Under the pieces are notes generated by a model. It was not told the origin of the DNA and did not search any database. It saw only the letters and a program-made list of their open reading frames with translations. Shown one piece after another: positions 1 to 64,000 of a DNA stretch of 64,000 bases (the stretch's first letter is position 1; each line of letters begins with the position of its first letter). The stretch spans positions 46,589-110,588 of IMG/VR virus record IMGVR_UViG_3300024261_002043. One strand, written 5' to 3'. The DNA comes from a virus. The position numbers and the translations under genes were made by a program.

Positions 1-113
1 ACTTTATCTGTTTTTACATTAATACCCTGGTAAAAGGGAGATACGGACCCTGTGAGGGTTGCTCTTGTACCTTTTGTTAGGCTTCCGCTTAATACTCTGT
101 CACTATCCGCCAT
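1..113 (-). CDS. Partial tail-region protein, N-terminus only
   Basis: Only the first 37 codons are present; the gene runs off the left edge. It begins with ATG at 113..111, four bases after the TAG stop of the large tail protein, and an AGAGG-type ribosome site lies just before that stop. The peptide starts MADSDRVLSGSL and is rich in Ser, Thr and Gly, like its neighbours. Position next to baseplate genes suggests a structural protein, but no family can be recognised from this fragment. Confidence 0.6.
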   Translation of the reverse strand, partial: MADSDRVLSGSLTKGTRATLTGSVSPFYQGINVKTDK

Positions 114-117
114 CTTG

Positions 118-3100
118 CTACCGCCTCTTCATATTAGCTATCAGCTGTCTTAGGTAAAGCGCGCCTTTAAGATTGCGTCTATCGTTTACCCCCAAATATA
201 TGTCACCAGATCCGTAGGCTACCCTAGGGCGCTCTAAAATATGCGGTTCGACAATCATATTAAATCCTAGATAGTTAGTCTTTTTAGGTATTAGATTTTC
301 TATTATTATATCGAAAGACTCATCTAACCATCTGAAGAATTCAAAAAATGCGGTGTAGTTCACACTACCAGTTAGACGATTAAAATATATTTCTCTTAAC
401 CTTGTTAGTCCCTGGTATTCTGTCGCGAACATATTTTCTGGCCCACCTATAATATTCTCCAAAGACTCTAGCGTAGCGAATATTTTTATAATATCCTCAT
501 TCAGCGCTTGAGCAACAGAGAACTCTATAGAAAATCTTACATCATCCATCGGCTCAAGATCAGGAGGCAATTCGTATATTGGAGCGAATGAAGAGTCAAA
601 GTCTACTACGTTTTGAGCAAGATCCATACCAGCAAGTCTAACTTTATTATCGTCAGATATTTCGTCAAACACCGGAGATATTATAGAGAAGTCAAATCTT
701 TCAGGCTTTATTATTTGCACGCTTTGCTCAAATCCTCTTAGATATCCAACATTGCTACTGCTACCAGTGTTTAATAAAGATTGCTGTGAAAAATCGACTA
801 ACTCCAGGTATCCAGATGAATTAGACGCAGTCAAAGGTTGATCCGTTGATAAATCAAGACGTAATCTTTCAAACGAACCGGTTACCTCGCTGTTAAAACC
901 AAAATTTACCAGTGGCTCGTCGACGCCTAAAGACAGAAAGCTTCTAGCATGCTCTTTCACCTCTTTATCAGATAAAGCTTTAGACCAAAAACGAAAATGT
1001 CCTGACTTGCCGGCAAATGCTGTTGTCCGTGCAATATCAGGCACAGTAGAATGGTTTAAGAAATAATTCTTTGTAGTATCTATGCTTTGGTGGCCTACTA
1101 CTAAAAACGATCCAGAGTTGTTGATCGCTGCTGAAGTTGTTGGATTACTTTTTAATTGTAGCGCGTTTGGTATGGCACCTAAAGCTGTTTGTGGCGCTTC
1201 TAAAAACAACGAAGATGTGGTATACATCTCGACTATTTCACCAGACTCCTGGCGAGACAGATTTATGAAGTAGCTAGATGATACTTCACTTTCAATAGCG
1301 TCATTTCTTTTTCTGCCGATTGATGTGTACCATTTGTTCCCGTCGAAGATATTCGCGCCGGTCAACTTGAGGCTGAGTGTTTCATCTGTGGAGCTGAATC
1401 CGGGTCTGCAATATAGCGTTAGATCTGGATTGTCTGTATCTTCGTCTATATTGGGGTTAGCTACTAAATTTAAAATAACACCATGAGTTGGTGACGACCC
1501 TGTTACATGTATTCGAAACAAGCTTTGTGGTGACCGAAATGATTTTGCTACAGGAAACTTAAACCGGCCCTCGACTGTCCAACTTCCAGATGTTAACAGC
1601 CCGTCGTTTTCATTATCAGAAATGCCGTGTGGGGGAAATGATCCAATAGATTCAAATAACCCAGCAGGAGCTGGGGCGCCAAGCTCAAGACGAGATGATG
1701 ATAAGTACGGGCTAACCAAATTTGGCTTGCTAGAGTTGAAGCCCTGGCTATCGATAGTTGATGATGGGTCGTATGTTATACTTCCTGAGAAATCTGTTAA
1801 CGTTGAGACCTCTGTTATGTTTCTTCTTGACTTTCCTAAGCGCAGCTCTCTTGATCCTCCGTACTCGACAAACCGAAACATTCTGTTTGGATCAATACCA
1901 GCAGATCTAAATAACGACTTTATAGCATGAACAGTACCTTTTGACGTTATAACTTCATTCATGTTTGTCAGTATTCTACGCCACATTTCATTTTGTAGTA
2001 ACTTTAGCGAATCCGTCTCTCCCCCTGCGCCGGCAACACCCTCACCAGAAAAGAATTGATCGTAATTTGCGTTCTTAAACAGGTTTGGAAGATCGAAACC
2101 GTAATACTCAGCTAAAAATGGCAGCATTTGATCAGCTACGCTTACAGATGAATCATAATCGATATGTACCATTTCAGAAACATGGTCAATCATCATCTTT
2201 AGTTCGTCAAAACTTCTTGCCCACGTAAAAAGTAGCGCAGATATTATCTGTGGTTGACCTATTTTTGTGGAACCCGGTAATGCGTATTTGTCTGCCGTAC
2301 TTTTTATACCTTCGTAGGTTCCTCCTTCTCGTGAGTCACCAGTCGACGTCATAGACGCGCGAGCGATGTCTAAATAATGTTCAGGGATTAAGCTGGTTAT
2401 GATATTAGGATTATTCTCATCGTAAGTAGAGCCGCTAGTCAGTAAGTCTTCATTTAATGCGACAATATCTGCATGACCCGGAAATAACGTGGGATGATAA
2501 TCTTTTTCCTCGTACTTGTATAAGCTGTCTACAGGCTTTGCTACTCTTACTTTGGCAGAATAGTTTGATATCCTAGAATGCAAACTTTGACCTGAATGAT
2601 CCAGCACAACATCTGAATTTGCGTATGAACCAGTGGCTTCGTTAAATCTAAGACTCAGCTTGGGATCTTCCTCAGCATATAGCGTTCTAACAGAATATCG
2701 ATCTATTTCCTGAGCACTTCTTGTTTTGTGAAATACCCTAAAGTTGTTTATAGATCCTGATAACGTTTGAGTCGGTGTAAAAGTAGTCGTCGACGACCCG
2801 GTGCCAATCAGAAATGGGCTACCACCAGTGTTTATAGATCCAAAAGATGATCTAGACGATACACCCAAAGTTTTAGAACCACTCATTATGAAGCTTTTGT
2901 TTGAAGAAGGAGAGTTATCATATGAAAGACATATGTGCGAAAACTTTCCTTTCTCTAAAGACGCGCTGTTTTGTAATACTAGTGACCCGCTTAAAACGTC
3001 AAATTTGACGTCGACGTTGTCAGCTACAGCTGACGACGCCTCCAAGTATGCGGCGTAGCCCACTCCTTCGCTAGATATATGATGGAATATGTATTGAGGT

Positions 3101-3642
3101 TCTGACTTTTCATTTGGCACGGAAATGTCTAACTCTATAAAAAATGAATTGTTGTTCGGACTTAGTATCGTTGCTCCATCACTTCTTTTTGATATTGAAG
3201 GAAACGTAACTCCTGCCCTATCATTAACATGTATGTATTGATCGTCATCAAAGGTCAGATATCCGGTATACGAAGGATAACGGTTTAAGATATAGTTCTC
3301 AAAACCCGTTAGGTTATCTAACCAGTTATCGTACTCTTTCCTAGTGCCGTCAAAGGGGAACTGATTTATTATTTTTTCAAATGCAAGATTGACGTTAGTC
3401 ATAGCAGAGGAAAAGAATGTGTGATTTTCAAAATTTGAATAATCAACAGGCAGCTGCTGCGTGCTACGAAGAGGAGAACCAGGGGGATCTAGTCTAAATG
3501 ATCCTGTCAAACTATCTGGAGCTGATCCACTCATGGAATTTTGATTTTGCTCTTTTAAAACTCCTGTAGATGTTGTAAAGCGCCGGACAACCCTGGGTGT
3601 AAATAACCTTTGGTTCTGGAATATTCTTTTCTTCCTTGACAT
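118..3642 (-). CDS. Large tail/baseplate protein with two LamG-like domains and a gpI-like middle
   Basis: 1174 residues. Residues about 135-310 look like a LamG/concanavalin-type beta-sandwich, with a typical ending (SGSINNFRVF then a short Glu-rich helix). A second copy appears at about 690-900 and ends GHFRFWSKALSDKEV in the same style. Between them (about 480-600) the segment VADQMLPFLAEYYGF and the later KGTVHAIKSLFRSAG resemble P2 gpI-type tail proteins, which join the baseplate to fibres. The gene is the next after a DNRLRE-like structural gene with one base between them. I infer a baseplate-fibre connector with carbohydrate- or protein-binding sandwiches. LamG assignment rests on pattern only. 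Confidence 0.7.
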   Translation of the reverse strand: MSRKKRIFQNQRLFTPRVVRRFTTSTGVLKEQNQNSMSGSAPDSLTGSFRLDPPGSPLRSTQQLPVDYSNFENHTFFSSAMTNVNLAFEKIINQFPFDGTRKEYDNWLDNLTGFENYILNRYPSYTGYLTFDDDQYIHVNDRAGVTFPSISKRSDGATILSPNNNSFFIELDISVPNEKSEPQYIFHHISSEGVGYAAYLEASSAVADNVDVKFDVLSGSLVLQNSASLEKGKFSHICLSYDNSPSSNKSFIMSGSKTLGVSSRSSFGSINTGGSPFLIGTGSSTTTFTPTQTLSGSINNFRVFHKTRSAQEIDRYSVRTLYAEEDPKLSLRFNEATGSYANSDVVLDHSGQSLHSRISNYSAKVRVAKPVDSLYKYEEKDYHPTLFPGHADIVALNEDLLTSGSTYDENNPNIITSLIPEHYLDIARASMTSTGDSREGGTYEGIKSTADKYALPGSTKIGQPQIISALLFTWARSFDELKMMIDHVSEMVHIDYDSSVSVADQMLPFLAEYYGFDLPNLFKNANYDQFFSGEGVAGAGGETDSLKLLQNEMWRRILTNMNEVITSKGTVHAIKSLFRSAGIDPNRMFRFVEYGGSRELRLGKSRRNITEVSTLTDFSGSITYDPSSTIDSQGFNSSKPNLVSPYLSSSRLELGAPAPAGLFESIGSFPPHGISDNENDGLLTSGSWTVEGRFKFPVAKSFRSPQSLFRIHVTGSSPTHGVILNLVANPNIDEDTDNPDLTLYCRPGFSSTDETLSLKLTGANIFDGNKWYTSIGRKRNDAIESEVSSSYFINLSRQESGEIVEMYTTSSLFLEAPQTALGAIPNALQLKSNPTTSAAINNSGSFLVVGHQSIDTTKNYFLNHSTVPDIARTTAFAGKSGHFRFWSKALSDKEVKEHARSFLSLGVDEPLVNFGFNSEVTGSFERLRLDLSTDQPLTASNSSGYLELVDFSQQSLLNTGSSSNVGYLRGFEQSVQIIKPERFDFSIISPVFDEISDDNKVRLAGMDLAQNVVDFDSSFAPIYELPPDLEPMDDVRFSIEFSVAQALNEDIIKIFATLESLENIIGGPENMFATEYQGLTRLREIYFNRLTGSVNYTAFFEFFRWLDESFDIIIENLIPKKTNYLGFNMIVEPHILERPRVAYGSGDIYLGVNDRRNLKGALYLRQLIANMKRR

Positions 3643-3643
3643 T

Positions 3644-5215
3644 CTAGACCACCCTAAACGCTATATTTTCTAATTTGACTAATCTTTCTACACTCATGTC
3701 ATTTACCAAAAGCTCTATAGAGTAGATTCTTCCCTTTGGTAAACCTGACGGCTTGAAGCTTATAAACATTCCAGATGCATCGGTTGAAACTTTTGTTGAG
3801 TTACGTTTTTTATCGAACGGAATAATAACTTTTCCTGTTTCTACATCAACGATCCTATAGTAACATGAATCTACAACTATGCTTTTTCTAGTTCTTGGAA
3901 GCTTATACGAGTTTTCGGTTGCCTCTGCGTCTAAGTCTTCTACGAACAATCTGACAGATACCGTCGAACTGTCTTTGTATTCTGATTGCGCACCAACAGG
4001 AGTTATATACAGTCTTCTGTTAGAAAATCCGGATATAGATCTATTCGACTTTTTAACAGTTATCGAACCAGAATAAAAACTCGTAGATAAATCGTTAGTT
4101 GACCAGATCTCTTTAAGCTCTACCTCACCTCTAGTTTTAGGTGTTTGACCAAAGAATGTTGTGTTAAATCTGCTTAGGTTAAATGTCCCAGAATACACTC
4201 CTGTCATTCCTTGACCGGTTGATGAACCGGTATGCTGCGATGCCAAAACAGTAAATGTTGTTTCGCTCTTTGTTCCTGAGCCTGAAACAAACCTAAGAGT
4301 TACACAATTTTGCCCCGTTAATTGAGTCAATGAAGCATCACTAATTAGGTTTGCAGGGTTTCCTGATTCAAAGTTTTTAAGGAATAAAGATGATGATAGA
4401 TTAAACTGCAAATCTAGATGTCTATCCCTTATTGAGTCATCCCAGGTAAGTACTAATCGCGGTCGTAATAGACTATTTTTAGATTGTCTTGACAAAAACC
4501 TTTTTACGAACCTTGTCTTTGTATCACTTTCATCAGATCCGCTAAACGCTATTCTAAAGCCTTTGTTAGGTATATGACCTACTAAGGAAGCAGATACAGC
4601 TGTCGTTACGTCAAGAAATAGATCACCGGGTCCTTCGTCAAAATACTTGGATGAACCAAAATCAACGACTGTACCATCTGCTAGCGTTCCCGTTGTTACA
4701 TAGTCACCAGCTACGGGGGTTTCATCTATTCCTGACAATGGACAAGCCTGTCCTGCTCCAGACATGATCCAAGAAACATTCGAACCATCTAAATAAGACG
4801 CGGTTAGAAAATTTGCTGTATCGACATCTGAGAACTGTGATGTACTTCTGCCGGCGCCTTCGTCGAACGCCACCGCTAAGGGGTTACATAGAATGCTAAA
4901 GTTTCTTGGGACCGGTGTACCGGAAGGAACCTCAAATAACTGTAGTTCTGCCTTAAAAGAACTGCTATGTATGTTTAGCGATGATGACAACAGAGGCGGT
5001 ATTTCAGAGTAGTCAAACTTTACTAAAATTCTGCTTAACTCTTCAACTGAAGATGTTACTCTAGTCGAGCCTGACATGAAACTGGACTCATCGTACAGCT
5101 TAAATAAGTCTAAAGTACCGGCGCGGCCGACGTTTGCATCTGCTGCCCTAAACTTGTTTGAGATAATTTTGTTTGTAATGTATGTATCTGCGCTTGCTGT
5201 TATTATATAAAACAT
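3644..5215 (-). CDS. Structural protein with DNRLRE-like beta domain
   Basis: 523 residues. The N-terminus has the pattern ADTYITNKI...NVGRAGTLDLFKL...SRILVKFDYSEIP, which matches DNRLRE/CBM96-type beta-sandwich domains: a start with ADTYI, a Gly-containing turn, then a strand in which a basic residue precedes LVKFDYS. The rest is strand-rich and Ser/Thr-rich with no enzyme motif. It sits between the gp6-like baseplate gene and the LamG tail gene, all co-transcribed, so a baseplate or fibre-attachment role is likely. Function beyond 'structural' is inference. Confidence 0.65.
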   Translation of the reverse strand: MFYIITASADTYITNKIISNKFRAADANVGRAGTLDLFKLYDESSFMSGSTRVTSSVEELSRILVKFDYSEIPPLLSSSLNIHSSSFKAELQLFEVPSGTPVPRNFSILCNPLAVAFDEGAGRSTSQFSDVDTANFLTASYLDGSNVSWIMSGAGQACPLSGIDETPVAGDYVTTGTLADGTVVDFGSSKYFDEGPGDLFLDVTTAVSASLVGHIPNKGFRIAFSGSDESDTKTRFVKRFLSRQSKNSLLRPRLVLTWDDSIRDRHLDLQFNLSSSLFLKNFESGNPANLISDASLTQLTGQNCVTLRFVSGSGTKSETTFTVLASQHTGSSTGQGMTGVYSGTFNLSRFNTTFFGQTPKTRGEVELKEIWSTNDLSTSFYSGSITVKKSNRSISGFSNRRLYITPVGAQSEYKDSSTVSVRLFVEDLDAEATENSYKLPRTRKSIVVDSCYYRIVDVETGKVIIPFDKKRNSTKVSTDASGMFISFKPSGLPKGRIYSIELLVNDMSVERLVKLENIAFRVV

Positions 5216-5222
5216 TTTCTTC

Positions 5223-7067
5223 TTATCTCACTGTCACGACGATGTCATCAGATGGATACCTTACTTCAAACATAGAGCCATTTGGACCTACAATCATTTC
5301 TTGTATCGTATTCCCATCTACACTAAACGTAACGTCGCTGTACGTTCTGGTGTCTATTTTTCCGCTTAGATTAGAAACTTTAAAGTCTACCAAAGATATT
5401 ACTCCGTCGCTGTTTAATATCGCGTTCATAATATCTGCCTTCGGAATAGGTTGGTCAATTTGCATGTTTCTTATATCTAATAGGTTCTTAAGATTTATTA
5501 TAATCCTTTGTGCAACTTGATTTTTATTAGAATCTGGATGTGCAACGACGTCTATGAAGACACCTAGATTAATAACAGCAGAGTCCATGATGTCATACGC
5601 ATCGCTAACAGCCCTATATTCATTTAGATATTTTCTTAAATTCTTCTTCAAGGTATCTGACGACATCTTTAACTTTCCAGATCTATCTCTTGATACTATG
5701 AAAATTTGAGATGCCAAAGAATTAATAGGGTTTGGTCGTATGCCAACCCTGAATACCCTACCGAATGCATTTGGCAAAGTGTATATTCTAGCTATCAGGT
5801 CTGACTTTGTTACAATTCTTGATTGACTATTTCTACTGGCAGGTATTTGTGACCTTAGCTCTTCTATAGTCGGTGCGCGGTCACCGTCTAAAGCAGGAAG
5901 AGGGTTTGTAACGTCTATACTAGACCTCACTGCCGCGGCTTCTGCAGCTAACGCAGCTTGTGGAAACTTTAAAAATAATCTTGTTATTGTGCGTACAGAC
6001 CCTGCGCCGACATTGTGCTTTAGACCTCCGCCGGCCCTATATGATATAGTAACAGTTGTGTTTCTAGGCGATATTCCCAACGTTTGAGTCTGCATCATCT
6101 TGTTAGGGTCTATGGTAAATCTAGAAAACGTTTTCTTACCGTATAGTGGCAAAGCTAAATCAGAGGGATCTGGAAGCAGATCATTATCCGTTGTCTGGGC
6201 GTCACCTGACCCGAATTGGACTGTTGTTAATTTTGTATCGTAGTCATAGTCTGTTATGAACCTATAGGGTGCCGGAGCAACTTCGAGATTATACTCTACG
6301 TCGTCACTATCATAAGCTTTATTCATGATCCTTTTAAATACAGTATCTTGAGACAAGGACTCTACTTCGTAATATTCATTCCCATCGCTATCCTTTACGC
6401 TGACTATATCTGTTACATTTTCATCAGGTAATATCAGCTTGCGGAACGCTTTTCTAACATTAGGTATCGGAAATGACTCATCTTTTCTTGTACCAGATAT
6501 TGTTAGACCCGACATGATTACAACAAATGATGTCGGGTTGTTACTCGCGTCAGTAGCAACAACAACCGACTCATATAGATAATTTCCGTCCTTATCTTTT
6601 TTAGAGAAATCTAAATCATCCATTAGAGTAAAGCTAACACCGTCATTAGAAACGAATGTTGTGGATGACTGTACGACGGGAAGCAGATTTCTCTTAGGTA
6701 TGTATTGACCCTCTAATACTTCTGCTGGCAGCTCAAAATATATTTTTATCATAGCGACAGAAGGATTTGCGCCTCGCGCTTTGACACCAGCATTTCTTAG
6801 ATGCCTCTTTATGTTTTTATTCTCTACAGCCGTTGACCAGTTTAGCTCATTAAATTGATGATCCAAATAATAAGACATAGTGTCACCAACATATGACGCC
6901 ATATCTAAAAGTAGACCTCCTAGCCCTGGCTCTGTAAAGTCCTGTATCTTATCTGAAAAGAATAATTTAGCATGAGAAAATAATTCATTCCGAAAAGACT
7001 GGAAGTCTTTTGCAAGATAATTTCTCTTGTTAGCATTCTTCAGCTGCTTCTTAACGTTAATCGCCAT
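5223..7067 (-). CDS. Baseplate wedge protein, gp6/J-like
   Basis: 614 residues. The N-terminal signature is that of T4 gp6-type baseplate J proteins: YLAKDFQSFRNELFSHAKLFF, then EPGLGGLLLDMASYVGDTMSYYLDHQFNE. These proteins form the inner ring of the contractile-tail baseplate. The C-terminal part has the usual J-like segment (RIVTKSDLIARIYTLPNAFGRV) followed by small alternating domains. It follows the gp25-like gene by six bases, the same pairing as in other myoviruses. T4 gp6 is of similar size. Confidence 0.92.
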   Translation of the reverse strand: MAINVKKQLKNANKRNYLAKDFQSFRNELFSHAKLFFSDKIQDFTEPGLGGLLLDMASYVGDTMSYYLDHQFNELNWSTAVENKNIKRHLRNAGVKARGANPSVAMIKIYFELPAEVLEGQYIPKRNLLPVVQSSTTFVSNDGVSFTLMDDLDFSKKDKDGNYLYESVVVATDASNNPTSFVVIMSGLTISGTRKDESFPIPNVRKAFRKLILPDENVTDIVSVKDSDGNEYYEVESLSQDTVFKRIMNKAYDSDDVEYNLEVAPAPYRFITDYDYDTKLTTVQFGSGDAQTTDNDLLPDPSDLALPLYGKKTFSRFTIDPNKMMQTQTLGISPRNTTVTISYRAGGGLKHNVGAGSVRTITRLFLKFPQAALAAEAAAVRSSIDVTNPLPALDGDRAPTIEELRSQIPASRNSQSRIVTKSDLIARIYTLPNAFGRVFRVGIRPNPINSLASQIFIVSRDRSGKLKMSSDTLKKNLRKYLNEYRAVSDAYDIMDSAVINLGVFIDVVAHPDSNKNQVAQRIIINLKNLLDIRNMQIDQPIPKADIMNAILNSDGVISLVDFKVSNLSGKIDTRTYSDVTFSVDGNTIQEMIVGPNGSMFEVRYPSDDIVVTVR

Positions 7068-7073
7068 AAATCT

Positions 7074-7571
7074 TTATCCTGCGCTATATAGAAGTACTTC
7101 TATCGTTCTTAGTTCTGTTCTTAATTTAGGGATCTTATAGCTAATACTAATCCCTATCTTTGCAACATCCTTATTATCAAAGTGATCAACAAATGGAGAG
7201 AATGTTTCAAGAGAAATATAAGGCATGTATTTCATAACTGCCTTACTAACCCTTGACATAGCTTCAGATTGAGCACCTTCATCTTGCATTTCAAAAGTTA
7301 GCTCTGCTAAGTTAGCTCCGAAATCAGGTAAACCTAATCGTTCGCCTTTATTCGTAAGGATTAAATTCTGTAGATTATCATGAATTTGATCTGGGAAATT
7401 ACGATGCATCTCTAGAAAACTTTTCCCATCATCAGATAACGCTACAGGTGTTTTTATACCTACTGGAGGTACCTCTACCTGTGAATTTGCCAGCTTACCA
7501 CTTTGCTCTACAGATACGCCTGAAGACTTAAAACTGTAAACTTTTCTATCAGAAACTCTTGTTATTGCCAT
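7074..7571 (-). CDS. Baseplate wedge protein, gp25-like
   Basis: 165 residues, close to the usual length for the GPW/gp25 family. The diagnostic stretch is NLILTNKGERLGLPDFGANL, with the GER and the P-x-F-G motif that lie in the shared lysozyme-like fold; the family nucleates sheath assembly on the baseplate. An N-terminal tail of about 45 residues precedes the domain. It leads the gp25-gp6-tail block; the preceding 52 bases hold a TAAATAT element (see the promoter entry). Confidence 0.92.
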   Translation of the reverse strand: MAITRVSDRKVYSFKSSGVSVEQSGKLANSQVEVPPVGIKTPVALSDDGKSFLEMHRNFPDQIHDNLQNLILTNKGERLGLPDFGANLAELTFEMQDEGAQSEAMSRVSKAVMKYMPYISLETFSPFVDHFDNKDVAKIGISISYKIPKLRTELRTIEVLLYSAG

Positions 7572-7587
7572 TTTGTACCACCGTACC

Positions 7588-7594
7588 TAAATAT
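7588..7594 (-). promoter_or_regulatory. Candidate late promoter element ATATTTA
   Basis: On the minus strand ATATTTA lies 16 bases before the gp25-like start. The same heptamer stands 16-29 bases before four other gene-group starts (35755, 51658, 52165 and 54524), all in structural or virion-type gene groups. A gp55-type sigma factor is encoded nearby, and T4 late promoters consist of one AT-rich octamer near -10. Inference only. Confidence 0.35.
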
Positions 7595-7623
7595 CAAGGC
7601 GAAAAAAATAGTGGCACTTATAA

Positions 7624-7899
7624 CTAGTTTAGTGTGCCATTACCCGCGCCGAAGCCTGTACCGACCACTGGACCGGTTGGACCGGCACCTACAACTGCGG
7701 TATTCACAGATGTAACTACTACAGCGGCAGTAGCATATGCATGAATTGCAGCAGCCAGATCTTTGGCAATTTGCCTGTTTATAGCTGCTGGACTAACTTC
7801 TACATCTACGTCGCCAGGGTTGATATAGTCTGTCCTTGCTTTTTCCAGCGCGTTAAAGATTGCTAATTCTAACGGTACCTTCGCTACTCCTAGTGGCAT
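7624..7899 (-). CDS. Small baseplate-region protein, unknown
   Basis: 91 residues from the ATG at 7899, preferred over an upstream TTG (7920) because GAGGAGG stands five bases before it. The sequence has a helical N-terminal half (ELAIFNALEKARTDYI), an Ala-rich helix, and a Gly-rich, flexible tail (GAGPTGPVVGTGFGAGNG). It overlaps no neighbour with the ATG start and sits between the spike-like and gp25-like genes, so a minor baseplate or virion component is likely. No family recognised. Confidence 0.6.
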   Translation of the reverse strand: MPLGVAKVPLELAIFNALEKARTDYINPGDVDVEVSPAAINRQIAKDLAAAIHAYATAAVVVTSVNTAVVGAGPTGPVVGTGFGAGNGTLN

Positions 7900-7909
7900 A
7901 ATATCCTCC

Positions 7910-9736
7910 TCATTCGCCAAATATCCTGTCAGATTTTAAGGTTTCTATTTCTGACTTTCTTGCATCCATAGCCGTGTTTAATGCATTCGCGGCAGTGTTT
8001 ATTTGCGGAGATGGTGCGCCATAACCGGGGGTGGTATGTGTTAGTAGCTTACTACAGAATGACTTGACATCATCCATTACTTTATTAAGTAGATCCTCTA
8101 GCTGCTGGTATCTAACATATGGTTGGGACTCTCCCTCACCGGGACCCGTACCTACTCCACCATCAGCAGTTGCACGGCCGAGAACTATTTTCGAGCCGTT
8201 TATTTGTATAGTGCCGTCAGGCAGTATCATTATAGCTCCTAGATCATCAGCTGGTGACCCCTCTTTTATTAACCTGATTGAACCATTAATCTCCGGGGCA
8301 CCAGGCGCTGGTTCGTCAGCAGCAGCCTTTCTAGCTATAATCCTGATTTCATCTGCCTTAGCTAATATAGCTGATGGATTTTCATCAGTCTTGTTTACTA
8401 GATCAAAACTACCAAAGCTTTCTCCAATAGCAGTAGGTATTGCAACGCCTTGCTCACTAATACTAAAGTTTTCATCTACATTTGTTGCATGTGAAATAAG
8501 CAGTCTTGCAGCATCGCCAAAATAATCAGGATCACCTTCTGTGGGGTTATCAGCTCTATTTAGCTCGGCATTATCTGACTCTTGTGGGTTCTTGTTTACC
8601 TCTACCCAAGCCTGTCGACCTTTTTCCGGATCAGGTGAGTTTTTTATTACTCTTGCAGCTGGTGGAAACGGTTCATCAGTCTCGCTATTACCTACAAATC
8701 TCCAGTTGTATCTTCCTCTGCCCGCTACAATGTCTATTGATCCCCAATGCTTTTCCTTTCTACCCTCTATTACATCTTCTGTTTCTGTCGCATTAGAATA
8801 CTCACTAGATGCAGGATCATCAGTTTTTTTCCAGCCTCTTTCTTCGCCTAAACAAATAAGCGTGTTGTTTGATCCTTGTATTACTAGATCACCGGGTCTC
8901 TTAGTATACCGAGGGACGTCTTGAGTTCTAAACTGTCTATATCCTGTCGCTATATTTACAATATCTTCGTAAGAGTATTCTTCCTTAAGGGTGAACGCAT
9001 CCTGATCGCCTGTACCATTGGGGAAGCCAAATATTCTATCATCTATACCGTTACCATCCTTGTCCAGTGGCTCTGTTCCAGCTTCTGCTTGTCCCGTGTC
9101 ATCTGGTGTTGCGGGTGTTACACCCTCTTTTTGCTTAACAGACGTCGCAGCATCAGCCTTATCTTTCGCTGTCTTAGGCACAAGAGAGCCAGCAAACTTT
9201 CTATCACCATGAGTAAAGTTAACATCGTCAATATGATCTGGCTCTGTTATTCTACACATCCAATACATTATCTTTTGCGGAATATCGGGCGAATCTGCCA
9301 CTAGCCAAACTTGCTCACCAGGTTTTAGGGGCATGCACAAATGAGGAGGAAAGAATGGGTAAGCTAAAATACCGACCTCTCCTAACTTTTCTTTTTTAGC
9401 TATAGTCTCTTTTTCTTTTTTGGCCTTGGCTTTTTCTTCTTCGCTAGGTTTTTCGGTCGCTTCGGTAGCGGATTTGTCTTTTCCACCAGATATAACTCTA
9501 GCGATTATAGAGTTTCTAGGCGCGGTCGCAAGTAGGTCAGGTGAGTCAACTAGTGCCTTCATTTCCTCTACGTCTTCCTCAGGAAATGCCGCTAGATCAT
9601 ATAGCACTTCAACAACTACAGCTCTAGTTAATACAGTGGTTGCAGGTGCGGTATCTTGATTTCTTACCGTTTCAGCAACAGAAGAGTTAGTTTGTAAGGA
9701 TTCTGATATCGCATCCTTACCGGAGCCTACAGCCAT
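7910..9736 (-). CDS. Baseplate hub/spike protein, gp5-like OB-fold
   Basis: 608 residues. Residues about 115-175 (GILAYPFFPPHLCMPLKPGEQVWLV) look like the OB-fold of gp5/VgrG spike proteins, where a strand ends in a PGxxVWLV turn. The C-terminal region contains short beta-repeat material (GAIMILPDGTIQINGSKIVLG) of the kind found at spike tips, then a long helix. I see no lysozyme domain, so this is a spike/hub without the T4 gp5 enzyme. A charged Lys/Glu segment at about 95-115 looks like a linker. SD AGGAG precedes the ATG. Confidence 0.7.
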   Translation of the reverse strand: MAVGSGKDAISESLQTNSSVAETVRNQDTAPATTVLTRAVVVEVLYDLAAFPEEDVEEMKALVDSPDLLATAPRNSIIARVISGGKDKSATEATEKPSEEEKAKAKKEKETIAKKEKLGEVGILAYPFFPPHLCMPLKPGEQVWLVADSPDIPQKIMYWMCRITEPDHIDDVNFTHGDRKFAGSLVPKTAKDKADAATSVKQKEGVTPATPDDTGQAEAGTEPLDKDGNGIDDRIFGFPNGTGDQDAFTLKEEYSYEDIVNIATGYRQFRTQDVPRYTKRPGDLVIQGSNNTLICLGEERGWKKTDDPASSEYSNATETEDVIEGRKEKHWGSIDIVAGRGRYNWRFVGNSETDEPFPPAARVIKNSPDPEKGRQAWVEVNKNPQESDNAELNRADNPTEGDPDYFGDAARLLISHATNVDENFSISEQGVAIPTAIGESFGSFDLVNKTDENPSAILAKADEIRIIARKAAADEPAPGAPEINGSIRLIKEGSPADDLGAIMILPDGTIQINGSKIVLGRATADGGVGTGPGEGESQPYVRYQQLEDLLNKVMDDVKSFCSKLLTHTTPGYGAPSPQINTAANALNTAMDARKSEIETLKSDRIFGE

Positions 9737-9739
9737 TGT

Positions 9740-10108
9740 TTACTCCTGTATCCTTGAAAATAGATCATCTGAGTTTATAGCATTATGTTCGTTTTCAGAC
9801 TTAGATATTATTTCTGCTAATTTGATCATTTGATCATTCGCTTTATTCATTCTTTCTAGATATTTTGACAGTGTTGATCCTAAGGTCGCATGTTCAGTAG
9901 TACCTTGAGACATAGTCGTATATGCTTCTACAAAAAGTATATGAGCATTTTGCCGATCTAAAACAGCGTTTTCATAAATCTCTTTCCACAAAATTCTCTT
10001 CTTCGAATCGGCATGCTCTATTTTTTCAAGAACCTTAGCAAAATCATCGACCCTCTTTTTTAAATCATCAAACTCTTGTAACGTAGATGTCACTTTTTCA
10101 ACAGTCAT
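9740..10108 (-). CDS. Helical hypothetical protein
   Basis: 122 residues, almost entirely predicted helix with heptad-like spacing (LQEFDDLKKRVDDFAKVLEKI). TAGGAG precedes the ATG. It is placed between the sigma-factor gene and the spike gene with only a few bases on either side, so it belongs to the same transcript. A coiled-coil assembly or chaperone role would fit, but no family is recognised. Confidence 0.65.
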   Translation of the reverse strand: MTVEKVTSTLQEFDDLKKRVDDFAKVLEKIEHADSKKRILWKEIYENAVLDRQNAHILFVEAYTTMSQGTTEHATLGSTLSKYLERMNKANDQMIKLAEIISKSENEHNAINSDDLFSRIQE

Positions 10109-10116
10109 TTTTTCTC

Positions 10117-10845
10117 CTACAAAAGGTCTACTATCTTTTCATCATGTACGATTGTCTTATAGTGCTTTCTTATTCTAGACATCGCAACAGACAGCTGCTT
10201 AGAGTTTAGGCCAGATATCTCTCTTATATATACATAGATTGCACGCTTATTTAAGAAGTCTAAATTTTCAACATTCTCAAATACTTTTCTAATCGCGTCG
10301 ATGCATAGGACTTCGTTAGGCTTCTTTATACGACTCTCTAGCTCGTCTATGACTTTGAACATTTCATTTTTTAGATTTCTTTTTTCTAAAATCTCATCAG
10401 GGCCAGGGACAACTTGATAATTCGCAATTTTATGTTTGTCAGCAGAGCTTAGATGAGCCATTTCTGACATAGAGACGTGGCGATGGAAATTCTTTTTTGC
10501 GTTTCGGCATCTTATTATAAGCCAGTTTTTTGCAACAACGTTAAAATATGAAAAAGCCTTTGTACCTCTAGCAGGATCCCATTTATGTATTGTCTCGTAT
10601 AGAAACGCAACGCAATCTGTCTTCATAGACAATACTGTTTCATACGGAGACTTAAATCCGTAAACATATATCAAGCTTTCGGCTAGCTGATCGAACGCTG
10701 GAGCTATTTTTTCTTTGTATATTACAGCGCGCTTAGACCTGTCTTCTTCCCCCTGGTATTCTTCTATCGAGGCCTGTGTATCCTTAGTAAAATACATATT
10801 CCTCTTTTGTCCAGGCTTTCTTCTTATTATCTTTTTCTTTTTCAT
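10117..10845 (-). CDS. Late transcription sigma factor, gp55-like
   Basis: 242 residues. The central segment TDCVAFLYETIHKWDPARGTKAFSYFNVVAKNWLI follows the sigma region 2 pattern of T4 gp55 (acidic helix, W-D-P/K, then a basic, aromatic helix that binds the -10 element and core polymerase). The N-terminus is strongly basic (KKKKIIRRKPGQKR). T4 gp55 is 185 residues, so this one has extra N- and C-terminal parts. It would direct host RNA polymerase to late phage promoters. Overlaps the next gene by four bases. Confidence 0.82.
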   Translation of the reverse strand: MKKKKIIRRKPGQKRNMYFTKDTQASIEEYQGEEDRSKRAVIYKEKIAPAFDQLAESLIYVYGFKSPYETVLSMKTDCVAFLYETIHKWDPARGTKAFSYFNVVAKNWLIIRCRNAKKNFHRHVSMSEMAHLSSADKHKIANYQVVPGPDEILEKRNLKNEMFKVIDELESRIKKPNEVLCIDAIRKVFENVENLDFLNKRAIYVYIREISGLNSKQLSVAMSRIRKHYKTIVHDEKIVDLL

Positions 10846-11162
10846 GACATTTCCAGAGGATCCTCTACGGTTCCTTGTTTCATATCAGATGTTAATACAT
10901 TCGATATATCTACTATAGCATCTCTGCATGACTGCATATCTCTATGAATCTTCTTAATTTCAGCAGAGTCAGAGAATAAAGGTATCTCAAGAATCTTATC
11001 CATCGACTGTATTCTTTCGTCCATCAATTCTAGCGAATCCTCTAACGAGTCTTCGACATCAAGTACTGTAATCCCTAGTCTATATAATATCTTAGCGCAA
11101 TACGCGGTGGTGCATGCAAAAAATACACATAAAATTAACAGCAATATCTCAAGAACAGTCAA
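10842..11162 (-). CDS. Small membrane-anchored hypothetical protein
   Basis: 106 residues from a TTG start that overlaps the end of the upstream glycosyltransferase by 14 bases. The first about 22 residues (LEILLLILCVFFACTTAYCAKIL) form one hydrophobic membrane segment; the rest is a charged helix (LEDSLEDSLELMDERIQSMDKI) facing the other side. Its stop overlaps the sigma-factor start (translational coupling). No family recognised. Confidence 0.6.
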   Translation of the reverse strand: MTVLEILLLILCVFFACTTAYCAKILYRLGITVLDVEDSLEDSLELMDERIQSMDKILEIPLFSDSAEIKKIHRDMQSCRDAIVDISNVLTSDMKQGTVEDPLEMS

Positions 11163-12327
11163 TTAAGTCACCTAGCGCTTCATCGTATTTTTTAGCTATA
11201 GACTTCATAGAGTAGTTATTGGCCATTTTTTCCATAGATTTTTTAGCCCACTCTCTCGGAACATCAGGGGACTTTCGTAGTTTTTTTACCCTAGACTTAA
11301 AGTGGTTTTCGGAAGGTTGCGCCCACTTAGCACCAGAGCACCAGATCCTATCGTCAACCATTTCATCAGGAATCGCCTCTATCTTATAGTCGACGTCTAG
11401 AAATCTTACATCTTTCATAAAGTCCATATGACCAGAGTGTTTTGTTGCTATAACAGGTAGTCCATTGACTGTAGCATCTAAAATTGGTAGCCCCCAGCCT
11501 TCCCCACGGGTTGCGGCACAGAGCGCATTTACTTTTTCATGAGACATCAAGGAAGAAATTTCTTCACGATCCATTAAACCGTGTAGAACATGAAATCTTG
11601 GATAGGGTCCATCTCTAACAACAGACAGTATATTCTCAACCGTCCTTGTTGTCACTCTTCTGTCTTGACACGTCAAGCGGCCCATATTCGTCTTTAATAT
11701 AATACCGACGTCTTTATCATTCTTAAATTCTTCGCATAACCACTTAATCATATTCATGGTATTTTTTCTGTCTGTCATTGCATGACGACCGGTAATTTGA
11801 CCAAAAATCAAAAAATTAAAAGAAGTAGAAATTTTATCTAACCTGTCAGAAAATTCCTTTGAACTAGGTGTAGATTTTAGGCTGCATGTATAACCTTCCG
11901 GTACATTAAAGATCTTTGATCTATCAAATCCACCGTTGATAAAGGACTCTTTAGAGTATGTACTAGGAACGATTAATCTGTCCATATTTCTAGCAGCGGT
12001 AATCCAATGGGGATGACATCTATCTGCTTCTATACCGGCGGTTATACCTACGTTTTTAACGGCAAGGTTTGGGTCCCACTCGTCAGGTAGCTGAATCTGT
12101 AATGATATGTCTGCTTTCTTGCCTTCGGGTAGTGGGCCTGAATTTTGCATGATGTCTCCAATTAGACCATCCTCTGCATCCGGATCTACATAATACGTGC
12201 ACATACCCCATGGGACTATCTGTGCCCTCACATCCCAGCCCTTAGACTTTGCCCAGCGCCAAACTTGTCTAGTATGTGAACCATATCCTGTTACACTTAA
12301 AAGTGGGCCTCTAACGATAGCGATCAT
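11149..12327 (-). CDS. Glycosyltransferase, GT4-like (GT-B)
   Basis: 392 residues. The C-terminal half carries the GT-B nucleotide-sugar pocket: NFLIFGQITGR then EGWGLPILDATVNGLPVIATKHSG, the usual E-x7-E-like loop region (here E...D). The N-terminus begins with a Gly-rich strand-turn (GPLLSVTGYGSHTRQVWRWA), like the acceptor-side Rossmann domain. First gene of the glycan island next to the late sigma factor. Sugar and acceptor unknown. Confidence 0.85.
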   Translation of the reverse strand: MIAIVRGPLLSVTGYGSHTRQVWRWAKSKGWDVRAQIVPWGMCTYYVDPDAEDGLIGDIMQNSGPLPEGKKADISLQIQLPDEWDPNLAVKNVGITAGIEADRCHPHWITAARNMDRLIVPSTYSKESFINGGFDRSKIFNVPEGYTCSLKSTPSSKEFSDRLDKISTSFNFLIFGQITGRHAMTDRKNTMNMIKWLCEEFKNDKDVGIILKTNMGRLTCQDRRVTTRTVENILSVVRDGPYPRFHVLHGLMDREEISSLMSHEKVNALCAATRGEGWGLPILDATVNGLPVIATKHSGHMDFMKDVRFLDVDYKIEAIPDEMVDDRIWCSGAKWAQPSENHFKSRVKKLRKSPDVPREWAKKSMEKMANNYSMKSIAKKYDEALGDLIDCS

Positions 12328-12330
12328 TTA

Positions 12331-13593
12331 TTATAACTCCGAAATATCATAGCGTTCAACAACTCTTTCGCCTTCTCGCCAGTTGTCGACTAGTGTCTTA
12401 AGCGAATCATGCCATTTATCAATGGTGGCTTCCATGCTAAACTCGGACTGTACGTACTCTCTTGCCTTCTCACCGATTGCGCTACGTTCATCTTCACTCA
12501 TGGAGTATATTTTATGTATCGCATCGGCTGTGTCTTCTATAGACGAATAGTCCTCGTAAATATACGGTACTGTTTGAGAACCAACACATGACCTAAGCTT
12601 TATATCTAGGGCGACGCCATTCTCTGAACCATCTCGATGGTCTATGACTTGTCTTGTTAGCCCACCGGTTTTTGATGCTATTATCGGGTTTCCGACTTTC
12701 ATGGACTCTAAAGTCGCTAGCCCAAAGCCTTCAGCGTACGCGATGTTGAGGCAAACGTCGGATATGTTATGAAGCACGTTCATTTGATCAAATCCGAGTC
12801 TTTCCTTAGAAAATTTTACGCTATCAAGTACACCAAAGTTGTTTGCTACAGCTATAAGATCTGGACCTTCTTGATCATGAGGATCAGTATGCATTAAAAG
12901 TGTAGCGCCTCTATCTTCAGGTGTTAACTTTTTCCTAAACTCGCTCCAGGCCTCTATTACGTCGGCCGGCCTTTTTCTTTTAGCATTTCTATTTACCCAA
13001 AATACAACAAAGTCGTCCTTTCTTTGAGACCCTAAAAGCTGCGTCTTAAATCGGTTTTTTTCTTCCTTGGGCAATGGAAAAAACAGTTCATCTGGAAGCG
13101 CATGAGGTATAAAGTTAGTTCTTTCTGGAAAATGCTCTTTAACCATTCTATAAGTTAGATGTGAATGACAATTTATTAAATCTGTTGAGGCATAGTAGTC
13201 AAAATTAAACTTAGGTGTTGGATGATTGTCCCAAACATGCCAATAGGCTATAGGGCATATCTGATGTATTTCATCCTCCATAGCCCATAACCACGTAAAG
13301 AATCTAGGATCTGTAAAGATCATAAGAACGTCAGGTTTTTCTGCAGCTAATGCAACGCGCAGCATATCTGGATTGCCAAAGCCGTCGATAGGCTTAATCA
13401 CAAAATCAGGATGAGGTTGTTGGACTGAATAGTCTACGTGCTTTAGAGCAGCCCCAAATTGCCTTACTGTCCAACAGCCTTTCTCTATCAGGCCGTTCAT
13501 TAAAAACCTAGACTGACACCCAACACCTGACGTACTCATCGCGTGATCAGATAATAAGAGTATCTTCATTTTCTTGCTTTGCATTTCCAGCAC
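12331..13593 (-). CDS. Glycosyltransferase, GT4-like (GT-B)
   Basis: 420 residues. Typical GT4 features are MKILLLSDHAMSTSGVGCQSRFL at the N-terminus and, near residue 290-310, EGFGLATLESMKVGNPIIASKTGG with the E-x7-E pair. HVWDNHPTP in the first domain is an acceptor-side loop. The start is uncertain: GTG at 13593 lies only three bases after GGAG, and ATG codons at 13584 and 13569 are possible. Paired with the neighbouring GT4 gene, so both may act on the same glycan. Confidence 0.88.
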   Translation of the reverse strand: MLEMQSKKMKILLLSDHAMSTSGVGCQSRFLMNGLIEKGCWTVRQFGAALKHVDYSVQQPHPDFVIKPIDGFGNPDMLRVALAAEKPDVLMIFTDPRFFTWLWAMEDEIHQICPIAYWHVWDNHPTPKFNFDYYASTDLINCHSHLTYRMVKEHFPERTNFIPHALPDELFFPLPKEEKNRFKTQLLGSQRKDDFVVFWVNRNAKRKRPADVIEAWSEFRKKLTPEDRGATLLMHTDPHDQEGPDLIAVANNFGVLDSVKFSKERLGFDQMNVLHNISDVCLNIAYAEGFGLATLESMKVGNPIIASKTGGLTRQVIDHRDGSENGVALDIKLRSCVGSQTVPYIYEDYSSIEDTADAIHKIYSMSEDERSAIGEKAREYVQSEFSMEATIDKWHDSLKTLVDNWREGERVVERYDISEL

Positions 13594-13667
13594 TACTCCA
13601 AACGATTAAAAAGCTTATGTGTGTAATCATATCTTATAACAACAGGAAGTATATTTATCTGCTGTAT

Positions 13668-14552
13668 TCACCCAGGACAGTTGGTTGTTCCCTTAAATTC
13701 GCAGAACAAGCATGACTGTCTATTTTTTAAATAAATACCTCTTCTAACAGACTTTACCATGCTTCTCATTATTGACAAAGCATTCTCTTCAGCTTTTGGA
13801 CCTACTGATACTTTAACTAGTTCGCATGTATTACCAGGCTTTCCGCCTCTTTTAAGTAATACAAAACCACACTTAACTTGCTTTGTATCAAATCCATTCT
13901 TCTTCATCCAAAAAGATTTGTATAAAGCAATTTGAGCCCATGTCAAGATATCTCTTCTTTTAGATGCGTACCAACCTTTATCACCTGCTGTCTTCCAGTC
14001 AATGACGTAATAGAATTCCTTACCTTTAATCTTAACTTTTAAGCACGCATCTATGAACCCTTTAAAAAATATATCATATCCATCAACGAACTCGTAAAGT
14101 TGTTCCTCTGCGCTTATAACACTCCACTCATCGAATTCGCTATCTAAAAAAGCTGGTAATTCTTCAAGAGAGTTTTTTGCCCACTCTAACCAAGAAGGAA
14201 GATAATCATGAGACTTTGGTTTCCAGCCTTGAGACTTTCGATAATCAGCTTGTGACTTTATCCACTCGTCAGAGTCGAAACCTTTTTCTTCCCACGCTTC
14301 AGTTATCTTGTTTAAGACAGCTTGGACGTCCATGGTCTTGGTTTTTAAAAAGTTTTCTATACCGTCATGTAGCGCTGTGCCATAAGAAAGATAAGGACTT
14401 GGATCGTCTTTTACAATCTTGTCGATATACGTTAGTTTATGCCGCCAAGGACACTCTTTCCAAAGACGAATCTCAGAATAAGAAACATGAGGCTTGTTGG
14501 TCGGAAACGAAATAAGATCTATTCGTTCTTTATCATTAATATTATTCTTCAT
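13668..14552 (-). CDS. RecB/Cas4-like PD-(D/E)XK nuclease with Fe-S cysteines
   Basis: 294 residues. The start VSYSEIRLWKECPWRHKLTYID is the usual opening of the PDDEXK_1 family, followed by YGTALHDGIE (metal-binding His region), GFIDACLK and VIDWKTAGDKG (the D...DxK active-site motif). Cys34 and the C-terminal Cys281, Cys284 and Cys292 match the four-cysteine iron-sulfur staple of AddB/Cas4 nucleases. In phages such proteins process recombination or replication ends. It interrupts the glycan genes, so it may have been inserted there or serve a different transcript. Confidence 0.85.
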   Translation of the reverse strand: MKNNINDKERIDLISFPTNKPHVSYSEIRLWKECPWRHKLTYIDKIVKDDPSPYLSYGTALHDGIENFLKTKTMDVQAVLNKITEAWEEKGFDSDEWIKSQADYRKSQGWKPKSHDYLPSWLEWAKNSLEELPAFLDSEFDEWSVISAEEQLYEFVDGYDIFFKGFIDACLKVKIKGKEFYYVIDWKTAGDKGWYASKRRDILTWAQIALYKSFWMKKNGFDTKQVKCGFVLLKRGGKPGNTCELVKVSVGPKAEENALSIMRSMVKSVRRGIYLKNRQSCLFCEFKGTTNCPG

Positions 14553-14595
14553 ACTATCTAATCATAGTAGGAAAATGGTAGGTTTACAAGATAAT

Positions 14596-15567
14596 CTACT
14601 TTAAGCCTTCGAGTCGTTTGAGATCTGACTCATACATCATCTTTGCCAGTGTGTCTATATCGACCTCTGGGGACCATCCAAGTTTATCTAATGCCTTCTT
14701 AGGATCACCTAATAAAAGTGGGACCTCGTGTGGACGGAACAACCTTTCGTCAACCTTAACATACTCTTCTACATCTAGACCAGCTATATCAAATACTTTG
14801 TTTAAGAAGTCTCTAACAGTAAAAGTTTCACCAGTAGCTATAACATAATCATCTGGCGACTCTTGCTGTAGCATTAACCACATAGCGTCTACGTAATCTC
14901 CGGCAAACCCCCAGTCTCTTTTTGCATCTAGGTTCCCTAGATATAACTTATCTTGGAGGCCTAACTTTATCTTAGCGGCGGCAAGAGTTATTTTTCTAGT
15001 CACAAATGTTTCACCTCTACGAGGGCTTTCATGATTAAACAGTATACCACTTGATATGTGCATATTGTAAGAGGCCCTATAGTTTCTGCATAGATTATGT
15101 GCGAAGGCTTTAGCACATGCATAAGGACTTGCTGGTTGGAGAGTTGTTAATTCAGACTGCGGTGCTTCCGGATTGTCACCAAACATTTCAGATGAACTTG
15201 CTTGATACATTCTTATGCTAGGGTCTACTAACCGAATAGCTTCCAAGATCTTTAACGTCCCCATTGCAATTGTGTCAACAGTCTCTATTGGAACATCAAA
15301 AGAAACTCTGACGTGTGATTGTGCGGCTAAGTTATAGAATTCTTGTGGTCTATACTTTGTTAATAACCTGTATAAAGATGATGAGTCATGTAGTGAGTAA
15401 TATTCTAAACAAAGCATTGGGTTATCGAATATATGATCTATTCTATCTGTAGATAATAGGCTAGTTCTTCTTTTTAGACCAACGACCCTATAGCCCTTCT
15501 TTAACAAAAGCTCTGCTAGATATGAGCCGTCTTGTCCTGTTATTCCAGTTATCATAGCTGTTTTCAT
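14596..15567 (-). CDS. gmd: GDP-mannose 4,6-dehydratase
   Basis: 323 residues from the ATG at 15567, placed five bases after AGGAG; a GTG two codons upstream overlaps that ribosome site and is less likely. The NAD(P)-binding turn GITGQDGSYLAELLL, the SSSEMFGD strand and YACAKAFAHN (Y-x3-K) are those of GMD, a short-chain dehydrogenase that turns GDP-D-mannose into GDP-4-keto-6-deoxymannose. Its product feeds GDP-fucose synthase (17282) and possibly the aminotransferase (18963). Length is slightly below the usual 340-370. Confidence 0.93.
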   Translation of the reverse strand: MKTAMITGITGQDGSYLAELLLKKGYRVVGLKRRTSLLSTDRIDHIFDNPMLCLEYYSLHDSSSLYRLLTKYRPQEFYNLAAQSHVRVSFDVPIETVDTIAMGTLKILEAIRLVDPSIRMYQASSSEMFGDNPEAPQSELTTLQPASPYACAKAFAHNLCRNYRASYNMHISSGILFNHESPRRGETFVTRKITLAAAKIKLGLQDKLYLGNLDAKRDWGFAGDYVDAMWLMLQQESPDDYVIATGETFTVRDFLNKVFDIAGLDVEEYVKVDERLFRPHEVPLLLGDPKKALDKLGWSPEVDIDTLAKMMYESDLKRLEGLK

Positions 15568-15602
15568 AATCACTCCTGATTCATATTACGAATAAGCAAT
15601 TC

Positions 15603-15631
15603 ATTATATAAAAGCTTATCCAGATTTTCAA
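15603..15631 (-). promoter_or_regulatory. Sigma70-like promoter before gmd
   Basis: On the minus strand TTGAAA, a 17-base spacer, and a perfect TATAAT precede the gmd start by about 35 bases. The -35 box lies inside the end of the upstream gene. This fits host housekeeping sigma factor use and could give gmd and the genes after it their own start. Confidence 0.55.
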
Positions 15632-16488
15632 ATCATCTCTTTAATTTCTGGAATGGTAAATTTTTCAACTTCACTAGAATACTTTCCGTTCTCAAGTATT
15701 TTTTCGTGTAGGTTTTCGCCGGGTTGAAGACCAATCACCTTTATTTTTAGTTCAGAGTTTTTAGGCAGATATTTCTCTGACATTGCTTTCAATAAGTCCC
15801 CTATACTCATAGACTTCATTTCAGGAACATAGGGTTTTGAGCTATTTGATACCTCCATACATTCGAATATCAAGTCTACAGCTTGATCAACCGTCCAAAA
15901 GTATCTGGTCGCGGTAGGGTCAGTTACGATAACTTCCTTTCCTTCCTGTAATAATTTTTTCCACTTACACAATACAGAGCCTGTTGAATATAGAACATTT
16001 CCATACCTGACTATTCTAAATTTAGTACTAGGGTAATTTTCTTCAAATTGGTCGAATAGTCTTTCCATCAAATATTTGCTGGCACCATAAACACCAACTA
16101 CTTGAGCTGCTTTGTCGGTACTAATACCCATAACGAACTCAAGTTTTTCTACTGCTGCGGCTTCTAGAATATTTAAGGTGCCTAGCACATTAGATTTCAC
16201 GCACTCCCTTGTTTGCGTTTCCGCTAGTCCAACATGCTTAAAAGCAGCTAGATGAAAAACTCCGGATACACCTTGAATTGCTTGATGTATGTCAAACTTA
16301 TCGCATATATCACCCGTGAATATTTCTATGCTAGGAAATCTTTGCTTTAGCTCTATTAGCTTTCCTTCGTTTCTAGAAAGCGTTACAACCTTACCACCTG
16401 CAGATATAATTTTTTCAATTAACTCCGAACCTAAAAAGCCGCTACCACCAGTTATCAAGTATCTTTTATTTTTTTCTATGTTTATCAT
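15628..16488 (-). CDS. PseB/CapD-like UDP-sugar 4,6-dehydratase
   Basis: 286 residues. It has the Rossmann turn ITGGSGFLGSELIEK, HLAAFKHV, and the MGISTDKAAQVVGVYGASK segment typical of inverting UDP-GlcNAc 4,6-dehydratases (PseB/FlaA1/CapD), including the Asp-Lys before the Y-x3-K. These start pseudaminic-acid or deoxyaminosugar routes. No later enzyme of the pseudaminic route is visible in the window, so the product may be finished by host enzymes or another phage gene. Confidence 0.85.
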   Translation of the reverse strand: MINIEKNKRYLITGGSGFLGSELIEKIISAGGKVVTLSRNEGKLIELKQRFPSIEIFTGDICDKFDIHQAIQGVSGVFHLAAFKHVGLAETQTRECVKSNVLGTLNILEAAAVEKLEFVMGISTDKAAQVVGVYGASKYLMERLFDQFEENYPSTKFRIVRYGNVLYSTGSVLCKWKKLLQEGKEVIVTDPTATRYFWTVDQAVDLIFECMEVSNSSKPYVPEMKSMSIGDLLKAMSEKYLPKNSELKIKVIGLQPGENLHEKILENGKYSSEVEKFTIPEIKEMI

Positions 16489-16503
16489 TGTTTAAATCCT
16501 ATA

Positions 16504-17280
16504 CTACGCTCTTCCAGAGTCGCTACCATCTTGATGCGTAATCATTTTATCATCGTCTTTTGAGCCATAAACATACACTCCCCATTTTTCATGTGCATAT
16601 TCAAACCCCTCACTTTTTATGTCTTTAGTGTACTCGCTATATAAGTTTTGCTCTACTGCCCCGACTAATCTGGGTTGAGGATTGGATGCTATGTCAATCC
16701 AGTCCTCAATAAATTTGGACACCCTTATTATGTGGGGATGAGTCGCAATAGAATCTGTTTTCATAAGAGCAAAGCTGATGTCTTTTTTTTCTTCTAAATA
16801 AGTTTCCCAAACATATCGCTCTTGATCACCAGGAGCCAGATTCGATATATGAGGCTTCCAATTAGGTCGCTTATTAAATCTAACAAAGTTAATATTATTA
16901 TGATCTTTCATGAAATGTATTAAACCAGTTATGTCAACGTTTCTTAAGAATTTCCAATCGTGCTCACAACAAAATGCAAAAGGTGTTGTAGTTTCTTTAA
17001 GCGCTTTTATGTAGTTTTTTTGTAACCCGCTAATCTTAACACCTTCATGAGAGTTGTCTACAACAACTACATCTTTTAAATTTCTAAGATTTTCTACATA
17101 CTCTAAGTGGTGATGGTTCGTGGAATCGCTATCGCAATATATCATAAACTTGCAGCCTTCTATTCCTGAGAATCTACTCTTAATCGATTTTATTGTTGCC
17201 TCGATGAAGTATGTAGATGGCGCAGAAGGTAACACATGCGTTGTCAAAATGACAGTTAACTCTTCATTTAGATTAATCAC
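16504..17280 (-). CDS. GT-A-like glycosyltransferase, distant
   Basis: 258 residues when started at the GTG at 17280, which lies one base after the previous stop and eight bases after AGAGGA. An ATG at 17325 would force a 44-base overlap. A strand ending FMIYCDSDSTNHH resembles the DxD nucleotide-sugar site of GT-A enzymes, and FAFCCEHDWKFL is a second acidic strand end. Weak similarity only; the context of sugar enzymes supports the call. Confidence 0.55.
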   Translation of the reverse strand: MINLNEELTVILTTHVLPSAPSTYFIEATIKSIKSRFSGIEGCKFMIYCDSDSTNHHHLEYVENLRNLKDVVVVDNSHEGVKISGLQKNYIKALKETTTPFAFCCEHDWKFLRNVDITGLIHFMKDHNNINFVRFNKRPNWKPHISNLAPGDQERYVWETYLEEKKDISFALMKTDSIATHPHIIRVSKFIEDWIDIASNPQPRLVGAVEQNLYSEYTKDIKSEGFEYAHEKWGVYVYGSKDDDKMITHQDGSDSGRA

Positions 17281-17281
17281 G

Positions 17282-18235
17282 CTAGTATCCTCTGATTTCT
17301 GGATAATTTTCCAAGAACCAGTCACAGGTCTTTTTTAGCCCTTCTCTTAATGGTGTGTATTGGTTTTGAGACCATCCAGAGTCTATTAAGTTTTTATTAG
17401 AGCTTGGCTTTCTATACTGACCTTCTGGCTTAGAGGTATCCCAAATAATCTTTTGATCAAATCCAATAAACTCAGATATCATTTCAGCAACATCCTTTAT
17501 AGAAACTTCCTGAACATTTCCAACGTTTATCGGATCAGCGCCGTCGTAATTATCTAACAGAAATAACAATAGCTCAGCCATATCGCCAGAGTATGTAAAC
17601 TCACGTAATGGAGTACCGGCGCCCCAAAGAGTTACATTTTCTTTATTAAGCTTGGCCTCGTACATCTTTCTTGTTATGGCAGGTATTACGTGCGAATTCT
17701 CTAAATCGTAAAAGTCATTTTCACCGTACAGGTTATTTGCAACAGCAGTTATAAAGTTACATCCATACTGCTCCCTATACGCTCTAGACTGCACATCTAG
17801 CATTCTCTTTGCGTATGCATATGCGTAGTTTGATTTATGTGGAGGACCGCTATGAATATCGGCTTCAGTTAAAGGATAGCTAACACTGTCTGGATAAATG
17901 CACGTGCTTAATACTGATACTACTTTTTTAACGTTGTGCTTTCTTGAATATTCAAGTACGTTAGTGTTTATTAACACGTTATCTCTAAAGAAATCGCCTA
18001 AATTTTCCATGTTAGCTTTTACGCCGCCAACTTTTGCAGCTAAGTGTATTATAGCATCAGGACTGTATTTCGACATCATGGCATCCACTTGCGATGGATC
18101 TCTTAGATCATAATCTTTTGATGCCACAAACTTTGCATTAGGTATGGAGTTACCGTAGACGTATCCCCACTTTAGAGAATATCCGATCATTCCAGATCCA
18201 CCAGTAACTAAAATCTTATCTTCGTTAATAGACAT
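17282..18235 (-). CDS. fcl: GDP-L-fucose synthase
   Basis: 317 residues, the usual size. Motifs: KILVTGGSGMIGYSLKW, HLAAKVGGVKANMENLGDFFRDN, SVLSTCIYPD and YAYAKRMLDVQ (Y-x3-K), all diagnostic of GDP-4-keto-6-deoxymannose epimerase-reductase. It converts the GMD product into GDP-L-fucose, the donor for the GT10 and GT11 enzymes coded in this island. Confidence 0.94.
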   Translation of the reverse strand: MSINEDKILVTGGSGMIGYSLKWGYVYGNSIPNAKFVASKDYDLRDPSQVDAMMSKYSPDAIIHLAAKVGGVKANMENLGDFFRDNVLINTNVLEYSRKHNVKKVVSVLSTCIYPDSVSYPLTEADIHSGPPHKSNYAYAYAKRMLDVQSRAYREQYGCNFITAVANNLYGENDFYDLENSHVIPAITRKMYEAKLNKENVTLWGAGTPLREFTYSGDMAELLLFLLDNYDGADPINVGNVQEVSIKDVAEMISEFIGFDQKIIWDTSKPEGQYRKPSSNKNLIDSGWSQNQYTPLREGLKKTCDWFLENYPEIRGY

Positions 18236-18238
18236 TTC

Positions 18239-18973
18239 CTACTCCGCTATGCAAATATACGTTATCTTATAGTCATCTTCGCATGCGGAAAGGTCTAAAT
18301 TAAACCCTTTACAAATCTTTAGCAATTTAAAGCCTGACAATTTAAGCACGTCTGATACTACTTTAGGCGTCCATAGATAGTGTTCTAAACTATACGAGTA
18401 CTCTTGATCTAGTTTCTTAACAGTTGTATTTAGCACAACAGAAGACTCCATTAAGTCTACGGTCGGGTTACATTCCACGTATATTTTAACGCCACTATCT
18501 TCGTACTCTTTTTTTTCTACCTTAGGTGAATCTTTGATTGCGGCAACACCATTCCAGCTATCAAAAATAAAGTGGCCGCCTGTTGCCATATTTCTGTTTA
18601 TTGAAGACATAAATGAAATGAGCTTCCCTATATCGCTTATATGATTTACGACGTTAAATAAGCTTACAGCTATATCGTATTGACCGGCTGTCATGCTTTC
18701 AATATCTATATTTTCAAAATTGATGTTTGATAGTTCGTTACTTTTATAGGTGGCAGCTTTAATCATTTGATCAGATATGTCAATACCCTTTACAAAAGAG
18801 GCTCCTCTTGTGGACATTAGTATACTATGGGTCCCTGTTCCACAACCAATATCAATGATACTTTTTCCAGTAAAGCCGTGAGTTATTTTTTCTATAAAGT
18901 CTACCTCTAGGCCATAATCTTTACTGCTATAAAATTTATCATAGTTCTTTACTGCTTCATTATTATACTGCAT
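18239..18973 (-). CDS. SAM-dependent methyltransferase
   Basis: 244 residues from the ATG at 18973, supported by TTAGGGA nine bases upstream and an 11-base overlap with the aminotransferase gene; an upstream ATG (19009) gives a longer overlap without a good site. SIIDIGCGTGTHSILM is the SAM-binding glycine loop, followed by FVKGIDISDQM (acidic motif II) and the helix-strand pattern of class I methyltransferases. Probably methylates a sugar in this pathway; target unknown. Confidence 0.88.
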   Translation of the reverse strand: MQYNNEAVKNYDKFYSSKDYGLEVDFIEKITHGFTGKSIIDIGCGTGTHSILMSTRGASFVKGIDISDQMIKAATYKSNELSNINFENIDIESMTAGQYDIAVSLFNVVNHISDIGKLISFMSSINRNMATGGHFIFDSWNGVAAIKDSPKVEKKEYEDSGVKIYVECNPTVDLMESSVVLNTTVKKLDQEYSYSLEHYLWTPKVVSDVLKLSGFKLLKICKGFNLDLSACEDDYKITYICIAE

Positions 18974-20081
18974 CAAAATATTCCCTAATACAGTCACATA
19001 CATACTCAACCTGACCTTCTGTTAAGCTAGGGAATACGGGTAAGCATAAACCTCTTTCAAACGCATCAATAGATTTAGAGAAAAAACGATCGTCTAAATC
19101 TTGACAAGATGTAACAGATTCATTCTCTAAAAAGCAAGGCTGCTTACTAAGCGGATAAAAGAATGTTCTGCCTTGAATTCCTTTTTCGTCTAGATATTTA
19201 GCTAGTTCGTTGCTGTTACCTTTTGTTGTTATACAAACCCTGAATGGCACTAAGCTTGACTTTTGATCATGTCCTAATATCTCTATTTGCTTTACGTCTT
19301 TAAGCTTATCGAGGTAAATGTTTCTTAAATAATTTTTTCTATCGTATATGTCCTGTTTCTTTGACATTTGCACAAGCCCAATTGCGCACTGTAGATCATT
19401 CATCCTAAAATTAAACCCGACCTCAGGGTGAATAAAAGTGCCTCTATTTAATCGTCCTTGATTTCTAAGATACATTAACTTCTCGTATGTTTTTTCATCA
19501 TTTGTACATACGAAGCCGCCTTCTACAGTGGTAATTGTTTTATCCGCAAAAAATGAAAAGCAACCTACATCCCCAAAGCCGCCGCAGTGCTTGCCATCCC
19601 AATACACGCCCATAGCCTGTGCAGCATCCTCTATCACCTTTAGATTGTTGGTATTAGCAAAACTCATAACGCTAGTCATATCACACGCAGAGCCATAAAT
19701 GTGAACAGGCATAATTGCTTTAGTCTTACTAGTTAATACTCTGTCACAATCCTTAGTGTCTATTTGTAGAGTTTCTCTATTAATATCTACGAATATAGGG
19801 ACTGCATCTGCCATAAGCACCGCGGTGGCAGAAGCTATAAATGTAAAGTTTGGAACAATTACCTCATCACCTTTACCTACACCAATAGCCTTTAAAGCAA
19901 GGTATAACGCCAAAGTACCGTTAGGAGCTAAGACCCCATATTTCACACCTATTGTATCACAAAGCTGCTCAACAAATAATTTCGCTTTAGGGCCCTCTGT
20001 ATACCAGTCATTATCAAAGCAGTCTTTCATGGAAGCATATTCTTCCATACCGATATTAGGGAATAGTTGTGGAACCTTCAT
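18963..20081 (-). CDS. DegT/DnrJ/EryC1 sugar aminotransferase, perosamine-synthase-like
   Basis: About 372 residues from the second ATG (20081), eight bases after AGAGGA; the ATG at 20087 overlaps the ribosome site. PLP-type motifs are APNGTLALYLAL, VPNFTFIASA, VIEDAAQAMG and CFSFFADKTITTVEGG with the Schiff-base Lys near residue 181. The K-T-I-T-T segment is very close to GDP-perosamine synthase (Per), which uses the GMD product; a TTVEGG replaces the usual TTGEGG. GDP-perosamine would be a second use of GDP-4-keto-6-deoxymannose. Confidence 0.85.
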   Translation of the reverse strand: MKVPQLFPNIGMEEYASMKDCFDNDWYTEGPKAKLFVEQLCDTIGVKYGVLAPNGTLALYLALKAIGVGKGDEVIVPNFTFIASATAVLMADAVPIFVDINRETLQIDTKDCDRVLTSKTKAIMPVHIYGSACDMTSVMSFANTNNLKVIEDAAQAMGVYWDGKHCGGFGDVGCFSFFADKTITTVEGGFVCTNDEKTYEKLMYLRNQGRLNRGTFIHPEVGFNFRMNDLQCAIGLVQMSKKQDIYDRKNYLRNIYLDKLKDVKQIEILGHDQKSSLVPFRVCITTKGNSNELAKYLDEKGIQGRTFFYPLSKQPCFLENESVTSCQDLDDRFFSKSIDAFERGLCLPVFPSLTEGQVEYVCDCIREYFDAV

Positions 20082-20094
20082 GTGCATTTCCTCT

Positions 20095-20634
20095 TTATTT
20101 TTTGCATAAAACGTTAACCATCAGTAGTCTTCCATTTTTAAAATCCATATGGGGAAGATAGCTTCTACTATAGTCGTCATAATCCTTATTATTAAAAGCA
20201 GAAAAATCTTGCCAGTTGTATCTTTCTACGCTAGAAAAACCTATTGACAACAGTTCTTTTCTTAAAAGCTTAAGATCAAAAATCATGCCGTGGAAGTCAG
20301 TATAGTCTTTTTGGCCACCGACAACTAGACCTAACAACGATTCTATGTTTTTGTTTTCTAAATACTCGTGACAGACTGCTTCAAAGTCTGCAGTTGACAG
20401 CCGTAATATGCCACCTGGTTTAAGCAAATCGTACCAGTGCTCTATTACTTTTTTCCAATCATTTCTACCGAAGTGTTCTATGGCTGCGCAGCTATAAATT
20501 TCATCTACTTCTCCGCTATTAAAGGGTAGTGACTTAATGTCTGCTACTATATCTACATTGGAAAAATCTTGTATATCAACATTTAGATACCCGGGGATAG
20601 TTTTTTTTCCGCAACCTAAGTGTAGTTTTTTCAT
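20095..20634 (-). CDS. SAM-dependent methyltransferase, type-11-like
   Basis: 179 residues. MKKLHLGCGKKTIPGYLNVDI is the SAM-binding loop of small type-11 sugar or natural-product methyltransferases, followed by VDIVADIKSLPF and YSCAAIEHFGRNDWK. It overlaps the previous (GT10) stop by one base, so it is translationally coupled. A glycan O- or N-methyl step is a reasonable inference. Confidence 0.85.
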   Translation of the reverse strand: MKKLHLGCGKKTIPGYLNVDIQDFSNVDIVADIKSLPFNSGEVDEIYSCAAIEHFGRNDWKKVIEHWYDLLKPGGILRLSTADFEAVCHEYLENKNIESLLGLVVGGQKDYTDFHGMIFDLKLLRKELLSIGFSSVERYNWQDFSAFNNKDYDDYSRSYLPHMDFKNGRLLMVNVLCKK

Positions 20635-21560
20635 TATTGACTATCCATAACATCTATAACCATTTTTTCGGTTACAGCCCAAACGTTATACTCATCAAGA
20701 ACCTTATTACGAGCTTCATTTATTTCGTCTATTACACTGCTTGTAATCGGCTCATTCATAACATCGATAAATTGCTCACATGCCAGATTCAGGTTTTCAA
20801 TGCTAAGTAACCTATAGCCACCGTTAAAAAAGTCTTCTATATTAGGACATCCCCAATACATGGGTAACGTCCAGCACAGTACTGCTTCTGTAGTTCTGGT
20901 AACAAAATTTCTTAGCCCACCATTCTCTAAAGATATTGATTTTTCGTATGGGTATAAAGCCCCAAACTGACATGTGCCAGAGTTCAGACCTTGTATAGCT
21001 GGTCTAGAGACTGGTACACTACCTCTATAGCTAGCATCAAAATCCTTACTGTTAAGTGAGCTGCTATATACATCTATTTTTGAAGAGTATGCTTGAACAG
21101 CGTGAAACAAAAAGTTAAGCCTAAGCTTCTGACCATGCGTAAAGCTTTTACCAGACATTACACACGTGGCTCTATCCTTATTTTTACTGTCAGGATATTT
21201 TAGACTTTTTAATTCGTCGTAGTTATACGCTAAACCCCACCTACAATGAGGAGGGTACTGGTTATCATTGTAAGCGAAAACTTTGTCTACTTGAAAGTGT
21301 TGGACAAATGGGTACACATGATCGGGCTCCCGTTGAACGAGTATAACCTTTTGTGTCTTATTAATTTTGGGACATAAATTTGCAGAAGATCCATCAAATG
21401 CCACTATACAATCAGCTTCATCGACGGAAGAAACGCCTTGGATCATGCCCCATCTACCAGTGGAACCAGGGGTTTGGTTCTTTATATTATTAAAATACTC
21501 GCTTGGGCTTTGGCCCCAGTTATTGACAAAAGCAACTTTTATACTTGTTTTAGATATCAT
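20634..21560 (-). CDS. GT10 fucosyltransferase-like
   Basis: 308 residues. Near residues 210-250 the segment YPYEKSISLEN then RNFVTRTTEAVLCWTLPMYWGCPNIEDFF matches the conserved GT10 (alpha-1,3/4-fucosyltransferase) block, where E-N and V-T-x-K/R-x-x-x-A-x-x-x-x-P-x-x-x-G recur. The N-terminal half is less conserved, as in the family. GT10 enzymes use GDP-fucose, made by the gmd and fcl products here. Confidence 0.8.
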   Translation of the reverse strand: MISKTSIKVAFVNNWGQSPSEYFNNIKNQTPGSTGRWGMIQGVSSVDEADCIVAFDGSSANLCPKINKTQKVILVQREPDHVYPFVQHFQVDKVFAYNDNQYPPHCRWGLAYNYDELKSLKYPDSKNKDRATCVMSGKSFTHGQKLRLNFLFHAVQAYSSKIDVYSSSLNSKDFDASYRGSVPVSRPAIQGLNSGTCQFGALYPYEKSISLENGGLRNFVTRTTEAVLCWTLPMYWGCPNIEDFFNGGYRLLSIENLNLACEQFIDVMNEPITSSVIDEINEARNKVLDEYNVWAVTEKMVIDVMDSQ

Positions 21561-21620
21561 AAATTAACCTACGTTTATTCTTTATTGTATCAACAATTTT
21601 TTAGTTTTTCAAACCTTGCT

Positions 21621-22937
21621 TTATTGAATAGCGACTTTATTTATTAGCCTAACATCAGCGACGTCTTTTTCTTCATTCCTGAATTGCTTCATAGCCTTAA
21701 CAACATCTAGATTCGCGAACTTAATACCCTTATAGTAAAAGTGGTTTTGTGGATTAAAGATTATGTCTTTTTTAGAGTGCTGGTAGTATTTCATTTCTTC
21801 ATTATGACATGATACGTCGTGCATTCCGGTATCTATAACATCACCATGATACAAGAAGTCTAAATCTCTACAGTCTCTTAACCCATAAGCAGATAGCACG
21901 GCGCTACTATCGACACAAAAATCTTCCGTGTCTTTACCGGTTGATATTAACCAACTCTTGAATTTGTCGAAGAAATAGTCAAAGTTACAATCAGCTCTTG
22001 GATTAGCTTTGTTAAGAAAATGAAGACCATTAGGATTTAGTAGATAGCCTGACATCGCTAAAGTTTCAGTATACGTATCGTTAATATGCACAGAGTGTTT
22101 TCCAATCTTGAAAATATCCCTAATTTTTTCCTTTAGCTTAACCGATGTGTCGAAGGATTTCTCTTCAAACCAGTAAAGCTTTACAGGCTCACCTTCTGGA
22201 AAGCAATGCCGAAATTTAGATTGCGCACCTGACCAACTGTTATCAAAATTACCTAACCAAGGATTTCCTCTGGACTCATCCTCATCGTATATGTAGCGTA
22301 TAAAATTAAACGCGCCCATGGGTGTCAATGAAATTTGCTTACTATAGATTACATTAGACTCGCTATTTATTAACTCATCCAGCTCTTTATCAAATCCTTT
22401 AGCAGAAGGAAATACAGATATTATACGCACGTTGTCTTTTAGTTTAGTGTACTGATGGGCAGCTAAATCTGCATACTCTATTGATAGGCCACCTTGTACA
22501 TAGTCGTTTCTATTTAACAGATATCTGTAGTCACAATGGCAGCCAACCAGAGGGTTCTGGTTAAAATCTAATACATCACAAAAGACTTTACTACCTGTTA
22601 ATAAAGAGGCGGCGACCCTGTGAGCACCGTTTAAGGGTGAATTTGTTAGGTGATCTACTGGTACAGGACTCTGGTTTTTATCATAACCACTTTCTTTTAT
22701 AGATCTTATGATGTCCTTAAAAGATTCGACGTATTCCCTAATTCCTTCTTTGCGCGGGTTTTGCTCTATTAAGTTGTTCCATACCTTCAAGTGATGTTCG
22801 TACGGTGATATAGCCCAATCATCGTATATACCTTTCTCCATTAGCGAAGCTAACATGTATTTAAACATGATATCAAATCTGTTTGGTGAAATTAAATCAA
22901 TAGCGTTTATCCACTTTTGCCCTTTTTCGTATGACAT
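21621..22937 (-). CDS. Unknown two-part protein: ParB/Srx-like plus nucleotidyltransferase-like
   Basis: 438 residues from the ATG at 22937, seven bases after AAGGA; the ATG at 22958 would overlap the previous gene. The N-terminal third includes PVPVDHLTNSPLNGAHRVAASLL, which looks like the N-G-x-H-R-x-x-A motif of ParB/sulfiredoxin-like domains. The C-terminal part (SAVLSAYGLRDCRDLDFLYH and later FANLDVVKAMKQFRNEEKDVADVRLI) resembles a nucleotidyltransferase-like fold. No named family. Its place between two fucosyltransferases suggests sugar-chain work. Confidence 0.55.
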   Translation of the reverse strand: MSYEKGQKWINAIDLISPNRFDIMFKYMLASLMEKGIYDDWAISPYEHHLKVWNNLIEQNPRKEGIREYVESFKDIIRSIKESGYDKNQSPVPVDHLTNSPLNGAHRVAASLLTGSKVFCDVLDFNQNPLVGCHCDYRYLLNRNDYVQGGLSIEYADLAAHQYTKLKDNVRIISVFPSAKGFDKELDELINSESNVIYSKQISLTPMGAFNFIRYIYDEDESRGNPWLGNFDNSWSGAQSKFRHCFPEGEPVKLYWFEEKSFDTSVKLKEKIRDIFKIGKHSVHINDTYTETLAMSGYLLNPNGLHFLNKANPRADCNFDYFFDKFKSWLISTGKDTEDFCVDSSAVLSAYGLRDCRDLDFLYHGDVIDTGMHDVSCHNEEMKYYQHSKKDIIFNPQNHFYYKGIKFANLDVVKAMKQFRNEEKDVADVRLINKVAIQ

Positions 22938-22939
22938 TG

Positions 22940-23821
22940 TTAATCCTTTATTTTGCATGAATGAATTATTGACATGACGTTTTTAGACTTAAACAATTCT
23001 GTCATTGGATTATTCACACCTACGACCCTCCATCGAGGATCCCATATTGTATTCCACGTTAAAGGACCAGACTTGCCGAACCAACGTCCGGGGGCGATAA
23101 CTGATTTTTTGTTATTATTGTTTGCTAGATACGCGCCCCACCAGCTAAATGAGCTATTCGCTATTATGTGAAGATCACACTTAGACATAAGGCATAGATC
23201 ATGATATTGGTCTTTAGAATCATGAAACAAAAATTCTGTTGGTAAGTTATTCTTACACCAGTCATAGTCATCGGAAAAAACCAAGAATTTCACGCCGGGG
23301 TTTTCATGCGCTATCTGAGAAATAGCTGGATGATAATATTCTTCCCAAGTTAAATTGTGATGAAAGTCAGGCTTAAGTAGATAGTCTGATCGTCTAAAAT
23401 GTATTGCACATATTGGTGAATTATTATTCGACTTTATTTTTGTATACTGGCTTTCGCAGCGCGACTCCACCTGGTCACTAAACTTAAACTCTTCCAGAAT
23501 CAGATCTTTAACACCCTCAAAATATAGAGGTGATTGATAGAACCCGTTTAGTATAGCATTGTCTCTAACACAAAAGAAGTTTTTGTCAAAAGTAAATTCT
23601 AGGGCTTCATTTGGCTCATATAACCACTTCGCGTCACTTAGTATTTTTTCCTTAGGAACCCTATTGAGACTTAAGTCTTGAAACGCTTTATAAAGTTGAA
23701 CGTCTATATCTGGTATAACACCCGCTACATCATTAAATTTACTAATGGAATACAGCGCTGCGTATTGAAACATCTGGTTTCCTAATTGACCATTTTCGCC
23801 TAAAGAAAGATAAGAATACAC
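22940..23821 (-). CDS. GT11 alpha-1,2-fucosyltransferase-like
   Basis: 293 residues. All GT11 marks are present: GENGQLGNQMFQYAALYS near the start, AIHFRRSDYL (the H-x-R-R-x-D-Y donor motif), and IANSSFSWWGAYLA. GT11 enzymes transfer fucose from GDP-fucose in alpha-1,2 linkage. With the neighbouring GT10 gene this gives two fucosyltransferases beside a GDP-fucose route. Confidence 0.92.
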   Translation of the reverse strand: MYSYLSLGENGQLGNQMFQYAALYSISKFNDVAGVIPDIDVQLYKAFQDLSLNRVPKEKILSDAKWLYEPNEALEFTFDKNFFCVRDNAILNGFYQSPLYFEGVKDLILEEFKFSDQVESRCESQYTKIKSNNNSPICAIHFRRSDYLLKPDFHHNLTWEEYYHPAISQIAHENPGVKFLVFSDDYDWCKNNLPTEFLFHDSKDQYHDLCLMSKCDLHIIANSSFSWWGAYLANNNNKKSVIAPGRWFGKSGPLTWNTIWDPRWRVVGVNNPMTELFKSKNVMSIIHSCKIKD

Positions 23822-23827
23822 TTGATA

Positions 23828-24997
23828 CTAAACCCTATATAGCTTAAAAAATTGTGGGTTTTCCTTGAAGTATTCGATCACAGATTTATAAGACTTTAAC
23901 ATAGCTGGATTTATATTTACTAACTCAGGGCTGACATTGACTACGGCATCAAGTCTAGAAGCAAAGTCTTCATGATTTGTAGACTCATCAAACGCTGCTT
24001 GCGCTTCTGCAAATATATGTTTTGGAAATCTATTTGGATCGCTATCAGTCCACTTGTCGAATAACTCCCATCTTAATTTATCGTGTAAGTAAAAACCTCT
24101 CATCCCTAATCCGTCCATTACACTGTCTGCGAAAACCATATGCTCGTAAGACATATTATTATTATGGGCTTCATTATGATATAAGTGATAAACATTACAA
24201 TTGGCTAACGATGAGCTCCAGGATAATAATGCACCGGTGTCTGATAGACTACACGCATTCTTTAAAAAAGAAAGATCCTCAGGGCTATAATCCCAAAAAA
24301 GTGCATAATCATAACCTTGCACCGCATAAAGCAAATTAGCGGATATTAAGATCACACCTCCTGGTGGATAGTTTCCTTGATACCACGAAGGCTGGATCTT
24401 ATGTTCTTCTAGAGCTATATCTTTTATACCTTTTTTTTGCTCAAATATGTCTTTTGTATTTTCTTCGTTTACATACAGTATTTTGCGACCTGGAATCGGT
24501 TGAGATATCCAACAATTAGATCCTGCCTGAAACTGCTCCGCTATAGACTGAATACACGTTTCTAGCCAAAAGTCATCAGTGACTAAATCTACGTCGTAGA
24601 ATATAAAAGATTCTGACGGTAGTATTCTTGCAGCTTGATTCATCGCTATAGACTTACTAAATAGCTGGCATGCTGTGTGAATATAGCTTACACCCATTTC
24701 CTCACAAATCTTTTTATGCTCAGGTTTAGTGTTCATTTCCGAAACTACAATTTGCACGTTCTTTGTTTTTGACTTAAGGTTATTAACTTGCTTCACTAAG
24801 CAGCTTAAGCTTTGTATTAGATGGCTTTTACGACCATTGACTGGTATGACAATAGTTACTAGAGGTATTCTATTACTACTATAATCATAGGAGACTAAGT
24901 AGCTCGATATTGAGTTGTATATACCCCGCATTTTTCCTGTCTGCTGCTGAGACATATTAATAAAATGCTGATCTAATTTTTCAAATCTGCCATCCAT
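23828..24997 (-). CDS. GT2-family glycosyltransferase (chondroitin-polymerase-like)
   Basis: About 389 residues from the ATG at 24997, one base after the upstream stop; a TTG at 25009 has a ribosome site too close. LVTIVIPVNGRKSHLIQSL opens a GT-A domain and SFIFYDVDLVTD gives the D-x-D. Later, GGVILISANLLYAVQGYDYAL then PEDLSF follows the galactosyltransferase C-terminal pattern (G-x-x-x-x-x-x-x-x-x-x-x-G-Y/F-D and E-D). It may add Gal/GalNAc-type sugar; donor unproven. Confidence 0.8.
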   Translation of the reverse strand: MDGRFEKLDQHFINMSQQQTGKMRGIYNSISSYLVSYDYSSNRIPLVTIVIPVNGRKSHLIQSLSCLVKQVNNLKSKTKNVQIVVSEMNTKPEHKKICEEMGVSYIHTACQLFSKSIAMNQAARILPSESFIFYDVDLVTDDFWLETCIQSIAEQFQAGSNCWISQPIPGRKILYVNEENTKDIFEQKKGIKDIALEEHKIQPSWYQGNYPPGGVILISANLLYAVQGYDYALFWDYSPEDLSFLKNACSLSDTGALLSWSSSLANCNVYHLYHNEAHNNNMSYEHMVFADSVMDGLGMRGFYLHDKLRWELFDKWTDSDPNRFPKHIFAEAQAAFDESTNHEDFASRLDAVVNVSPELVNINPAMLKSYKSVIEYFKENPQFFKLYRV

Positions 24998-24998
24998 C

Positions 24999-25742
24999 TT
25001 AAGAATCAAACCTCTTGTATACTTCTCTAGACTTTACTACTTCAACTGCTGATAATTGTTTATCTTCCCTGATCTTACAATCAGATATAGGATTATAGCG
25101 GTTATAGCAATACAGCCTATTTGGTATGAAAGCATGACGCTCTTGACTCATTTCTAACATCGGCATCATAAATGCAACGTCCCATCCTGCCTCAAAATAA
25201 TTGCCGGCGTTATCTCGCAGATCTTCGTCATTGATGTTATACCATATCTTGCTCTTAAATGTTCTTAGATGAGAGGCGATAAATGGAGCATACCTAAATT
25301 TACTATTCATCACAGTTTCAGAATCGTACTGTCGACAATTACTATCGGTACCGTCTGGGTGACCAATCCAGTTACCGTATGTAAGAAGTATATGAGGATG
25401 CCTAGTATATACGTTATCAACAATTTGTAGCGCATATTCTGAATAAAGAAAATCATCTCCATCTATAACCATCATTATGGAGTCTGGCTCATCATTACAA
25501 GATAGATGGTTGAATCCATCTACAATATTTTTTAGCGCTTTTACATTATTTGTATTATGGACAACGCTAAATCTTTTGTCATTCTTTACAAAATCTAATG
25601 AATCAATAATTTCACCAGTCTTGTCTGTAGAGGCGTCGTTAACAATAACACACTCCCAATCCTTAAACACTTGACAGCTAATACTTCTTAAGCATCTCTC
25701 AATCCAAAATTCAGTGTTGAATGTTGGAACAACAATTTTCAT
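24999..25742 (-). CDS. GT2-family glycosyltransferase
   Basis: About 247 residues. MKIVVPTFNTEFWIERCLRSI, VIVNDASTDKT and MMVIDGDDFL are the standard GT2 order (P-T-F-N start, D-A-S-x-D-x-T nucleotide loop, D-G-D-D metal site). The ATG at 25742 comes four bases after the previous stop; a GTG at 25754 is the alternative. Same transcript as the other island genes. Confidence 0.88.
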   Translation of the reverse strand: MKIVVPTFNTEFWIERCLRSISCQVFKDWECVIVNDASTDKTGEIIDSLDFVKNDKRFSVVHNTNNVKALKNIVDGFNHLSCNDEPDSIMMVIDGDDFLYSEYALQIVDNVYTRHPHILLTYGNWIGHPDGTDSNCRQYDSETVMNSKFRYAPFIASHLRTFKSKIWYNINDEDLRDNAGNYFEAGWDVAFMMPMLEMSQERHAFIPNRLYCYNRYNPISDCKIREDKQLSAVEVVKSREVYKRFDS

Positions 25743-25746
25743 TTTA

Positions 25747-26538
25747 TTAGCCACTGTGTTTATAACCTTTTTCCTTAGTCTGCCATTCCCATATTAATTT
25801 TTCCCTGTCACCTGTAACGATACCTGATGCTTTAAACATATTATAGTACCAGTCTGCAAGTAATACAGGCACCCTAGCGTCATAATCATCACTCTTCTTT
25901 TGAGTGTAATCAACCAAGACTTCTGACAGATTCGCGAATGTAAAATGTGGAAAAGCCCTAAACCATAAATGTAGATCTTCTGCTAAAGGAAATAAGCGCT
26001 CATACCCACCTAAGACGTTGATCAGTGATCTTGAAAAAACGACAGAAGGATGGCAGATTTGATTTTGACCATACAAAAAGCCTTTCTTAATACCAGCATC
26101 TTCTAGCTGGTATTTTACTGCTTTTCCGAATGTCCCTAATTCTTGAATATTCGAATCTTCGTCTAATAATCTTATTTGAGTACCCACTATATCGACATTC
26201 GGATTCTCTTTAAGAAAAGACATTTGTTTTTGTAGCTTCTCAGAATACCAAAAATCATCTCCATCTTGTCTAGCAATCCAATCACCAGTACAGCGGCGTA
26301 AACCAGTATTTAAGGCAGGTACGATGCCAGGATCTTTACACTCGACTATTTTTAGCTCAAAGCAATTAGAGAATTTTTTTGCTATGTCTATTGTTCTATC
26401 TGTGCAATTATTATCTACAAGTATCACTTCAAAGTCTTTATACGTCTGGTCTGCTACTGATTGTAACGCTCTCTCAATCGTGGATTCGCAATTATAGGCG
26501 GGTATAATAACTGATACTTCTTTCATACTAGCTTTCAT
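25747..26538 (-). CDS. GT2-family glycosyltransferase
   Basis: 263 residues. VSVIIPAYNCESTIERALQSVADQ, EVILVDNNCTDRT and WIARQDGDDFWY form a clean GT2 active site. An extra ATG four codons in (KEVSVII) is another possible start. It overlaps the next gene by about 11 bases. Confidence 0.9.
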   Translation of the reverse strand: MKASMKEVSVIIPAYNCESTIERALQSVADQTYKDFEVILVDNNCTDRTIDIAKKFSNCFELKIVECKDPGIVPALNTGLRRCTGDWIARQDGDDFWYSEKLQKQMSFLKENPNVDIVGTQIRLLDEDSNIQELGTFGKAVKYQLEDAGIKKGFLYGQNQICHPSVVFSRSLINVLGGYERLFPLAEDLHLWFRAFPHFTFANLSEVLVDYTQKKSDDYDARVPVLLADWYYNMFKASGIVTGDREKLIWEWQTKEKGYKHSG

Positions 26539-28462
26539 CCTGCAATTTAATAAACTCTTCTGGGTGTGATCTTTCTATCGACATATGAGGTGTAGGCTTT
26601 GTAAAGTCTATTTTTTCATGAAAAATCCAGCCGCCCATTTCGCTGGCCAGCTTTTCTGACAATTCATCTATATCATTGTCAGTTACATCGCTCCATGCTT
26701 TGTCAAACATCACATTGTTCTCCGCAGTATCCTCAGAGTCGTGCCTGTACTGACTCTTCCAAAATGATGCCCAATGCATCTTATATTGCTTTATTTTTTT
26801 AGAGATATCGTACCAAGAATAATGATGTACACCTGGTATTGATGATATTACATGCTCAAACCAGTTTTCATACATAGTTAAAGCTTCACGATTACCAGCT
26901 AATGCAGCTACTCTTACATTATGGACTTCTTCATTATAGAACCCAACGTGCGGTAACCTTTCCCCAGTTTCAGCATGAATATAATCACACGTGTCTGTAC
27001 CAGGGGCAGCATAAATATTACCTGCGTCATCGAATCTCCTAAGCTCTATAGGGATACCTTGTGTGATGTGAGGCTTATTTCTACTTAGTCTCCACTTCCA
27101 TGGATTAACGTCAACCCTAACTTTCTCTTTCGATCCCCAATATTCTATTACTGGAAGCGATAAGATGTCTGTTACAACAGGAAATGACCTCATCATATGG
27201 ATAACTTTTTCGTAGTCTTCTTCGTGAACAATTTCATCAGCATCCATTTGCCAGCAAAATTCATTAGTGCATAAACTTCTAGCAGTAGCTTTAAGCTTAC
27301 CGTCTGTTTCATACGCAAATGAAGGATGATCATCAGATACTTCAACCTGTTTAATTACAAGGCGAGACTCGCTTCTTGACCATTCCGATAGTTGACTCCA
27401 GGTATCATCAGTTGACCCACCGTCTACAACAACAACTTCATCGCAAAATTGAAGCATCGATCTGACTGTTGCTTTCCAAGGATACTTCATCTTATTAGCA
27501 TTTCTCAAAGTAGTATATCCACTTAAGGTAGGCTTATGTCCATGGATAGACTTAATCGCTCTCCAAAATCTTTCACGAGCAGCGTATAGATAAGAAACCA
27601 TATCTATATGACTTCCTGTAAACCATTCTTCATTTGCATGCTGTACATGCTCATTCAATATTAGCTCACAACCTAACGCCTTTGCTTCGATTACCATTCT
27701 TGGGCATGTGTCTCCTCCACGTGGCAAGTAAACTAAACCTTTTGACTTTGAAAGTTTTTCTAACAACTCGTTATATGGTACATTCCACACGACCTCATAT
27801 TCTAAATTGTTGGTCTTACAATGTAGCTCTGCATCTTCAAAACCTTTAATCCAAGATTTTGACCCTAATACTATCCATTTAGTTCGTTCGTCTTTAGACA
27901 CTGGGTTTTGCTGGTTTTCATTTACCATAGCAAAAAATGAATTATCAAATACGCTGCTTAATACGACTGAATCATTTTTTAGTAAGAATGGAAATCTGTC
28001 GGTATATCTTTTTTCTTGGTCTTCACTCATAAACCATAAGCTTTTAGATCCATGAAAAAAAGCTGACATCATCTTTCCGTGAATTTGATCATGGCAGTCA
28101 CAAGGTACACCAGCTTCTGCTTTATGCTTTTCAATACTTCTGTACTGACAAAATTTATAGTCGTATTCCACAACTGAATAGCTTAAATTTCCGATGATTG
28201 TTGGAAACAGATTAGGGTTCATAGCAGTTGCGTTTGTAAAGACCCAGTGTTTATCAGCAGCTGACTTAAGCATAGCTAACGACACGTCTTTGGAGTGTAC
28301 TTTTTGTACAGTTATATCAACTGCGGACTGAAATAATGCCTCGGTAGTTAACTCAGCACCGCCAACGTAATCTTCTACAAAATAGTCTGCTACAAAAATT
28401 ACGTCAGCTTCTATATCAACTGTTTTTGCAGTTACTGTATTCTCAAATGGACTCTTAAGCAT
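26528..28462 (-). CDS. Two-domain glycosyltransferase (GT4-like plus GT2-like)
   Basis: 644 residues. The first half has GT-B marks: ADVIFVADYFVEDYVGGAE, WIVLGSKSWIKGFEDAE, and LVYLPRGGDTCPRMVIEAKALGC near 250-280. The second half has GT2 marks: EVVVVDGGSTDDTW and CWQMDADEIVHEEDY (metal site), near 345-410. Two enzyme types in one chain suggest stepwise extension of one glycan. It is the first gene of the island's minus-strand transcript, with GGTGAGG before ATG. Confidence 0.8.
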   Translation of the reverse strand: MLKSPFENTVTAKTVDIEADVIFVADYFVEDYVGGAELTTEALFQSAVDITVQKVHSKDVSLAMLKSAADKHWVFTNATAMNPNLFPTIIGNLSYSVVEYDYKFCQYRSIEKHKAEAGVPCDCHDQIHGKMMSAFFHGSKSLWFMSEDQEKRYTDRFPFLLKNDSVVLSSVFDNSFFAMVNENQQNPVSKDERTKWIVLGSKSWIKGFEDAELHCKTNNLEYEVVWNVPYNELLEKLSKSKGLVYLPRGGDTCPRMVIEAKALGCELILNEHVQHANEEWFTGSHIDMVSYLYAARERFWRAIKSIHGHKPTLSGYTTLRNANKMKYPWKATVRSMLQFCDEVVVVDGGSTDDTWSQLSEWSRSESRLVIKQVEVSDDHPSFAYETDGKLKATARSLCTNEFCWQMDADEIVHEEDYEKVIHMMRSFPVVTDILSLPVIEYWGSKEKVRVDVNPWKWRLSRNKPHITQGIPIELRRFDDAGNIYAAPGTDTCDYIHAETGERLPHVGFYNEEVHNVRVAALAGNREALTMYENWFEHVISSIPGVHHYSWYDISKKIKQYKMHWASFWKSQYRHDSEDTAENNVMFDKAWSDVTDNDIDELSEKLASEMGGWIFHEKIDFTKPTPHMSIERSHPEEFIKLQDES

Positions 28463-28558
28463 CTTTTACCTCACCTGGAGTATAGTAAGATGTACGCTGA
28501 GAATGTATACGGCTAGTTTTTTTACTTATTTTCGTGTACAAGCAGAATCATGACAGCT

Positions 28559-28564
28559 ATTATA
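28559..28564 (-). promoter_or_regulatory. Possible -10 box for the glycan island transcript
   Basis: On the minus strand a perfect TATAAT immediately follows the 8-bp repeat array, about 100 bases before the GT4-GT2 start. The position where a -35 box would fall, 17 bases upstream, lies inside the repeats and reads TATTCA. No good -35 is seen, so this is a moderate guess. Confidence 0.35.
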
Positions 28565-28571
28565 TACTGTA

Positions 28572-28625
28572 ACTGAATAACTGAATAACTGAATAACTGA
28601 ATAACTGAATAACTGAATAACTGAT
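28572..28625. repeat. 8-bp tandem repeat, six copies and a partial seventh
   Basis: ACTGAATA is repeated exactly six times from 28572 to 28619, followed by ACTGAT. The array stands between the S74 fibre gene and the glycan-island transcript. Slippage could change copy number and the spacing of the promoter elements (see findings). Confidence 0.9.
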
Positions 28626-28688
28626 AAACTGTTTAACTAATAACTACTAATCTAGATCTTAATACTAATTTAAATACTACTGTATATT

Positions 28689-28716
28689 AGAATATATAGA
28701 ATAGAATATATAGAAC
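28689..28716. repeat. 14-bp direct repeat, two copies
   Basis: AGAATATATAGAA plus T or C occurs twice in tandem (28689-28702 and 28703-28716, 13 of 14 identical). With the 8-bp array it makes the 296-base gap between 28463 and 28758 highly repetitive and AT-rich; no gene is seen in it. Confidence 0.8.
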
Positions 28717-28758
28717 ACTAAAACTAATCAGCAAAGACATAGCTTGAGATCTATAATG

Positions 28759-31700
28759 CTATTCAGCTTCTAGAATCTCTATTCTTTGCTTTATTTCTTT
28801 AAGAGCGTTAATTATGTATACACTAAGGGCATGATATGAAACACCTCGAAGCTTATCTGCTGGTAGGTCCCTACCAGTTACTAATTCAGGTATGACTGAC
28901 TCAACTTCATCTGCTATTAGCCCAGGACTAAAGTGTGTACGATCATCAGGCTGATTAATATCTCTATACAGTCTAGGTATTAATTGGCAGATCTCGTCTA
29001 GTGAATTATTAAGGTCTTGAATGTCTTTCTTTCCTCGTCGATCAGACGTCCATCTTCTAATTTCACCATTGACATTTCCAACGGCAAGGTAATCATAAGC
29101 CCCGGCATCTGAAGTAGTTCTATCTCGCATCCAGTCAGATCTTACCGTTGAAGTTGAGCCAGAAAGAACCATCGCAACATCCGGGCTTACACCAGTTGAG
29201 GTTGAGGATTTAACAGCAAAGTTAAGTTGCCCCTGAGCGTAGTTACCGCGGTCTACATAGATTAAACCAGCCCCAGTATTTCCGGCTGATGTACCAAATC
29301 CGATTCCTGCAGCTGAATGACTATCAAACGAGGTGTTTTGAAAGAACATATCAAAATATTCCGGCTTACCCCATGCACTTGCTCCCACCGTCTCACTAGG
29401 TAATGTTGCTATCTGATCGTTTAGATAAAATGAAGTATTACCACCGGCGGCGCCGGCATCAACAAACTTAAAAGCCACAGATCCAGTCATGCCTAAAGAG
29501 CCAATTTCTAAACGATCTACTGACACCGAGGTACCGGGTGTAGTTGTTCTTAATAATAAATTAGCACCGCTCTTTTTGACGCCCCCAGTTGTATCCCACG
29601 TTTCTGCGGTGATGGCTTTGATTTGGGCGCCTGTATATACATCCCCTCCGGCAGCGTTAGTGGTTCCTCTAAAGTCCAGATTTGAAAGCTCGTCGCCACT
29701 GGACAAGTTACCGTCAGTAGGATTTCGTAAGAGCACTAATCTTGCTGGCGACGCCGCGACTGTACTAGTATGCGCAATTTGTGCATTTGGGCTTAAACTG
29801 TTCTTTACACTAAGTTTGTTATCTATATTTCCAGCACCGTCAAAGCTAAGAACAGTATTACCACCAGAGTCCTTTATATCGTCCCCGTTAATTCGTATAT
29901 CGTTAGTGACCGTTAGCTCGTTTCCAACAGTTAGATTACCAACAGCTTCTATAGTTGAATCAGTCGGTGTTGCATTAGGGACAATAATAAGGTGGTCAAC
30001 AGGTGTACCTTTAGAATTGATATCATTCCCGATAGTAAAATTTTGGTCTGGATGCCGCGACGTTAATATCCAACTATCACCAGCATCATCACTTTTATCT
30101 GCAGATAATGTTAATGTTGCATTTGCATCGTTGGTAGGTTGAACAACAATTAATGATCCTGAAACTGCCAGTTGCCCGGCTATATCAACATTCTTTGTTT
30201 GGTTTGGTATAGACAGCACTTCTTCATTTAGCGTATTCCTAAGAGTGACATCGTTAGTTGTTCCGTCACCAGTTATAATGCAGCCGTCCACAGCGCTGTA
30301 GCCTATAGCAGCTACGTCAGAAGCGCTAGTATCTCCTCCTACTTGTACTTTACCTGTGAAAGAAGAATATAAAGCAGAGATCACTACAGCTATAGACTTG
30401 CTCGCAGCGCCGGTAGGGGTTACACCAAGTCGAATATTTGTCCCCTCTGCACTGCCGTGTGTCCAGGTTTCTGCCGCGTACGCTTCGACATGTGCTGTAT
30501 TTGAATATACTACGCCGCTATCTTTACCACCAAAGGAATATCGACCTATACCATCTCCGGATGCTACATTGACCTTGGAATGAAACACTCCAATTTCCAT
30601 AGGGTCGGTCTCTGATGCTTCATTTCTTAAGTAGAACTGGTTTATATCTGTCCCGGTGATGCTGTGATGAGTTGTATTATAAGATAGATCAGTACCATCA
30701 GAAAAGCTTATCTTATTACCGCTGATTGATAGCTCGTTTCCAACAGTTACGTCACCAGCAAAAACTGCGCCAGGCTCAACCGATGATCCGTCATCACTAA
30801 GAGTTAATGCCGAACGAAATGCATTTACACTAGCTCCAGATGCAGCACCTCTTCTGGCAACTTGAAAAGTTAGTGAGCCACCAACTCCATCGCCTGTACT
30901 TTGTCCTGCGCCTACCGTTAAGCTTTTTCCTGCTTGATCAGTCCCTGCAATTGCGTCAATAGTTATTGAAGAGTTGGTTGTGTTGGTTAACTCTACGTTT
31001 CCTTTTAAGCGCGTCGACCCAGTAACATGAAGTCCTGATCTTGCTGCTACAACCTGCTCGAATCTTGTTTGGACAAAAGCGCTTTCCCCACCCCCTCCGC
31101 CTGGAAACAGAGTAACATGTTTATTACCAGAACTTACATCATTATCGTATAAGCCTCCAGCAACGAAAAAATGTCCAGCAGTACCAACCTGTCCGCCGCC
31201 TGTGCTATTCATTAACAAAGAATACGGAGAGACAGCAGCTGCTGTGAACTGAATATTTTCACCTGCAGAAACCTCTAAAGCCTCTTCTGCTGTTATAAGC
31301 AAATCTCCGTCAGTACCACCGACACCCGATTCTCTTTGTATAAATGATGAAGCGTTGCCAAAGTATAGGGTCGAGGTTCCGGTTGGAGACGCAACATTCT
31401 CACCAATCATAACGGCTTTACTAGCACCTTGTACATGCAGATCAACCGCAGGAGATGAAAGCTCTGCATCTCCGCCGATACCGACTGCACCATTCTTCAT
31501 ATGCATAGTGTTAAAGTAATCCACACCAGCAGCTTTAGTTCCAAACCGTACTCTCCTATCTGAAGCACCACCTTCCCAAATAATCGATGCCATATTAGAG
31601 TCATCTGTACCAAGGTTAACGTAAGCGTTTGTATTGACAACGCTAAACCTTGTGTTCGTAGCATCGTCTGTCAAAGATAAGTCACCACCAATAGCAAACG

Positions 31701-31827
31701 TAGTGTTAGGTGCGCTTGACATACCGATACCAATCTTAGGTCCTACTGCGTCACGCGATGCGGTGACGAATAAATGGTCACCTGTGCTAGACCTTAATTC
31801 CAAAGATCCTGTTGTGTAAATCGACAT
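28759..31827 (-). CDS. Tail fibre with C-terminal S74 chaperone domain
   Basis: 1022 residues. The last about 95 residues (TSDRRGKKDIQDLNNSLDEI...SPGLIADEVESVIPELV...GVSYHALSVYIINALKEI) are a Peptidase_S74 intramolecular chaperone; the Ser-Asp at its start is the self-cleavage site in the family. The body is a series of short beta repeats with GNELSISGNKISFSDGT-type units, typical of a trimeric fibre. It starts inside the stop of the next fibre gene. Receptor unknown. Confidence 0.9.
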   Translation of the reverse strand: MSIYTTGSLELRSSTGDHLFVTASRDAVGPKIGIGMSSAPNTTFAIGGDLSLTDDATNTRFSVVNTNAYVNLGTDDSNMASIIWEGGASDRRVRFGTKAAGVDYFNTMHMKNGAVGIGGDAELSSPAVDLHVQGASKAVMIGENVASPTGTSTLYFGNASSFIQRESGVGGTDGDLLITAEEALEVSAGENIQFTAAAVSPYSLLMNSTGGGQVGTAGHFFVAGGLYDNDVSSGNKHVTLFPGGGGGESAFVQTRFEQVVAARSGLHVTGSTRLKGNVELTNTTNSSITIDAIAGTDQAGKSLTVGAGQSTGDGVGGSLTFQVARRGAASGASVNAFRSALTLSDDGSSVEPGAVFAGDVTVGNELSISGNKISFSDGTDLSYNTTHHSITGTDINQFYLRNEASETDPMEIGVFHSKVNVASGDGIGRYSFGGKDSGVVYSNTAHVEAYAAETWTHGSAEGTNIRLGVTPTGAASKSIAVVISALYSSFTGKVQVGGDTSASDVAAIGYSAVDGCIITGDGTTNDVTLRNTLNEEVLSIPNQTKNVDIAGQLAVSGSLIVVQPTNDANATLTLSADKSDDAGDSWILTSRHPDQNFTIGNDINSKGTPVDHLIIVPNATPTDSTIEAVGNLTVGNELTVTNDIRINGDDIKDSGGNTVLSFDGAGNIDNKLSVKNSLSPNAQIAHTSTVAASPARLVLLRNPTDGNLSSGDELSNLDFRGTTNAAGGDVYTGAQIKAITAETWDTTGGVKKSGANLLLRTTTPGTSVSVDRLEIGSLGMTGSVAFKFVDAGAAGGNTSFYLNDQIATLPSETVGASAWGKPEYFDMFFQNTSFDSHSAAGIGFGTSAGNTGAGLIYVDRGNYAQGQLNFAVKSSTSTGVSPDVAMVLSGSTSTVRSDWMRDRTTSDAGAYDYLAVGNVNGEIRRWTSDRRGKKDIQDLNNSLDEICQLIPRLYRDINQPDDRTHFSPGLIADEVESVIPELVTGRDLPADKLRGVSYHALSVYIINALKEIKQRIEILEAE

Positions 31828-34800
31828 TATTCTATATCCTCCAGCGGAGTAAGTCCCATTTTGTATTTTTTGCCTGTTAAATTATTAACCACCACCAACA
31901 TATCGGGTTCCTCATATATCGTCCAGTTGCCGCGCTCATTCTTGAGGTGTAAGTCTCCAGTGTATACGTTCGCCCATCTGTGATCTGGTGACCCAAGACT
32001 GTAAGTACTATTAGCTCCAGGAAGCATGCTTCCCGTCATTGCTAAATGACCAGTACCGCCTCCAGCTTCTAATATGATTACACCATTAGATTCAGCATTC
32101 TTTAATTTCAGTTTCTCAACTGAATCTTCTAAAAATCCATGGATCGTTCTGTTGGTGCTCTTTAACGCGATGGTATTGTTACTGTCCATTTGCAGAGTAC
32201 CATACGCAGTCATATATTTTGTACTAGAGATATCTAAAGCTGTTTGACCACCGGACCCAACCTTAAATGACATACCGACATTTTTTGCGCTGATGTCTAC
32301 TCTTGTGGATCCTGGATCTACTAACTCTATACTACCTGTAACTGCTAGCGCTGTCGCTCCTGTTCCGGATGAAGCTCCAACCTGCAGTGGTATTGAATTA
32401 GCGGTACCAGGAGGAGTTAGGGTATAGGGGTTTTGAATTCTCAGTGCGCCAGATACCACCATATCTCCACCGAATACTGCGACCCCTCTTTCTACTGTTC
32501 CTATTCCTAAGTCTTCTCTACTATCTATTGCTCCGCTTACGAAGAAGAAGACATCCTTACCAATTTGGTTTGTTCGTCTAGCTACATAGCCGTCTGTCTT
32601 ACGATCATGGTCAAACGAAAAAGATCCTGTCGAAGCGATATATGATAGATAGGGAACACTACCATCTTGATGTGTAACAGCGAATACATCTGAATTGTCT
32701 GTTACGCTTAGCGCCGCTAGCTGTGTTAATGTATATGGTGAGCTTGGTGATGCAGTATCAGAAAACTCTAAGTGGTTACCAGATGTCCTTCTAATTTGTA
32801 CATCAGAATCTCTAAATCTTAAATAGGGTTCATTGGCAGTAGCACTACTTAGTGTAAGATTTGCTATGTCTAGAGCTGTGACAGAAAATGTACCTTCCAA
32901 CGCCGTATTACCAGAAACAACAAGATCACCGGAGACAAGTGTAACACCTCTAGTATTTGAATCTTTAGTCCCAACCGTACCGCTTAATATTGTACGTACG
33001 TCTCTGTGCCTATTAGCAGTAAACAGACCGGGTAGCTCAGAAAGCGCTGAGCCTACGCTAATGTAACCTTCTCGAATTCCGGTGCCATTAAATTGGTCAC
33101 TTGCTGATAAGACAAGCACTGGACCGCCTACCAGCTCTTCAGAAGAAGCGCTTAATATAAGTCCTGATTCTTCACCAACGTGAGTCGCACCAATGTTAAC
33201 ACCTCTTGACCCCGTAACACATAATCCTTCTGAATCATTCGCTGAGAATATGTAATGCGCGCTCGTCTGGAATCTAACCTTGGCGTTAGTCCCAGTATCA
33301 CCGATGACTAATACACCACCAGCATCAGCATGTTGAAGTCTTAACTGATCGGAGAAAGACTTGATCTGCTGTGTCTTTGATCCCCCTTGTCCGTCGAAGT
33401 ATAGTGCTGTGTCATCTGCTATTTCAACTCCCCGCACTCCGGACGCGTTGGGAGTTAGGAATATAGATCCATCGTCATTCTGGATTTTTAGTTCAGTTGC
33501 ACCGGAATTTATAGAGGCAGTTACGAATGTATTTGTAAATCCGCTACCGGTTCTGTTTTTGAATATGAGTCCGGCTGCTTGAATATTTACAGGTTGAGCA
33601 GCGTCTATACTTGTAATCGCGCCGTCTTGGACATCCATGTACCCTGCTCTAAATGCTCCAGGAGCCGCAGTACCTTCCGCAGTACCAAAAACAAGCGCGT
33701 TATTATTGATAGTAGAACCTGATGCGATTGCGATACCACCCTTGGTGCTATTAGTCGTCGACCCGGAAGCTAAAATAATTAAGGCATCTTTGACTCTAAG
33801 ATTTTCGGTACCAATAGTTGTTACTGAGCCTGATACATTCAAGTCACCAACGACAGTTAGGTTCTTATCAAAAGTTGCATTACCTGAACCGCTAAGGTGT
33901 AAAGCTAGGACGCCATCAGCGCCCTTTATATCTTGACCGTTTATCTGTATGTCACCAGCAATAATAGTTGGAAGAACAGAGCCTCCAAGCGTGATCGCTG
34001 TATTACCGTCTGAACCCTTTATATCACTTCCCATGACTGTAAGATCACCTGCGATCAGTACATTATCATCGGTGTCCATAGTAATTGTGCTGCCGCCATC
34101 TGAAGCTTTTATTATGTTACCGGCTACTGTAAGGTTTCCAGTCGTTGTAACATCACCACCAGCGCCTAATGTTATATTCGTACCAGCTGAACCTTTAATG
34201 TCATTACCAGTAACTGTAAGATCACCAGAAACTGAGACATCACCTGAAGCACCTAAAGTTAAGTTAGTGCCAGCTGAGCCTTTTATATCATTTCCGACAA
34301 CAGTTAGATCAGCTGCCAAGGAAACATTCTGGTCGACATCCATCGAAATAGTGATCTCACCTTCACTATTCTTTATATCATTACCATTTATTTGAAGGTC
34401 ACCACCGATAGTAAAGTCACCCGGCACGGTGAATATAGATAACGGAGATAAGCTAAAGTTACCAGACACATGAACATCACCATCAAATAATGCTAACCCT
34501 CTATCATTTGAGTCCTTAACTCCCCTTGAGCCTGATACATGAAAGAAGACATCCTTATGTGTAGTTGGAAATTGCGTAGCGTATGCGTATACACCGGCGA
34601 CGCCTTGTACCATATTAAAAGATATAGTACCGTCTCTATTAGCTGAGGGATTACTGGTTGTCGGGTCGACGAGTATTCTGGCATATCCAGTCGTATAATC
34701 CTCTGGCGTGGTTTTTATTCCACCGATTACTTTATTAAACGCCTTAAAGTCACCCGGGACGGCGTCATCTACTTCTATTACAGACCGTTCAGACCATAGT

Positions 34801-35072
34801 GTACCACTGACTACGACGTCACCCCCGAACAGTACAGTACTACCGTCGGCTCTGTTCCAGGCCTCAACAGCAGAATTCGCAGCGCCATCGAAGTACAGCC
34901 ATACATCGTTACCAACCTTTGTCGTATCAAGGCCTGTAGTTAAGCCATCATAGTTCGCGGCTTTTGAACCACTGTAAAACATGAGGTTCAAATTCTTCTT
35001 ACCAGGGACCACTGATCCGGTACCAATAATAGCTCTTGTTCTTACTCTATCTGATCTAAAATCTTTTGCCAT
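31827..35072 (-). CDS. Long repetitive tail fibre protein
   Basis: 1081 residues with at least six tandem units (about 25-38 residues each) between roughly 215 and 415, of the form DLTVTGNDIKGSAGTNITLG, consistent with a beta-solenoid or triple-beta shaft. Units also recur in the neighbouring S74 fibre (see findings). The C-terminus ends in SPDHRWANVYTGDLHLKNERG, a common fibre end. No chaperone domain of its own, so the next gene's S74 may help, or another protein is needed. Overlaps the next fibre by one base. Confidence 0.85.
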   Translation of the reverse strand: MAKDFRSDRVRTRAIIGTGSVVPGKKNLNLMFYSGSKAANYDGLTTGLDTTKVGNDVWLYFDGAANSAVEAWNRADGSTVLFGGDVVVSGTLWSERSVIEVDDAVPGDFKAFNKVIGGIKTTPEDYTTGYARILVDPTTSNPSANRDGTISFNMVQGVAGVYAYATQFPTTHKDVFFHVSGSRGVKDSNDRGLALFDGDVHVSGNFSLSPLSIFTVPGDFTIGGDLQINGNDIKNSEGEITISMDVDQNVSLAADLTVVGNDIKGSAGTNLTLGASGDVSVSGDLTVTGNDIKGSAGTNITLGAGGDVTTTGNLTVAGNIIKASDGGSTITMDTDDNVLIAGDLTVMGSDIKGSDGNTAITLGGSVLPTIIAGDIQINGQDIKGADGVLALHLSGSGNATFDKNLTVVGDLNVSGSVTTIGTENLRVKDALIILASGSTTNSTKGGIAIASGSTINNNALVFGTAEGTAAPGAFRAGYMDVQDGAITSIDAAQPVNIQAAGLIFKNRTGSGFTNTFVTASINSGATELKIQNDDGSIFLTPNASGVRGVEIADDTALYFDGQGGSKTQQIKSFSDQLRLQHADAGGVLVIGDTGTNAKVRFQTSAHYIFSANDSEGLCVTGSRGVNIGATHVGEESGLILSASSEELVGGPVLVLSASDQFNGTGIREGYISVGSALSELPGLFTANRHRDVRTILSGTVGTKDSNTRGVTLVSGDLVVSGNTALEGTFSVTALDIANLTLSSATANEPYLRFRDSDVQIRRTSGNHLEFSDTASPSSPYTLTQLAALSVTDNSDVFAVTHQDGSVPYLSYIASTGSFSFDHDRKTDGYVARRTNQIGKDVFFFVSGAIDSREDLGIGTVERGVAVFGGDMVVSGALRIQNPYTLTPPGTANSIPLQVGASSGTGATALAVTGSIELVDPGSTRVDISAKNVGMSFKVGSGGQTALDISSTKYMTAYGTLQMDSNNTIALKSTNRTIHGFLEDSVEKLKLKNAESNGVIILEAGGGTGHLAMTGSMLPGANSTYSLGSPDHRWANVYTGDLHLKNERGNWTIYEEPDMLVVVNNLTGKKYKMGLTPLEDIE
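33890..34430. repeat. Tandem fibre-shaft repeats (coding)
   Basis: In-gene repeats encode copies of D-L-x-V-x-G-x-D-I-K-x-S-x-G units. Nucleotide similarity between copies is visible (for example TCATTTCC/TCATTACC-type phrases), which allows length change by unequal exchange. Confidence 0.7.
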
Positions 35073-35104
35073 TTTTTAATCAAGCTCCAATTGGTTACAG
35101 CTAC

Positions 35105-35377
35105 TTACGCTTCTTTGTAAGGCTTAAGCGCAATAACTTTCCAAAAAATATTCAAAGCCGGTTGGTCCACGCCAACGCTTCTTTCTACTCTAAATTTCCA
35201 CACACCGCCACTATAACTAATATGCTCTACGTAGACTTTTTCACTTCCATCCGCTGCTATTGTGATAACAGGTGTAAAACTGCTGTCAGTTATTCCTGTT
35301 GATCCGGATGCTTTTGCGTCGCCGGCGTCTATAACAAGAGTCCCATTTGCTAATATAGCTTGGCGTCCAGTAATCAT
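35105..35377 (-). CDS. Small fibre-region structural protein
   Basis: 90 residues, strand-rich (NGTLVIDAGDAKASGSTGI, then KVYVEHISYSGGVWKFRVE). ATG overlaps the stop of the previous gene in an ATGA junction, so translation is coupled. Followed by a 32-base gap, then the long fibre. A fibre cap, collar or baseplate-fibre joint is possible. No family recognised. Confidence 0.6.
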   Translation of the reverse strand: MITGRQAILANGTLVIDAGDAKASGSTGITDSSFTPVITIAADGSEKVYVEHISYSGGVWKFRVERSVGVDQPALNIFWKVIALKPYKEA

Positions 35378-35736
35378 GTCTGCATAGCCTGAATATGTAC
35401 TTTACCAGTAAAGTTCGCGCTAGCTTCTATAACAGCAATAGCTTTTCTACCTGCGCCGCTAGGAACAGACTGTAGTTCTATAGACCTGATAAATAAATTA
35501 ATATCAGCCCCCGGAGCATCGTCTCCTACTGCTGTGACAGTCACAGTGGGTGCCGTTGTATAAGGACCATCTAGCGTTACGCTTTTTATTGCTTCGTCAT
35601 TAAAGTCTAAAATTACAGATTCTAAAACAACATCCCCTGATCCTTCTATTTGAAGCCCTGGGCGTGGTTCAGCTCTAAACCTTGGGTAAACTTTTCTAAA
35701 ACGATTACGATCATATTGTTTTGTTCTTGCAGACAT
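35374..35736 (-). CDS. Small structural protein
   Basis: 120 residues: a basic N-terminus (MSARTKQYDRNRFRKVYPRFRAEPRPG) then a beta-rich body (IKSVTLDGPYTTAPTVTVTAVGD). Possibly a fibre-attachment or decoration protein. An ATATTTA element lies 18 bases before its start. Confidence 0.6.
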   Translation of the reverse strand: MSARTKQYDRNRFRKVYPRFRAEPRPGLQIEGSGDVVLESVILDFNDEAIKSVTLDGPYTTAPTVTVTAVGDDAPGADINLFIRSIELQSVPSGAGRKAIAVIEASANFTGKVHIQAMQT

Positions 35737-35754
35737 TTATAGACACCTCAAGCT

Positions 35755-35761
35755 TAAATAT
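35755..35761 (-). promoter_or_regulatory. Candidate late promoter element ATATTTA
   Basis: ATATTTA on the minus strand, 18 bases before the 35736 start; same element as at 7588. It would drive the small structural genes and the fibres. Confidence 0.35.
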
Positions 35762-35774
35762 GTACTTAGAGCGC

Positions 35775-37091
35775 TTAAAGAATCTCTGATGCAATTGAGG
35801 CGATATTAGATCTTTGACCCTTGACTAATTGAATGTGCGCGGCTTCCACATGGTTTCTAAATTTATGAACAACTATAGACAGTCCGTTACTTAACCTGTC
35901 TATGTACGGAGTATCGATCTGGTCCGTATCTCCCAACAATACGATTTTAGAATTCTTTCCAACTCTAGTTATAATTGTTTTTAACTCATGAACTGTTGCG
36001 TTTTGAGCTTCATCAACTATCACATACGAGTCATTGAAAGTTCTCCCTCTGATATATGCTAGAGGAGCTACCTCTAACTCTCCTCTTCCCATCATCATTT
36101 CAAAATATGTTAAATCTCTATCACCCATCATTGTTCGAAAATTATCCATTACCGGAGCAAGCCAAGGTGCCATTTTTTCGTCTATGTTCCCTGGTAGATA
36201 TCCCAAGTCTTTACCTACAGGTTGCAGCGACCTGCTGATTATGATCCTGTTGTATCTACCCTCTTGTATACCATCCAAACCAGCCATCAAGGCAACATAT
36301 GTTTTACCAGATCCAGCGATTCCAGTTAGTGTGACTAATTCAATATCACTTCGTAATAGTGCTTCGACCGCAAATTTTTGCTCTTTATTTTTTGACTTAA
36401 AATTACTCATCGCCGAACCCGGCTCATGCTTAAGTGGCGAAAGTATACCACCTCTATACATTGCTATAAGCGAGTTGCCCTCAGCGCTGGTCGCAATAAC
36501 GAATTCATTTTCGTATAGAGAGGTTTTATCGTTATTAATCTCTAAAGTGCCATCCTCAAAAAAGCTGTCTATTTCGGACTGTGTAAGACTAACTTCTTTA
36601 TACCCACTAAACGTAGTATTAGCGTCATCCAGATGGTCTTTGTAATAATCCTCAGAAGCTATCCCTAAGGCATCGCACTTAACTCTTAGGTTGATGTCCT
36701 TGGTAACTACAACTAAAGGCCTCTCGTCGTCTCTGTCAGCCTCTAGCAAGCATGTTGCGAGTATCCTATTGTCTGCTCTATCTCTTGCCAACCCGGTTGG
36801 TAGAGAAGATACATCTTCCGCTATTTCTATTCTTACTGTCTGGTCTATAGATAGTTCTTCTTGAACCTGTATACCTTCATCAAGTCTGCCGAACTCCCTC
36901 AACTGGTCTAAAAACCGATTAACATACCTCGCTGCATCTCCGAGTACGCCTTGCTTTTCCTTAAATTTATCTATCTCATCTATAACCTGAAGTGGTAGAA
37001 TTATATCATTACCAGGAAATGAGTGGATAGACTTTTTGTCATAAAGCAGTACGCTAGTGTCGATGATAAAACGCTTTCTTTTAGATATCAA
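35775..37091 (-). CDS. phoH: PhoH-like ATPase with N-terminal PIN domain
   Basis: 438 residues, begun at TTG (37091) eight bases after AAGGAG. Residues 1-150 form a PIN RNase domain: Asp11, Asp38/Glu39, Asp107 and Asp132 sit at the expected acidic places. Residues about 240-438 are PhoH: GIAGSGKT (Walker A, 257-264), SYVIVDEAQNA (Walker B) and KIVLLGDTDQID. This PhoH2 form is an RNA helicase-ribonuclease in bacteria and is frequent in large marine phages. Phosphate-starvation control is not shown by the sequence. Confidence 0.93.
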   Translation of the reverse strand: MISKRKRFIIDTSVLLYDKKSIHSFPGNDIILPLQVIDEIDKFKEKQGVLGDAARYVNRFLDQLREFGRLDEGIQVQEELSIDQTVRIEIAEDVSSLPTGLARDRADNRILATCLLEADRDDERPLVVVTKDINLRVKCDALGIASEDYYKDHLDDANTTFSGYKEVSLTQSEIDSFFEDGTLEINNDKTSLYENEFVIATSAEGNSLIAMYRGGILSPLKHEPGSAMSNFKSKNKEQKFAVEALLRSDIELVTLTGIAGSGKTYVALMAGLDGIQEGRYNRIIISRSLQPVGKDLGYLPGNIDEKMAPWLAPVMDNFRTMMGDRDLTYFEMMMGRGELEVAPLAYIRGRTFNDSYVIVDEAQNATVHELKTIITRVGKNSKIVLLGDTDQIDTPYIDRLSNGLSIVVHKFRNHVEAAHIQLVKGQRSNIASIASEIL

Positions 37092-37101
37092 AATAAACTC
37101 C

Positions 37102-37129
37102 TTGAAAAACTGATACTTCCAATTATAAA
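37102..37129 (+). promoter_or_regulatory. Sigma70-like promoter for the plus-strand regulator
   Basis: TTGAAA, 16-base spacer, TATAAA, ending 42 bases before the plus-strand start at 37172. It overlaps the region upstream of PhoH, so the two transcripts diverge here. A weaker minus-strand TATAAT is also present at 37122-37127. Confidence 0.45.
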
Positions 37130-37171
37130 ATTAAGCATTATTATGATTAATAAAACTCCTTGGAGGAAGTT

Positions 37172-37477
37172 ATGGCTAGAAAAAGCTCTAAAAAAGACCC
37201 TACACTAATAAACATAGGTGAGCCTATAGAGGGTGAAACATGTTTTAACGTGCATAAGGAATGCTTCGCTGTTTGTCTTGAGAAGGAATGTAGATATTGG
37301 CAAGACATGAATGGATCAAACCAAAACTGCATTATTAATGCTTCCAACTCTAGCCCGCTTACGCTGCAAGAAGTTGGAAATATTTTTAGTGTCACAAGAA
37401 TGAGAATATGTCAAATTGAAAAATCGGCAAAAGAAATACTCAAAGGTATTTTTGAAAAAAGCGATAGAATAACTTAA
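37172..37477 (+). CDS. Sigma region-4-like HTH protein with cysteine cluster
   Basis: 101 residues from ATG 37172, five bases after GGAGG; an in-frame TTG at 37160 overlaps that site. The C-terminal half PLTLQEVGNIFSVTRMRICQIEKSA is the helix-turn-helix of sigma-70 region 4. The middle has five Cys and one His (C-x3-H-x2-E-C-x3-C-x3-E-C then N-C), possibly a metal site. One of few plus-strand genes, with its own promoter. I infer a transcription regulator contacting host polymerase; family unnamed. Confidence 0.7.
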   Translation: MARKSSKKDPTLINIGEPIEGETCFNVHKECFAVCLEKECRYWQDMNGSNQNCIINASNSSPLTLQEVGNIFSVTRMRICQIEKSAKEILKGIFEKSDRIT

Positions 37478-37517
37478 CATACAATTTTAAGTATAACAGA
37501 TGAAGACAGCGTTTCAA

Positions 37518-37544
37518 TAAAAAAAGAGGGGCTTAAGCCCCTCT
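37518..37544 (-). terminator. Rho-independent terminator (minus strand)
   Basis: A perfect 20-base palindrome (AGAGGGGCTT/AAGCCCCTCT, 37525-37544) is followed on the minus strand by TTTTTT. It ends the transcript of the H1-like gene cluster. On the plus strand the downstream sequence has no T-run, so it is one-directional. Confidence 0.9.
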
Positions 37545-37571
37545 CATAAGTCGCCATCACATATGTGTTGA

Positions 37572-37760
37572 CTACTTTTGTACCTCTAGTGTCATCTTAA
37601 CAAGACTAGCAGCCTTTGACTTAAGCTCTCTTAAGCCTCTTCTAGCTCGTACGCCAGCCGACTTATTTCCATGTGCATTTTTGTGCACATCAAGCTCTAC
37701 TTCTTCTACTAGAGCCTTTAGCTCTTCCCAATTTTCTAGAATGTTTGTTGAATCACTCAT
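37572..37760 (-). CDS. Histone H1-like (Hc1) protein
   Basis: 62 residues, basic helices: ELKALVEEVELDVHKNAHGNKSAGVRARRGLRELKSKAASLVK. This is the pattern of bacterial Hc1/histone H1-like proteins (helix, Gly/Lys-rich hinge with N-K-x-A-G-x-R-x-R, second helix). They bind DNA non-specifically. Last gene before the 37544 terminator. Confidence 0.75.
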   Translation of the reverse strand: MSDSTNILENWEELKALVEEVELDVHKNAHGNKSAGVRARRGLRELKSKAASLVKMTLEVQK

Positions 37761-38034
37761 TTTCAGTTCCTCCAGGATATAATATTTTAACGTGATTTTT
37801 GTCTGTGTTATCAGACTCTACAGGATCTATAGTGCTCCTGATATTTACCATTAACTCTCTATCTTCTAACTCTAATGCTAATGCGCTTATGATAGACTTA
37901 ATCTGAGTCTGATTAACTCCGAAGCGTAAAATTTCAGAAACTATTTCCCTAGATTTCTTTATATCATTAAGCCAATTAGCATCATCTTTCTCTACTGTGA
38001 CATTAACATCTTGATCTTGTATTAAACTAGTCAT
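37753..38034 (-). CDS. Acidic helical hypothetical protein
   Basis: 93 residues, charged, mostly helix (NWLNDIKKSREIVSEILRFGVNQTQIKSII). Overlaps both neighbours by a few bases, so part of the same transcript as the H1-like gene. No family recognised. Confidence 0.6.
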   Translation of the reverse strand: MTSLIQDQDVNVTVEKDDANWLNDIKKSREIVSEILRFGVNQTQIKSIISALALELEDRELMVNIRSTIDPVESDNTDKNHVKILYPGGTENE

Positions 38035-38495
38035 TCAATAACCTCACTTCTGGAAAATGGTTCAATCTCAAATGTCCCATCCCCTTTATGCTTTAAAATC
38101 TTACCTGTTTTTCTTCCATCGTTAAATTCATGTGATAACACTATAAAGTCTTTCGTAGAGTTATCTAGCATAAACTTAACAAACTCAAAATCAGCCAATT
38201 CACAATTGTAAGAGTCTAATAACTTGATAATAGATTCAGGAATAAAAAGTCTTATATCTTCTATCGTGATAGAAGAAGCAGTACCTTCAAAATTATGAAG
38301 TATTTCTGATTGACAATGTCCAGTCACCCGGTGCAAGATCCCACAATTATTACAATTTGTATGCTTCTCAACCAACGTAGCGTCTTCATTCTCAATAGAA
38401 AAAACCACAAAGCTATGTAGCGGCGGATCTTTCTTAGACTTAAGGGTAGGTAATATACATCTACACTGTATTAAATGCTTTACCCCTTTGCTCAT
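38031..38495 (-). CDS. Hypothetical protein with zinc-ribbon-like cysteines
   Basis: 154 residues. CRC near residue 11-13 and CNNCGILHRVTGHC near 47-60 could bind zinc; the body is otherwise strand/helix mixed. Coupled by overlap to both neighbours. No known family. Confidence 0.6.
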   Translation of the reverse strand: MSKGVKHLIQCRCILPTLKSKKDPPLHSFVVFSIENEDATLVEKHTNCNNCGILHRVTGHCQSEILHNFEGTASSITIEDIRLFIPESIIKLLDSYNCELADFEFVKFMLDNSTKDFIVLSHEFNDGRKTGKILKHKGDGTFEIEPFSRSEVIE

Positions 38496-38758
38496 TATAG
38501 CTTCGTGGCCATGATCTTAGAAAAGCTATCAGAAATAACACTTTCCATTGTAGCTGTTATTTTAGAAACAGTATCACGCTCAACTCCATCGGTGACTGCC
38601 ATCGTCGCTAAAGCAGCAGCGACTTGATCTTGCGTAAACGTTCTACAGTTTAAGAACAATTCTATACATTCTTTTCTAGTAAGAGTAGTTTCTGTTTCAG
38701 TACCGGGTAGTACGAACGTGTCCATCTCTTCAACGATTTTCTTTTTTCCTCTTGGCAT
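38495..38758 (-). CDS. Hypothetical helical protein
   Basis: 87 residues. GGAGG precedes the ATG; the N-terminus is basic (MPRGKKKI), the rest helical with several Thr/Val (KECIELFLNCRTFTQDQVAAAL). Starts the small-protein transcript that reaches the 37544 terminator. No family recognised. Confidence 0.6.
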   Translation of the reverse strand: MPRGKKKIVEEMDTFVLPGTETETTLTRKECIELFLNCRTFTQDQVAAALATMAVTDGVERDTVSKITATMESVISDSFSKIMATKL

Positions 38759-38788
38759 GAGTAACCTCCAAATTTTCTATAACCAAAA

Positions 38789-39262
38789 TTACTTTGCATA
38801 TGCGTCTGCTAACCATGACGATGCCCAAGCATCTGGTTTAACAACACACCTATACCCTTGAGATTTTACCCAGGATGTTGCAGAAGTAAACACTAAAGAA
38901 GACTTGTACATTTTATTTGGGTTAATATCTAGATGCACGCTGACATCATCTCTGCTGGTATGTGATGAAACAAGATCAGCTAAAAGTAGGGCTCTTTCAA
39001 CCTCACCTAGTAGTCTTAATTTCATATTTAAGAAGTTTTTACGCTTTAGTATTTTTCTAGCAAAGAAGTATGTTCCTCCTTTTCCCGGAGTTATAATCGC
39101 AACTACTATGGCATATACACAATTGTTTTTTACGAAGTGAGAATCACATCCGACATGTATCATGCTTGATTTACCAACACTAGATAGAAACTCTAGCATG
39201 CTACTTAATTTAACAGGCTTATGTTGCGCGTTATGCCAGCTTAAGGAATCTAAGGGTGACAT
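38789..39262 (-). CDS. DUF458/YkuK-like RNase H-fold protein
   Basis: 157 residues. HVGCDSHFVKNNCVYAIVVAI, SVHLDINPNKMYKSS, and YRCVVKPDAWASSWLAD match the DUF458 (Bacillus YkuK) RNase H-like pattern with D-S near the first strand and D-x-N-P later. Biological role of the family is not established. Adjacent to the chaperonin-like gene by one base. Confidence 0.7.
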   Translation of the reverse strand: MSPLDSLSWHNAQHKPVKLSSMLEFLSSVGKSSMIHVGCDSHFVKNNCVYAIVVAIITPGKGGTYFFARKILKRKNFLNMKLRLLGEVERALLLADLVSSHTSRDDVSVHLDINPNKMYKSSLVFTSATSWVKSQGYRCVVKPDAWASSWLADAYAK

Positions 39263-40542
39263 TAATCATCTTCCAATCTAATGATCGCTTTGATATTATT
39301 GATGATAGTACGGTCACTAACTGCTCTTCGTACGGCGGCCGCGGCGTCATTAGCTGGTAAATACTTTATATGATAATTATCAAAGAAATTGCTTCTTGCA
39401 TTTATAACTCCTTGATTCGCGCATCTTGATATGTGGGAGAAAAAAGAGCCAAGTTTATCATCTATGATAGGCTTTTCCTGAGGATCAGCTTTTAGATCAA
39501 GTATGACATTACGAAGAGAGAGCTTGGAAAGTCTAGACTCCAGAATGTCTCTTACATCGTCGACGTTCGATTCATTGAGCTTCTTCTTTATACTAGATCT
39601 TAAGTTGTTAATGCGAGTCAACTGTTGGTCACCTGGTATTATTGACAGCCTTTTGTTTGCTGTGTTGTAAGATACCCTGACGCTTTCGTAGTCCTCAGCA
39701 TCCACTGAACTTAACCTGTTACCTATATCCTTAGTTATTGGTGTCACACCGCATACTGTAGCAATATCCTTAATCTCATTAACACTAGCTACGGAGTCTT
39801 CAACAATGAAAGGTATAACGCTAGTATTTCCCTTTTGCCAGTTAACGAATAGTGTGTTATTAACGTCATCAGAGTATCCTGTAGATACTATAACCGCCTT
39901 CTGCTTCGTATTGTAGCAATACTCTAAGATGTGATGTATCTCACTAACTTCTATTATTTTACCGTTTATGACAAAAACCTTACAGCTACTGAAATCGAAA
40001 TTGTCTAGATAACCTTCAAAAAATTCGCTTAAAAAACAACCAGCTATAAAGCCGCTATCAACCACCAATGTTTCTTCAACACTATTAGAGATCTTTGTTG
40101 ATATACTTCCTGAAGCTCCCGCTACATTAACTGCCATTATTAAGTCGTCCATATTATTAAGCATGAACAGATCATCGCAATCTTCTTTAAGACAATTTAT
40201 TACCTCTGTTGAACCAACACGTCGACCTCTTAATTTTGTGTCGCTTATTATAGAGCTGTCGTTTAGACATTTAATATAAAGCTCTATTGCATGAGGACAA
40301 GCTCTATTTATCTTGACAAGACTAGATATAACAAGGTTCTTGATGGAGGACTCGCTATTGTTTAGCCAATATAGAAATGTTCGGAAAGTATCGATCCACC
40401 CGACATCATAGATAGATGCACCTGCGAGTAGAGAATAGTCTTTGTTTTCTAGCGATTTAGAAAACTTCTTTATGTCTTTAAGAAAGTCACCCTTGATTTT
40501 GTCTAAAGGATCGCCTGTAATGACATCGCTTTTGCTCTTCAT
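39262..40542 (-). CDS. Divergent GroEL-like chaperonin apical-domain protein
   Basis: 426 residues against about 545 for GroEL. Residues about 130-280 follow the GroEL apical domain in order: VEETLVVDSGFIAGCFLSEF (GroEL VEGMQFDRGYLSPYF), DFSSCKVFVINGKIIEVSEIHHILEY, KQKAVIVSTGYSDDVNNTLFVN, and NEIKDIATVCGVTPITKDIG. Residues about 288-345 follow the descending intermediate part (RVSYNTANKRLSIIPG...RDILESRLSKLS, like GroEL REKLQERVAKLA). The GDGTTT ATP loop and the Gly-rich GGG of the equatorial domain are not seen. Inferred to be a folding or assembly factor without its own ATPase. By-eye alignment only. Confidence 0.7.
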   Translation of the reverse strand: MKSKSDVITGDPLDKIKGDFLKDIKKFSKSLENKDYSLLAGASIYDVGWIDTFRTFLYWLNNSESSIKNLVISSLVKINRACPHAIELYIKCLNDSSIISDTKLRGRRVGSTEVINCLKEDCDDLFMLNNMDDLIMAVNVAGASGSISTKISNSVEETLVVDSGFIAGCFLSEFFEGYLDNFDFSSCKVFVINGKIIEVSEIHHILEYCYNTKQKAVIVSTGYSDDVNNTLFVNWQKGNTSVIPFIVEDSVASVNEIKDIATVCGVTPITKDIGNRLSSVDAEDYESVRVSYNTANKRLSIIPGDQQLTRINNLRSSIKKKLNESNVDDVRDILESRLSKLSLRNVILDLKADPQEKPIIDDKLGSFFSHISRCANQGVINARSNFFDNYHIKYLPANDAAAAVRRAVSDRTIINNIKAIIRLEDD

Positions 40543-40552
40543 AACACCTCAC

Positions 40553-40843
40553 TTAATGAAGGTTGGTATCATATTTTTTCTTTTCTGACTCTTTAGATAC
40601 ATCTGTCTTAAATGTTGAAAACAATTGACCTAGCGCTTGACCTAATTCTTCTGCTTGCTCATTTAAAAGCTTAGCAGTGCTTTCAACTTCTTCTCTATTT
40701 TCTTTCTTTTCTTGCATTTCAAAAGCGTATCTACAAAACGCAAATAATGCTGCACAGCCCCCAACAATCAATGAAGTTGTTAGGTCATGCCAAGAAAGAA
40801 TTATGGCAAAAACTAAAAAATACTCTGGAAACCCGAACCTCAT
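40553..40843 (-). CDS. Small membrane protein
   Basis: 96 residues. Two hydrophobic segments near the start (EYFLVFAIILSW and TTSLIVGGCAALFAFCRYA), then a charged helical tail with many Glu/Lys. Between the chaperonin-like and PrkA genes. No family recognised. Confidence 0.65.
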   Translation of the reverse strand: MRFGFPEYFLVFAIILSWHDLTTSLIVGGCAALFAFCRYAFEMQEKKENREEVESTAKLLNEQAEELGQALGQLFSTFKTDVSKESEKKKYDTNLH

Positions 40844-40852
40844 TTTATCTCC

Positions 40853-42778
40853 CTAGCTGTCACGCCATAGGTTATTACTGGCATACACTAAAATTTCTTC
40901 TGCGGAATCAGCTGTATAACCATAATCGTCTATTAGCGTTTGTACCATAGAAGAATATTTTTGCTGTTGCTCATCGTCTCTTGTCTTAGACTTAGTAACT
41001 ATTCTAGCAAGGTCTTTTACAGAGGTTATGAGGTACGTCTCAATAGCTTCCTTAAGCGGTTCGTAAGAAGTGTAGTCTACTACTTCGCTTCTTCTCATCT
41101 TTGAAAACATATAAGCAGTAACGTCAGCCCTGAACCCATCTTTACCAGCTCCACTAACCCCTATCGTAGACTCTATAGCGCGCATGAAGTTTTCATCAGG
41201 GTTCATATCTTCATTGGTAACGCGGTCTTTCATTCTATTCTTTGTCGTATACGCTTCTGCGTTATCAAGATAGTTCTCAAATATTGACTGAGCTTGCTCT
41301 TCATATGCCGATATAAATGCCTTAGCTATTTCATTCTCTAATATTCTGAGATATTCATTTCTGACAACGTTACGAATTAACTCAAGGCATTTGTCTTGAA
41401 ATTCTCTGTCTATAATCTGGTCTTTGACCTGTTTGATCAGCGCATCCATTATTGATATAGGAGTTATAAAGGATTTATCTGAATCGCTTAATGCATTATC
41501 GACGGCTTTCATGATAAATCTAGTAGATATACCCTTCATACCTTCATCATGAGCTTCGTCTCTTAAGTCTCTGATATCGATCTTTTTGACTCTGCCTTTC
41601 TCGACAACTTCCTCGCCGTTATATAATTTAAGCTTAGTAAGAAGGTCACACTTCTGACTCTCCTTTAGTCTACTGAGAACGGAGAACATCGAAGCGACTC
41701 TAATGGTATGTGGCGCGACATGAGCGTCAAAGTTTGATCTAGATAAAATCTTCTCGTATATCTTTATCTCTTGTTCAAGCTCCAATACATACGGCACATT
41801 TATCTTTACCACTCTGTCTAATATTGCTTCATTAGTATGTTCACTCTGGAAGCGGTTCCACTCTGCTTCATTACAGTGAGCCAATATAACACCATCGAAG
41901 TAAAGCATGTCGTGCTTACCCGGGGCCGGTACTCTCTTCTCCTGTGTCGCAGTGATGATGGTATGGAGAAATTCAATCTCGTTCTTAAAGACCTCCACAA
42001 GTTCGACTATGCCTCGATTACCAACATTAAACGCACCATTTAAGGAGAGCGCTCGAGGGTCATCTTCGGAATACCTGTCAAGCTTAGAGATATCTTCAGA
42101 TCCAATTAGTACAGAGACATCTTGACTATTGGCGTCCATAGGTGGGACAGAAGCTACGCCTCTTCTAGCTCTTTGGGAGAATGTGGTTTCCTTAACCATA
42201 AAGTCTTCATATCGGCCGTCGTACTCTTCAAAAAGTAGATGTCTGGCAACAGGAGAAAGATCACCCTCAATATTCACATCTAGCATATCATTGAATTTAT
42301 TCCTTAGTGATCTAGGAACTAGCTGTAGGGGCTCACCACGCTGCGGATCATTCTTGAGATGATAATACGGCTTGCCGTCTAGAGCGCTTTTAATATGCTC
42401 TGTCAGTGCAGACTTACCAGCGCCAACGGGACCCATTAGCAAAAGTACTTGTCTACTTTCTTCTCCCTTAAGCGCTGCTGATCTTAAGAACCTCATTAAT
42501 TTAGATATGACACTCTCCATACCAAAGAATTCACTTTGAAAGTAGTCATACGTTTTTATGTTGTCACCATCGAATAGCTTATGCTTTCGCGGATCAGAAT
42601 CGTCCATTCTAGAAATACCTTCCTCAGCGATGGAGTCATAAAGTCTTTTATGCGCATGATCAGTTAGGGTAGGGTCTTTCTCTACAAGAGAAAGGTATTC
42701 AAGAAACGTTCCTTCAAACTTCTCTTTTTTCTTTTCTTCTCGTTGCGTCTTTATAATATCTAAATAGTTTTTGGCCAT
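40853..42778 (-). CDS. prkA: PrkA-family serine protein kinase / AAA+ ATPase
   Basis: 641 residues, the usual length. N-terminal AAA+ part: FFGMESVISKLMRFLRSAALKGEESRQVLLLMGPVGAGKSAL (Walker A 116-123), the long middle with LDVNIEGDLSPVARHLLFEEYDG and a C-terminal kinase-like domain (KSKTRDDEQQ end). PrkA/YeaG works with YhbH/YeaH and SpoVR/YcgB in bacterial stress and sporulation; all three follow here in tandem (42790, 44091). Twelve-base gaps; one transcript. Confidence 0.92.
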   Translation of the reverse strand: MAKNYLDIIKTQREEKKKEKFEGTFLEYLSLVEKDPTLTDHAHKRLYDSIAEEGISRMDDSDPRKHKLFDGDNIKTYDYFQSEFFGMESVISKLMRFLRSAALKGEESRQVLLLMGPVGAGKSALTEHIKSALDGKPYYHLKNDPQRGEPLQLVPRSLRNKFNDMLDVNIEGDLSPVARHLLFEEYDGRYEDFMVKETTFSQRARRGVASVPPMDANSQDVSVLIGSEDISKLDRYSEDDPRALSLNGAFNVGNRGIVELVEVFKNEIEFLHTIITATQEKRVPAPGKHDMLYFDGVILAHCNEAEWNRFQSEHTNEAILDRVVKINVPYVLELEQEIKIYEKILSRSNFDAHVAPHTIRVASMFSVLSRLKESQKCDLLTKLKLYNGEEVVEKGRVKKIDIRDLRDEAHDEGMKGISTRFIMKAVDNALSDSDKSFITPISIMDALIKQVKDQIIDREFQDKCLELIRNVVRNEYLRILENEIAKAFISAYEEQAQSIFENYLDNAEAYTTKNRMKDRVTNEDMNPDENFMRAIESTIGVSGAGKDGFRADVTAYMFSKMRRSEVVDYTSYEPLKEAIETYLITSVKDLARIVTKSKTRDDEQQQKYSSMVQTLIDDYGYTADSAEEILVYASNNLWRDS

Positions 42779-42789
42779 TTTATCCTCTG

Positions 42790-44094
42790 CTAGATTTCGA
42801 AAGGTTCGTCTTCTATTATTGTGTCAAGTTTGACAACATCACCCCATAATGCGCTGATGTGCCGGCATACTACGTCTGCATATTCTAGTTCCAGGTCTCT
42901 TCCATCATGATCATGAACCAAGCATAGAACATTAGATTCGTCTATATCATCAACCATTATTATTGGAATACTATTACCTCCGACCTGTTTGATTAGGTCT
43001 TCCCTAATATTTTTCCACCCTTGTCCATCACCGACGTCATCTATTTTATATTCATCCTTATGTAACGAATAGCTGAATAGTTCAAGATCTTCACAGTCTT
43101 GTTGCGTCAAGTATTGTCTTATAAAGCTTTCATCGTTTAAAGATTCTCTAGCTATGAAGCACTCTTCAAGCCCGAATCTTTCTTCTATTCTCTTGAACAT
43201 ATGAAAACCTAAGTGGTATGGGTTTATCGATCCAGGATGAGGTCTTATGACTTCGTTGTGTGTCTTTAAGAAGGGTATGTGCATACTAGATGGAAGGTCC
43301 AGATCATGCATTAGTCTATAATGCCAAAAAGAAGCCCATCCTTCATTCATTACTTTAGTTCTAATTTGAGGCATAAAATAATACGCTTCATCAGCCACTA
43401 TACTGATCAGCTCTCTTTGCCAATCTTCTAGATTAGGGCTAACGTCTGCTATAAACGAAAGTATATCTTCTTCAGGTTGTATCGGTATCTTATTATGATC
43501 TGGTACATGTAATCTATTTGAATAAAGCCCGAGCTTTATGTCTTCAACTAATTTATTCTGCTGCTGCTTTTGAGGAACATATTTCTTATACCTTCTAGGG
43601 ACGTTCATGTTTAGAGCGTGCGCTGAATCTAGAATGCGCTCTACAGCCTCTATCCCTATACTAGGATCCTCTATTAAACCATCGACATATCTCTTCGCGT
43701 TACGCATACGTAATATAATATTTTCTGGATGTGTATGACTAAACGTTGCGTTATTCTTAAAGAAATCAGAATGACCGATACAGTGAGCCATGATAAGCAC
43801 TTGAAGGTACATGGGGTTCTCTTCCATTAGGTAAGCCAATGAAGGATTGCTATTTATGATTAATTCATATGGTAGCCCTTGCATACCTGAATTATACATT
43901 ATATGATTTCTTTCAAATGACTTACCGAAACTCCAGTGCGCGTAATGAGATGGCATACCATGGTATGCCATGCTGCCGATCATTTCATAGTAGTCACAAG
44001 TTTCGTATGCTAACTCAAACCAGTCAAGTCCATAGTCTGCTGCCATTTTACACAGCTTTTCATCCCATACTTTTAAATTATTTAGAAAGTTCAT
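42790..44094 (-). CDS. spoVR: SpoVR-family protein
   Basis: 434 residues (YcgB about 510). SpoVR marks: YGLDWFELAYETCDYYEMIGSMAYHGMPSHYAHWSFGKSFER near the start, MPQIRTKVMNEGWASFWHYRLMHDLDL and PHPGSINPYHLGFHMFKRIEE. The family is needed for spore cortex in Bacillus and is stress-linked elsewhere. Overlaps YhbH by four bases. Confidence 0.93.
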   Translation of the reverse strand: MNFLNNLKVWDEKLCKMAADYGLDWFELAYETCDYYEMIGSMAYHGMPSHYAHWSFGKSFERNHIMYNSGMQGLPYELIINSNPSLAYLMEENPMYLQVLIMAHCIGHSDFFKNNATFSHTHPENIILRMRNAKRYVDGLIEDPSIGIEAVERILDSAHALNMNVPRRYKKYVPQKQQQNKLVEDIKLGLYSNRLHVPDHNKIPIQPEEDILSFIADVSPNLEDWQRELISIVADEAYYFMPQIRTKVMNEGWASFWHYRLMHDLDLPSSMHIPFLKTHNEVIRPHPGSINPYHLGFHMFKRIEERFGLEECFIARESLNDESFIRQYLTQQDCEDLELFSYSLHKDEYKIDDVGDGQGWKNIREDLIKQVGGNSIPIIMVDDIDESNVLCLVHDHDGRDLELEYADVVCRHISALWGDVVKLDTIIEDEPFEI

Positions 44095-45284
44095 GAAACC
44101 TCACCTTTAAAAAACTTATTGAATGCAGGCCAGATGTCTTCTTTATTGGCAATTGCAGCTGTTCTTAATTTTTCAGAAGACAATTTGCTAAATACTGATC
44201 CTAAGCTAGTTTCCTGTAGCCACTTCATACGCTCGGCAGAAGGTTCAATTTCACAATAACCGTAGAATTGTAACTTAGGTAATATCTGACCCACTAATTC
44301 TACAACAGCGTCATTATCGCTAGGCCAGTTGTCACCATCAGACGAATGAAATACATAAGAATTCCATGATGATGGGTGGTACCTACTGTCTAATATTTCG
44401 TTAACGACCTTAAGCCCGCTAGAAGCTATTGTGCCACCAGAAGATCCTCTTTCAAAAAAGCTTTTTTCATCAACCTCACTAGCTTGAGACTCGTATGATA
44501 CGAATGCTATTTCAACCTTATCATATCTAGACCTTACAAAGTGATATAATAGAAAAAAGAAGCTTCTTGATAAGAATTTTTTTGTGGTGCCCATTGAGCC
44601 GGATACATCCATTAAGAAGAAAATAACGGCATTAGAAGTCTTCTTTTCTGTGACCTTGTAATGCTTGTATCGTAAGTCTTGCTCTATAAAAGAAAAAGAT
44701 TCTTCTGACTCACTCTCACGTTTTCCAGAGTGTTCTTCTTTCTTCATTCTCTTTATTCGCTGTATAGCAGACTTCTTTTTGTCTAGTCTAGGTCTTATAC
44801 CTTTAGTTCTGTATCCTCTTCTTTTTATCTTCTTTGCAACAACCTGAGCATTTTTTTTCTTTTCAAAATTTGGAAGTTCTAAGTCTTTAAACAGGTATTC
44901 TGCAACTTGCTCTAAAGTTAGTTCAACTTCATAAAATTCTTCCCCGGCTTTATTTCCTGCCTTTTCTGGCTTTCCTTTACCGGCTTTCTTTTTCTTCTTA
45001 CCTATAACTTGACCTCTCTCAAGGTCACTGCCAGCACCGGAACCTACAGAATGATTACCATTCTCTCCATACACAAATCTGTATTCTTTGATACCCCTTA
45101 CAGGTATCTTAAACTTCTTCTTTCCGCTTTCCCCAATAATAGATTCTTCAGCTACTATATTGTGGATGCCTTCTTTAATTGCCTTCTCTATTTTCTTTCT
45201 ATGCCGACCGCGATCTCCTGCGGATCTGTCAGCTATCGTTTTGTGCTTTTTAAAAATAGACATTCGTGTTGTAGGGTCTTTCAT
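44091..45284 (-). CDS. yhbH: YhbH/YeaH-family (DUF444) VWA protein
   Basis: 397 residues (YeaH about 427). AVIFFLMDVSGSMGTTKKFLSRSFFFLLYHF is the MIDAS-containing VWA segment (D-V-S-G-S); the family opening DRSAGDRGRHRKKIEKAIKEGI and the RYKH linker before the VWA domain fit DUF444. Genes in the order yhbH, spoVR, prkA in the direction of transcription. No clear ribosome site before ATG; a TATAAT is about 15 bases upstream (45298-45303) without a good -35. Confidence 0.92.
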   Translation of the reverse strand: MKDPTTRMSIFKKHKTIADRSAGDRGRHRKKIEKAIKEGIHNIVAEESIIGESGKKKFKIPVRGIKEYRFVYGENGNHSVGSGAGSDLERGQVIGKKKKKAGKGKPEKAGNKAGEEFYEVELTLEQVAEYLFKDLELPNFEKKKNAQVVAKKIKRRGYRTKGIRPRLDKKKSAIQRIKRMKKEEHSGKRESESEESFSFIEQDLRYKHYKVTEKKTSNAVIFFLMDVSGSMGTTKKFLSRSFFFLLYHFVRSRYDKVEIAFVSYESQASEVDEKSFFERGSSGGTIASSGLKVVNEILDSRYHPSSWNSYVFHSSDGDNWPSDNDAVVELVGQILPKLQFYGYCEIEPSAERMKWLQETSLGSVFSKLSSEKLRTAAIANKEDIWPAFNKFFKGEVS

Positions 45285-45304
45285 AATACTAAGTATTATT
45301 ATAG

Positions 45305-45739
45305 TCAGCTGAGTGCAGAATAAAAGTAGTTAATTGGTGCTATAAGATAATTTAGGCAATTTTCGCAAAATTGCTCTTTGTCTACCCAACTAAAGTCTTC
45401 ATGTTCTTGGATACCTGTTGTCGGGTTCTTGGTTATTAGAGGTGTGTTGTCAGTCGAAGCGCAAAAAACTGTTAAGGCACCATTTATATGGGGTGTACCG
45501 GAAAATAATAATTCGTTATCTGATATTATAATTGAGCATTCTTCGAAGCATTCTCTTTTAGCTGTCTGTAACGGCGCCTCGTTATTATCCATAGTACCTT
45601 TGGGTATATCAAATAAACCATCATCACGAATTAACGCTAACATCTTAGGGTTCTTTAGATGTAATGTATCTTTCTTTAGTATTAAGAAACCTGCTCCAGC
45701 CACGCTATTCTTTTTTCTCTTGCTTTCTTCCATAATCAT
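45305..45739 (-). CDS. Nudix hydrolase
   Basis: 144 residues. A near-perfect Nudix box at 48-70: GTMDNNEAPLQTAKRECFEECSI, i.e. G-x5-E-x7-R-E-x-x-E-E, with Ser in place of the final Gly. Likely cleans up or recycles nucleotide diphosphate derivatives (sugar nucleotides, dinucleotides or RNA caps). Overlaps the cupin gene by 35 bases. Confidence 0.88.
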   Translation of the reverse strand: MIMEESKRKKNSVAGAGFLILKKDTLHLKNPKMLALIRDDGLFDIPKGTMDNNEAPLQTAKRECFEECSIIISDNELLFSGTPHINGALTVFCASTDNTPLITKNPTTGIQEHEDFSWVDKEQFCENCLNYLIAPINYFYSALS

Positions 45740-46055
45740 CTTCTAATCTTATCACGTCACTTAGGTGATTCGTACTTACTTCCATAATCTTTACATATTC
45801 ACTATCAGGCGCACAAAACCTGTGTATTTGTCCAGGACTAACATGAAGTACCTGACCTGGTGAGTGCCACGACATGTTGTTTTCTTTATCGTAATTCACA
45901 AGCGTACCTTCTAATACGTAGATTGTTTCTTCCTTAAAATTGTGGTACTGCTTAGACAAACGATGCCCGGGCGCTATAAAAATGATCTTAGCAACGTAGT
46001 CTTTGGTTTTAGCCCATATAATTTCATATCCCCAAGGCTTGTCTATTTTATTCAT
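45705..46055 (-). CDS. Cupin domain protein, mannose-6-phosphate isomerase II-like
   Basis: 116 residues from the ATG at 46055 (GGGGATCAG before it; a GTG at 46067 is less likely). KPWGYEIIWAKT opens like the PMI-GMP C-terminal cupin, followed by PGHRLSKQYHNFKEETIYVLEG and SPGQVLHVSPGQIHRFCAPD (two cupin motifs with His/Glu). Could act as a mannose-6-phosphate isomerase, or be a metal cupin of other use. Confidence 0.75.
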   Translation of the reverse strand: MNKIDKPWGYEIIWAKTKDYVAKIIFIAPGHRLSKQYHNFKEETIYVLEGTLVNYDKENNMSWHSPGQVLHVSPGQIHRFCAPDSEYVKIMEVSTNHLSDVIRLEDDYGRKQEKKE

Positions 46056-46539
46056 TCTGATCCCCACTTTTGTCTGTTAGCCATGATGATGATTGTATTT
46101 TTCCTCCTCCTACATTAAATAAGACTTGGCAGCCAATTTTTTGACATATATCCCATTCTGCGATATCACTAGGTTTAGCTCTATCACCACCCTTTGTAAA
46201 GAATGCTGGCTTAAGCTTGTCAATAGCCCCAATACAATTTTGACTGCCATCATCCCAAATTACGACGGCATCAACACCTCGAATACCAGCAATAATTTCT
46301 GCCCTTTCATCTTCGCACATAAATGGCTTGCCTTTTTTGCGTGTTAAAAAACCATCACCGTTAACGATTATGACTGTATAGCCACTATTTTTTTTGGCCA
46401 ACTCCGTTGTTTCTATAATACATCTTAAGTGTCCTATATGTAAAGGATCGAACCCACCACATGTAGTATATATTGGAGCTGTATACCCACTGTCTTTATA
46501 CACAGAAACATAATCATCAATGCTTTTATAAACTTTCAC
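46048..46539 (-). CDS. HxGH nucleotidyltransferase, cytidylyltransferase-like
   Basis: 163 residues. TTCGGFDPLHIGHLRCI carries the H-x-G-H motif (34-37) of the cytidylyltransferase-like superfamily, close to RfaE-C/TagD-type enzymes; RAEIIAGIRGVDAVVIWD fits too. Donor substrate cannot be told. It overlaps the next gene by a few bases. Not a GDP-mannose pyrophosphorylase by motif. Confidence 0.8.
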   Translation of the reverse strand: MKVYKSIDDYVSVYKDSGYTAPIYTTCGGFDPLHIGHLRCIIETTELAKKNSGYTVIIVNGDGFLTRKKGKPFMCEDERAEIIAGIRGVDAVVIWDDGSQNCIGAIDKLKPAFFTKGGDRAKPSDIAEWDICQKIGCQVLFNVGGGKIQSSSWLTDKSGDQNE

Positions 46540-48158
46540 TTTTTCATACTCCTTCTAAACTCTTGCGGAAATAGAGAACTATTAGAACTAAAGAATCTCT
46601 CAAAATCTGAATCTAAAATATAGGTAACAGCCGAGTCTTCGTTTGATCTTACCGATCGACCTACAGACTGTACTATCGCTTTAGCTGTTTGTAAAGCGTA
46701 CCACCATCTCCATTTGTTCATTTTTTTCTTCACAAGCTTATCGCCCAGATAAGGATACGGCACCTTACATACAATCTGAAATCTGCTAAGATCATCCTTT
46801 AAGTCAACACCCTCTGACATCGATGGAGATATTAGGACGGTTGGCTTTTTAGATCTTTTGTGCTTTTCCAATATCATGTCACGGTTATGTGATCCATGGA
46901 TCAGCAGTCTTGAGCTTCTAATGTTATTCTTTAGAAAATGTGCAATCTTATAAGAGTGGCAATGTATAATCCCTTTTTCGTTATTGTGTTGCTTTAATAT
47001 TTCTTTTACTGCCATCGCCATTCTTGGCAACGTGTCATTTATAGATGATGCGTTCATTTTACCAATACCGCTATAAACTATAGGGCGATTTTCTATAGGG
47101 AATGGAGAAGGAAGGCTTATAAACGCAGCTTCTTGTTTTGGTATTCCCGCGCACTCACAAAATGCGTCTCTATCCAAGATAGTTGCAGACATCATAATGA
47201 CCACGTCACCATAACTATAAAGCATATCAGGAGCGTATGGGGCGATATCTATCGGCTTAAATTGTATTTTTCTTGAAGACCTTTGATCTTCATCTATCTT
47301 ATTTAGAACCCAATTATCCTTATCATATAGCTCTAAAAATCTGCGAACTTTACACACATGCTTATCTAACATCTCAAACTTTTTAGCCACATTAGAAAAT
47401 TCACCAGACTTTATTTTCTCTCTCAGCCCAATGTATTTTTCCATCATTTTCTCTAAATGCTTTAGTTTAGAACTGATAGTAGGTACGTAAGTATCAGTGA
47501 TCCAGTTGATATATTGTAGCTGAGTCATATTTTCTGGTATCGAGAACCCTAGAAAACTAGTGCAAAACTTTTCAGAAAGTGTTACTTCTACAAACTTACT
47601 TAACTCATTATCTACATTGTGGGCCTCATCGATTATTAATACTTGTCTTGGAGTTATCTTACCCGCATATTGCGTCTCTGCTAAGAAGTATGGAAAGTTA
47701 GTTACGCTTTCTTTAGAGTTAAGAAAAGATTCTTTAGCATTTCTATATACACAATTGAATGTGCAAGATTTCCAGAACCGACTCTCCTTCTCGGCGGTCT
47801 TTAATGCCCTTAGACTTTCCCCGCAAGATGTTTTCTTATTAAAGTTGCATGTATAGTTTGACGAAGACTTAATAGACTTCATAGGCCCAGAGAAGCCTCC
47901 GAAATCGCTTACATATTGCTCTTGGAGGATCTTTTGTGTTGTCAAGAAATACGCACCCGGATCTTTGTTACTAGCCAAAGAGTTATAGACGTATCTAGAT
48001 ATTGTAAGACCTATGGCACTCTTACCTACTCCCGTACCGGCTTCAATGATTACGAACTTCTTTCCACCAGTTATTGAGTCTAGAGCAAAGTCTATAGCTT
48101 CTTGCTGCTGGTCTCTAATCTCTTTATACGGAAAATGCTTCTTTATTTCTCTACTCAT
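46536..48158 (-). CDS. XPD/DinG-type superfamily 2 helicase with Fe-S cluster
   Basis: 540 residues from the ATG at 48158 (GGAGG six bases upstream; a TTG at 48170 is the alternative). Walker A EAGTGVGKSAIGL, DEAH box in LIIDEAHNVDNEL, and a HELICc2 end QSVGRSVRSNED. Four Cys between motifs (104, 112, 132 and 136) sit where the XPD/DinG Fe-S cluster lies. Likely DNA unwinding in repair or recombination, 5'-3' by family. Confidence 0.9.
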   Translation of the reverse strand: MSREIKKHFPYKEIRDQQQEAIDFALDSITGGKKFVIIEAGTGVGKSAIGLTISRYVYNSLASNKDPGAYFLTTQKILQEQYVSDFGGFSGPMKSIKSSSNYTCNFNKKTSCGESLRALKTAEKESRFWKSCTFNCVYRNAKESFLNSKESVTNFPYFLAETQYAGKITPRQVLIIDEAHNVDNELSKFVEVTLSEKFCTSFLGFSIPENMTQLQYINWITDTYVPTISSKLKHLEKMMEKYIGLREKIKSGEFSNVAKKFEMLDKHVCKVRRFLELYDKDNWVLNKIDEDQRSSRKIQFKPIDIAPYAPDMLYSYGDVVIMMSATILDRDAFCECAGIPKQEAAFISLPSPFPIENRPIVYSGIGKMNASSINDTLPRMAMAVKEILKQHNNEKGIIHCHSYKIAHFLKNNIRSSRLLIHGSHNRDMILEKHKRSKKPTVLISPSMSEGVDLKDDLSRFQIVCKVPYPYLGDKLVKKKMNKWRWWYALQTAKAIVQSVGRSVRSNEDSAVTYILDSDFERFFSSNSSLFPQEFRRSMKK

Positions 48159-48195
48159 ATAGTCCTCCAATTCTTATTAATTGTATTAGAGGGAC

Positions 48196-48990
48196 CTATG
48201 CTTTACTTAGTTTTGCTATGATTCTGTCTATGATCTGCAGTGTATATTCAGGACCAACTGTTTCGTACGCTCTATCAATCTTCTTTAGCTTTTCGTAGAT
48301 GTGCCAATCGTTGCCACCTGGCTGACATCGATCACCAATGAAGTATACATCTTGATCTCTATAATACATAAGACCGTATGTCTTATCCCAGCCGCCTGGA
48401 TATATATCAAAACTTGTTGATCCCCCAAGCGCAACAGTCACGTTTCCTGACTTGTCATCAATATTTTTCTGTAACAGTTTTTGATAGTGGTCTCTTATTC
48501 TTTCTTTAGAATCCAGATCCTCCCACTCTTTCCGTTCATACATTCCTGACTCTCTACCTATCGGGCACCAGTTTAAAAGTGATCCTCTATATTGCATAAA
48601 TGTACCTGTATAAGGAAGATCTGGATAGTCATTCATAATTTTCAGTTGCAAAGCGCAACATGTTTTTAGTATTTTATTGTAGAGGCTCTTACCTATCTCA
48701 TTGGTCATACTAACGCTCGACGTCTGCTCAAACCCTCTATTTTTTATAAACGCGTATCTTTTCGTACCATTACAAGGAAGCAAATCAACTTTATTTTGTG
48801 CCAGATTTGCTAGGTTTGAAAGTTGAGGAAGTTGCTGTAGTATATAGTTGAAGTCAGAGCCAGTCAATATACCAATATTAGTATACGCAGACAGCTTCAA
48901 CAATGACTGTATGATCGCGCCATCAGCTTTCTCCCTCGGGGGTGTTAATGTTCCATCCATATCGAATAGTACTGTTGTTTTATTTGTCAT
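48196..48990 (-). CDS. Eukaryotic-type phosphomannomutase (HAD)
   Basis: 264 residues. VLFDMDGTLTPPREKAD has the D-x-D-x-T catalytic motif (Asp10, Asp12); QYRGSLLNWCPIGRESG, GGSTSFDIYPGGWDKTYGL, and FIGDRCQPGGNDWHIY are highly characteristic of eukaryotic-type PMM, unlike the usual bacterial ManB. It makes mannose-1-phosphate, the precursor of GDP-mannose and so of the GMD route. Confidence 0.88.
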   Translation of the reverse strand: MTNKTTVLFDMDGTLTPPREKADGAIIQSLLKLSAYTNIGILTGSDFNYILQQLPQLSNLANLAQNKVDLLPCNGTKRYAFIKNRGFEQTSSVSMTNEIGKSLYNKILKTCCALQLKIMNDYPDLPYTGTFMQYRGSLLNWCPIGRESGMYERKEWEDLDSKERIRDHYQKLLQKNIDDKSGNVTVALGGSTSFDIYPGGWDKTYGLMYYRDQDVYFIGDRCQPGGNDWHIYEKLKKIDRAYETVGPEYTLQIIDRIIAKLSKA

Positions 48991-49044
48991 GAAGTTAACC
49001 CTTTATCTTATAGCCATACTTAAATTTAAAATAGGGAGGGAACC

Positions 49045-49869
49045 TTGATAAAAAAAATCACATCCGTAATATTTGGGTTGATTGTCTTTATTGCGACTCT
49101 TAGTGGTTGTCTTACCATATCGAATCCCTCTGGTAGAATTATAAGGACAACCACTGGAGAAGTAATTAAAAAAGATAACTCTTTTTTTCCGATACAGTCA
49201 TTTGTAATGACAGCACAATCGTTTATACTTACGTCGGAAGTCTGTAGTAAAGCTGGTGAGTGTGAGCAAAGTATACTAAGCAAATCAAGCTCGGTAGCTT
49301 CTGGTGTTATTGTAAAAACAGATACTGATACAAGCTACGTTCTTACAGCAGGACATGTATGTTTACCTCCCCCTCCTAATACAAGCCTCCCCGGAATTCT
49401 AAAAGTCACATATAAAATATTACTCGAAACAGGGTTTGGAAAAAGAGCATCTGGAAGTATAATAGCTGTAGATGAAGAGAACGATTTATGCTTGCTAGAA
49501 ACATCAGAATGGCTCGGTCCCGGGTTAACGATGATGAGCGGAGAGACCAATCTACATGCTAAAGTATATAATATGGCTAGTCCCAATGGATTAGGGGCTT
49601 CTATAGCCGTACCTGTATTCGACGGATACTATATAGGGAAGGTTGCAAACAGAATGTTATTTACGATACCTGCTGCTCCTGGATCTAGTGGCAGTCCAAT
49701 AATGAATAGCAGAAATGAAATAATAACTATAATATCTGCAGCAGCAATAAGATTTGATGAGTTTGCTATTTGTCCGACAACAGCTGCAGTTCAAGCTTTT
49801 CTTCTAGATAATATACCCGCAAAAAAGAATAGCTCAATCTTGGATAAGGTTAAGCGCGCTTTTAAGTAG
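49045..49869 (+). CDS. Lipoprotein trypsin-like serine protease
   Basis: 274 residues, TTG start (49045) with GGGAGGG upstream. Signal: MIKKITSVIFGLIVFIATLSGC, lipobox L-S-G-C with lipidated Cys22. Trypsin-like triad: TAGHVC (His104), ENDLCLLE (Asp147), PGSSGSP (Ser215). Thus a secreted, membrane-anchored protease. One of few plus-strand genes, facing phosphomannomutase. May cleave host envelope proteins or protect against superinfection; target unknown. Confidence 0.85.
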   Translation: MIKKITSVIFGLIVFIATLSGCLTISNPSGRIIRTTTGEVIKKDNSFFPIQSFVMTAQSFILTSEVCSKAGECEQSILSKSSSVASGVIVKTDTDTSYVLTAGHVCLPPPPNTSLPGILKVTYKILLETGFGKRASGSIIAVDEENDLCLLETSEWLGPGLTMMSGETNLHAKVYNMASPNGLGASIAVPVFDGYYIGKVANRMLFTIPAAPGSSGSPIMNSRNEIITIISAAAIRFDEFAICPTTAAVQAFLLDNIPAKKNSSILDKVKRAFK

Positions 49870-50143
49870 ACAGAATTCTAGAGATTATGCGCTCGACTAA
49901 AGAGCTGTCTAGACGCCCAATAAGCTTATCGTAGATATTCATGGCGAATAAATTAGCTTCTTGCTCTGTGTTAAAATTACGTAGTCCAGAATTATAATCT
50001 AGATCATTGCAAGTAACTGAGGCTGATGTCTTATTCCAGGCATTAGGGAATATTTCTACTTGGATTCTAGGATCATGAAAATGACTTATCGGATTATTAT
50101 TCGTTGTTTTATAGCTGCGACCTATGGCTTCATCTATACTCAT
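49862..50143 (-). CDS. Hypothetical protein
   Basis: 93 residues from ATG 50143, four bases after the previous gene's stop. Mixed strand/helix; RIQVEIFPNAWNKTSASVTCNDLDYNSG then a helical tail. The tail overlaps the end of the protease gene on the other strand by eight bases. No family recognised. Confidence 0.5.
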   Translation of the reverse strand: MSIDEAIGRSYKTTNNNPISHFHDPRIQVEIFPNAWNKTSASVTCNDLDYNSGLRNFNTEQEANLFAMNIYDKLIGRLDSSLVERIISRILST

Positions 50144-50147
50144 GGAC

Positions 50148-50414
50148 TTAATTATCTTCTCTACGCATAAGCTGACTGTAATAATGCTCTCTCTGCAGTA
50201 TGCTATTTTCGCTTTGCTCTTTGTTGTGTACATGACCGCATGATGTAGAAATTTTACACATATGCATTACGTCGATAACTATCTCTTCTCTTTCTTTGTC
50301 GTAATTAAATTTCTTGATTGCCAGTAAAGCCTCAGCAGCGTTGTTATACACTCCAATGACTCTACTACCATCCCAACCTTTATGCGATACGACTGCTACT
50401 TTCTTTAAATCCAA
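50148..50414 (-). CDS. Hypothetical protein
   Basis: 88 residues. Starts MDLKKVAVVSHKGWDGSRVIGVYNNAAEALLAIKKF, a strand-helix-strand opening, then a charged, Cys/His-containing tail (CKISTSCGHVHNKE). No family recognised. Coupled to the 50143 gene. Confidence 0.55.
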   Translation of the reverse strand: MDLKKVAVVSHKGWDGSRVIGVYNNAAEALLAIKKFNYDKEREEIVIDVMHMCKISTSCGHVHNKEQSENSILQREHYYSQLMRREDN

Positions 50415-50464
50415 AATACTTCTCCTACGATATACAATAATATAGAAGTTAAGAATGAAATGTT

Positions 50465-51028
50465 CTAGTTCTTATTTCGTTGATTTAGAAGGTATACATA
50501 ACCTTCGTGAAGATCAGCTAGACCAGCCATCATATTATCAGTACCGTATGTTAATTGATCCATCTCTTTAAGCACCGCAGATGTGCCTTCGCCAATTTTA
50601 ACCAGCTGCTTTGTGTAGATCAGCGCTAATTCTGCAATACGGCCTGATGGCTGATCTGACGGTGACTCCCACTTTTCCATTGCGAGAAGAGCAGAATCTA
50701 AAATCCTCATAGGGCACGCTATAGATTCGTCGTCATAAACACACATACTCTTCTCTATTACTTGGTCAATTTGATCAGCAACCTCAGTGTATATTCTACC
50801 ATATAGTATTTCATGATCTCCGGCAAAGGAAGGACCTTTAGTCACGTTATGCGCGCCGTGCATCCATAAGTGATAAGCTCTAATAAATCCTATGTATGCA
50901 GACATGATTTCCCCTGGTGTGGGTGCCATGGCATCCTCAAGGGAGTTAACATCAATGTCTATTACGACGGTGGTTTCTTCCTCACGAGCAAAAGGGTTGT
51001 TTAAAATATCAGGGCTTATTATTTGCAT
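50465..51028 (-). CDS. Dps/ferritin-like protein
   Basis: 187 residues from ATG 51028, after GGAAGA and the overlapping previous stop. The stretch AYHLWMHGAHNVTKGPSFAGDHEILY then ADQIDQVIEK keeps the Dps ferroxidase pattern: His53/57/60, His72, Asp88 and Glu92 (D-x-x-x-E). The flanking helices are longer than the core. Dps proteins store iron and protect DNA from oxidation; whether this one does is not shown. Confidence 0.55.
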   Translation of the reverse strand: MQIISPDILNNPFAREEETTVVIDIDVNSLEDAMAPTPGEIMSAYIGFIRAYHLWMHGAHNVTKGPSFAGDHEILYGRIYTEVADQIDQVIEKSMCVYDDESIACPMRILDSALLAMEKWESPSDQPSGRIAELALIYTKQLVKIGEGTSAVLKEMDQLTYGTDNMMAGLADLHEGYVYLLNQRNKN

Positions 51029-51029
51029 T

Positions 51030-51635
51030 TTAGTCTTCCATTCTATCAATCTTGTATTCTAGGTAATGATATACCTTACTGATACCATCGCTAGCAGATG
51101 TTATTTTTGCCTGGACCCATTCGGGAAGATCATCCTCGTCTCTAAGCTTATCGTGCAAAGACTGTGAATATTTTGCCAGCTTATCTAGTTGAGACTTTGT
51201 CATACGACCTTCGCCTTCACCGTAACCAAGTTCACGACCTTCTTCCTCATTGGAAGTAATCTTATCTAATACCTTACTTACGAGTTCACCAATGTCTTCT
51301 TTAAAAAGGTCTGGATGTTCTTTCTCTATTTCTTCTGCCGACATACCTGATGCTTTCATTCTAGCAATCTTTACATCGTCAAAGTCGTTCTCACCGTCAT
51401 CGTTTTGATCTTTTTCTTCAGATATTCTTCTGCGTACTTCTTTTACGATCATGTCCAGCATTTCAGGTTCGTCTATTGAACTTTCACCTGTCATAATTTT
51501 TGCATAGTCTAGATCTTGCTCTAGCTCTTCACCTGAACCCCATGTATCTTCAACAGCCTCGACATCTTCTAGTTTTTCTACGTCGTTAAGCGCTTCTTGA
51601 ATAATAATTTTGAGTTGCTTTCTTGTTACTCTCAT
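51030..51635 (-). CDS. Virion-type protein with N-terminal targeting-like motif
   Basis: 201 residues, acidic. It begins MRVTRKQLKIIIQEALND, closely like the start or end of two other local proteins (51914, 52329), and the I-x-E-A step resembles T4 capsid targeting and prohead-protease cleavage. The rest is charged helix (EEKDQNDDGENDFDDV). No family recognised. Confidence 0.6.
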   Translation of the reverse strand: MRVTRKQLKIIIQEALNDVEKLEDVEAVEDTWGSGEELEQDLDYAKIMTGESSIDEPEMLDMIVKEVRRRISEEKDQNDDGENDFDDVKIARMKASGMSAEEIEKEHPDLFKEDIGELVSKVLDKITSNEEEGRELGYGEGEGRMTKSQLDKLAKYSQSLHDKLRDEDDLPEWVQAKITSASDGISKVYHYLEYKIDRMED

Positions 51636-51657
51636 TTTTGACTCCTGAATTATCTGC

Positions 51658-51664
51658 TAAATAT
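51658..51664 (-). promoter_or_regulatory. Candidate late promoter element ATATTTA
   Basis: ATATTTA on the minus strand, 22 bases before the 51635 start; part of the set described at 7588. Confidence 0.35.
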
Positions 51665-51676
51665 ATCAAGCGAATG

Positions 51677-51913
51677 TTAATTCATACTTGTTAATAGCGG
51701 TAGTATTTGCGCCTTTCGAGGCTTCGTGGACGTGTATAAAATATTTTCATCCATTAAAAAAACACCGGTTGCCAAATCAATAGACTTATCAATATTCTTC
51801 TTAACTGTGTATAGATCTTTAGCCATTTTATGTGCAGACTTTTCGCTTGAAGACAATCCTACTATAAGCTCTTTAGAGCTAGCCTCTTTATACCATACAG
51901 CGAACAATATCAA
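51677..51913 (-). CDS. Small hypothetical protein
   Basis: 78 residues from TTG 51913, which directly follows the previous TAA, with AAAGGGA upstream. Begins ILFAVWYKEASSKELIVGLSSSEKSAHKMAKDLYTVKK. Helix-strand mixture; no family. In the same transcript as 51914. Confidence 0.5.
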   Translation of the reverse strand: MILFAVWYKEASSKELIVGLSSSEKSAHKMAKDLYTVKKNIDKSIDLATGVFLMDENILYTSTKPRKAQILPLLTSMN

Positions 51914-52144
51914 TTATCCCTTTATAATACCGGCTAGCTTCTTCCAACGCTCTAATAGAACGTCATTGCTTACCTTTGTTGATTCATTTGAAGACCGCAT
52001 ATCTGTAGTTGCGGCATTCATATCCTGCTGCTCTTCATGCTCTGCTTCTTGGTCTTCAGCATCTGCAATGCCGGTATCTTCATTTATCGCTTCCATGATT
52101 AAAGCTCGAAGATCTTCGACTGTTATCTTTTTTGTTGTTGACAT
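51914..52144 (-). CDS. Acidic small protein with capsid-targeting-like motif
   Basis: 76 residues. Begins MSTTKKITVEDLRALIMEAINEDTG, with I-M-E-A where T4-type prohead protease would cut, then a very acidic stretch (DAEDQEAEHEEQQD). This shape (targeting peptide plus acidic body) is like T4 internal proteins. GGAGG precedes the ATG. Confidence 0.6.
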   Translation of the reverse strand: MSTTKKITVEDLRALIMEAINEDTGIADAEDQEAEHEEQQDMNAATTDMRSSNESTKVSNDVLLERWKKLAGIIKG

Positions 52145-52299
52145 GGGTGCCCTCCTTGCTTTTTTAAATATACTGCTTTTCTTGTATTTAAATTATGTTG
52201 AGCCTGTAAGTCATATCTAAGGTATATGTTTAATGCTATCGATATGCTTATTGCTATAGCTGCATAAATCAAATTATATCTTTCAGGAATTAAACGCAT
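52123..52299 (-). CDS. Possible small membrane protein
   Basis: 58 residues, an open frame between the 721-aa gene and the 52144 gene, overlapping the latter by 22 bases. One membrane segment (NLIYAAIAISISIALNIYL), then a basic tail. No clear ribosome site, so it may not be translated. Confidence 0.3.
   Translation of the reverse strand: MRLIPERYNLIYAAIAISISIALNIYLRYDLQAQHNLNTRKAVYLKKQGGHPCQQQKR
52165..52171 (-). promoter_or_regulatory. Candidate late promoter element ATATTTA
   Basis: ATATTTA on the minus strand, 20 bases before the 52144 start; part of the set described at 7588. Confidence 0.35.
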
Positions 52300-52328
52300 A
52301 TAAAATTATAAGATAAATCTTGAAATTT

Positions 52329-54494
52329 TCAACCTTCCTGGATTGCTACTTCTAGTATGGTACTAAGCTGTTGTCTTGTTATTTTAAGGATGCTATTATT
52401 TCTAACAGATTCTTTGATCTTTACGTTATTATCTGTTGGATCATCAAGACCAGCCTCAGCTTCTCTAGTTTCTTCTTCTAGATCCTTTATCTTATTCACG
52501 AATTTTTCAAGTGGTGCACCGAGAAACTTAAAGACCACTTTAGATCCACCGAATACTTTTCTTAATGCGTTAAACGCGGTACCAACACCACCGGTTAAGG
52601 CTCCCGCCAGAGCATTAACAGCTAAGCCTGTAACAACTTTAGGTCCTATTGTTTTAATCTTTTCAATAAGCGGCGCAATAACTTCATCGATCTTCGCTTT
52701 AAGCTGACTTGATATATCTTCGCTAATCACAACGAGCTGCGGTTCATGATCGTAAAGATCTAACAGCGATACACTAGATATGTTATAAGCTTCTTCTATG
52801 TTAGAGCCGATCAGCCCACGTACCTTACCGAGGCCTCGAACTATAACCTTAGATGATCCCTTGAACTTAGACCACAAGTATCCAATACCGACAACAGCAC
52901 CAGATGCTATCATTACACCTTTCCAACCAGAGGCACTAGCGGCAGCAGACATTAGTTTCTCTATTTTGCTTAGCAGATCACTAGACCACTGTAAGACCTT
53001 TTCTATCTTAGGTGAAATATATTTCTTGACTATGACCTTAAGCTCTTCAATAACTTCTTTTAAGAACTGCTTTATACCTTCATAGCTTTCTTTGATCTCA
53101 GTCATTAGTATGTCCAGGTAAGAAGCTATGCGCTCTGGTTCTTCCATAATATATCTGAGCGCTAGAGCGGAATTCTTTGTATCGCCGCCTAGCTTCTTAA
53201 AGTCGCTAAAGAATCCTTCAAGTTGTAATTGCTCCTCGAGTATACGCTCTTGGATCGCTGGTGAGTACGGATAAGATTCATTTAGGGGTAAGTCAATATC
53301 CAATACCTTTCTTACATACTCTCTTTCGTATATACGCTGTGGTATTCTTGACCGTGAATGAATCAGCATTCGGTTTTCTTCTATAGTTTCGTTGATTACT
53401 TTGTAGAGGTAGTCTTTACCGACTGATACAGCTTCCCCAGTAAGAGGATTTTTATCCTCTTTTTCTACTTCGATTGCACCGGTGTTATCTTCGCTCTTTT
53501 CTTTTTCTTTCATATCCTCTGTTTTATACTCATCTTTCATAAGGATCTGGTAAATACCTAAACAGGCAAAAAGAGCTGGAACCACTTTCTTAAGGACCAT
53601 CTCTATTACATTAACAATATCCGGGATAGACTTTTCAAGCATCCCAGCGAGCTCGTCAAACCCCTTAGGGCCTAGCTTTTTTAATATCGTACCACCAACC
53701 GGGCCACCGGCAAGAAGAGCTTTGGGCCAGCTCATATCATTAAAATATTCTCCAACCTCAACAAGCTTATCCGCTATAGCTTGTAAGATCTCTTCAAAGT
53801 ACGCGATTACTTCATCTGGATTCGTGATTGCTTGGTTTAATAAATCAACACTTTCAATCGCTCCGGTTAAGGTATCATATGCGTTTTCAGAAAGAGACTT
53901 AATTGCAGCACCTATTGCTTTTGCTGCTGCAAGTCCCGCTGTGGCGTCTGGGATAACAAGCTTTATACCGCTCTCTATTGCACCGACAATCTCTGATACA
54001 ATATTGTCTATGACCTCTTTGAGCTTTTCAACGATCTCTTCGACCTTAGCTTTACCATCTTTTGACATTTTCTCTATAGTGATCTGAACGGCTTCTCTTT
54101 GCTTTTCGTAATAACCACCAAAGTCCCCACCAAACCCGTCAATGGCGTCCTTTAATAGACTAGCAAACTCACCTGCATTTTTAGCTGCTTCTGAAACTGC
54201 TTCTATTGTGGCTGCAACTTCTTTGGCTGCGAACGCGGCATCGACGGCGGTCTCAACAGCAGGGCCAACACCAGCTCCGGCTCCTAATGTACCAACAGCT
54301 ATAGCACCACCAATGCCGTACTCGGCCGCGGCCCCAACAGCGAATTGTATGGCATCTTGCGCAAGATCAACAGCGATACCTTCTGTTAATAGATCTAGAT
54401 TAGACTTATTGTCATTAAGCAATTGCTCTCTAATAATTGATCTAATGATATATTCTTGTGGTACAGATTGGAATGTGGTATTGTGCATTCGCAT
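52329..54494 (-). CDS. Large membrane-active-looking virion protein
   Basis: 721 residues from ATG 54494 (GAAGGCG just before). Several Gly/Ala-rich hydrophobic stretches (GIGGAIAVGTLGAGAGVGPAVE, ALLAGGPVGGTIL, GVMIASGAVVGIGYLW, GLAVNALAGALTGGVG) alternate with long charged helices. Ends with ILKITRQQLSTILEVAIQEG, the same motif as the 51635 and 52144 proteins. An ejected or internal virion protein is the best inference; a tape-measure role is the alternative. No family recognised. Confidence 0.6.
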   Translation of the reverse strand: MRMHNTTFQSVPQEYIIRSIIREQLLNDNKSNLDLLTEGIAVDLAQDAIQFAVGAAAEYGIGGAIAVGTLGAGAGVGPAVETAVDAAFAAKEVAATIEAVSEAAKNAGEFASLLKDAIDGFGGDFGGYYEKQREAVQITIEKMSKDGKAKVEEIVEKLKEVIDNIVSEIVGAIESGIKLVIPDATAGLAAAKAIGAAIKSLSENAYDTLTGAIESVDLLNQAITNPDEVIAYFEEILQAIADKLVEVGEYFNDMSWPKALLAGGPVGGTILKKLGPKGFDELAGMLEKSIPDIVNVIEMVLKKVVPALFACLGIYQILMKDEYKTEDMKEKEKSEDNTGAIEVEKEDKNPLTGEAVSVGKDYLYKVINETIEENRMLIHSRSRIPQRIYEREYVRKVLDIDLPLNESYPYSPAIQERILEEQLQLEGFFSDFKKLGGDTKNSALALRYIMEEPERIASYLDILMTEIKESYEGIKQFLKEVIEELKVIVKKYISPKIEKVLQWSSDLLSKIEKLMSAAASASGWKGVMIASGAVVGIGYLWSKFKGSSKVIVRGLGKVRGLIGSNIEEAYNISSVSLLDLYDHEPQLVVISEDISSQLKAKIDEVIAPLIEKIKTIGPKVVTGLAVNALAGALTGGVGTAFNALRKVFGGSKVVFKFLGAPLEKFVNKIKDLEEETREAEAGLDDPTDNNVKIKESVRNNSILKITRQQLSTILEVAIQEG

Positions 54495-54523
54495 ATCGCC
54501 TTCATTGTATAGACATCTGGAAT

Positions 54524-54530
54524 TAAATAT
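54524..54530 (-). promoter_or_regulatory. Candidate late promoter element ATATTTA
   Basis: ATATTTA on the minus strand, 29 bases before the 54494 start; part of the set described at 7588. Confidence 0.3.
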
Positions 54531-54590
54531 AACGTTCGCACCACATGTACTCAATGGCACCGCCGGAGAGCGAAGTTGGTTTTTCTTTAA

Positions 54591-54724
54591 CGGCGCATCG
54601 CGCCGGACACACCCATTTTCTCAGCGTAACGCGGTACGCGTGAGTCACACAGGATTTTTTGCGCTTTCTGTCTGGATGCATCCTCGCGCCGAAGGCCTAC
54701 CTTCTCACTCGGATAGCACTCCAG
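54591..54724. other. GC-rich three-hairpin noncoding element
   Basis: A GC-rich stretch in AT-rich surroundings, in a 315-base gap without a convincing gene. Three inverted repeats in row: CGGCGC-ATC-GCGCCG (54591-54605); CTCA.GCGTA with TACGC.TGAG (54620-54644, one bulge); and a 12-pair stem CTGGATGCATCC with GGATAGCACTCCAG (54672-54724, two bulges), enclosing a GAAGG-CCTA-CCTTC stem. No U-run follows any on either strand. May be a structured RNA or an acquired element; strand not determined. Confidence 0.5.
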
Positions 54725-54809
54725 CATAAGACATACAAAAACCTTGCGGAGATAATATTTATAGATAGCAGATATAAGCAAATACAGCGATGAAGACGAA
54801 AGGAAAGTC

Positions 54810-55088
54810 ATGGGATTTGAAGTCACCGTATACGTCATCGCCATTATGATCGTAGGATCAATTGGATTCGTCGTTAACTCGATGATAAGAATGAACAAGA
54901 ATACTAATAAAAAAATCATAAGCCTAAATAAGCGGCTACATGATGTTGAGGATCCGGAACGAGAAGGAAGTCATCGTACAGTAAGCGAGCTACCCAGCAA
55001 CATATTCGGGGAAATCGACATTAGGCACCCAAAAACAGGTGAGAAATTACGAGCCGTGGCTCATTTTCGTCCTAAAAAGCGTAAGTGA
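54810..55088 (+). CDS. Small membrane protein (plus strand)
   Basis: 92 residues. ATG at 54810 follows AAAGGAAAG by two or three bases. One membrane segment at the start (GFEVTVYVIAIMIVGSIGFVVNSMI), then basic cytoplasmic-type tail ending FRPKKRK. Convergent with the 55143 gene. No family recognised. Confidence 0.65.
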   Translation: MGFEVTVYVIAIMIVGSIGFVVNSMIRMNKNTNKKIISLNKRLHDVEDPEREGSHRTVSELPSNIFGEIDIRHPKTGEKLRAVAHFRPKKRK

Positions 55089-55142
55089 AGATCAGCTTCT
55101 AAGACACTTAGTGTATTCAGACATGGAAATAACCGAATCACA

Positions 55143-55619
55143 CTAGCGCGACACTACAGAGGGCCGTCTAGACCCCTTACAACTAGCTTCTTGTATAAGC
55201 CAGACGCAATTGCGTGGTACTCTTGCCACTCGTCTGTCTTCATTAAGGATATCGATCCATGCATTTTGATAGTGATACCCTCCGTCTCCACCTCGATCAA
55301 CGACAATGCCGTGCCGAGGGTCTCCGTCAGCCATATATCCAACAGCATCGCCTTTTTTGACAGTGTACACGAGCAGACTTGGGAATCGATCCTCGAGATC
55401 ATCCCGAGAATGAGAGCACATTTCACGTGGGATTAGGAAATCACGGTCATTTGAGAAGCTAGATGTCATATCTCTCTCAGCATGGATAACGATAAAATCA
55501 CGACCAACCGCAATTACCGGCGCCGGCGGCATAATCTCGGCCCGCACGCGGTCGATCATATTGTTGATATGGACAAAGTATACAACGTCACCCACGCATA
55601 TCGGACTATTTACATGCAT
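55143..55619 (-). CDS. SH3/KOW-like small protein, two units
   Basis: 158 residues. Two barrel-type openings: ICVGDVVYFVHINNMIDRVRAE (start) and VKKGDAVGYMADGDPRHGIVVDRGGDGGYHYQNAWIDIL (about residue 88 on). The second unit resembles the 63624 gene (GDGGQHYVHIL). Likely binds nucleic acid or protein; role unknown. Confidence 0.6.
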   Translation of the reverse strand: MHVNSPICVGDVVYFVHINNMIDRVRAEIMPPAPVIAVGRDFIVIHAERDMTSSFSNDRDFLIPREMCSHSRDDLEDRFPSLLVYTVKKGDAVGYMADGDPRHGIVVDRGGDGGYHYQNAWIDILNEDRRVARVPRNCVWLIQEASCKGSRRPSVVSR

Positions 55620-55630
55620 ATATACTCAAT

Positions 55631-55660
55631 ATTATATCAGATTATTTAGGGAAGTGCATA
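55631..55660 (-). promoter_or_regulatory. Promoter of the GTGCAA-N18-TATWAT type (partial match)
   Basis: Minus-strand TATGCA, 18 bases, TATAAT with TGA before it (extended -10), ending 11 bases before the 55619 start. Same layout as the five promoters listed from 57399 on; the -35 element is weaker. Confidence 0.45.
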
Positions 55661-55878
55661 TTGATGTCTATTATGCGAGATTCGTCTATAACACTTGTCT
55701 CCATTTCAATAGTGCCTAGCTCAGGCTCCCACATAACAGTATAAGTCTGTCGTGTAGGCTGACCCGCTGTACTAGGGTATATCCTATAGTCGGTAACTAA
55801 TCCAACACCAAGCTTAGGGTGATTGATTAATTGCCCTACTAGCGCGCTCTTTGTGTTATATACGGTCTCTTTAGGCAT
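55642..55878 (-). CDS. SH3/KOW-like small protein
   Basis: 78 residues: LVGQLINHPKLGVGLVTDYRIYP, then YTVMWEPELGTIEME. Barrel pattern G-x-x-h, G-h-V, h-x-V-x-W as in its neighbours. An inverted repeat lies just upstream (55889-55904). Confidence 0.6.
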   Translation of the reverse strand: MPKETVYNTKSALVGQLINHPKLGVGLVTDYRIYPSTAGQPTRQTYTVMWEPELGTIEMETSVIDESRIIDINMHFPK

Positions 55879-55888
55879 AACGTTAAGT

Positions 55889-55904
55889 ATGCACTAACGT
55901 GCAT
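55889..55904. promoter_or_regulatory. Inverted repeat, operator-like
   Basis: ATGCAC-TAAC-GTGCAT, a 6-4-6 palindrome 10 bases before the ATG of the 55878 gene. A candidate operator or an mRNA stem hiding the ribosome site, which is otherwise not obvious. Confidence 0.45.
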
Positions 55905-55933
55905 TGCTGACATGTTGTGTATCCCGCGGCGGA

Positions 55934-56173
55934 TTAGTCGATATCGATATCCGGAATCAGCTCGAGTTCTCTTTCCAGACTATAGTCGACCATCCCTATA
56001 TCCCAATACACTCCGTACAAAGTTGATCGATCAACATGGGGTGGTACTTCTACAATTATCCCGTTGTTGAGTTGTCGCCAATACTCATTCATGATCTTAC
56101 CGGTTTCGTTATTTAGGGTAGATGCGCTTGGGACGACGATATCACCGACTTTAAACTTTGCGGATCCGCTCAC
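55934..56173 (-). CDS. SH3/KOW-like small protein
   Basis: 79 residues from GTG 56173 with AAGGAG nine bases upstream. FKVGDIVVPSASTLNNETGKIMNEYW, NGIIVEVPPHV then YGVYWDIGMVDYSLERELELI: the V-G-D-x-V opening, G-x-I-V and Y-x-V-Y-W-D strand of the set. Confidence 0.65.
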   Translation of the reverse strand: MSGSAKFKVGDIVVPSASTLNNETGKIMNEYWRQLNNGIIVEVPPHVDRSTLYGVYWDIGMVDYSLERELELIPDIDID

Positions 56174-56186
56174 TCTGTGTCACTCC

Positions 56187-56411
56187 TTACTCTGCCTTGA
56201 TTAGACGGTTAGGTGGTTCCGTGGTGATAGCACCATCGGGCCACATCACCATCCTAATGTCACCTGCTTCTGTTACCCCTGCCTCAACAATTATACCGAC
56301 TTCCCTGAGCTTTACATCGTATGTTGAGTATACCATCACCCCTACCGCAAATTGATCGGCTTCCCAAACATATTCAGATTTTCCCGAGAGATTTTTTTTC
56401 GGACCGGTCAT
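56187..56411 (-). CDS. SH3/KOW-like small protein
   Basis: 74 residues: FAVGVMVYSTYDVKLREVGIIVEAGVTEAGDIRMVMWPDGAITTE, with the same opening, V-G-I-I-V and I-R-M-V-M-W strand. No clear ribosome site. In the chain of small genes. Confidence 0.6.
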   Translation of the reverse strand: MTGPKKNLSGKSEYVWEADQFAVGVMVYSTYDVKLREVGIIVEAGVTEAGDIRMVMWPDGAITTEPPNRLIKAE

Positions 56412-56415
56412 CTCT

Positions 56416-56718
56416 CTACTGCTCTGTCTGACCTATTTTGATCAGGTTACTGAGTAGTGCTGCTATAGGAGGTTGCATCAAGCCTTCTTCATCTGCCCAT
56501 TGGATCTTACATGCATTATAACATATGCCTATGGCGTCTGGTAGCTCTGTCAATATCGCTATTCTGCCTGAATCTTTGTAATACTCTTTTATGGTAACCA
56601 GATCGCCTACTACCCAACCATGATATCGGGGCACTGCCTTAAGGGACCGCTTGTTACCTTTTCGAACCTGCCCTGTGCGCCTCCTGCGATGCTGGGTATT
56701 ATTACGCGGCCGGCGCAT
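56416..56718 (-). CDS. SH3/KOW-like small protein with basic N-terminus
   Basis: 100 residues. A very basic start (RRPRNNTQHRRRRTGQVRKGNKR) suggests nucleic-acid binding; then WVVGDLVTIKEYYKDSGRIAILTEL and CKIQWADEEGLMQPP in barrel form. Overlaps the upstream gene by 17 bases. Confidence 0.62.
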   Translation of the reverse strand: MRRPRNNTQHRRRRTGQVRKGNKRSLKAVPRYHGWVVGDLVTIKEYYKDSGRIAILTELPDAIGICYNACKIQWADEEGLMQPPIAALLSNLIKIGQTEQ

Positions 56719-56968
56719 TGATGTCTCCAGTTACGTAACACATACCCTTAAGCGTTAGCATCCATCCGCCACATGAGGTCTTGCTCCATAGGCGGTGAGC
56801 GTAACGTACGTCTCCCTTGTATATTGGATCTGTGAAGTATCGGCAATACTGCCCCGGACCCCACTCACGGCTCTTTTGCTTGCAAAGGTGCTGAGTGATC
56901 TGTTTATACCGCGCTCCTGGGTTACTGAAGAGGTAGTTGGCGATGATATTGAGATTGTTCATTTTCAT
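56702..56968 (-). CDS. Winged-helix-like small protein
   Basis: 88 residues. NLNIIANYLFSNPGARYKQITQHLCKQ...GQYCRYF, then GGWMLTLKGMCYVTG. Helix-turn-helix spacing and a beta wing (WMLTLKG) fit a small winged-helix DNA-binding protein. Likely early regulator; no family name. Confidence 0.55.
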   Translation of the reverse strand: MKMNNLNIIANYLFSNPGARYKQITQHLCKQKSREWGPGQYCRYFTDPIYKGDVRYAHRLWSKTSCGGWMLTLKGMCYVTGDINAPAA

Positions 56969-57059
56969 TTTGAAACTTCTCCGAGAATTTTTTTTGATTT
57001 AATTGACGTTTGGTTTTCAAATCGCTCAGAAAAAAAAATTTTGCCGAACTAAGGCACTT

Positions 57060-57181
57060 AGCCCTCCAGAGGTCCCACTGAGTACCCCCAGAGGCCCTCA
57101 GAGAGGGGCCTAAAAGCCACTTTTTTGGGGCCTGTTTTGGGGCCTTCCAGGGGCCTATTTTATACCCCCCATATGGGGCCT
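57060..57181. repeat. GGGGCC-rich noncoding leader
   Basis: The leader between the 56968 start and the 57202 gene end holds at least four GGGGCC(T) units (57115, 57138, 57149, 57175) and related GGGCCT/GAGGCC, spaced 11-26 bases. Self-complementary GGCC units could fold. No gene seen in 56969-57201. Confidence 0.7.
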
Positions 57182-57201
57182 AAATGGTTGAAATCAAAGG
57201 G

Positions 57202-57369
57202 CTATTTCTTGGCTAGCTCTCTGATTACAGAAATATGATGGCTGGTGCAGGGTCCGGCATCCCACTTTATAAGGACCTGACCCGCGCGTTTTCGGACATG
57301 CTTGATCGTACCTGTCTCTGCCTGCGCTGCTACTTGCATATGGTAGACTCTCATTCCGATTTTAAGCAT
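57202..57369 (-). CDS. Tiny SH3/KOW-like protein
   Basis: 55 residues: MLKIGMRVYHMQVAAQAETGTIKHVRKRAGQ... then VLIKWDAG and SVIRELAKK. Same opening I-G-M-x-V, T-G-T-I turn and V-L-I-K-W-D strand as the neighbours. AAGGAAAAGGA ribosome site, and a strong promoter just upstream (57399). An open frame beyond its TAG stop encodes the seven-copy motif. Confidence 0.65.
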   Translation of the reverse strand: MLKIGMRVYHMQVAAQAETGTIKHVRKRAGQVLIKWDAGPCTSHHISVIRELAKK

Positions 57370-57398
57370 TTATTGTATTTCCTTTTCCTTATAGTACC

Positions 57399-57428
57399 AT
57401 TATACCACAGTTTGATGTGCACTTACAC
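57399..57428 (-). promoter_or_regulatory. Phage promoter GTGTAA-N18-TATAAT, extended -10
   Basis: Minus strand: GTGTAA, exactly 18 bases, TGG-TATAAT. One of five near-identical arrangements (also 59625, 61107, 62536, 62934). Drives the 57369 gene and, probably, those after it. Confidence 0.75.
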
Positions 57429-57449
57429 GATTATTATAAATTATTTTTA

Positions 57450-57797
57450 TCACCACGCGGTTTGGGAGTACTCGCCCTGCACAGGGGCGAATGCTCTTCG
57501 GACTCGAGTCACCATACCCGCATCCGCTACGTAGCCAGCTGCCACTGCTGGACCTAGCAACTCCTGATAGAGACTTAGCAACTCATTCTCTGTCCAGTCT
57601 TCATCCAGCTCCAGATCTGGTGGGCTCCTCCATTGAGACTTGAGCTCCTCGGATCGCATGATAATGTAGTTCATGCAGTTGTCTATGTGCCAAGTCACGT
57701 TATCTACATCGTTGTTATAACATGACATCCTATGCCAGTCTTGCTTATAGATGTAGGCTACGATCTCTACTTTCTCTATATCCATTGTCTTATTCAT
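57450..57797 (-). CDS. Hypothetical protein
   Basis: 115 residues. Acidic helical body with several Trp/Tyr (AYIYKQDWHRMSCYNNDVDNVTWHI) and ENELLSLYQELL. Follows 57803 by five bases. No family recognised. Confidence 0.6.
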   Translation of the reverse strand: MNKTMDIEKVEIVAYIYKQDWHRMSCYNNDVDNVTWHIDNCMNYIIMRSEELKSQWRSPPDLELDEDWTENELLSLYQELLGPAVAAGYVADAGMVTRVRRAFAPVQGEYSQTAW

Positions 57798-57802
57798 TTT
57801 TG

Positions 57803-58108
57803 CTAACCATCTTCAATCTCTGTTTTTACCAGCGGCGGAAGCTCTCCGGCCACCATGCCACCATGCGCATCGATACACATCTGAATATTATCTGCCGGCA
57901 CATACCCGTATACCGTTTCCGTTGGTCGCAGGGGGTCCTCGGCGAATGTCTGTAGATAGTAGTCCCATGCTTTGACCGTACCTACCTCTACGTGAGTGTA
58001 AGGTCCAGTGTCACTCCTGGGATCGCAATAATGCTGCCCACTGGCTTGTACTGACATACTAAATCCATCTGCGCAATGCACCATACTATTCATTGGTTTC
58101 AGACTCAT
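57803..58108 (-). CDS. Hypothetical protein
   Basis: 101 residues with ribosome site AAAGGATATAAG. GPYTHVEVGTVKAWDYYLQTFAED and the later YGYVPADNIQMC suggest a compact mixed fold. No family recognised. Confidence 0.6.
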   Translation of the reverse strand: MSLKPMNSMVHCADGFSMSVQASGQHYCDPRSDTGPYTHVEVGTVKAWDYYLQTFAEDPLRPTETVYGYVPADNIQMCIDAHGGMVAGELPPLVKTEIEDG

Positions 58109-58174
58109 CTTATATCCTTTATCCTTCGTTGTTCCGCGAACGGTACTTCTAAGTGGTTGATTTTATTAGCTTTT

Positions 58175-59587
58175 TTAGCTAGCTTCTTTCATGGTCACTG
58201 GCCACTTCATTTTGACTACGATGTCTTTCTTGTAATTGCTCATCCAGTCCTGGACGTCTCCATCAGGGGTAATGATCCATGCTCGAGGAATCAAGCTAGG
58301 ACCAGGATCGTCAGCGTAACCATCTGTAAGGATGATGTAGCCATCGAAGTTCTTTTTATTCTTTACTGCATGCCTTGAGGGAGCCTTGAAACAGGTACCA
58401 CCGGCGCGAGTACGGCTAGCTTCCGGAGTCTGGCTTCGCTTCCATACCTTCTTACTCTTTAGGTCCACCTCGGTATCGAAGTGAAAGCATGTGAACTCTG
58501 TGTTCTTAGCCAAGCTGCGCAACTCGCCGAAGCAAAGAGCCAGCTCTTTATCGCTTACCGAACCAGACTGGTCAATGTAGGTAGCCACTGAGGATGTATA
58601 CCCACGCTTGGCACCAGGAACCAATCGACCCATTGTACTGTGGATACGACTATAGCTGGTAGTACGATTAGCACGCCGGCTATAACCACAAAATCGGTCG
58701 ATAATCTTCTGCCAAGGTATCTCTGCAACTAGAGCAGCTTTGATCTGTCGTCGTAGTTCTGCAGGAACGTTACCCCAAGATCCCTTACTGTCACATTCCT
58801 TAGCAGCATCACAAGCAGCTTGCTTTACCTTAGCCTTGACATACTCGCGGTCTTCTTCGGACATTTCGCCCCAACCATCATGGTCATCCAGAGTACCTGG
58901 GATTGTGGGGATTGGGTTACCATCCGCATCACAGACTTGACCATTCTCACCAATGGTAACGTCACCGTCTCTTAGGGCATCAGCTAGACTTTTACCCCCT
59001 TGACCAGCAGGGTTTTCAATAGCTTCTTTTACTTCATCATCTTCCATCAGCCGGGCGAAGTACCATTCGGCAGCCTGGCCTCGAGGGAAGCTTTCCAGCT
59101 TATCGGATACAGCCTCATATTGTTTAACCGCAGCTTCTCCCATACGCTCTTTCTGTTCTTCTGTTAGAGCTTTCGAAGGCCTTCCTGGGAACAGACCAAA
59201 CTCAGGAAGCTCATCCATAAGGTGGCTATTGATAGCCAGGTCAGTGGCGTAGTTCCAAATCTTGTGTGGTTCGTACTTACGAGTTGTGGTATGCTCGAAG
59301 ATAAGGTGGAGACATTCATGCTTAATGACACCCCGGACATGCTTACCGCTAAGAGCAGCCATGAACCGATCGTTCCAATACATTTTGAGATCGCCATCTT
59401 TAGCGATAACACCAGCGGTTGGGATCTGGCGAGTTTTAATCTTACTAAGAATCCGAATGATCTTAGCGTAGAATGGCTCTTCGAGCATCATTCCCACCAG
59501 ATGGTGATCGAGCCTAAACTGAGCTGCTACCTCTTCGGTGGCGTGTTCAAACGGTACGTCGGTTGCTGTGGTCTTTTCTTTAGACAT
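58175..59587 (-). CDS. HExxH metallopeptidase-like plus VWA protein (DUF2201-type)
   Basis: 470 residues. IKHECLHLIFEHTT has H-E-C-L-H (90-94) with the next His at 99 and WNYATDLAINSHL downstream, as in DUF2201_N. The C-terminal VWA-like domain has DQSGSVS at 339-345 and ILTDGYAD (Asp422). Its MoxR AAA+ partner is 59968. Such pairs remodel protein complexes in bacteria; metal binding and peptidase activity are not shown. Confidence 0.85.
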   Translation of the reverse strand: MSKEKTTATDVPFEHATEEVAAQFRLDHHLVGMMLEEPFYAKIIRILSKIKTRQIPTAGVIAKDGDLKMYWNDRFMAALSGKHVRGVIKHECLHLIFEHTTTRKYEPHKIWNYATDLAINSHLMDELPEFGLFPGRPSKALTEEQKERMGEAAVKQYEAVSDKLESFPRGQAAEWYFARLMEDDEVKEAIENPAGQGGKSLADALRDGDVTIGENGQVCDADGNPIPTIPGTLDDHDGWGEMSEEDREYVKAKVKQAACDAAKECDSKGSWGNVPAELRRQIKAALVAEIPWQKIIDRFCGYSRRANRTTSYSRIHSTMGRLVPGAKRGYTSSVATYIDQSGSVSDKELALCFGELRSLAKNTEFTCFHFDTEVDLKSKKVWKRSQTPEASRTRAGGTCFKAPSRHAVKNKKNFDGYIILTDGYADDPGPSLIPRAWIITPDGDVQDWMSNYKKDIVVKMKWPVTMKEAS

Positions 59588-59624
59588 TCAAAACTCCTTG
59601 GGCCTTACCCCTACCTTCAATTAT

Positions 59625-59654
59625 ATAATACCATAGTAGAGGCCTAAATTGCAC
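59625..59654 (-). promoter_or_regulatory. Phage promoter GTGCAA-N18-TATTAT, extended -10
   Basis: Minus strand: GTGCAA, 18 bases, TGG-TATTAT, then TATAAT overlapping. A GC-rich stem (GGGG..GCCC) begins just inside the predicted transcript. Drives the VWA gene. Confidence 0.75.
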
Positions 59655-59666
59655 GAATGTCAAAAA

Positions 59667-59873
59667 TTAATCTTCTTTTTGTTCACTTTCCGGGGTTGGC
59701 TTGCGATAATTGACGTTAACGTTGTTAATAATACCTGATAGATGCCCGTATAGTTCCGTCAGTCGAGACTTATACTCATCTTTTGTCCAGCTGTCATTTC
59801 TAAAGTCGTCTGTTTCTAGTTGCCACTGCCGAATCTGAGTGATCATATCATTAAGTGAGATGTTTTTAGACAC
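59667..59873 (-). CDS. Hypothetical protein
   Basis: 68 residues from GTG 59873, with AGGAG eight bases upstream. Helical (LNDMITQIRQWQLETDDF), ends acidic. No family recognised. Confidence 0.55.
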   Translation of the reverse strand: MSKNISLNDMITQIRQWQLETDDFRNDSWTKDEYKSRLTELYGHLSGIINNVNVNYRKPTPESEQKED

Positions 59874-59912
59874 TATAAGTCTCCTAAGCCATTGATTTTA
59901 TTATAAAATTAA

Positions 59913-59947
59913 GAGGGCCCGGGTTAACTCAAGAAACCCGGACCCCC
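59913..59947 (-). terminator. Rho-independent terminator after the MoxR gene
   Basis: On the minus strand a GC-rich stem (GGGGGTCCGGGTT pairing with AACCCGGGCCC) is followed by TTAATTTTAT. It stands 21 bases after the MoxR stop at 59968. Confidence 0.7.
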
Positions 59948-59967
59948 TTGTAGCATCCCCTCGAGGA

Positions 59968-61053
59968 TTATTTTTGAGTGGCGCGGGCTGCGTTAACCAG
60001 CTCCACGACCTTCATCCCAATTTGCTTGTTGAGGGGTAGCAAATTCTTCATGTTACCAGCCTTTTGTACTCCGGTGAACACCTGGATAAGAAACTCTCCT
60101 CCGAGCTCCTCAGCGAAGGCGGCTACAGCCTTTACTTCCTTTGCCTTCCAGTTGTTTTCCTTAGCATGAGCGCTAATCTTTTCTACCAAACCAGCCAATT
60201 GACTAGCAGGAGCATCCTTTAGATCGCCTGATTTGACCTTCCCCGAAAGGATATCTTCAGCAGAGATCTGCAGTTCATAGTTTTTAACGAAATCCCGGAA
60301 GGCAATCCCTGCCTCCACTCCGATGAATCCAGTCAGGATGCTGTAAAAGCTTCCAGGGACGTCGCCACCGGCGAGCTTCTCAGGTGCCAGGCTCATATGA
60401 ACCAACGAATCCGACAGGCGGTGCCATGATGCCGGAGTTGGGACAACAGTACCAGGCTCAACAGAAGCCGGGTCTACGCGCCAGTGAGCAGGCTCTTGCT
60501 TGATGAACTCTACAAGGACTTTGTCAAGGCCGGCTTCCTCAGCCCAGTCAGTCCAGTCAGCGACTGTAGGTTCAACATCACATACCCAGAACCTTCGCAG
60601 AAGTGCGGGGTCCATCTCGTTAACATCGTATTCGCTGCCAGCGTTGATAGCAGCGACGACTCGAGTGTCTGGGTGGAGACGGTAGGGGACACCATCTTCA
60701 TCATTTCCAAGCTCACGGTCCAGAACAATCTGGAAGAACGCTTGCATTACAGTTGGCATTGAGCGGTTTAGCTCATCCAGCATAACAACGCAAGGTCTAT
60801 CGCACGCAGTCTTAAACCAAGAAGGAACCACGAAGGTCGCAACCTTCTTTTCATCAACAGCCTTCATATCAGGAAGACCACCAACCTTAGCCTCATCCAT
60901 TGTAGAACCACGAACGTCGATGAACGGAAGCTTAAGTTCGTCGGCAATTGCCCGAGCAACATGAGACTTACCAACACCAGTTGGTCCTCGCATGAGAACC
61001 GCAATGTTCGATGGAAGGTTAGGGACGATAGCTTTAATTGTCTTGATATCCAT
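59968..61053 (-). CDS. MoxR-type AAA+ ATPase (AAA_5)
   Basis: 361 residues. Walker A GPTGVGKS (23-30), sensor-like IDVRGSTMDEAKVGG, Walker B MLDELNR (91-97), and arginine finger LLRRFWVCDV. AAA_5/MoxR class; the HExxH/VWA partner is next downstream. Its own promoter (61107) and terminator show a one-gene transcript. Chaperone-like remodelling is expected; target unknown. Confidence 0.9.
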   Translation of the reverse strand: MDIKTIKAIVPNLPSNIAVLMRGPTGVGKSHVARAIADELKLPFIDVRGSTMDEAKVGGLPDMKAVDEKKVATFVVPSWFKTACDRPCVVMLDELNRSMPTVMQAFFQIVLDRELGNDEDGVPYRLHPDTRVVAAINAGSEYDVNEMDPALLRRFWVCDVEPTVADWTDWAEEAGLDKVLVEFIKQEPAHWRVDPASVEPGTVVPTPASWHRLSDSLVHMSLAPEKLAGGDVPGSFYSILTGFIGVEAGIAFRDFVKNYELQISAEDILSGKVKSGDLKDAPASQLAGLVEKISAHAKENNWKAKEVKAVAAFAEELGGEFLIQVFTGVQKAGNMKNLLPLNKQIGMKVVELVNAARATQK

Positions 61054-61106
61054 TATGGACTCCTTCTTGAGTTATGTTGGCAGTTATTATCCCCACCAAC
61101 ATAATA

Positions 61107-61136
61107 ATAATACCATAAGTAGCCGCTATTTTGCAC
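61107..61136 (-). promoter_or_regulatory. Phage promoter GTGCAA-N18-TATTAT, extended -10
   Basis: Minus strand: GTGCAA, 18 bases, TGG-TATTAT. Drives MoxR. The early transcript can form TTGG...CCAA pairing. Confidence 0.75.
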
Positions 61137-61151
61137 GTTTATCAAAATTAA

Positions 61152-61310
61152 TTATACATTTTTTGCATTATTTTTTTCAATCTGGTTACTAACAATACGA
61201 TTAATCTTTCCCACTGGTTCTCCTTTGATCCAAAGCTTCTTTGTAAGACCTGACAATCTTCGGTCATAATGAGGGTTACCTAAGTGGTTGATTCTATTAC
61301 GCTTTTCCAT
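61152..61310 (-). CDS. Tiny basic protein
   Basis: 52 residues: MEKRNRINHLGNPHYDRRLSGL..., with GGAG seven bases before the ATG. It carries a copy of the seven-copy motif in frame (NRINHLG). Basic and helical; function unknown. Confidence 0.6.
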   Translation of the reverse strand: MEKRNRINHLGNPHYDRRLSGLTKKLWIKGEPVGKINRIVSNQIEKNNAKNV

Positions 61311-61320
61311 GCTGTATCTC

Positions 61321-61605
61321 CTAAGCTTGTTTCAACATGTGGAATGGGACGTCCCAATTTCCGGTACTCGTATGGATAATTGCTTTTTTGTACTTGACTT
61401 TTTTTACGTGTCCGGTGATCCTTCCTTTCTTAGAATGCTCAAAATAAACCTTGTCTCCCTTAGTGAGAGTGTCTTTGATGGTAGACTGTCGACGTGATTT
61501 CCGAACTGCATGCTCTTCGTAAGCTAGATTGTGGCAGGCCATTACCTCATCATCACTCATCGTAAGCAGCGAATTCTTAAATACATCTATGAATCCATTA
61601 TTCAT
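61321..61605 (-). CDS. SH3/KOW-like small protein
   Basis: 94 residues from ATG 61605 (GGAG five bases upstream). TKGDKVYFEHSKKGRITGHVKKVKYKKAIIHTSTGNWDVP: a KGDKV opening, G-R-I-T-G turn and aromatic end, like the 55-57 kb set, but with an added basic helix first. Confidence 0.6.
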   Translation of the reverse strand: MNNGFIDVFKNSLLTMSDDEVMACHNLAYEEHAVRKSRRQSTIKDTLTKGDKVYFEHSKKGRITGHVKKVKYKKAIIHTSTGNWDVPFHMLKQA

Positions 61606-61653
61606 TATAACTCCGTTTGCCAAAATTTACAGGCTTACAAGTGGTTGAAATCG

Positions 61654-62484
61654 TTACGCTTTTTCTTCGAAGGTCTGTGCGCAAGTATTGATGGTAAACA
61701 TGTCGATCATCTGCGCGAGCTCCTCGCTAGCTTCGATTGCAATCTTCAGCTCTTCAATCTTGAGAAGGCGCTCCGCGTTGTGTTCTCGGAGTTTAGCAGA
61801 GCATTCCTGGTTCTTCTCCATAATCTCGTGAGGACCGTGGCTTGGACCATGGAATCGAGCGTACACTTTAGGTCCGGACTCTTCATCGTAAGAGTATCCA
61901 GTATGGTACGCCTTGCGCTTAGCTGCGTTGTCAAAGGCTGCCTTAAGCATTAATTCGTACTGAACCTTTGCACCTTGCTCACTATCAGCGAAGAGGTATA
62001 CCTCGGAGCTCATATTCCCGATCGACATTCCATAGAGGTTAGCTTCGCTCTTATCCTCGACGATCTTACGAACCGCGCGCAGGCGGCTCTCAAGTAGGTT
62101 AAGTCGACGAGTAATCTGTGGACCGTACTTGAAAAGCTGGCGTGTACCAGTCTCGACGTGGTTACCATCGGAATCGGTGCCGAAGTGCTTGCGACCCATG
62201 CCGGCATCCGGCACGCTAGTCGTCAGTTCGTGCAAGTCGTTTTGCCACCAGCTTTTCTTAGCTAGCTTGTAGAGCTGAAACAAGTCGTACCCGTTTTCAC
62301 CGCCGACGATCGCATCATCCTTGACTTCGCGACGAACACCACGCCAGTCCTCATGCTTGATAACTTCGTAGTGCTTGGGCCGGAGCTTCGCTAGCGGTCC
62401 GCGGGGGAATCGTTCCGTGAGATCGAAGATCATTGCGGTGCGAGGGTTTTCTTTGATGAGGGCTTTGTATGCGCTTAGCTTCAT
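61654..62484 (-). CDS. Hypothetical protein
   Basis: 276 residues, strongly charged, mostly helical with Trp/His patches (KSWWQNDLHEL) and an acidic, Ala-rich end. Promoter 62536 lies just upstream. A distinctive SSEVYLFADSEQGAKVQYELM segment does not match a family I know. Confidence 0.6.
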   Translation of the reverse strand: MKLSAYKALIKENPRTAMIFDLTERFPRGPLAKLRPKHYEVIKHEDWRGVRREVKDDAIVGGENGYDLFQLYKLAKKSWWQNDLHELTTSVPDAGMGRKHFGTDSDGNHVETGTRQLFKYGPQITRRLNLLESRLRAVRKIVEDKSEANLYGMSIGNMSSEVYLFADSEQGAKVQYELMLKAAFDNAAKRKAYHTGYSYDEESGPKVYARFHGPSHGPHEIMEKNQECSAKLREHNAERLLKIEELKIAIEASEELAQMIDMFTINTCAQTFEEKA

Positions 62485-62535
62485 GCTTTATTCCTTAAGC
62501 TTTGGTAGTTGGGGTCCATCCCCACCTTCATTTAT

Positions 62536-62565
62536 ATAATACCACAGCTGGGGCCTAAATTGCAC
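62536..62565 (-). promoter_or_regulatory. Phage promoter GTGCAA-N18-TATTAT, extended -10
   Basis: Minus strand: GTGCAA, 18 bases, TGG-TATTAT. Drives the 62484 gene. Followed by a GGGG...CCCC stem near the transcript start. Confidence 0.75.
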
Positions 62566-62570
62566 GATTG

Positions 62571-62613
62571 TCCAAAAAAAAGAAAAAAAAAGCCGGCCCT
62601 TGCGGACCGGCTT
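62571..62613 (-). terminator. Rho-independent terminator (minus strand)
   Basis: AAGCCGG...CCGGCTT stem (62590-62613) followed on the minus strand by a long T-rich run (about 18 of 20 bases). Ends the 62637-62870 gene. Confidence 0.9.
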
Positions 62614-62636
62614 CCCTCCTCCCTTACGGGATTCTA

Positions 62637-62870
62637 CTACTCTTCGCCGACAGTAACGTTACCGGCCGGCAACGCAGTGTTGAGGAATGACTGAAGCGAT
62701 CGGGCTTCCTTGATAGTCATGCTCAGCTGGGTAGTCGGGGTAGAGTAGAAGTCGTTGTCATATGCTCGGGTAGCAATGGTCAACATGTTGCTGCCAGCCT
62801 TCTTGGCAGTGCTATTCTGGCTAACACCAAAATCAAAACGCTTCGTACTAGAACTCTTCGAATAAATCAT
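62637..62870 (-). CDS. Small hypothetical protein
   Basis: 77 residues, compact, with Ser/Thr and a helical C-terminal half (TIKEARSLQSFLNTALPAG). Own promoter (62934) and terminator. AAGGAG precedes the ATG. No family recognised. Confidence 0.65.
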   Translation of the reverse strand: MIYSKSSSTKRFDFGVSQNSTAKKAGSNMLTIATRAYDNDFYSTPTTQLSMTIKEARSLQSFLNTALPAGNVTVGEE

Positions 62871-62933
62871 GCAAATTTCTCCTTGTTTGTTTTTTGCATT
62901 GTGGTGGAAGACACCTTCCCCACCAACATTTAG

Positions 62934-62963
62934 ATTATATCGTAGAGGGGCCGGGTGTTCATG
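62934..62963 (-). promoter_or_regulatory. Phage promoter CATGAA-N18-TATAAT
   Basis: Minus strand: CATGAA, 18 bases, TATAAT; the -35 variant is weaker. It has a strong GTGGGGAAG...CTTCCACCAC hairpin in the first part of the leader. Drives the 62870 gene. Confidence 0.7.
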
Positions 62964-63035
62964 GGTTTGTTAAATAAAAAAACTTTTTTTTCACTTCCGC
63001 CCCCGCGGCGCCGAGACTCAGGGTGCGCTCTCGTG

Positions 63036-63126
63036 GAATTGTAAAAGATTTGTAAAAGCTCCTAAGCCGCTGTAATCATTAGACTTTTTGAGTTCCCGCA
63101 TTGAATTGTAAAAGTTTTGTAAAAGC
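63036..63126. repeat. 24-bp direct repeat, two copies
   Basis: GAATTGTAAAAGWTTTGTAAAAGC at 63036-63059 and 63103-63126 (one mismatch), 67 bases apart start to start. A 27-codon frame lies between but has no ribosome site. Confidence 0.85.
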
Positions 63127-63142
63127 GCACGTTTTCTGCACT

Positions 63143-63209
63143 TTCTTGTGTACATTTGAGATAACCCTATAAGCCATTAAAATCATTACTAAAAACTACT
63201 TGTGTACTT
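63143..63209. repeat. Short direct repeat TTGTGTAC
   Basis: TTGTGTAC occurs at about 63146 and 63200, each followed within 20 bases by a TATAA-type stretch. The first copy with the 16-base later TATAAG could be a plus-strand promoter. A noncoding region of about 0.75 kb (62871-63623) holds no convincing gene. Confidence 0.5.
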
Positions 63210-63362
63210 CGGCTCCTATATAACCTTAGTCGAGAGCAGAATTATCACTGTTTCTAATATTCCACGTGGAGTGTAACCAGAGGGAGTAGCCGTAAAACTG
63301 CCCCTAAGAGACCAGGACATATGGTCAAATAGCCACCTGTCATGACCCAAGAGGGATAGCTA

Positions 63363-63399
63363 GGTGTAAGCTGGTGTAAATGGGTGTAAACGAGTGTTT
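63363..63399. repeat. 10-bp-period iteron-like repeats
   Basis: GGTGTAA at 63363, 63373 and 63383, with AGTGTT at 63393: an exact 10-base period, one turn of the helix. Typical of protein-binding arrays at origins or operators; also called in findings. Confidence 0.85.
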
Positions 63400-63623
63400 T
63401 TTAGGGGTTTCCGAGTGTTACGAAGCGCGCTCTGCTATGAGACAGAGAGCTGGAAAAGACTGAGAAGAGAGAGCTGAAATACTAATACCTTCTTATATAA
63501 TAGAAGCGTGATCGTGAGCATGTGTCGTAGTACTTACCCTTATAGTAGATGCGCTCTCTCTTCCCTTTGGTGTTCTTACTCTTCCTTTAAGCTTGACGGC
63601 TCGTCGTCTTGTAGATATTTCTG

Positions 63624-63824
63624 TTATCTGCCGTGCCGATTTGTGTCTTCGGGTTCGATCACTTCTAGTGTATGAGACATTGCGACGACGACCACGCCTC
63701 TTTCATTGAGGATATGAACGTAGTGTTGACCGCCATCTCCCTTTTCGTTGAAGCCGACTATAACACCAGTCCCAGGTCGTATCGCTGAATCAGGACCCCA
63801 GCTTACGACATCACCAATCTTCAT
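63624..63824 (-). CDS. SH3/KOW-like small protein
   Basis: 66 residues: MKIGDVVSWGPDSAIRPGTGVIVGFNEKGDGGQHYVHIL, like the second unit of the 55143 protein (GDGGYHYQNAWIDIL). No clear ribosome site. In the 7-base-per-unit chain the barrel pattern is very clear. Confidence 0.68.
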   Translation of the reverse strand: MKIGDVVSWGPDSAIRPGTGVIVGFNEKGDGGQHYVHILNERGVVVVAMSHTLEVIEPEDTNRHGR

Positions 63825-63842
63825 TGTCTTTATTCTTCTCTT

Positions 63843-64000
63843 TTAGAGTGAACATGCGTCTGCCTCCAGATCTCCAATAGCTTCGATGCCCTGATAACAA
63901 TCTCCCATTGAGCACTCTGTGCATGTGTGATCTGGTCCATCGCAATCCGCAGCAGATCCAGCGTACTCTTCACCATACTCTTTCTTCCATAAGTTCGCAG
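63843..64000 (-). CDS. Partial protein with four cysteines, right edge
   Basis: The last 52 residues; the start is off the window. DCDGPDHTCTECSMGDCYQG has C-x7-C-x2-C-x4-C, likely a metal-binding cluster. Stop at 63843-63845, 18 bases before the 63824 gene start. No family recognised. Confidence 0.6.
   Translation of the reverse strand, partial: ANLWKKEYGEEYAGSAADCDGPDHTCTECSMGDCYQGIEAIGDLEADACSL

Follow-up and report, generated by a model that had tools for sequence, protein, structure and literature searches.

The window analysed here, a stretch of 64,000 nucleotides, comprises bases 46589-110588 of the 110,588-bp IMG/VR record IMGVR_UViG_3300024261_002043. It carries intact genes for PrkA, SpoVR and YhbH, all on the minus strand between positions 40853 and 45284 and transcribed in the order YhbH, SpoVR, PrkA (Table 1). 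A preliminary description had recognized the complete set by its motifs, and this assignment was confirmed: each of the three genes has a curated Pfam match, and the Walker A and MIDAS motifs are conserved in phages and bacteria. The trio belongs to a real phage, as the same record encodes the terminase, the portal and a T4-type major head protein, in addition to baseplate proteins, tail-fibre proteins and PhoH. The record represents part of a T4-like myovirus genome, and host DNA is excluded.

Table 1. Features in and around the PrkA-SpoVR-YhbH locus (window coordinates)
Feature	Position	Strand	Match or remark
DinG/XPD-like DNA helicase, upstream of the trio in the same run	46536..48170	-	phrog_2488, 4e-118
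Nudix hydrolase, co-directional, upstream of the trio	45305..45739	-	PF00293, 3.4e-7
YhbH/YeaH (DUF444) VWA-domain protein, 397 aa, trio gene 1	44091..45284	-	PF04285, 6.8e-108; TIGR02877, 2.5e-118
SpoVR, 434 aa, trio gene 2	42790..44094	-	PF04293, 3.4e-120
PrkA AAA+ ATPase ("serine protein kinase" family), 641 aa, trio gene 3	40853..42778	-	PF08298, 2.3e-136; PF06798, 6.8e-77
96-aa protein, hydrophobic N-terminus, downstream of PrkA	40553..40843	-	closest relatives only (9/80 loci)
Divergent GroEL-like protein	39262..40542	-	phrog_5725, 3.4e-13; NCBIfam GroEL, 2.3e-13
RNaseH-like protein, co-directional, downstream of the trio	38789..39262	-	PF04308, 3.4e-22
Strong intrinsic terminator, ends the co-directional run before phoH	about 37522..37545	-	GAGAGGGGCTTAAGCCCCTCTT + T tract

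The preliminary description had also read the trio as one transcript on the strength of its order and of four-base overlaps. The single direction stands; however, only YhbH and SpoVR overlap by 4 bp (ATGA, 44091-44094), and therefore the plural was wrong for the trio. SpoVR and PrkA are separated by 11 bp, the Nudix and YhbH genes by 20 bp, and a plausible ribosome-binding site precedes both SpoVR and PrkA. Because the homologues of YhbH begin at MSIF, its true start is probably at 45263 rather than at 45284. The terminator sits downstream of 37753, and therefore one transcript probably covers the trio and the genes from the DinG-like to the GroEL-like one. Directly after this terminator and upstream of phoH lies a promoter-like site with an extended -10 element (window:37490-37545). 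A search for late promoters of the T4 type revealed no octamer TATAAATA near the trio; this octamer occurs once in the window (54756-54763), compared with 6.9 occurrences expected by shuffling, and is depleted rather than over-represented, while the motif TGGTATTATATAAT recurs at few sites only. Elsewhere in the window, a short unit "CTGAATAACTGAATAACTGAATAA..." is tandemly repeated at approximately 28510-28620, in the gap that separates the gene at 26528-28462 from that at 28759-31827. No family match was found for the 96-aa protein downstream of PrkA.

The AAA_PrkA domain (residues 24-378) and the PrkA C-terminal domain (residues 380-632) span the PrkA protein, both far above cut-offs, and a solved relative is available (PDB 9xip, E=1.1e-88). 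The Walker A residues G116-P-x-G119-xx-K122-S123, as well as N303, E306, D321, R322 and R420, are common to phages and bacteria, and the HxNE, DR and GISTR motifs are conserved; the GISTR stretch, at the start of the C-terminal half, looks like an AAA+ sensor-2 motif. In Pfam, only PrkA-specific domains and weak AAA_5/AAA_16 cross-matches were obtained, and no MoxR-type AAA+ domain. The PrkA gene and the YhbH gene lie in one gene run, in the window with SpoVR between them, and all MIDAS residues of YhbH (D226-S228-S230, T285 and D316) are kept in phages and bacteria. Its TIGR02877 score of 395 bits is under the equivalog cut-off of 468. In two loci (L260:5453-6662 and L262:5453-6662), YhbH is read in two overlapping frames of 245 and 185 aa, through either a frameshift or a sequencing error.

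SpoVR is covered over its full length by PF04293 but scores below the NCBIfam equivalog cut-off for bacterial SpoVR (277.9 versus 679 bits). Residues H53, W54, E77, H104xxGH108, N115, K247xxNE251G and NPY293 are kept from bacteria to the very divergent Thermus phages, with Asn/His variation at some positions; H53, E77, H104, H108, K247 and E251 are among those retained even in these phages. The conserved His/His/Glu set (H104/H108/E251) probably constitutes a metal-binding site. This assignment rests on sequence because the AF2 model of SpoVR, although confident (pLDDT 86.9), matched no solved fold in the PDB at E<0.001; in a viral fold library it gave one significant match, of the same length as the SpoVR of phage phiLo. 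We also considered a gluzincin-like metallohydrolase and rejected it, as HxxGH lacks the catalytic Glu of HExxH, the second motif is NEG and no fold match was obtained.

The surroundings of the trio differ among phages. In the subclade of the window itself, DinG-like, Nudix, GroEL-like and phoH genes accompany the trio, which lies outside the structural operon. In the sister subclade (L245-L292), the trio is embedded in the virion structural operon between the head/neck and the tail-sheath genes. Upstream are the major head protein (phrog_138, 3.9e-74), a head-tail adaptor and two further genes, and this head run, at least in part, directly precedes the trio in 17 loci; downstream, in the loci that extend far enough, follow an 831-aa protein, the tail sheath (2.3e-64), the tail tube and the baseplate hub. 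In L277, the whole run shares one strand. A structural setting also occurs in Thermus phage Lalka27b, where the order is portal, minor head, VWA, SpoVR, PrkA, two small genes and TerL. The trio lies near endolysin and ribonucleotide-reductase genes in phage group G2; a subset of the huge-phage group has PAAR, endolysin and tail-like genes upstream of it. A weak match to the tubulin-like PhuZ (L233:26-1477, 5e-6) lies approximately 6.5 kb upstream of the trio in a phage from a second marine group (223 kb).

A frequent neighbour of the trio, present in most loci of the window's clade, is a GroEL-like protein (426 aa in the window, about 430 aa in the family) that has the GroEL fold without the GDGTT ATPase motif. 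Its AF2 model (pLDDT 91.0) matched GroEL structures in Foldseek with E values down to 4e-21 and TM scores up to 0.75 of the query at approximately 13% identity. The family evolves fast, with a mean difference of 0.78 compared with 0.27 for PrkA, yet occurs in 81 loci, and may represent a pseudo-chaperonin. Eight relatives (L034, L036, L038, L041, L048, L050, L054 and L062) carry a normal GroEL of 537-546 aa near the trio instead.

Profile scans of IMG/VR yielded 519 loci with a profile of diverse PrkA proteins and 476 loci with a SpoVR profile. The preliminary description had proposed to look for the tandem arrangement in phage databases. Reading with HMMs revealed the complete trio, grouped on a single strand and in only two orders, in 223 phage loci, some contigs having been fetched twice. 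The order YhbH-SpoVR-PrkA was found in 134 of them (the window's clade and the Thermus phages) and the bacterial order PrkA-YhbH-SpoVR in the other 89; loci without the full set mostly reflect cuts at contig ends or the ORF filter. When retrieval was led by SpoVR, both PrkA and YhbH were present in 78 of 80 loci, and the remaining two end at contig edges; lone viral SpoVR is therefore rare at most. In the record LR756502, SpoVR is remote from PrkA. A scan with the window's own PrkA returned 141 loci, of which 80 (65-100% identical) were kept, and SpoVR and YhbH precede PrkA in nearly all of these. Among 50,697 deposited phages, PrkA was found in 16: Thermus phages, four uncultured phages of approximately 600 kb, and LAU1. 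Given this rarity and the 223 complete same-strand sets, the trio is not a chance assemblage.

Two retrievals led by other phage genes likewise show the trio to be usual in the window's clade. It was found around phoH wherever the contig extends far enough, with the exception of a 12-kb fragment and of a 312-kb relative whose phoH is 39% identical and whose whole record is free of PrkA. Among relatives selected by TerL, PrkA was present in all three records above 200 kb, and the PrkA-less records measure at most 185 kb; most of the latter are likely too short, because PrkA appears to lie usually some 70-100 kb from TerL. Terminase genes were detected in 19 of 25 long trio-bearing records, which reach 578 kb, and related records of the window's clade reach 361 kb. 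Two huge-phage terminase matches run across internal stop codons (G117:C1:61415-62641, TAG and TAA; G114:C1:39259-40434, TAA), attributable to an intron, recoding or error. Tyrosine integrase was not detected in 18 long trio-bearing phage records of 205-578 kb, the window's own record being a fragment. Collectively, the trio is widespread and apparently often core-like in large phages, and the earlier remark that these are seen as host chromosome genes understates their distribution.

In a PrkA tree, phage sequences fell into the window's clade, the Thermus phages, the second marine group, a Bdellovibrionota-like group and a large proteobacterial-like group, in the last of which they are intermixed with bacterial ones. 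The window's clade is supported at 100/100 and stands on a long stem. A single clade of all phage PrkA proteins was rejected (p-AU 2.6e-5), as was a single origin of the order YhbH-SpoVR-PrkA (p-AU 0.003). Phages have thus gained the trio repeatedly; how many acquisitions the tree would imply is limited by sampling, as most bacterial references were taken from plasmid records and a single phylum. A recent capture of the set from one host clade is not supported, since the window's clade has a long stem of its own and the searches gave no bacterial sequence close to it. The best bacterial PrkA, a plasmid-borne copy, is 37% identical to that of the window. The sole GTDB match (L165, PBIO01000025.1, 73%) is a 101-kb contig in a Halobacteriovorax MAG that shows the clade's full phage synteny and therefore represents phage DNA in a bacterial bin, which is at most a weak hint of the host.

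The distance matrices of PrkA, SpoVR and YhbH co-vary (r 0.86-0.97), and the three proteins therefore share a history. Selection is strongly purifying, with a pN of 0.075-0.10 for PrkA at saturated pS. Compared within the same records, PrkA is 79/82/75% identical to that of the window and TerL 75/79/66%. Across the 80 kept loci, the trio is more conserved than the neighbouring genes and ranks among the most conserved of its neighbourhood.

Our preferred interpretation, to which we assign a probability of roughly 0.45, is that the trio works as a single machine in the service of the large phages themselves: PrkA and YhbH form an AAA+/VWA pair that serves SpoVR and acts at a late stage of infection, with virion assembly or maturation as its likeliest task. 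PrkA would act as an AAA+ ATPase ring with YhbH as its VWA (MIDAS) partner; together they would remodel or load SpoVR, the client or effector, which would be the working part and bear the putative metal site, and the chaperonin-like neighbour may provide a second assembly aid. This AAA+/VWA/client chemistry is modelled on MoxR/VWA pairs such as NorQ-NorD, whose AAA+ ring twists the VWA partner so that a third protein receives its metal (PMC13036017). For other jumbo phages, a function of MoxR-VWA pairs in virion assembly has been proposed, and in ATV such pairs are reported to act in tail assembly (PMC7824862). We place the assembly role first because the trio sits among structural genes in two unrelated lineages, and we further count in its favour the linkage and co-inheritance of the three genes, the selection on them, a conservation exceeding that of TerL and the invariant residues of SpoVR. 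Against it count the location of the trio outside the structural genes in the window's subclade and in G2, and the fact that PrkA is not a MoxR protein by Pfam.

A close rival to the assembly role, in second place and plausible though on balance doubtful, is control of the host state: over a long infection, the phage copy of the bacterial stress module would keep a host that is starved or short of oxygen metabolically usable, or hold it in check. After nitrogen starvation, E. coli mutants of yeaG or yeaH show an altered lag, and mutation of yeaG in addition affects metabolic activity and survival (PMC4664914); SpoVR was the top "sporulation" auxiliary metabolic gene of an oxygen-minimum-zone virome, where it was taken as manipulation of the host state (PMC8940887); and the starvation-linked phoH lies close downstream of the trio in the window's clade. 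However, conservation at the level of a core gene is unusual for an auxiliary gene, and so is a position among virion structural genes in two lineages, which points elsewhere. Reading the trio as a sporulation device is weak. The preliminary description had also raised use of the kinase for phosphorylating virion or host proteins, and in this form PrkA would phosphorylate or degrade such proteins with YhbH and SpoVR as helpers. The family name and a reported in vitro kinase activity of E. coli YeaG, for which both domains including the C-terminal one are required (PMC4664914), speak for it, as does a weak ATP-dependent protease activity of B. subtilis PrkA from an earlier report, as cited in PMC13001217. 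Cleanly purified B. anthracis PrkA, in contrast, has no kinase P-loop, undetectable kinase and negligible protease activity (PMC13001217), and the C-terminal half of PrkA opens with the sensor-2-like GISTR stretch, so that we consider this use unlikely.

Slightly less likely still is counter-defence or the breaking of dormancy, in which an AAA+ ring would dismantle a host defence or toxin complex. The spread of the trio across several large-phage lineages and the layout of an AAA+ protein plus adaptor would fit complex disassembly, but such genes usually turn over fast, whereas the trio is highly conserved, and a comparison with PADLOC-DB gave nothing beyond generic AAA+ ATPase similarity. Finally, we regard an artefact, be it a host contig, a prophage border or a misassembly, as having a negligible chance. 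Cases that look like one do occur: yeaG/yeaH of LAU1 stand at the extreme end of its record and resemble a host flank, and Bacillus isolate contigs carry prkA at predicted prophage borders. These Bacillus-prophage-like contigs (L223-L228 and L238-L243) start or stop at prkA/yhbH, and the prkA match sometimes ends at approximately residue 504, a pattern that points to prophage insertion within or beside prkA. For the window, prophage and misassembly are ruled out by the phage genes in its record and by the same synteny, which recurs across many samples in dozens of contigs, and the terminase genes of the long trio-bearing records argue likewise. None of the findings that would have undone the preliminary description (a prophage, a misassembly, missing motifs) was encountered.

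None of the three families is new, and individual phage cases are in print. The bacterial prkA-yeaH/yhbH-spoVR operon (for instance in Sinorhizobium and Legionella; yeaGH and ycgB in E. coli, prkA/yhbH/spoVR in Bacillus) shares families, conserved residues, strand and adjacency with the window but has the other gene order and, in the proteins compared, a longer SpoVR. Thermus phages phiYS40, TMA, phiLo, MN1 and Lalka8/27 carry the trio as the window does; the four that were read have its gene order, and phiYS40 has an extra gene between SpoVR and PrkA. Their trio proteins are only 23-31% identical to those of the window and of separate origin, and the trio of Lalka27b, unlike that of the window, adjoins portal and terminase genes. 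PrkA (ORF30) and SpoVR (ORF28) of the Ralstonia jumbo myovirus RsoM2USA were described as single genes, with SpoVR filed under replication/cell division (PMC8504454). The marine viral spoVR of the ETNP oxygen minimum zone was treated as a sporulation gene (PMC8940887), whereas here viral SpoVR is nearly always accompanied by PrkA and YhbH. The MoxR AAA+/VWA pairs (RavA-ViaA, NorQ-NorD and the MoxR-vWA of jumbo phage group 2.2) likewise combine an AAA+ ATPase with a MIDAS VWA partner acting on a third protein, but PrkA belongs to Pfam families of its own and the third gene is SpoVR. In the open-access literature searched, we found no paper that recognizes the three genes as a module, assigns them core status or describes their placement in structural operons, and papers on marine jumbo- and mega-phages leave the trio genes unmentioned.

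PrkA, YhbH and SpoVR are conserved across bacteria and some archaea, and their joint biochemical task has remained unsettled for decades. The phage version is compact and almost always complete, and its presence in tractable Thermus phages makes this task directly testable. The reading of viral "spoVR" genes in metagenomes also changes: they belong to a three-gene phage machine and are no evidence that sporulation is being controlled. Should the trio act in virion assembly, it would represent a new type of AAA+ assembly factor recruited by large phages. We can also envisage, as a tentative and rather doubtful extension, that phages of at least five lineages independently made the trio a core, ATP-driven device for virion assembly or maturation, and that the bacterial genes are one branch of a general remodelling system; in that case, the AAA+/VWA/SpoVR chemistry could be learned from phages.
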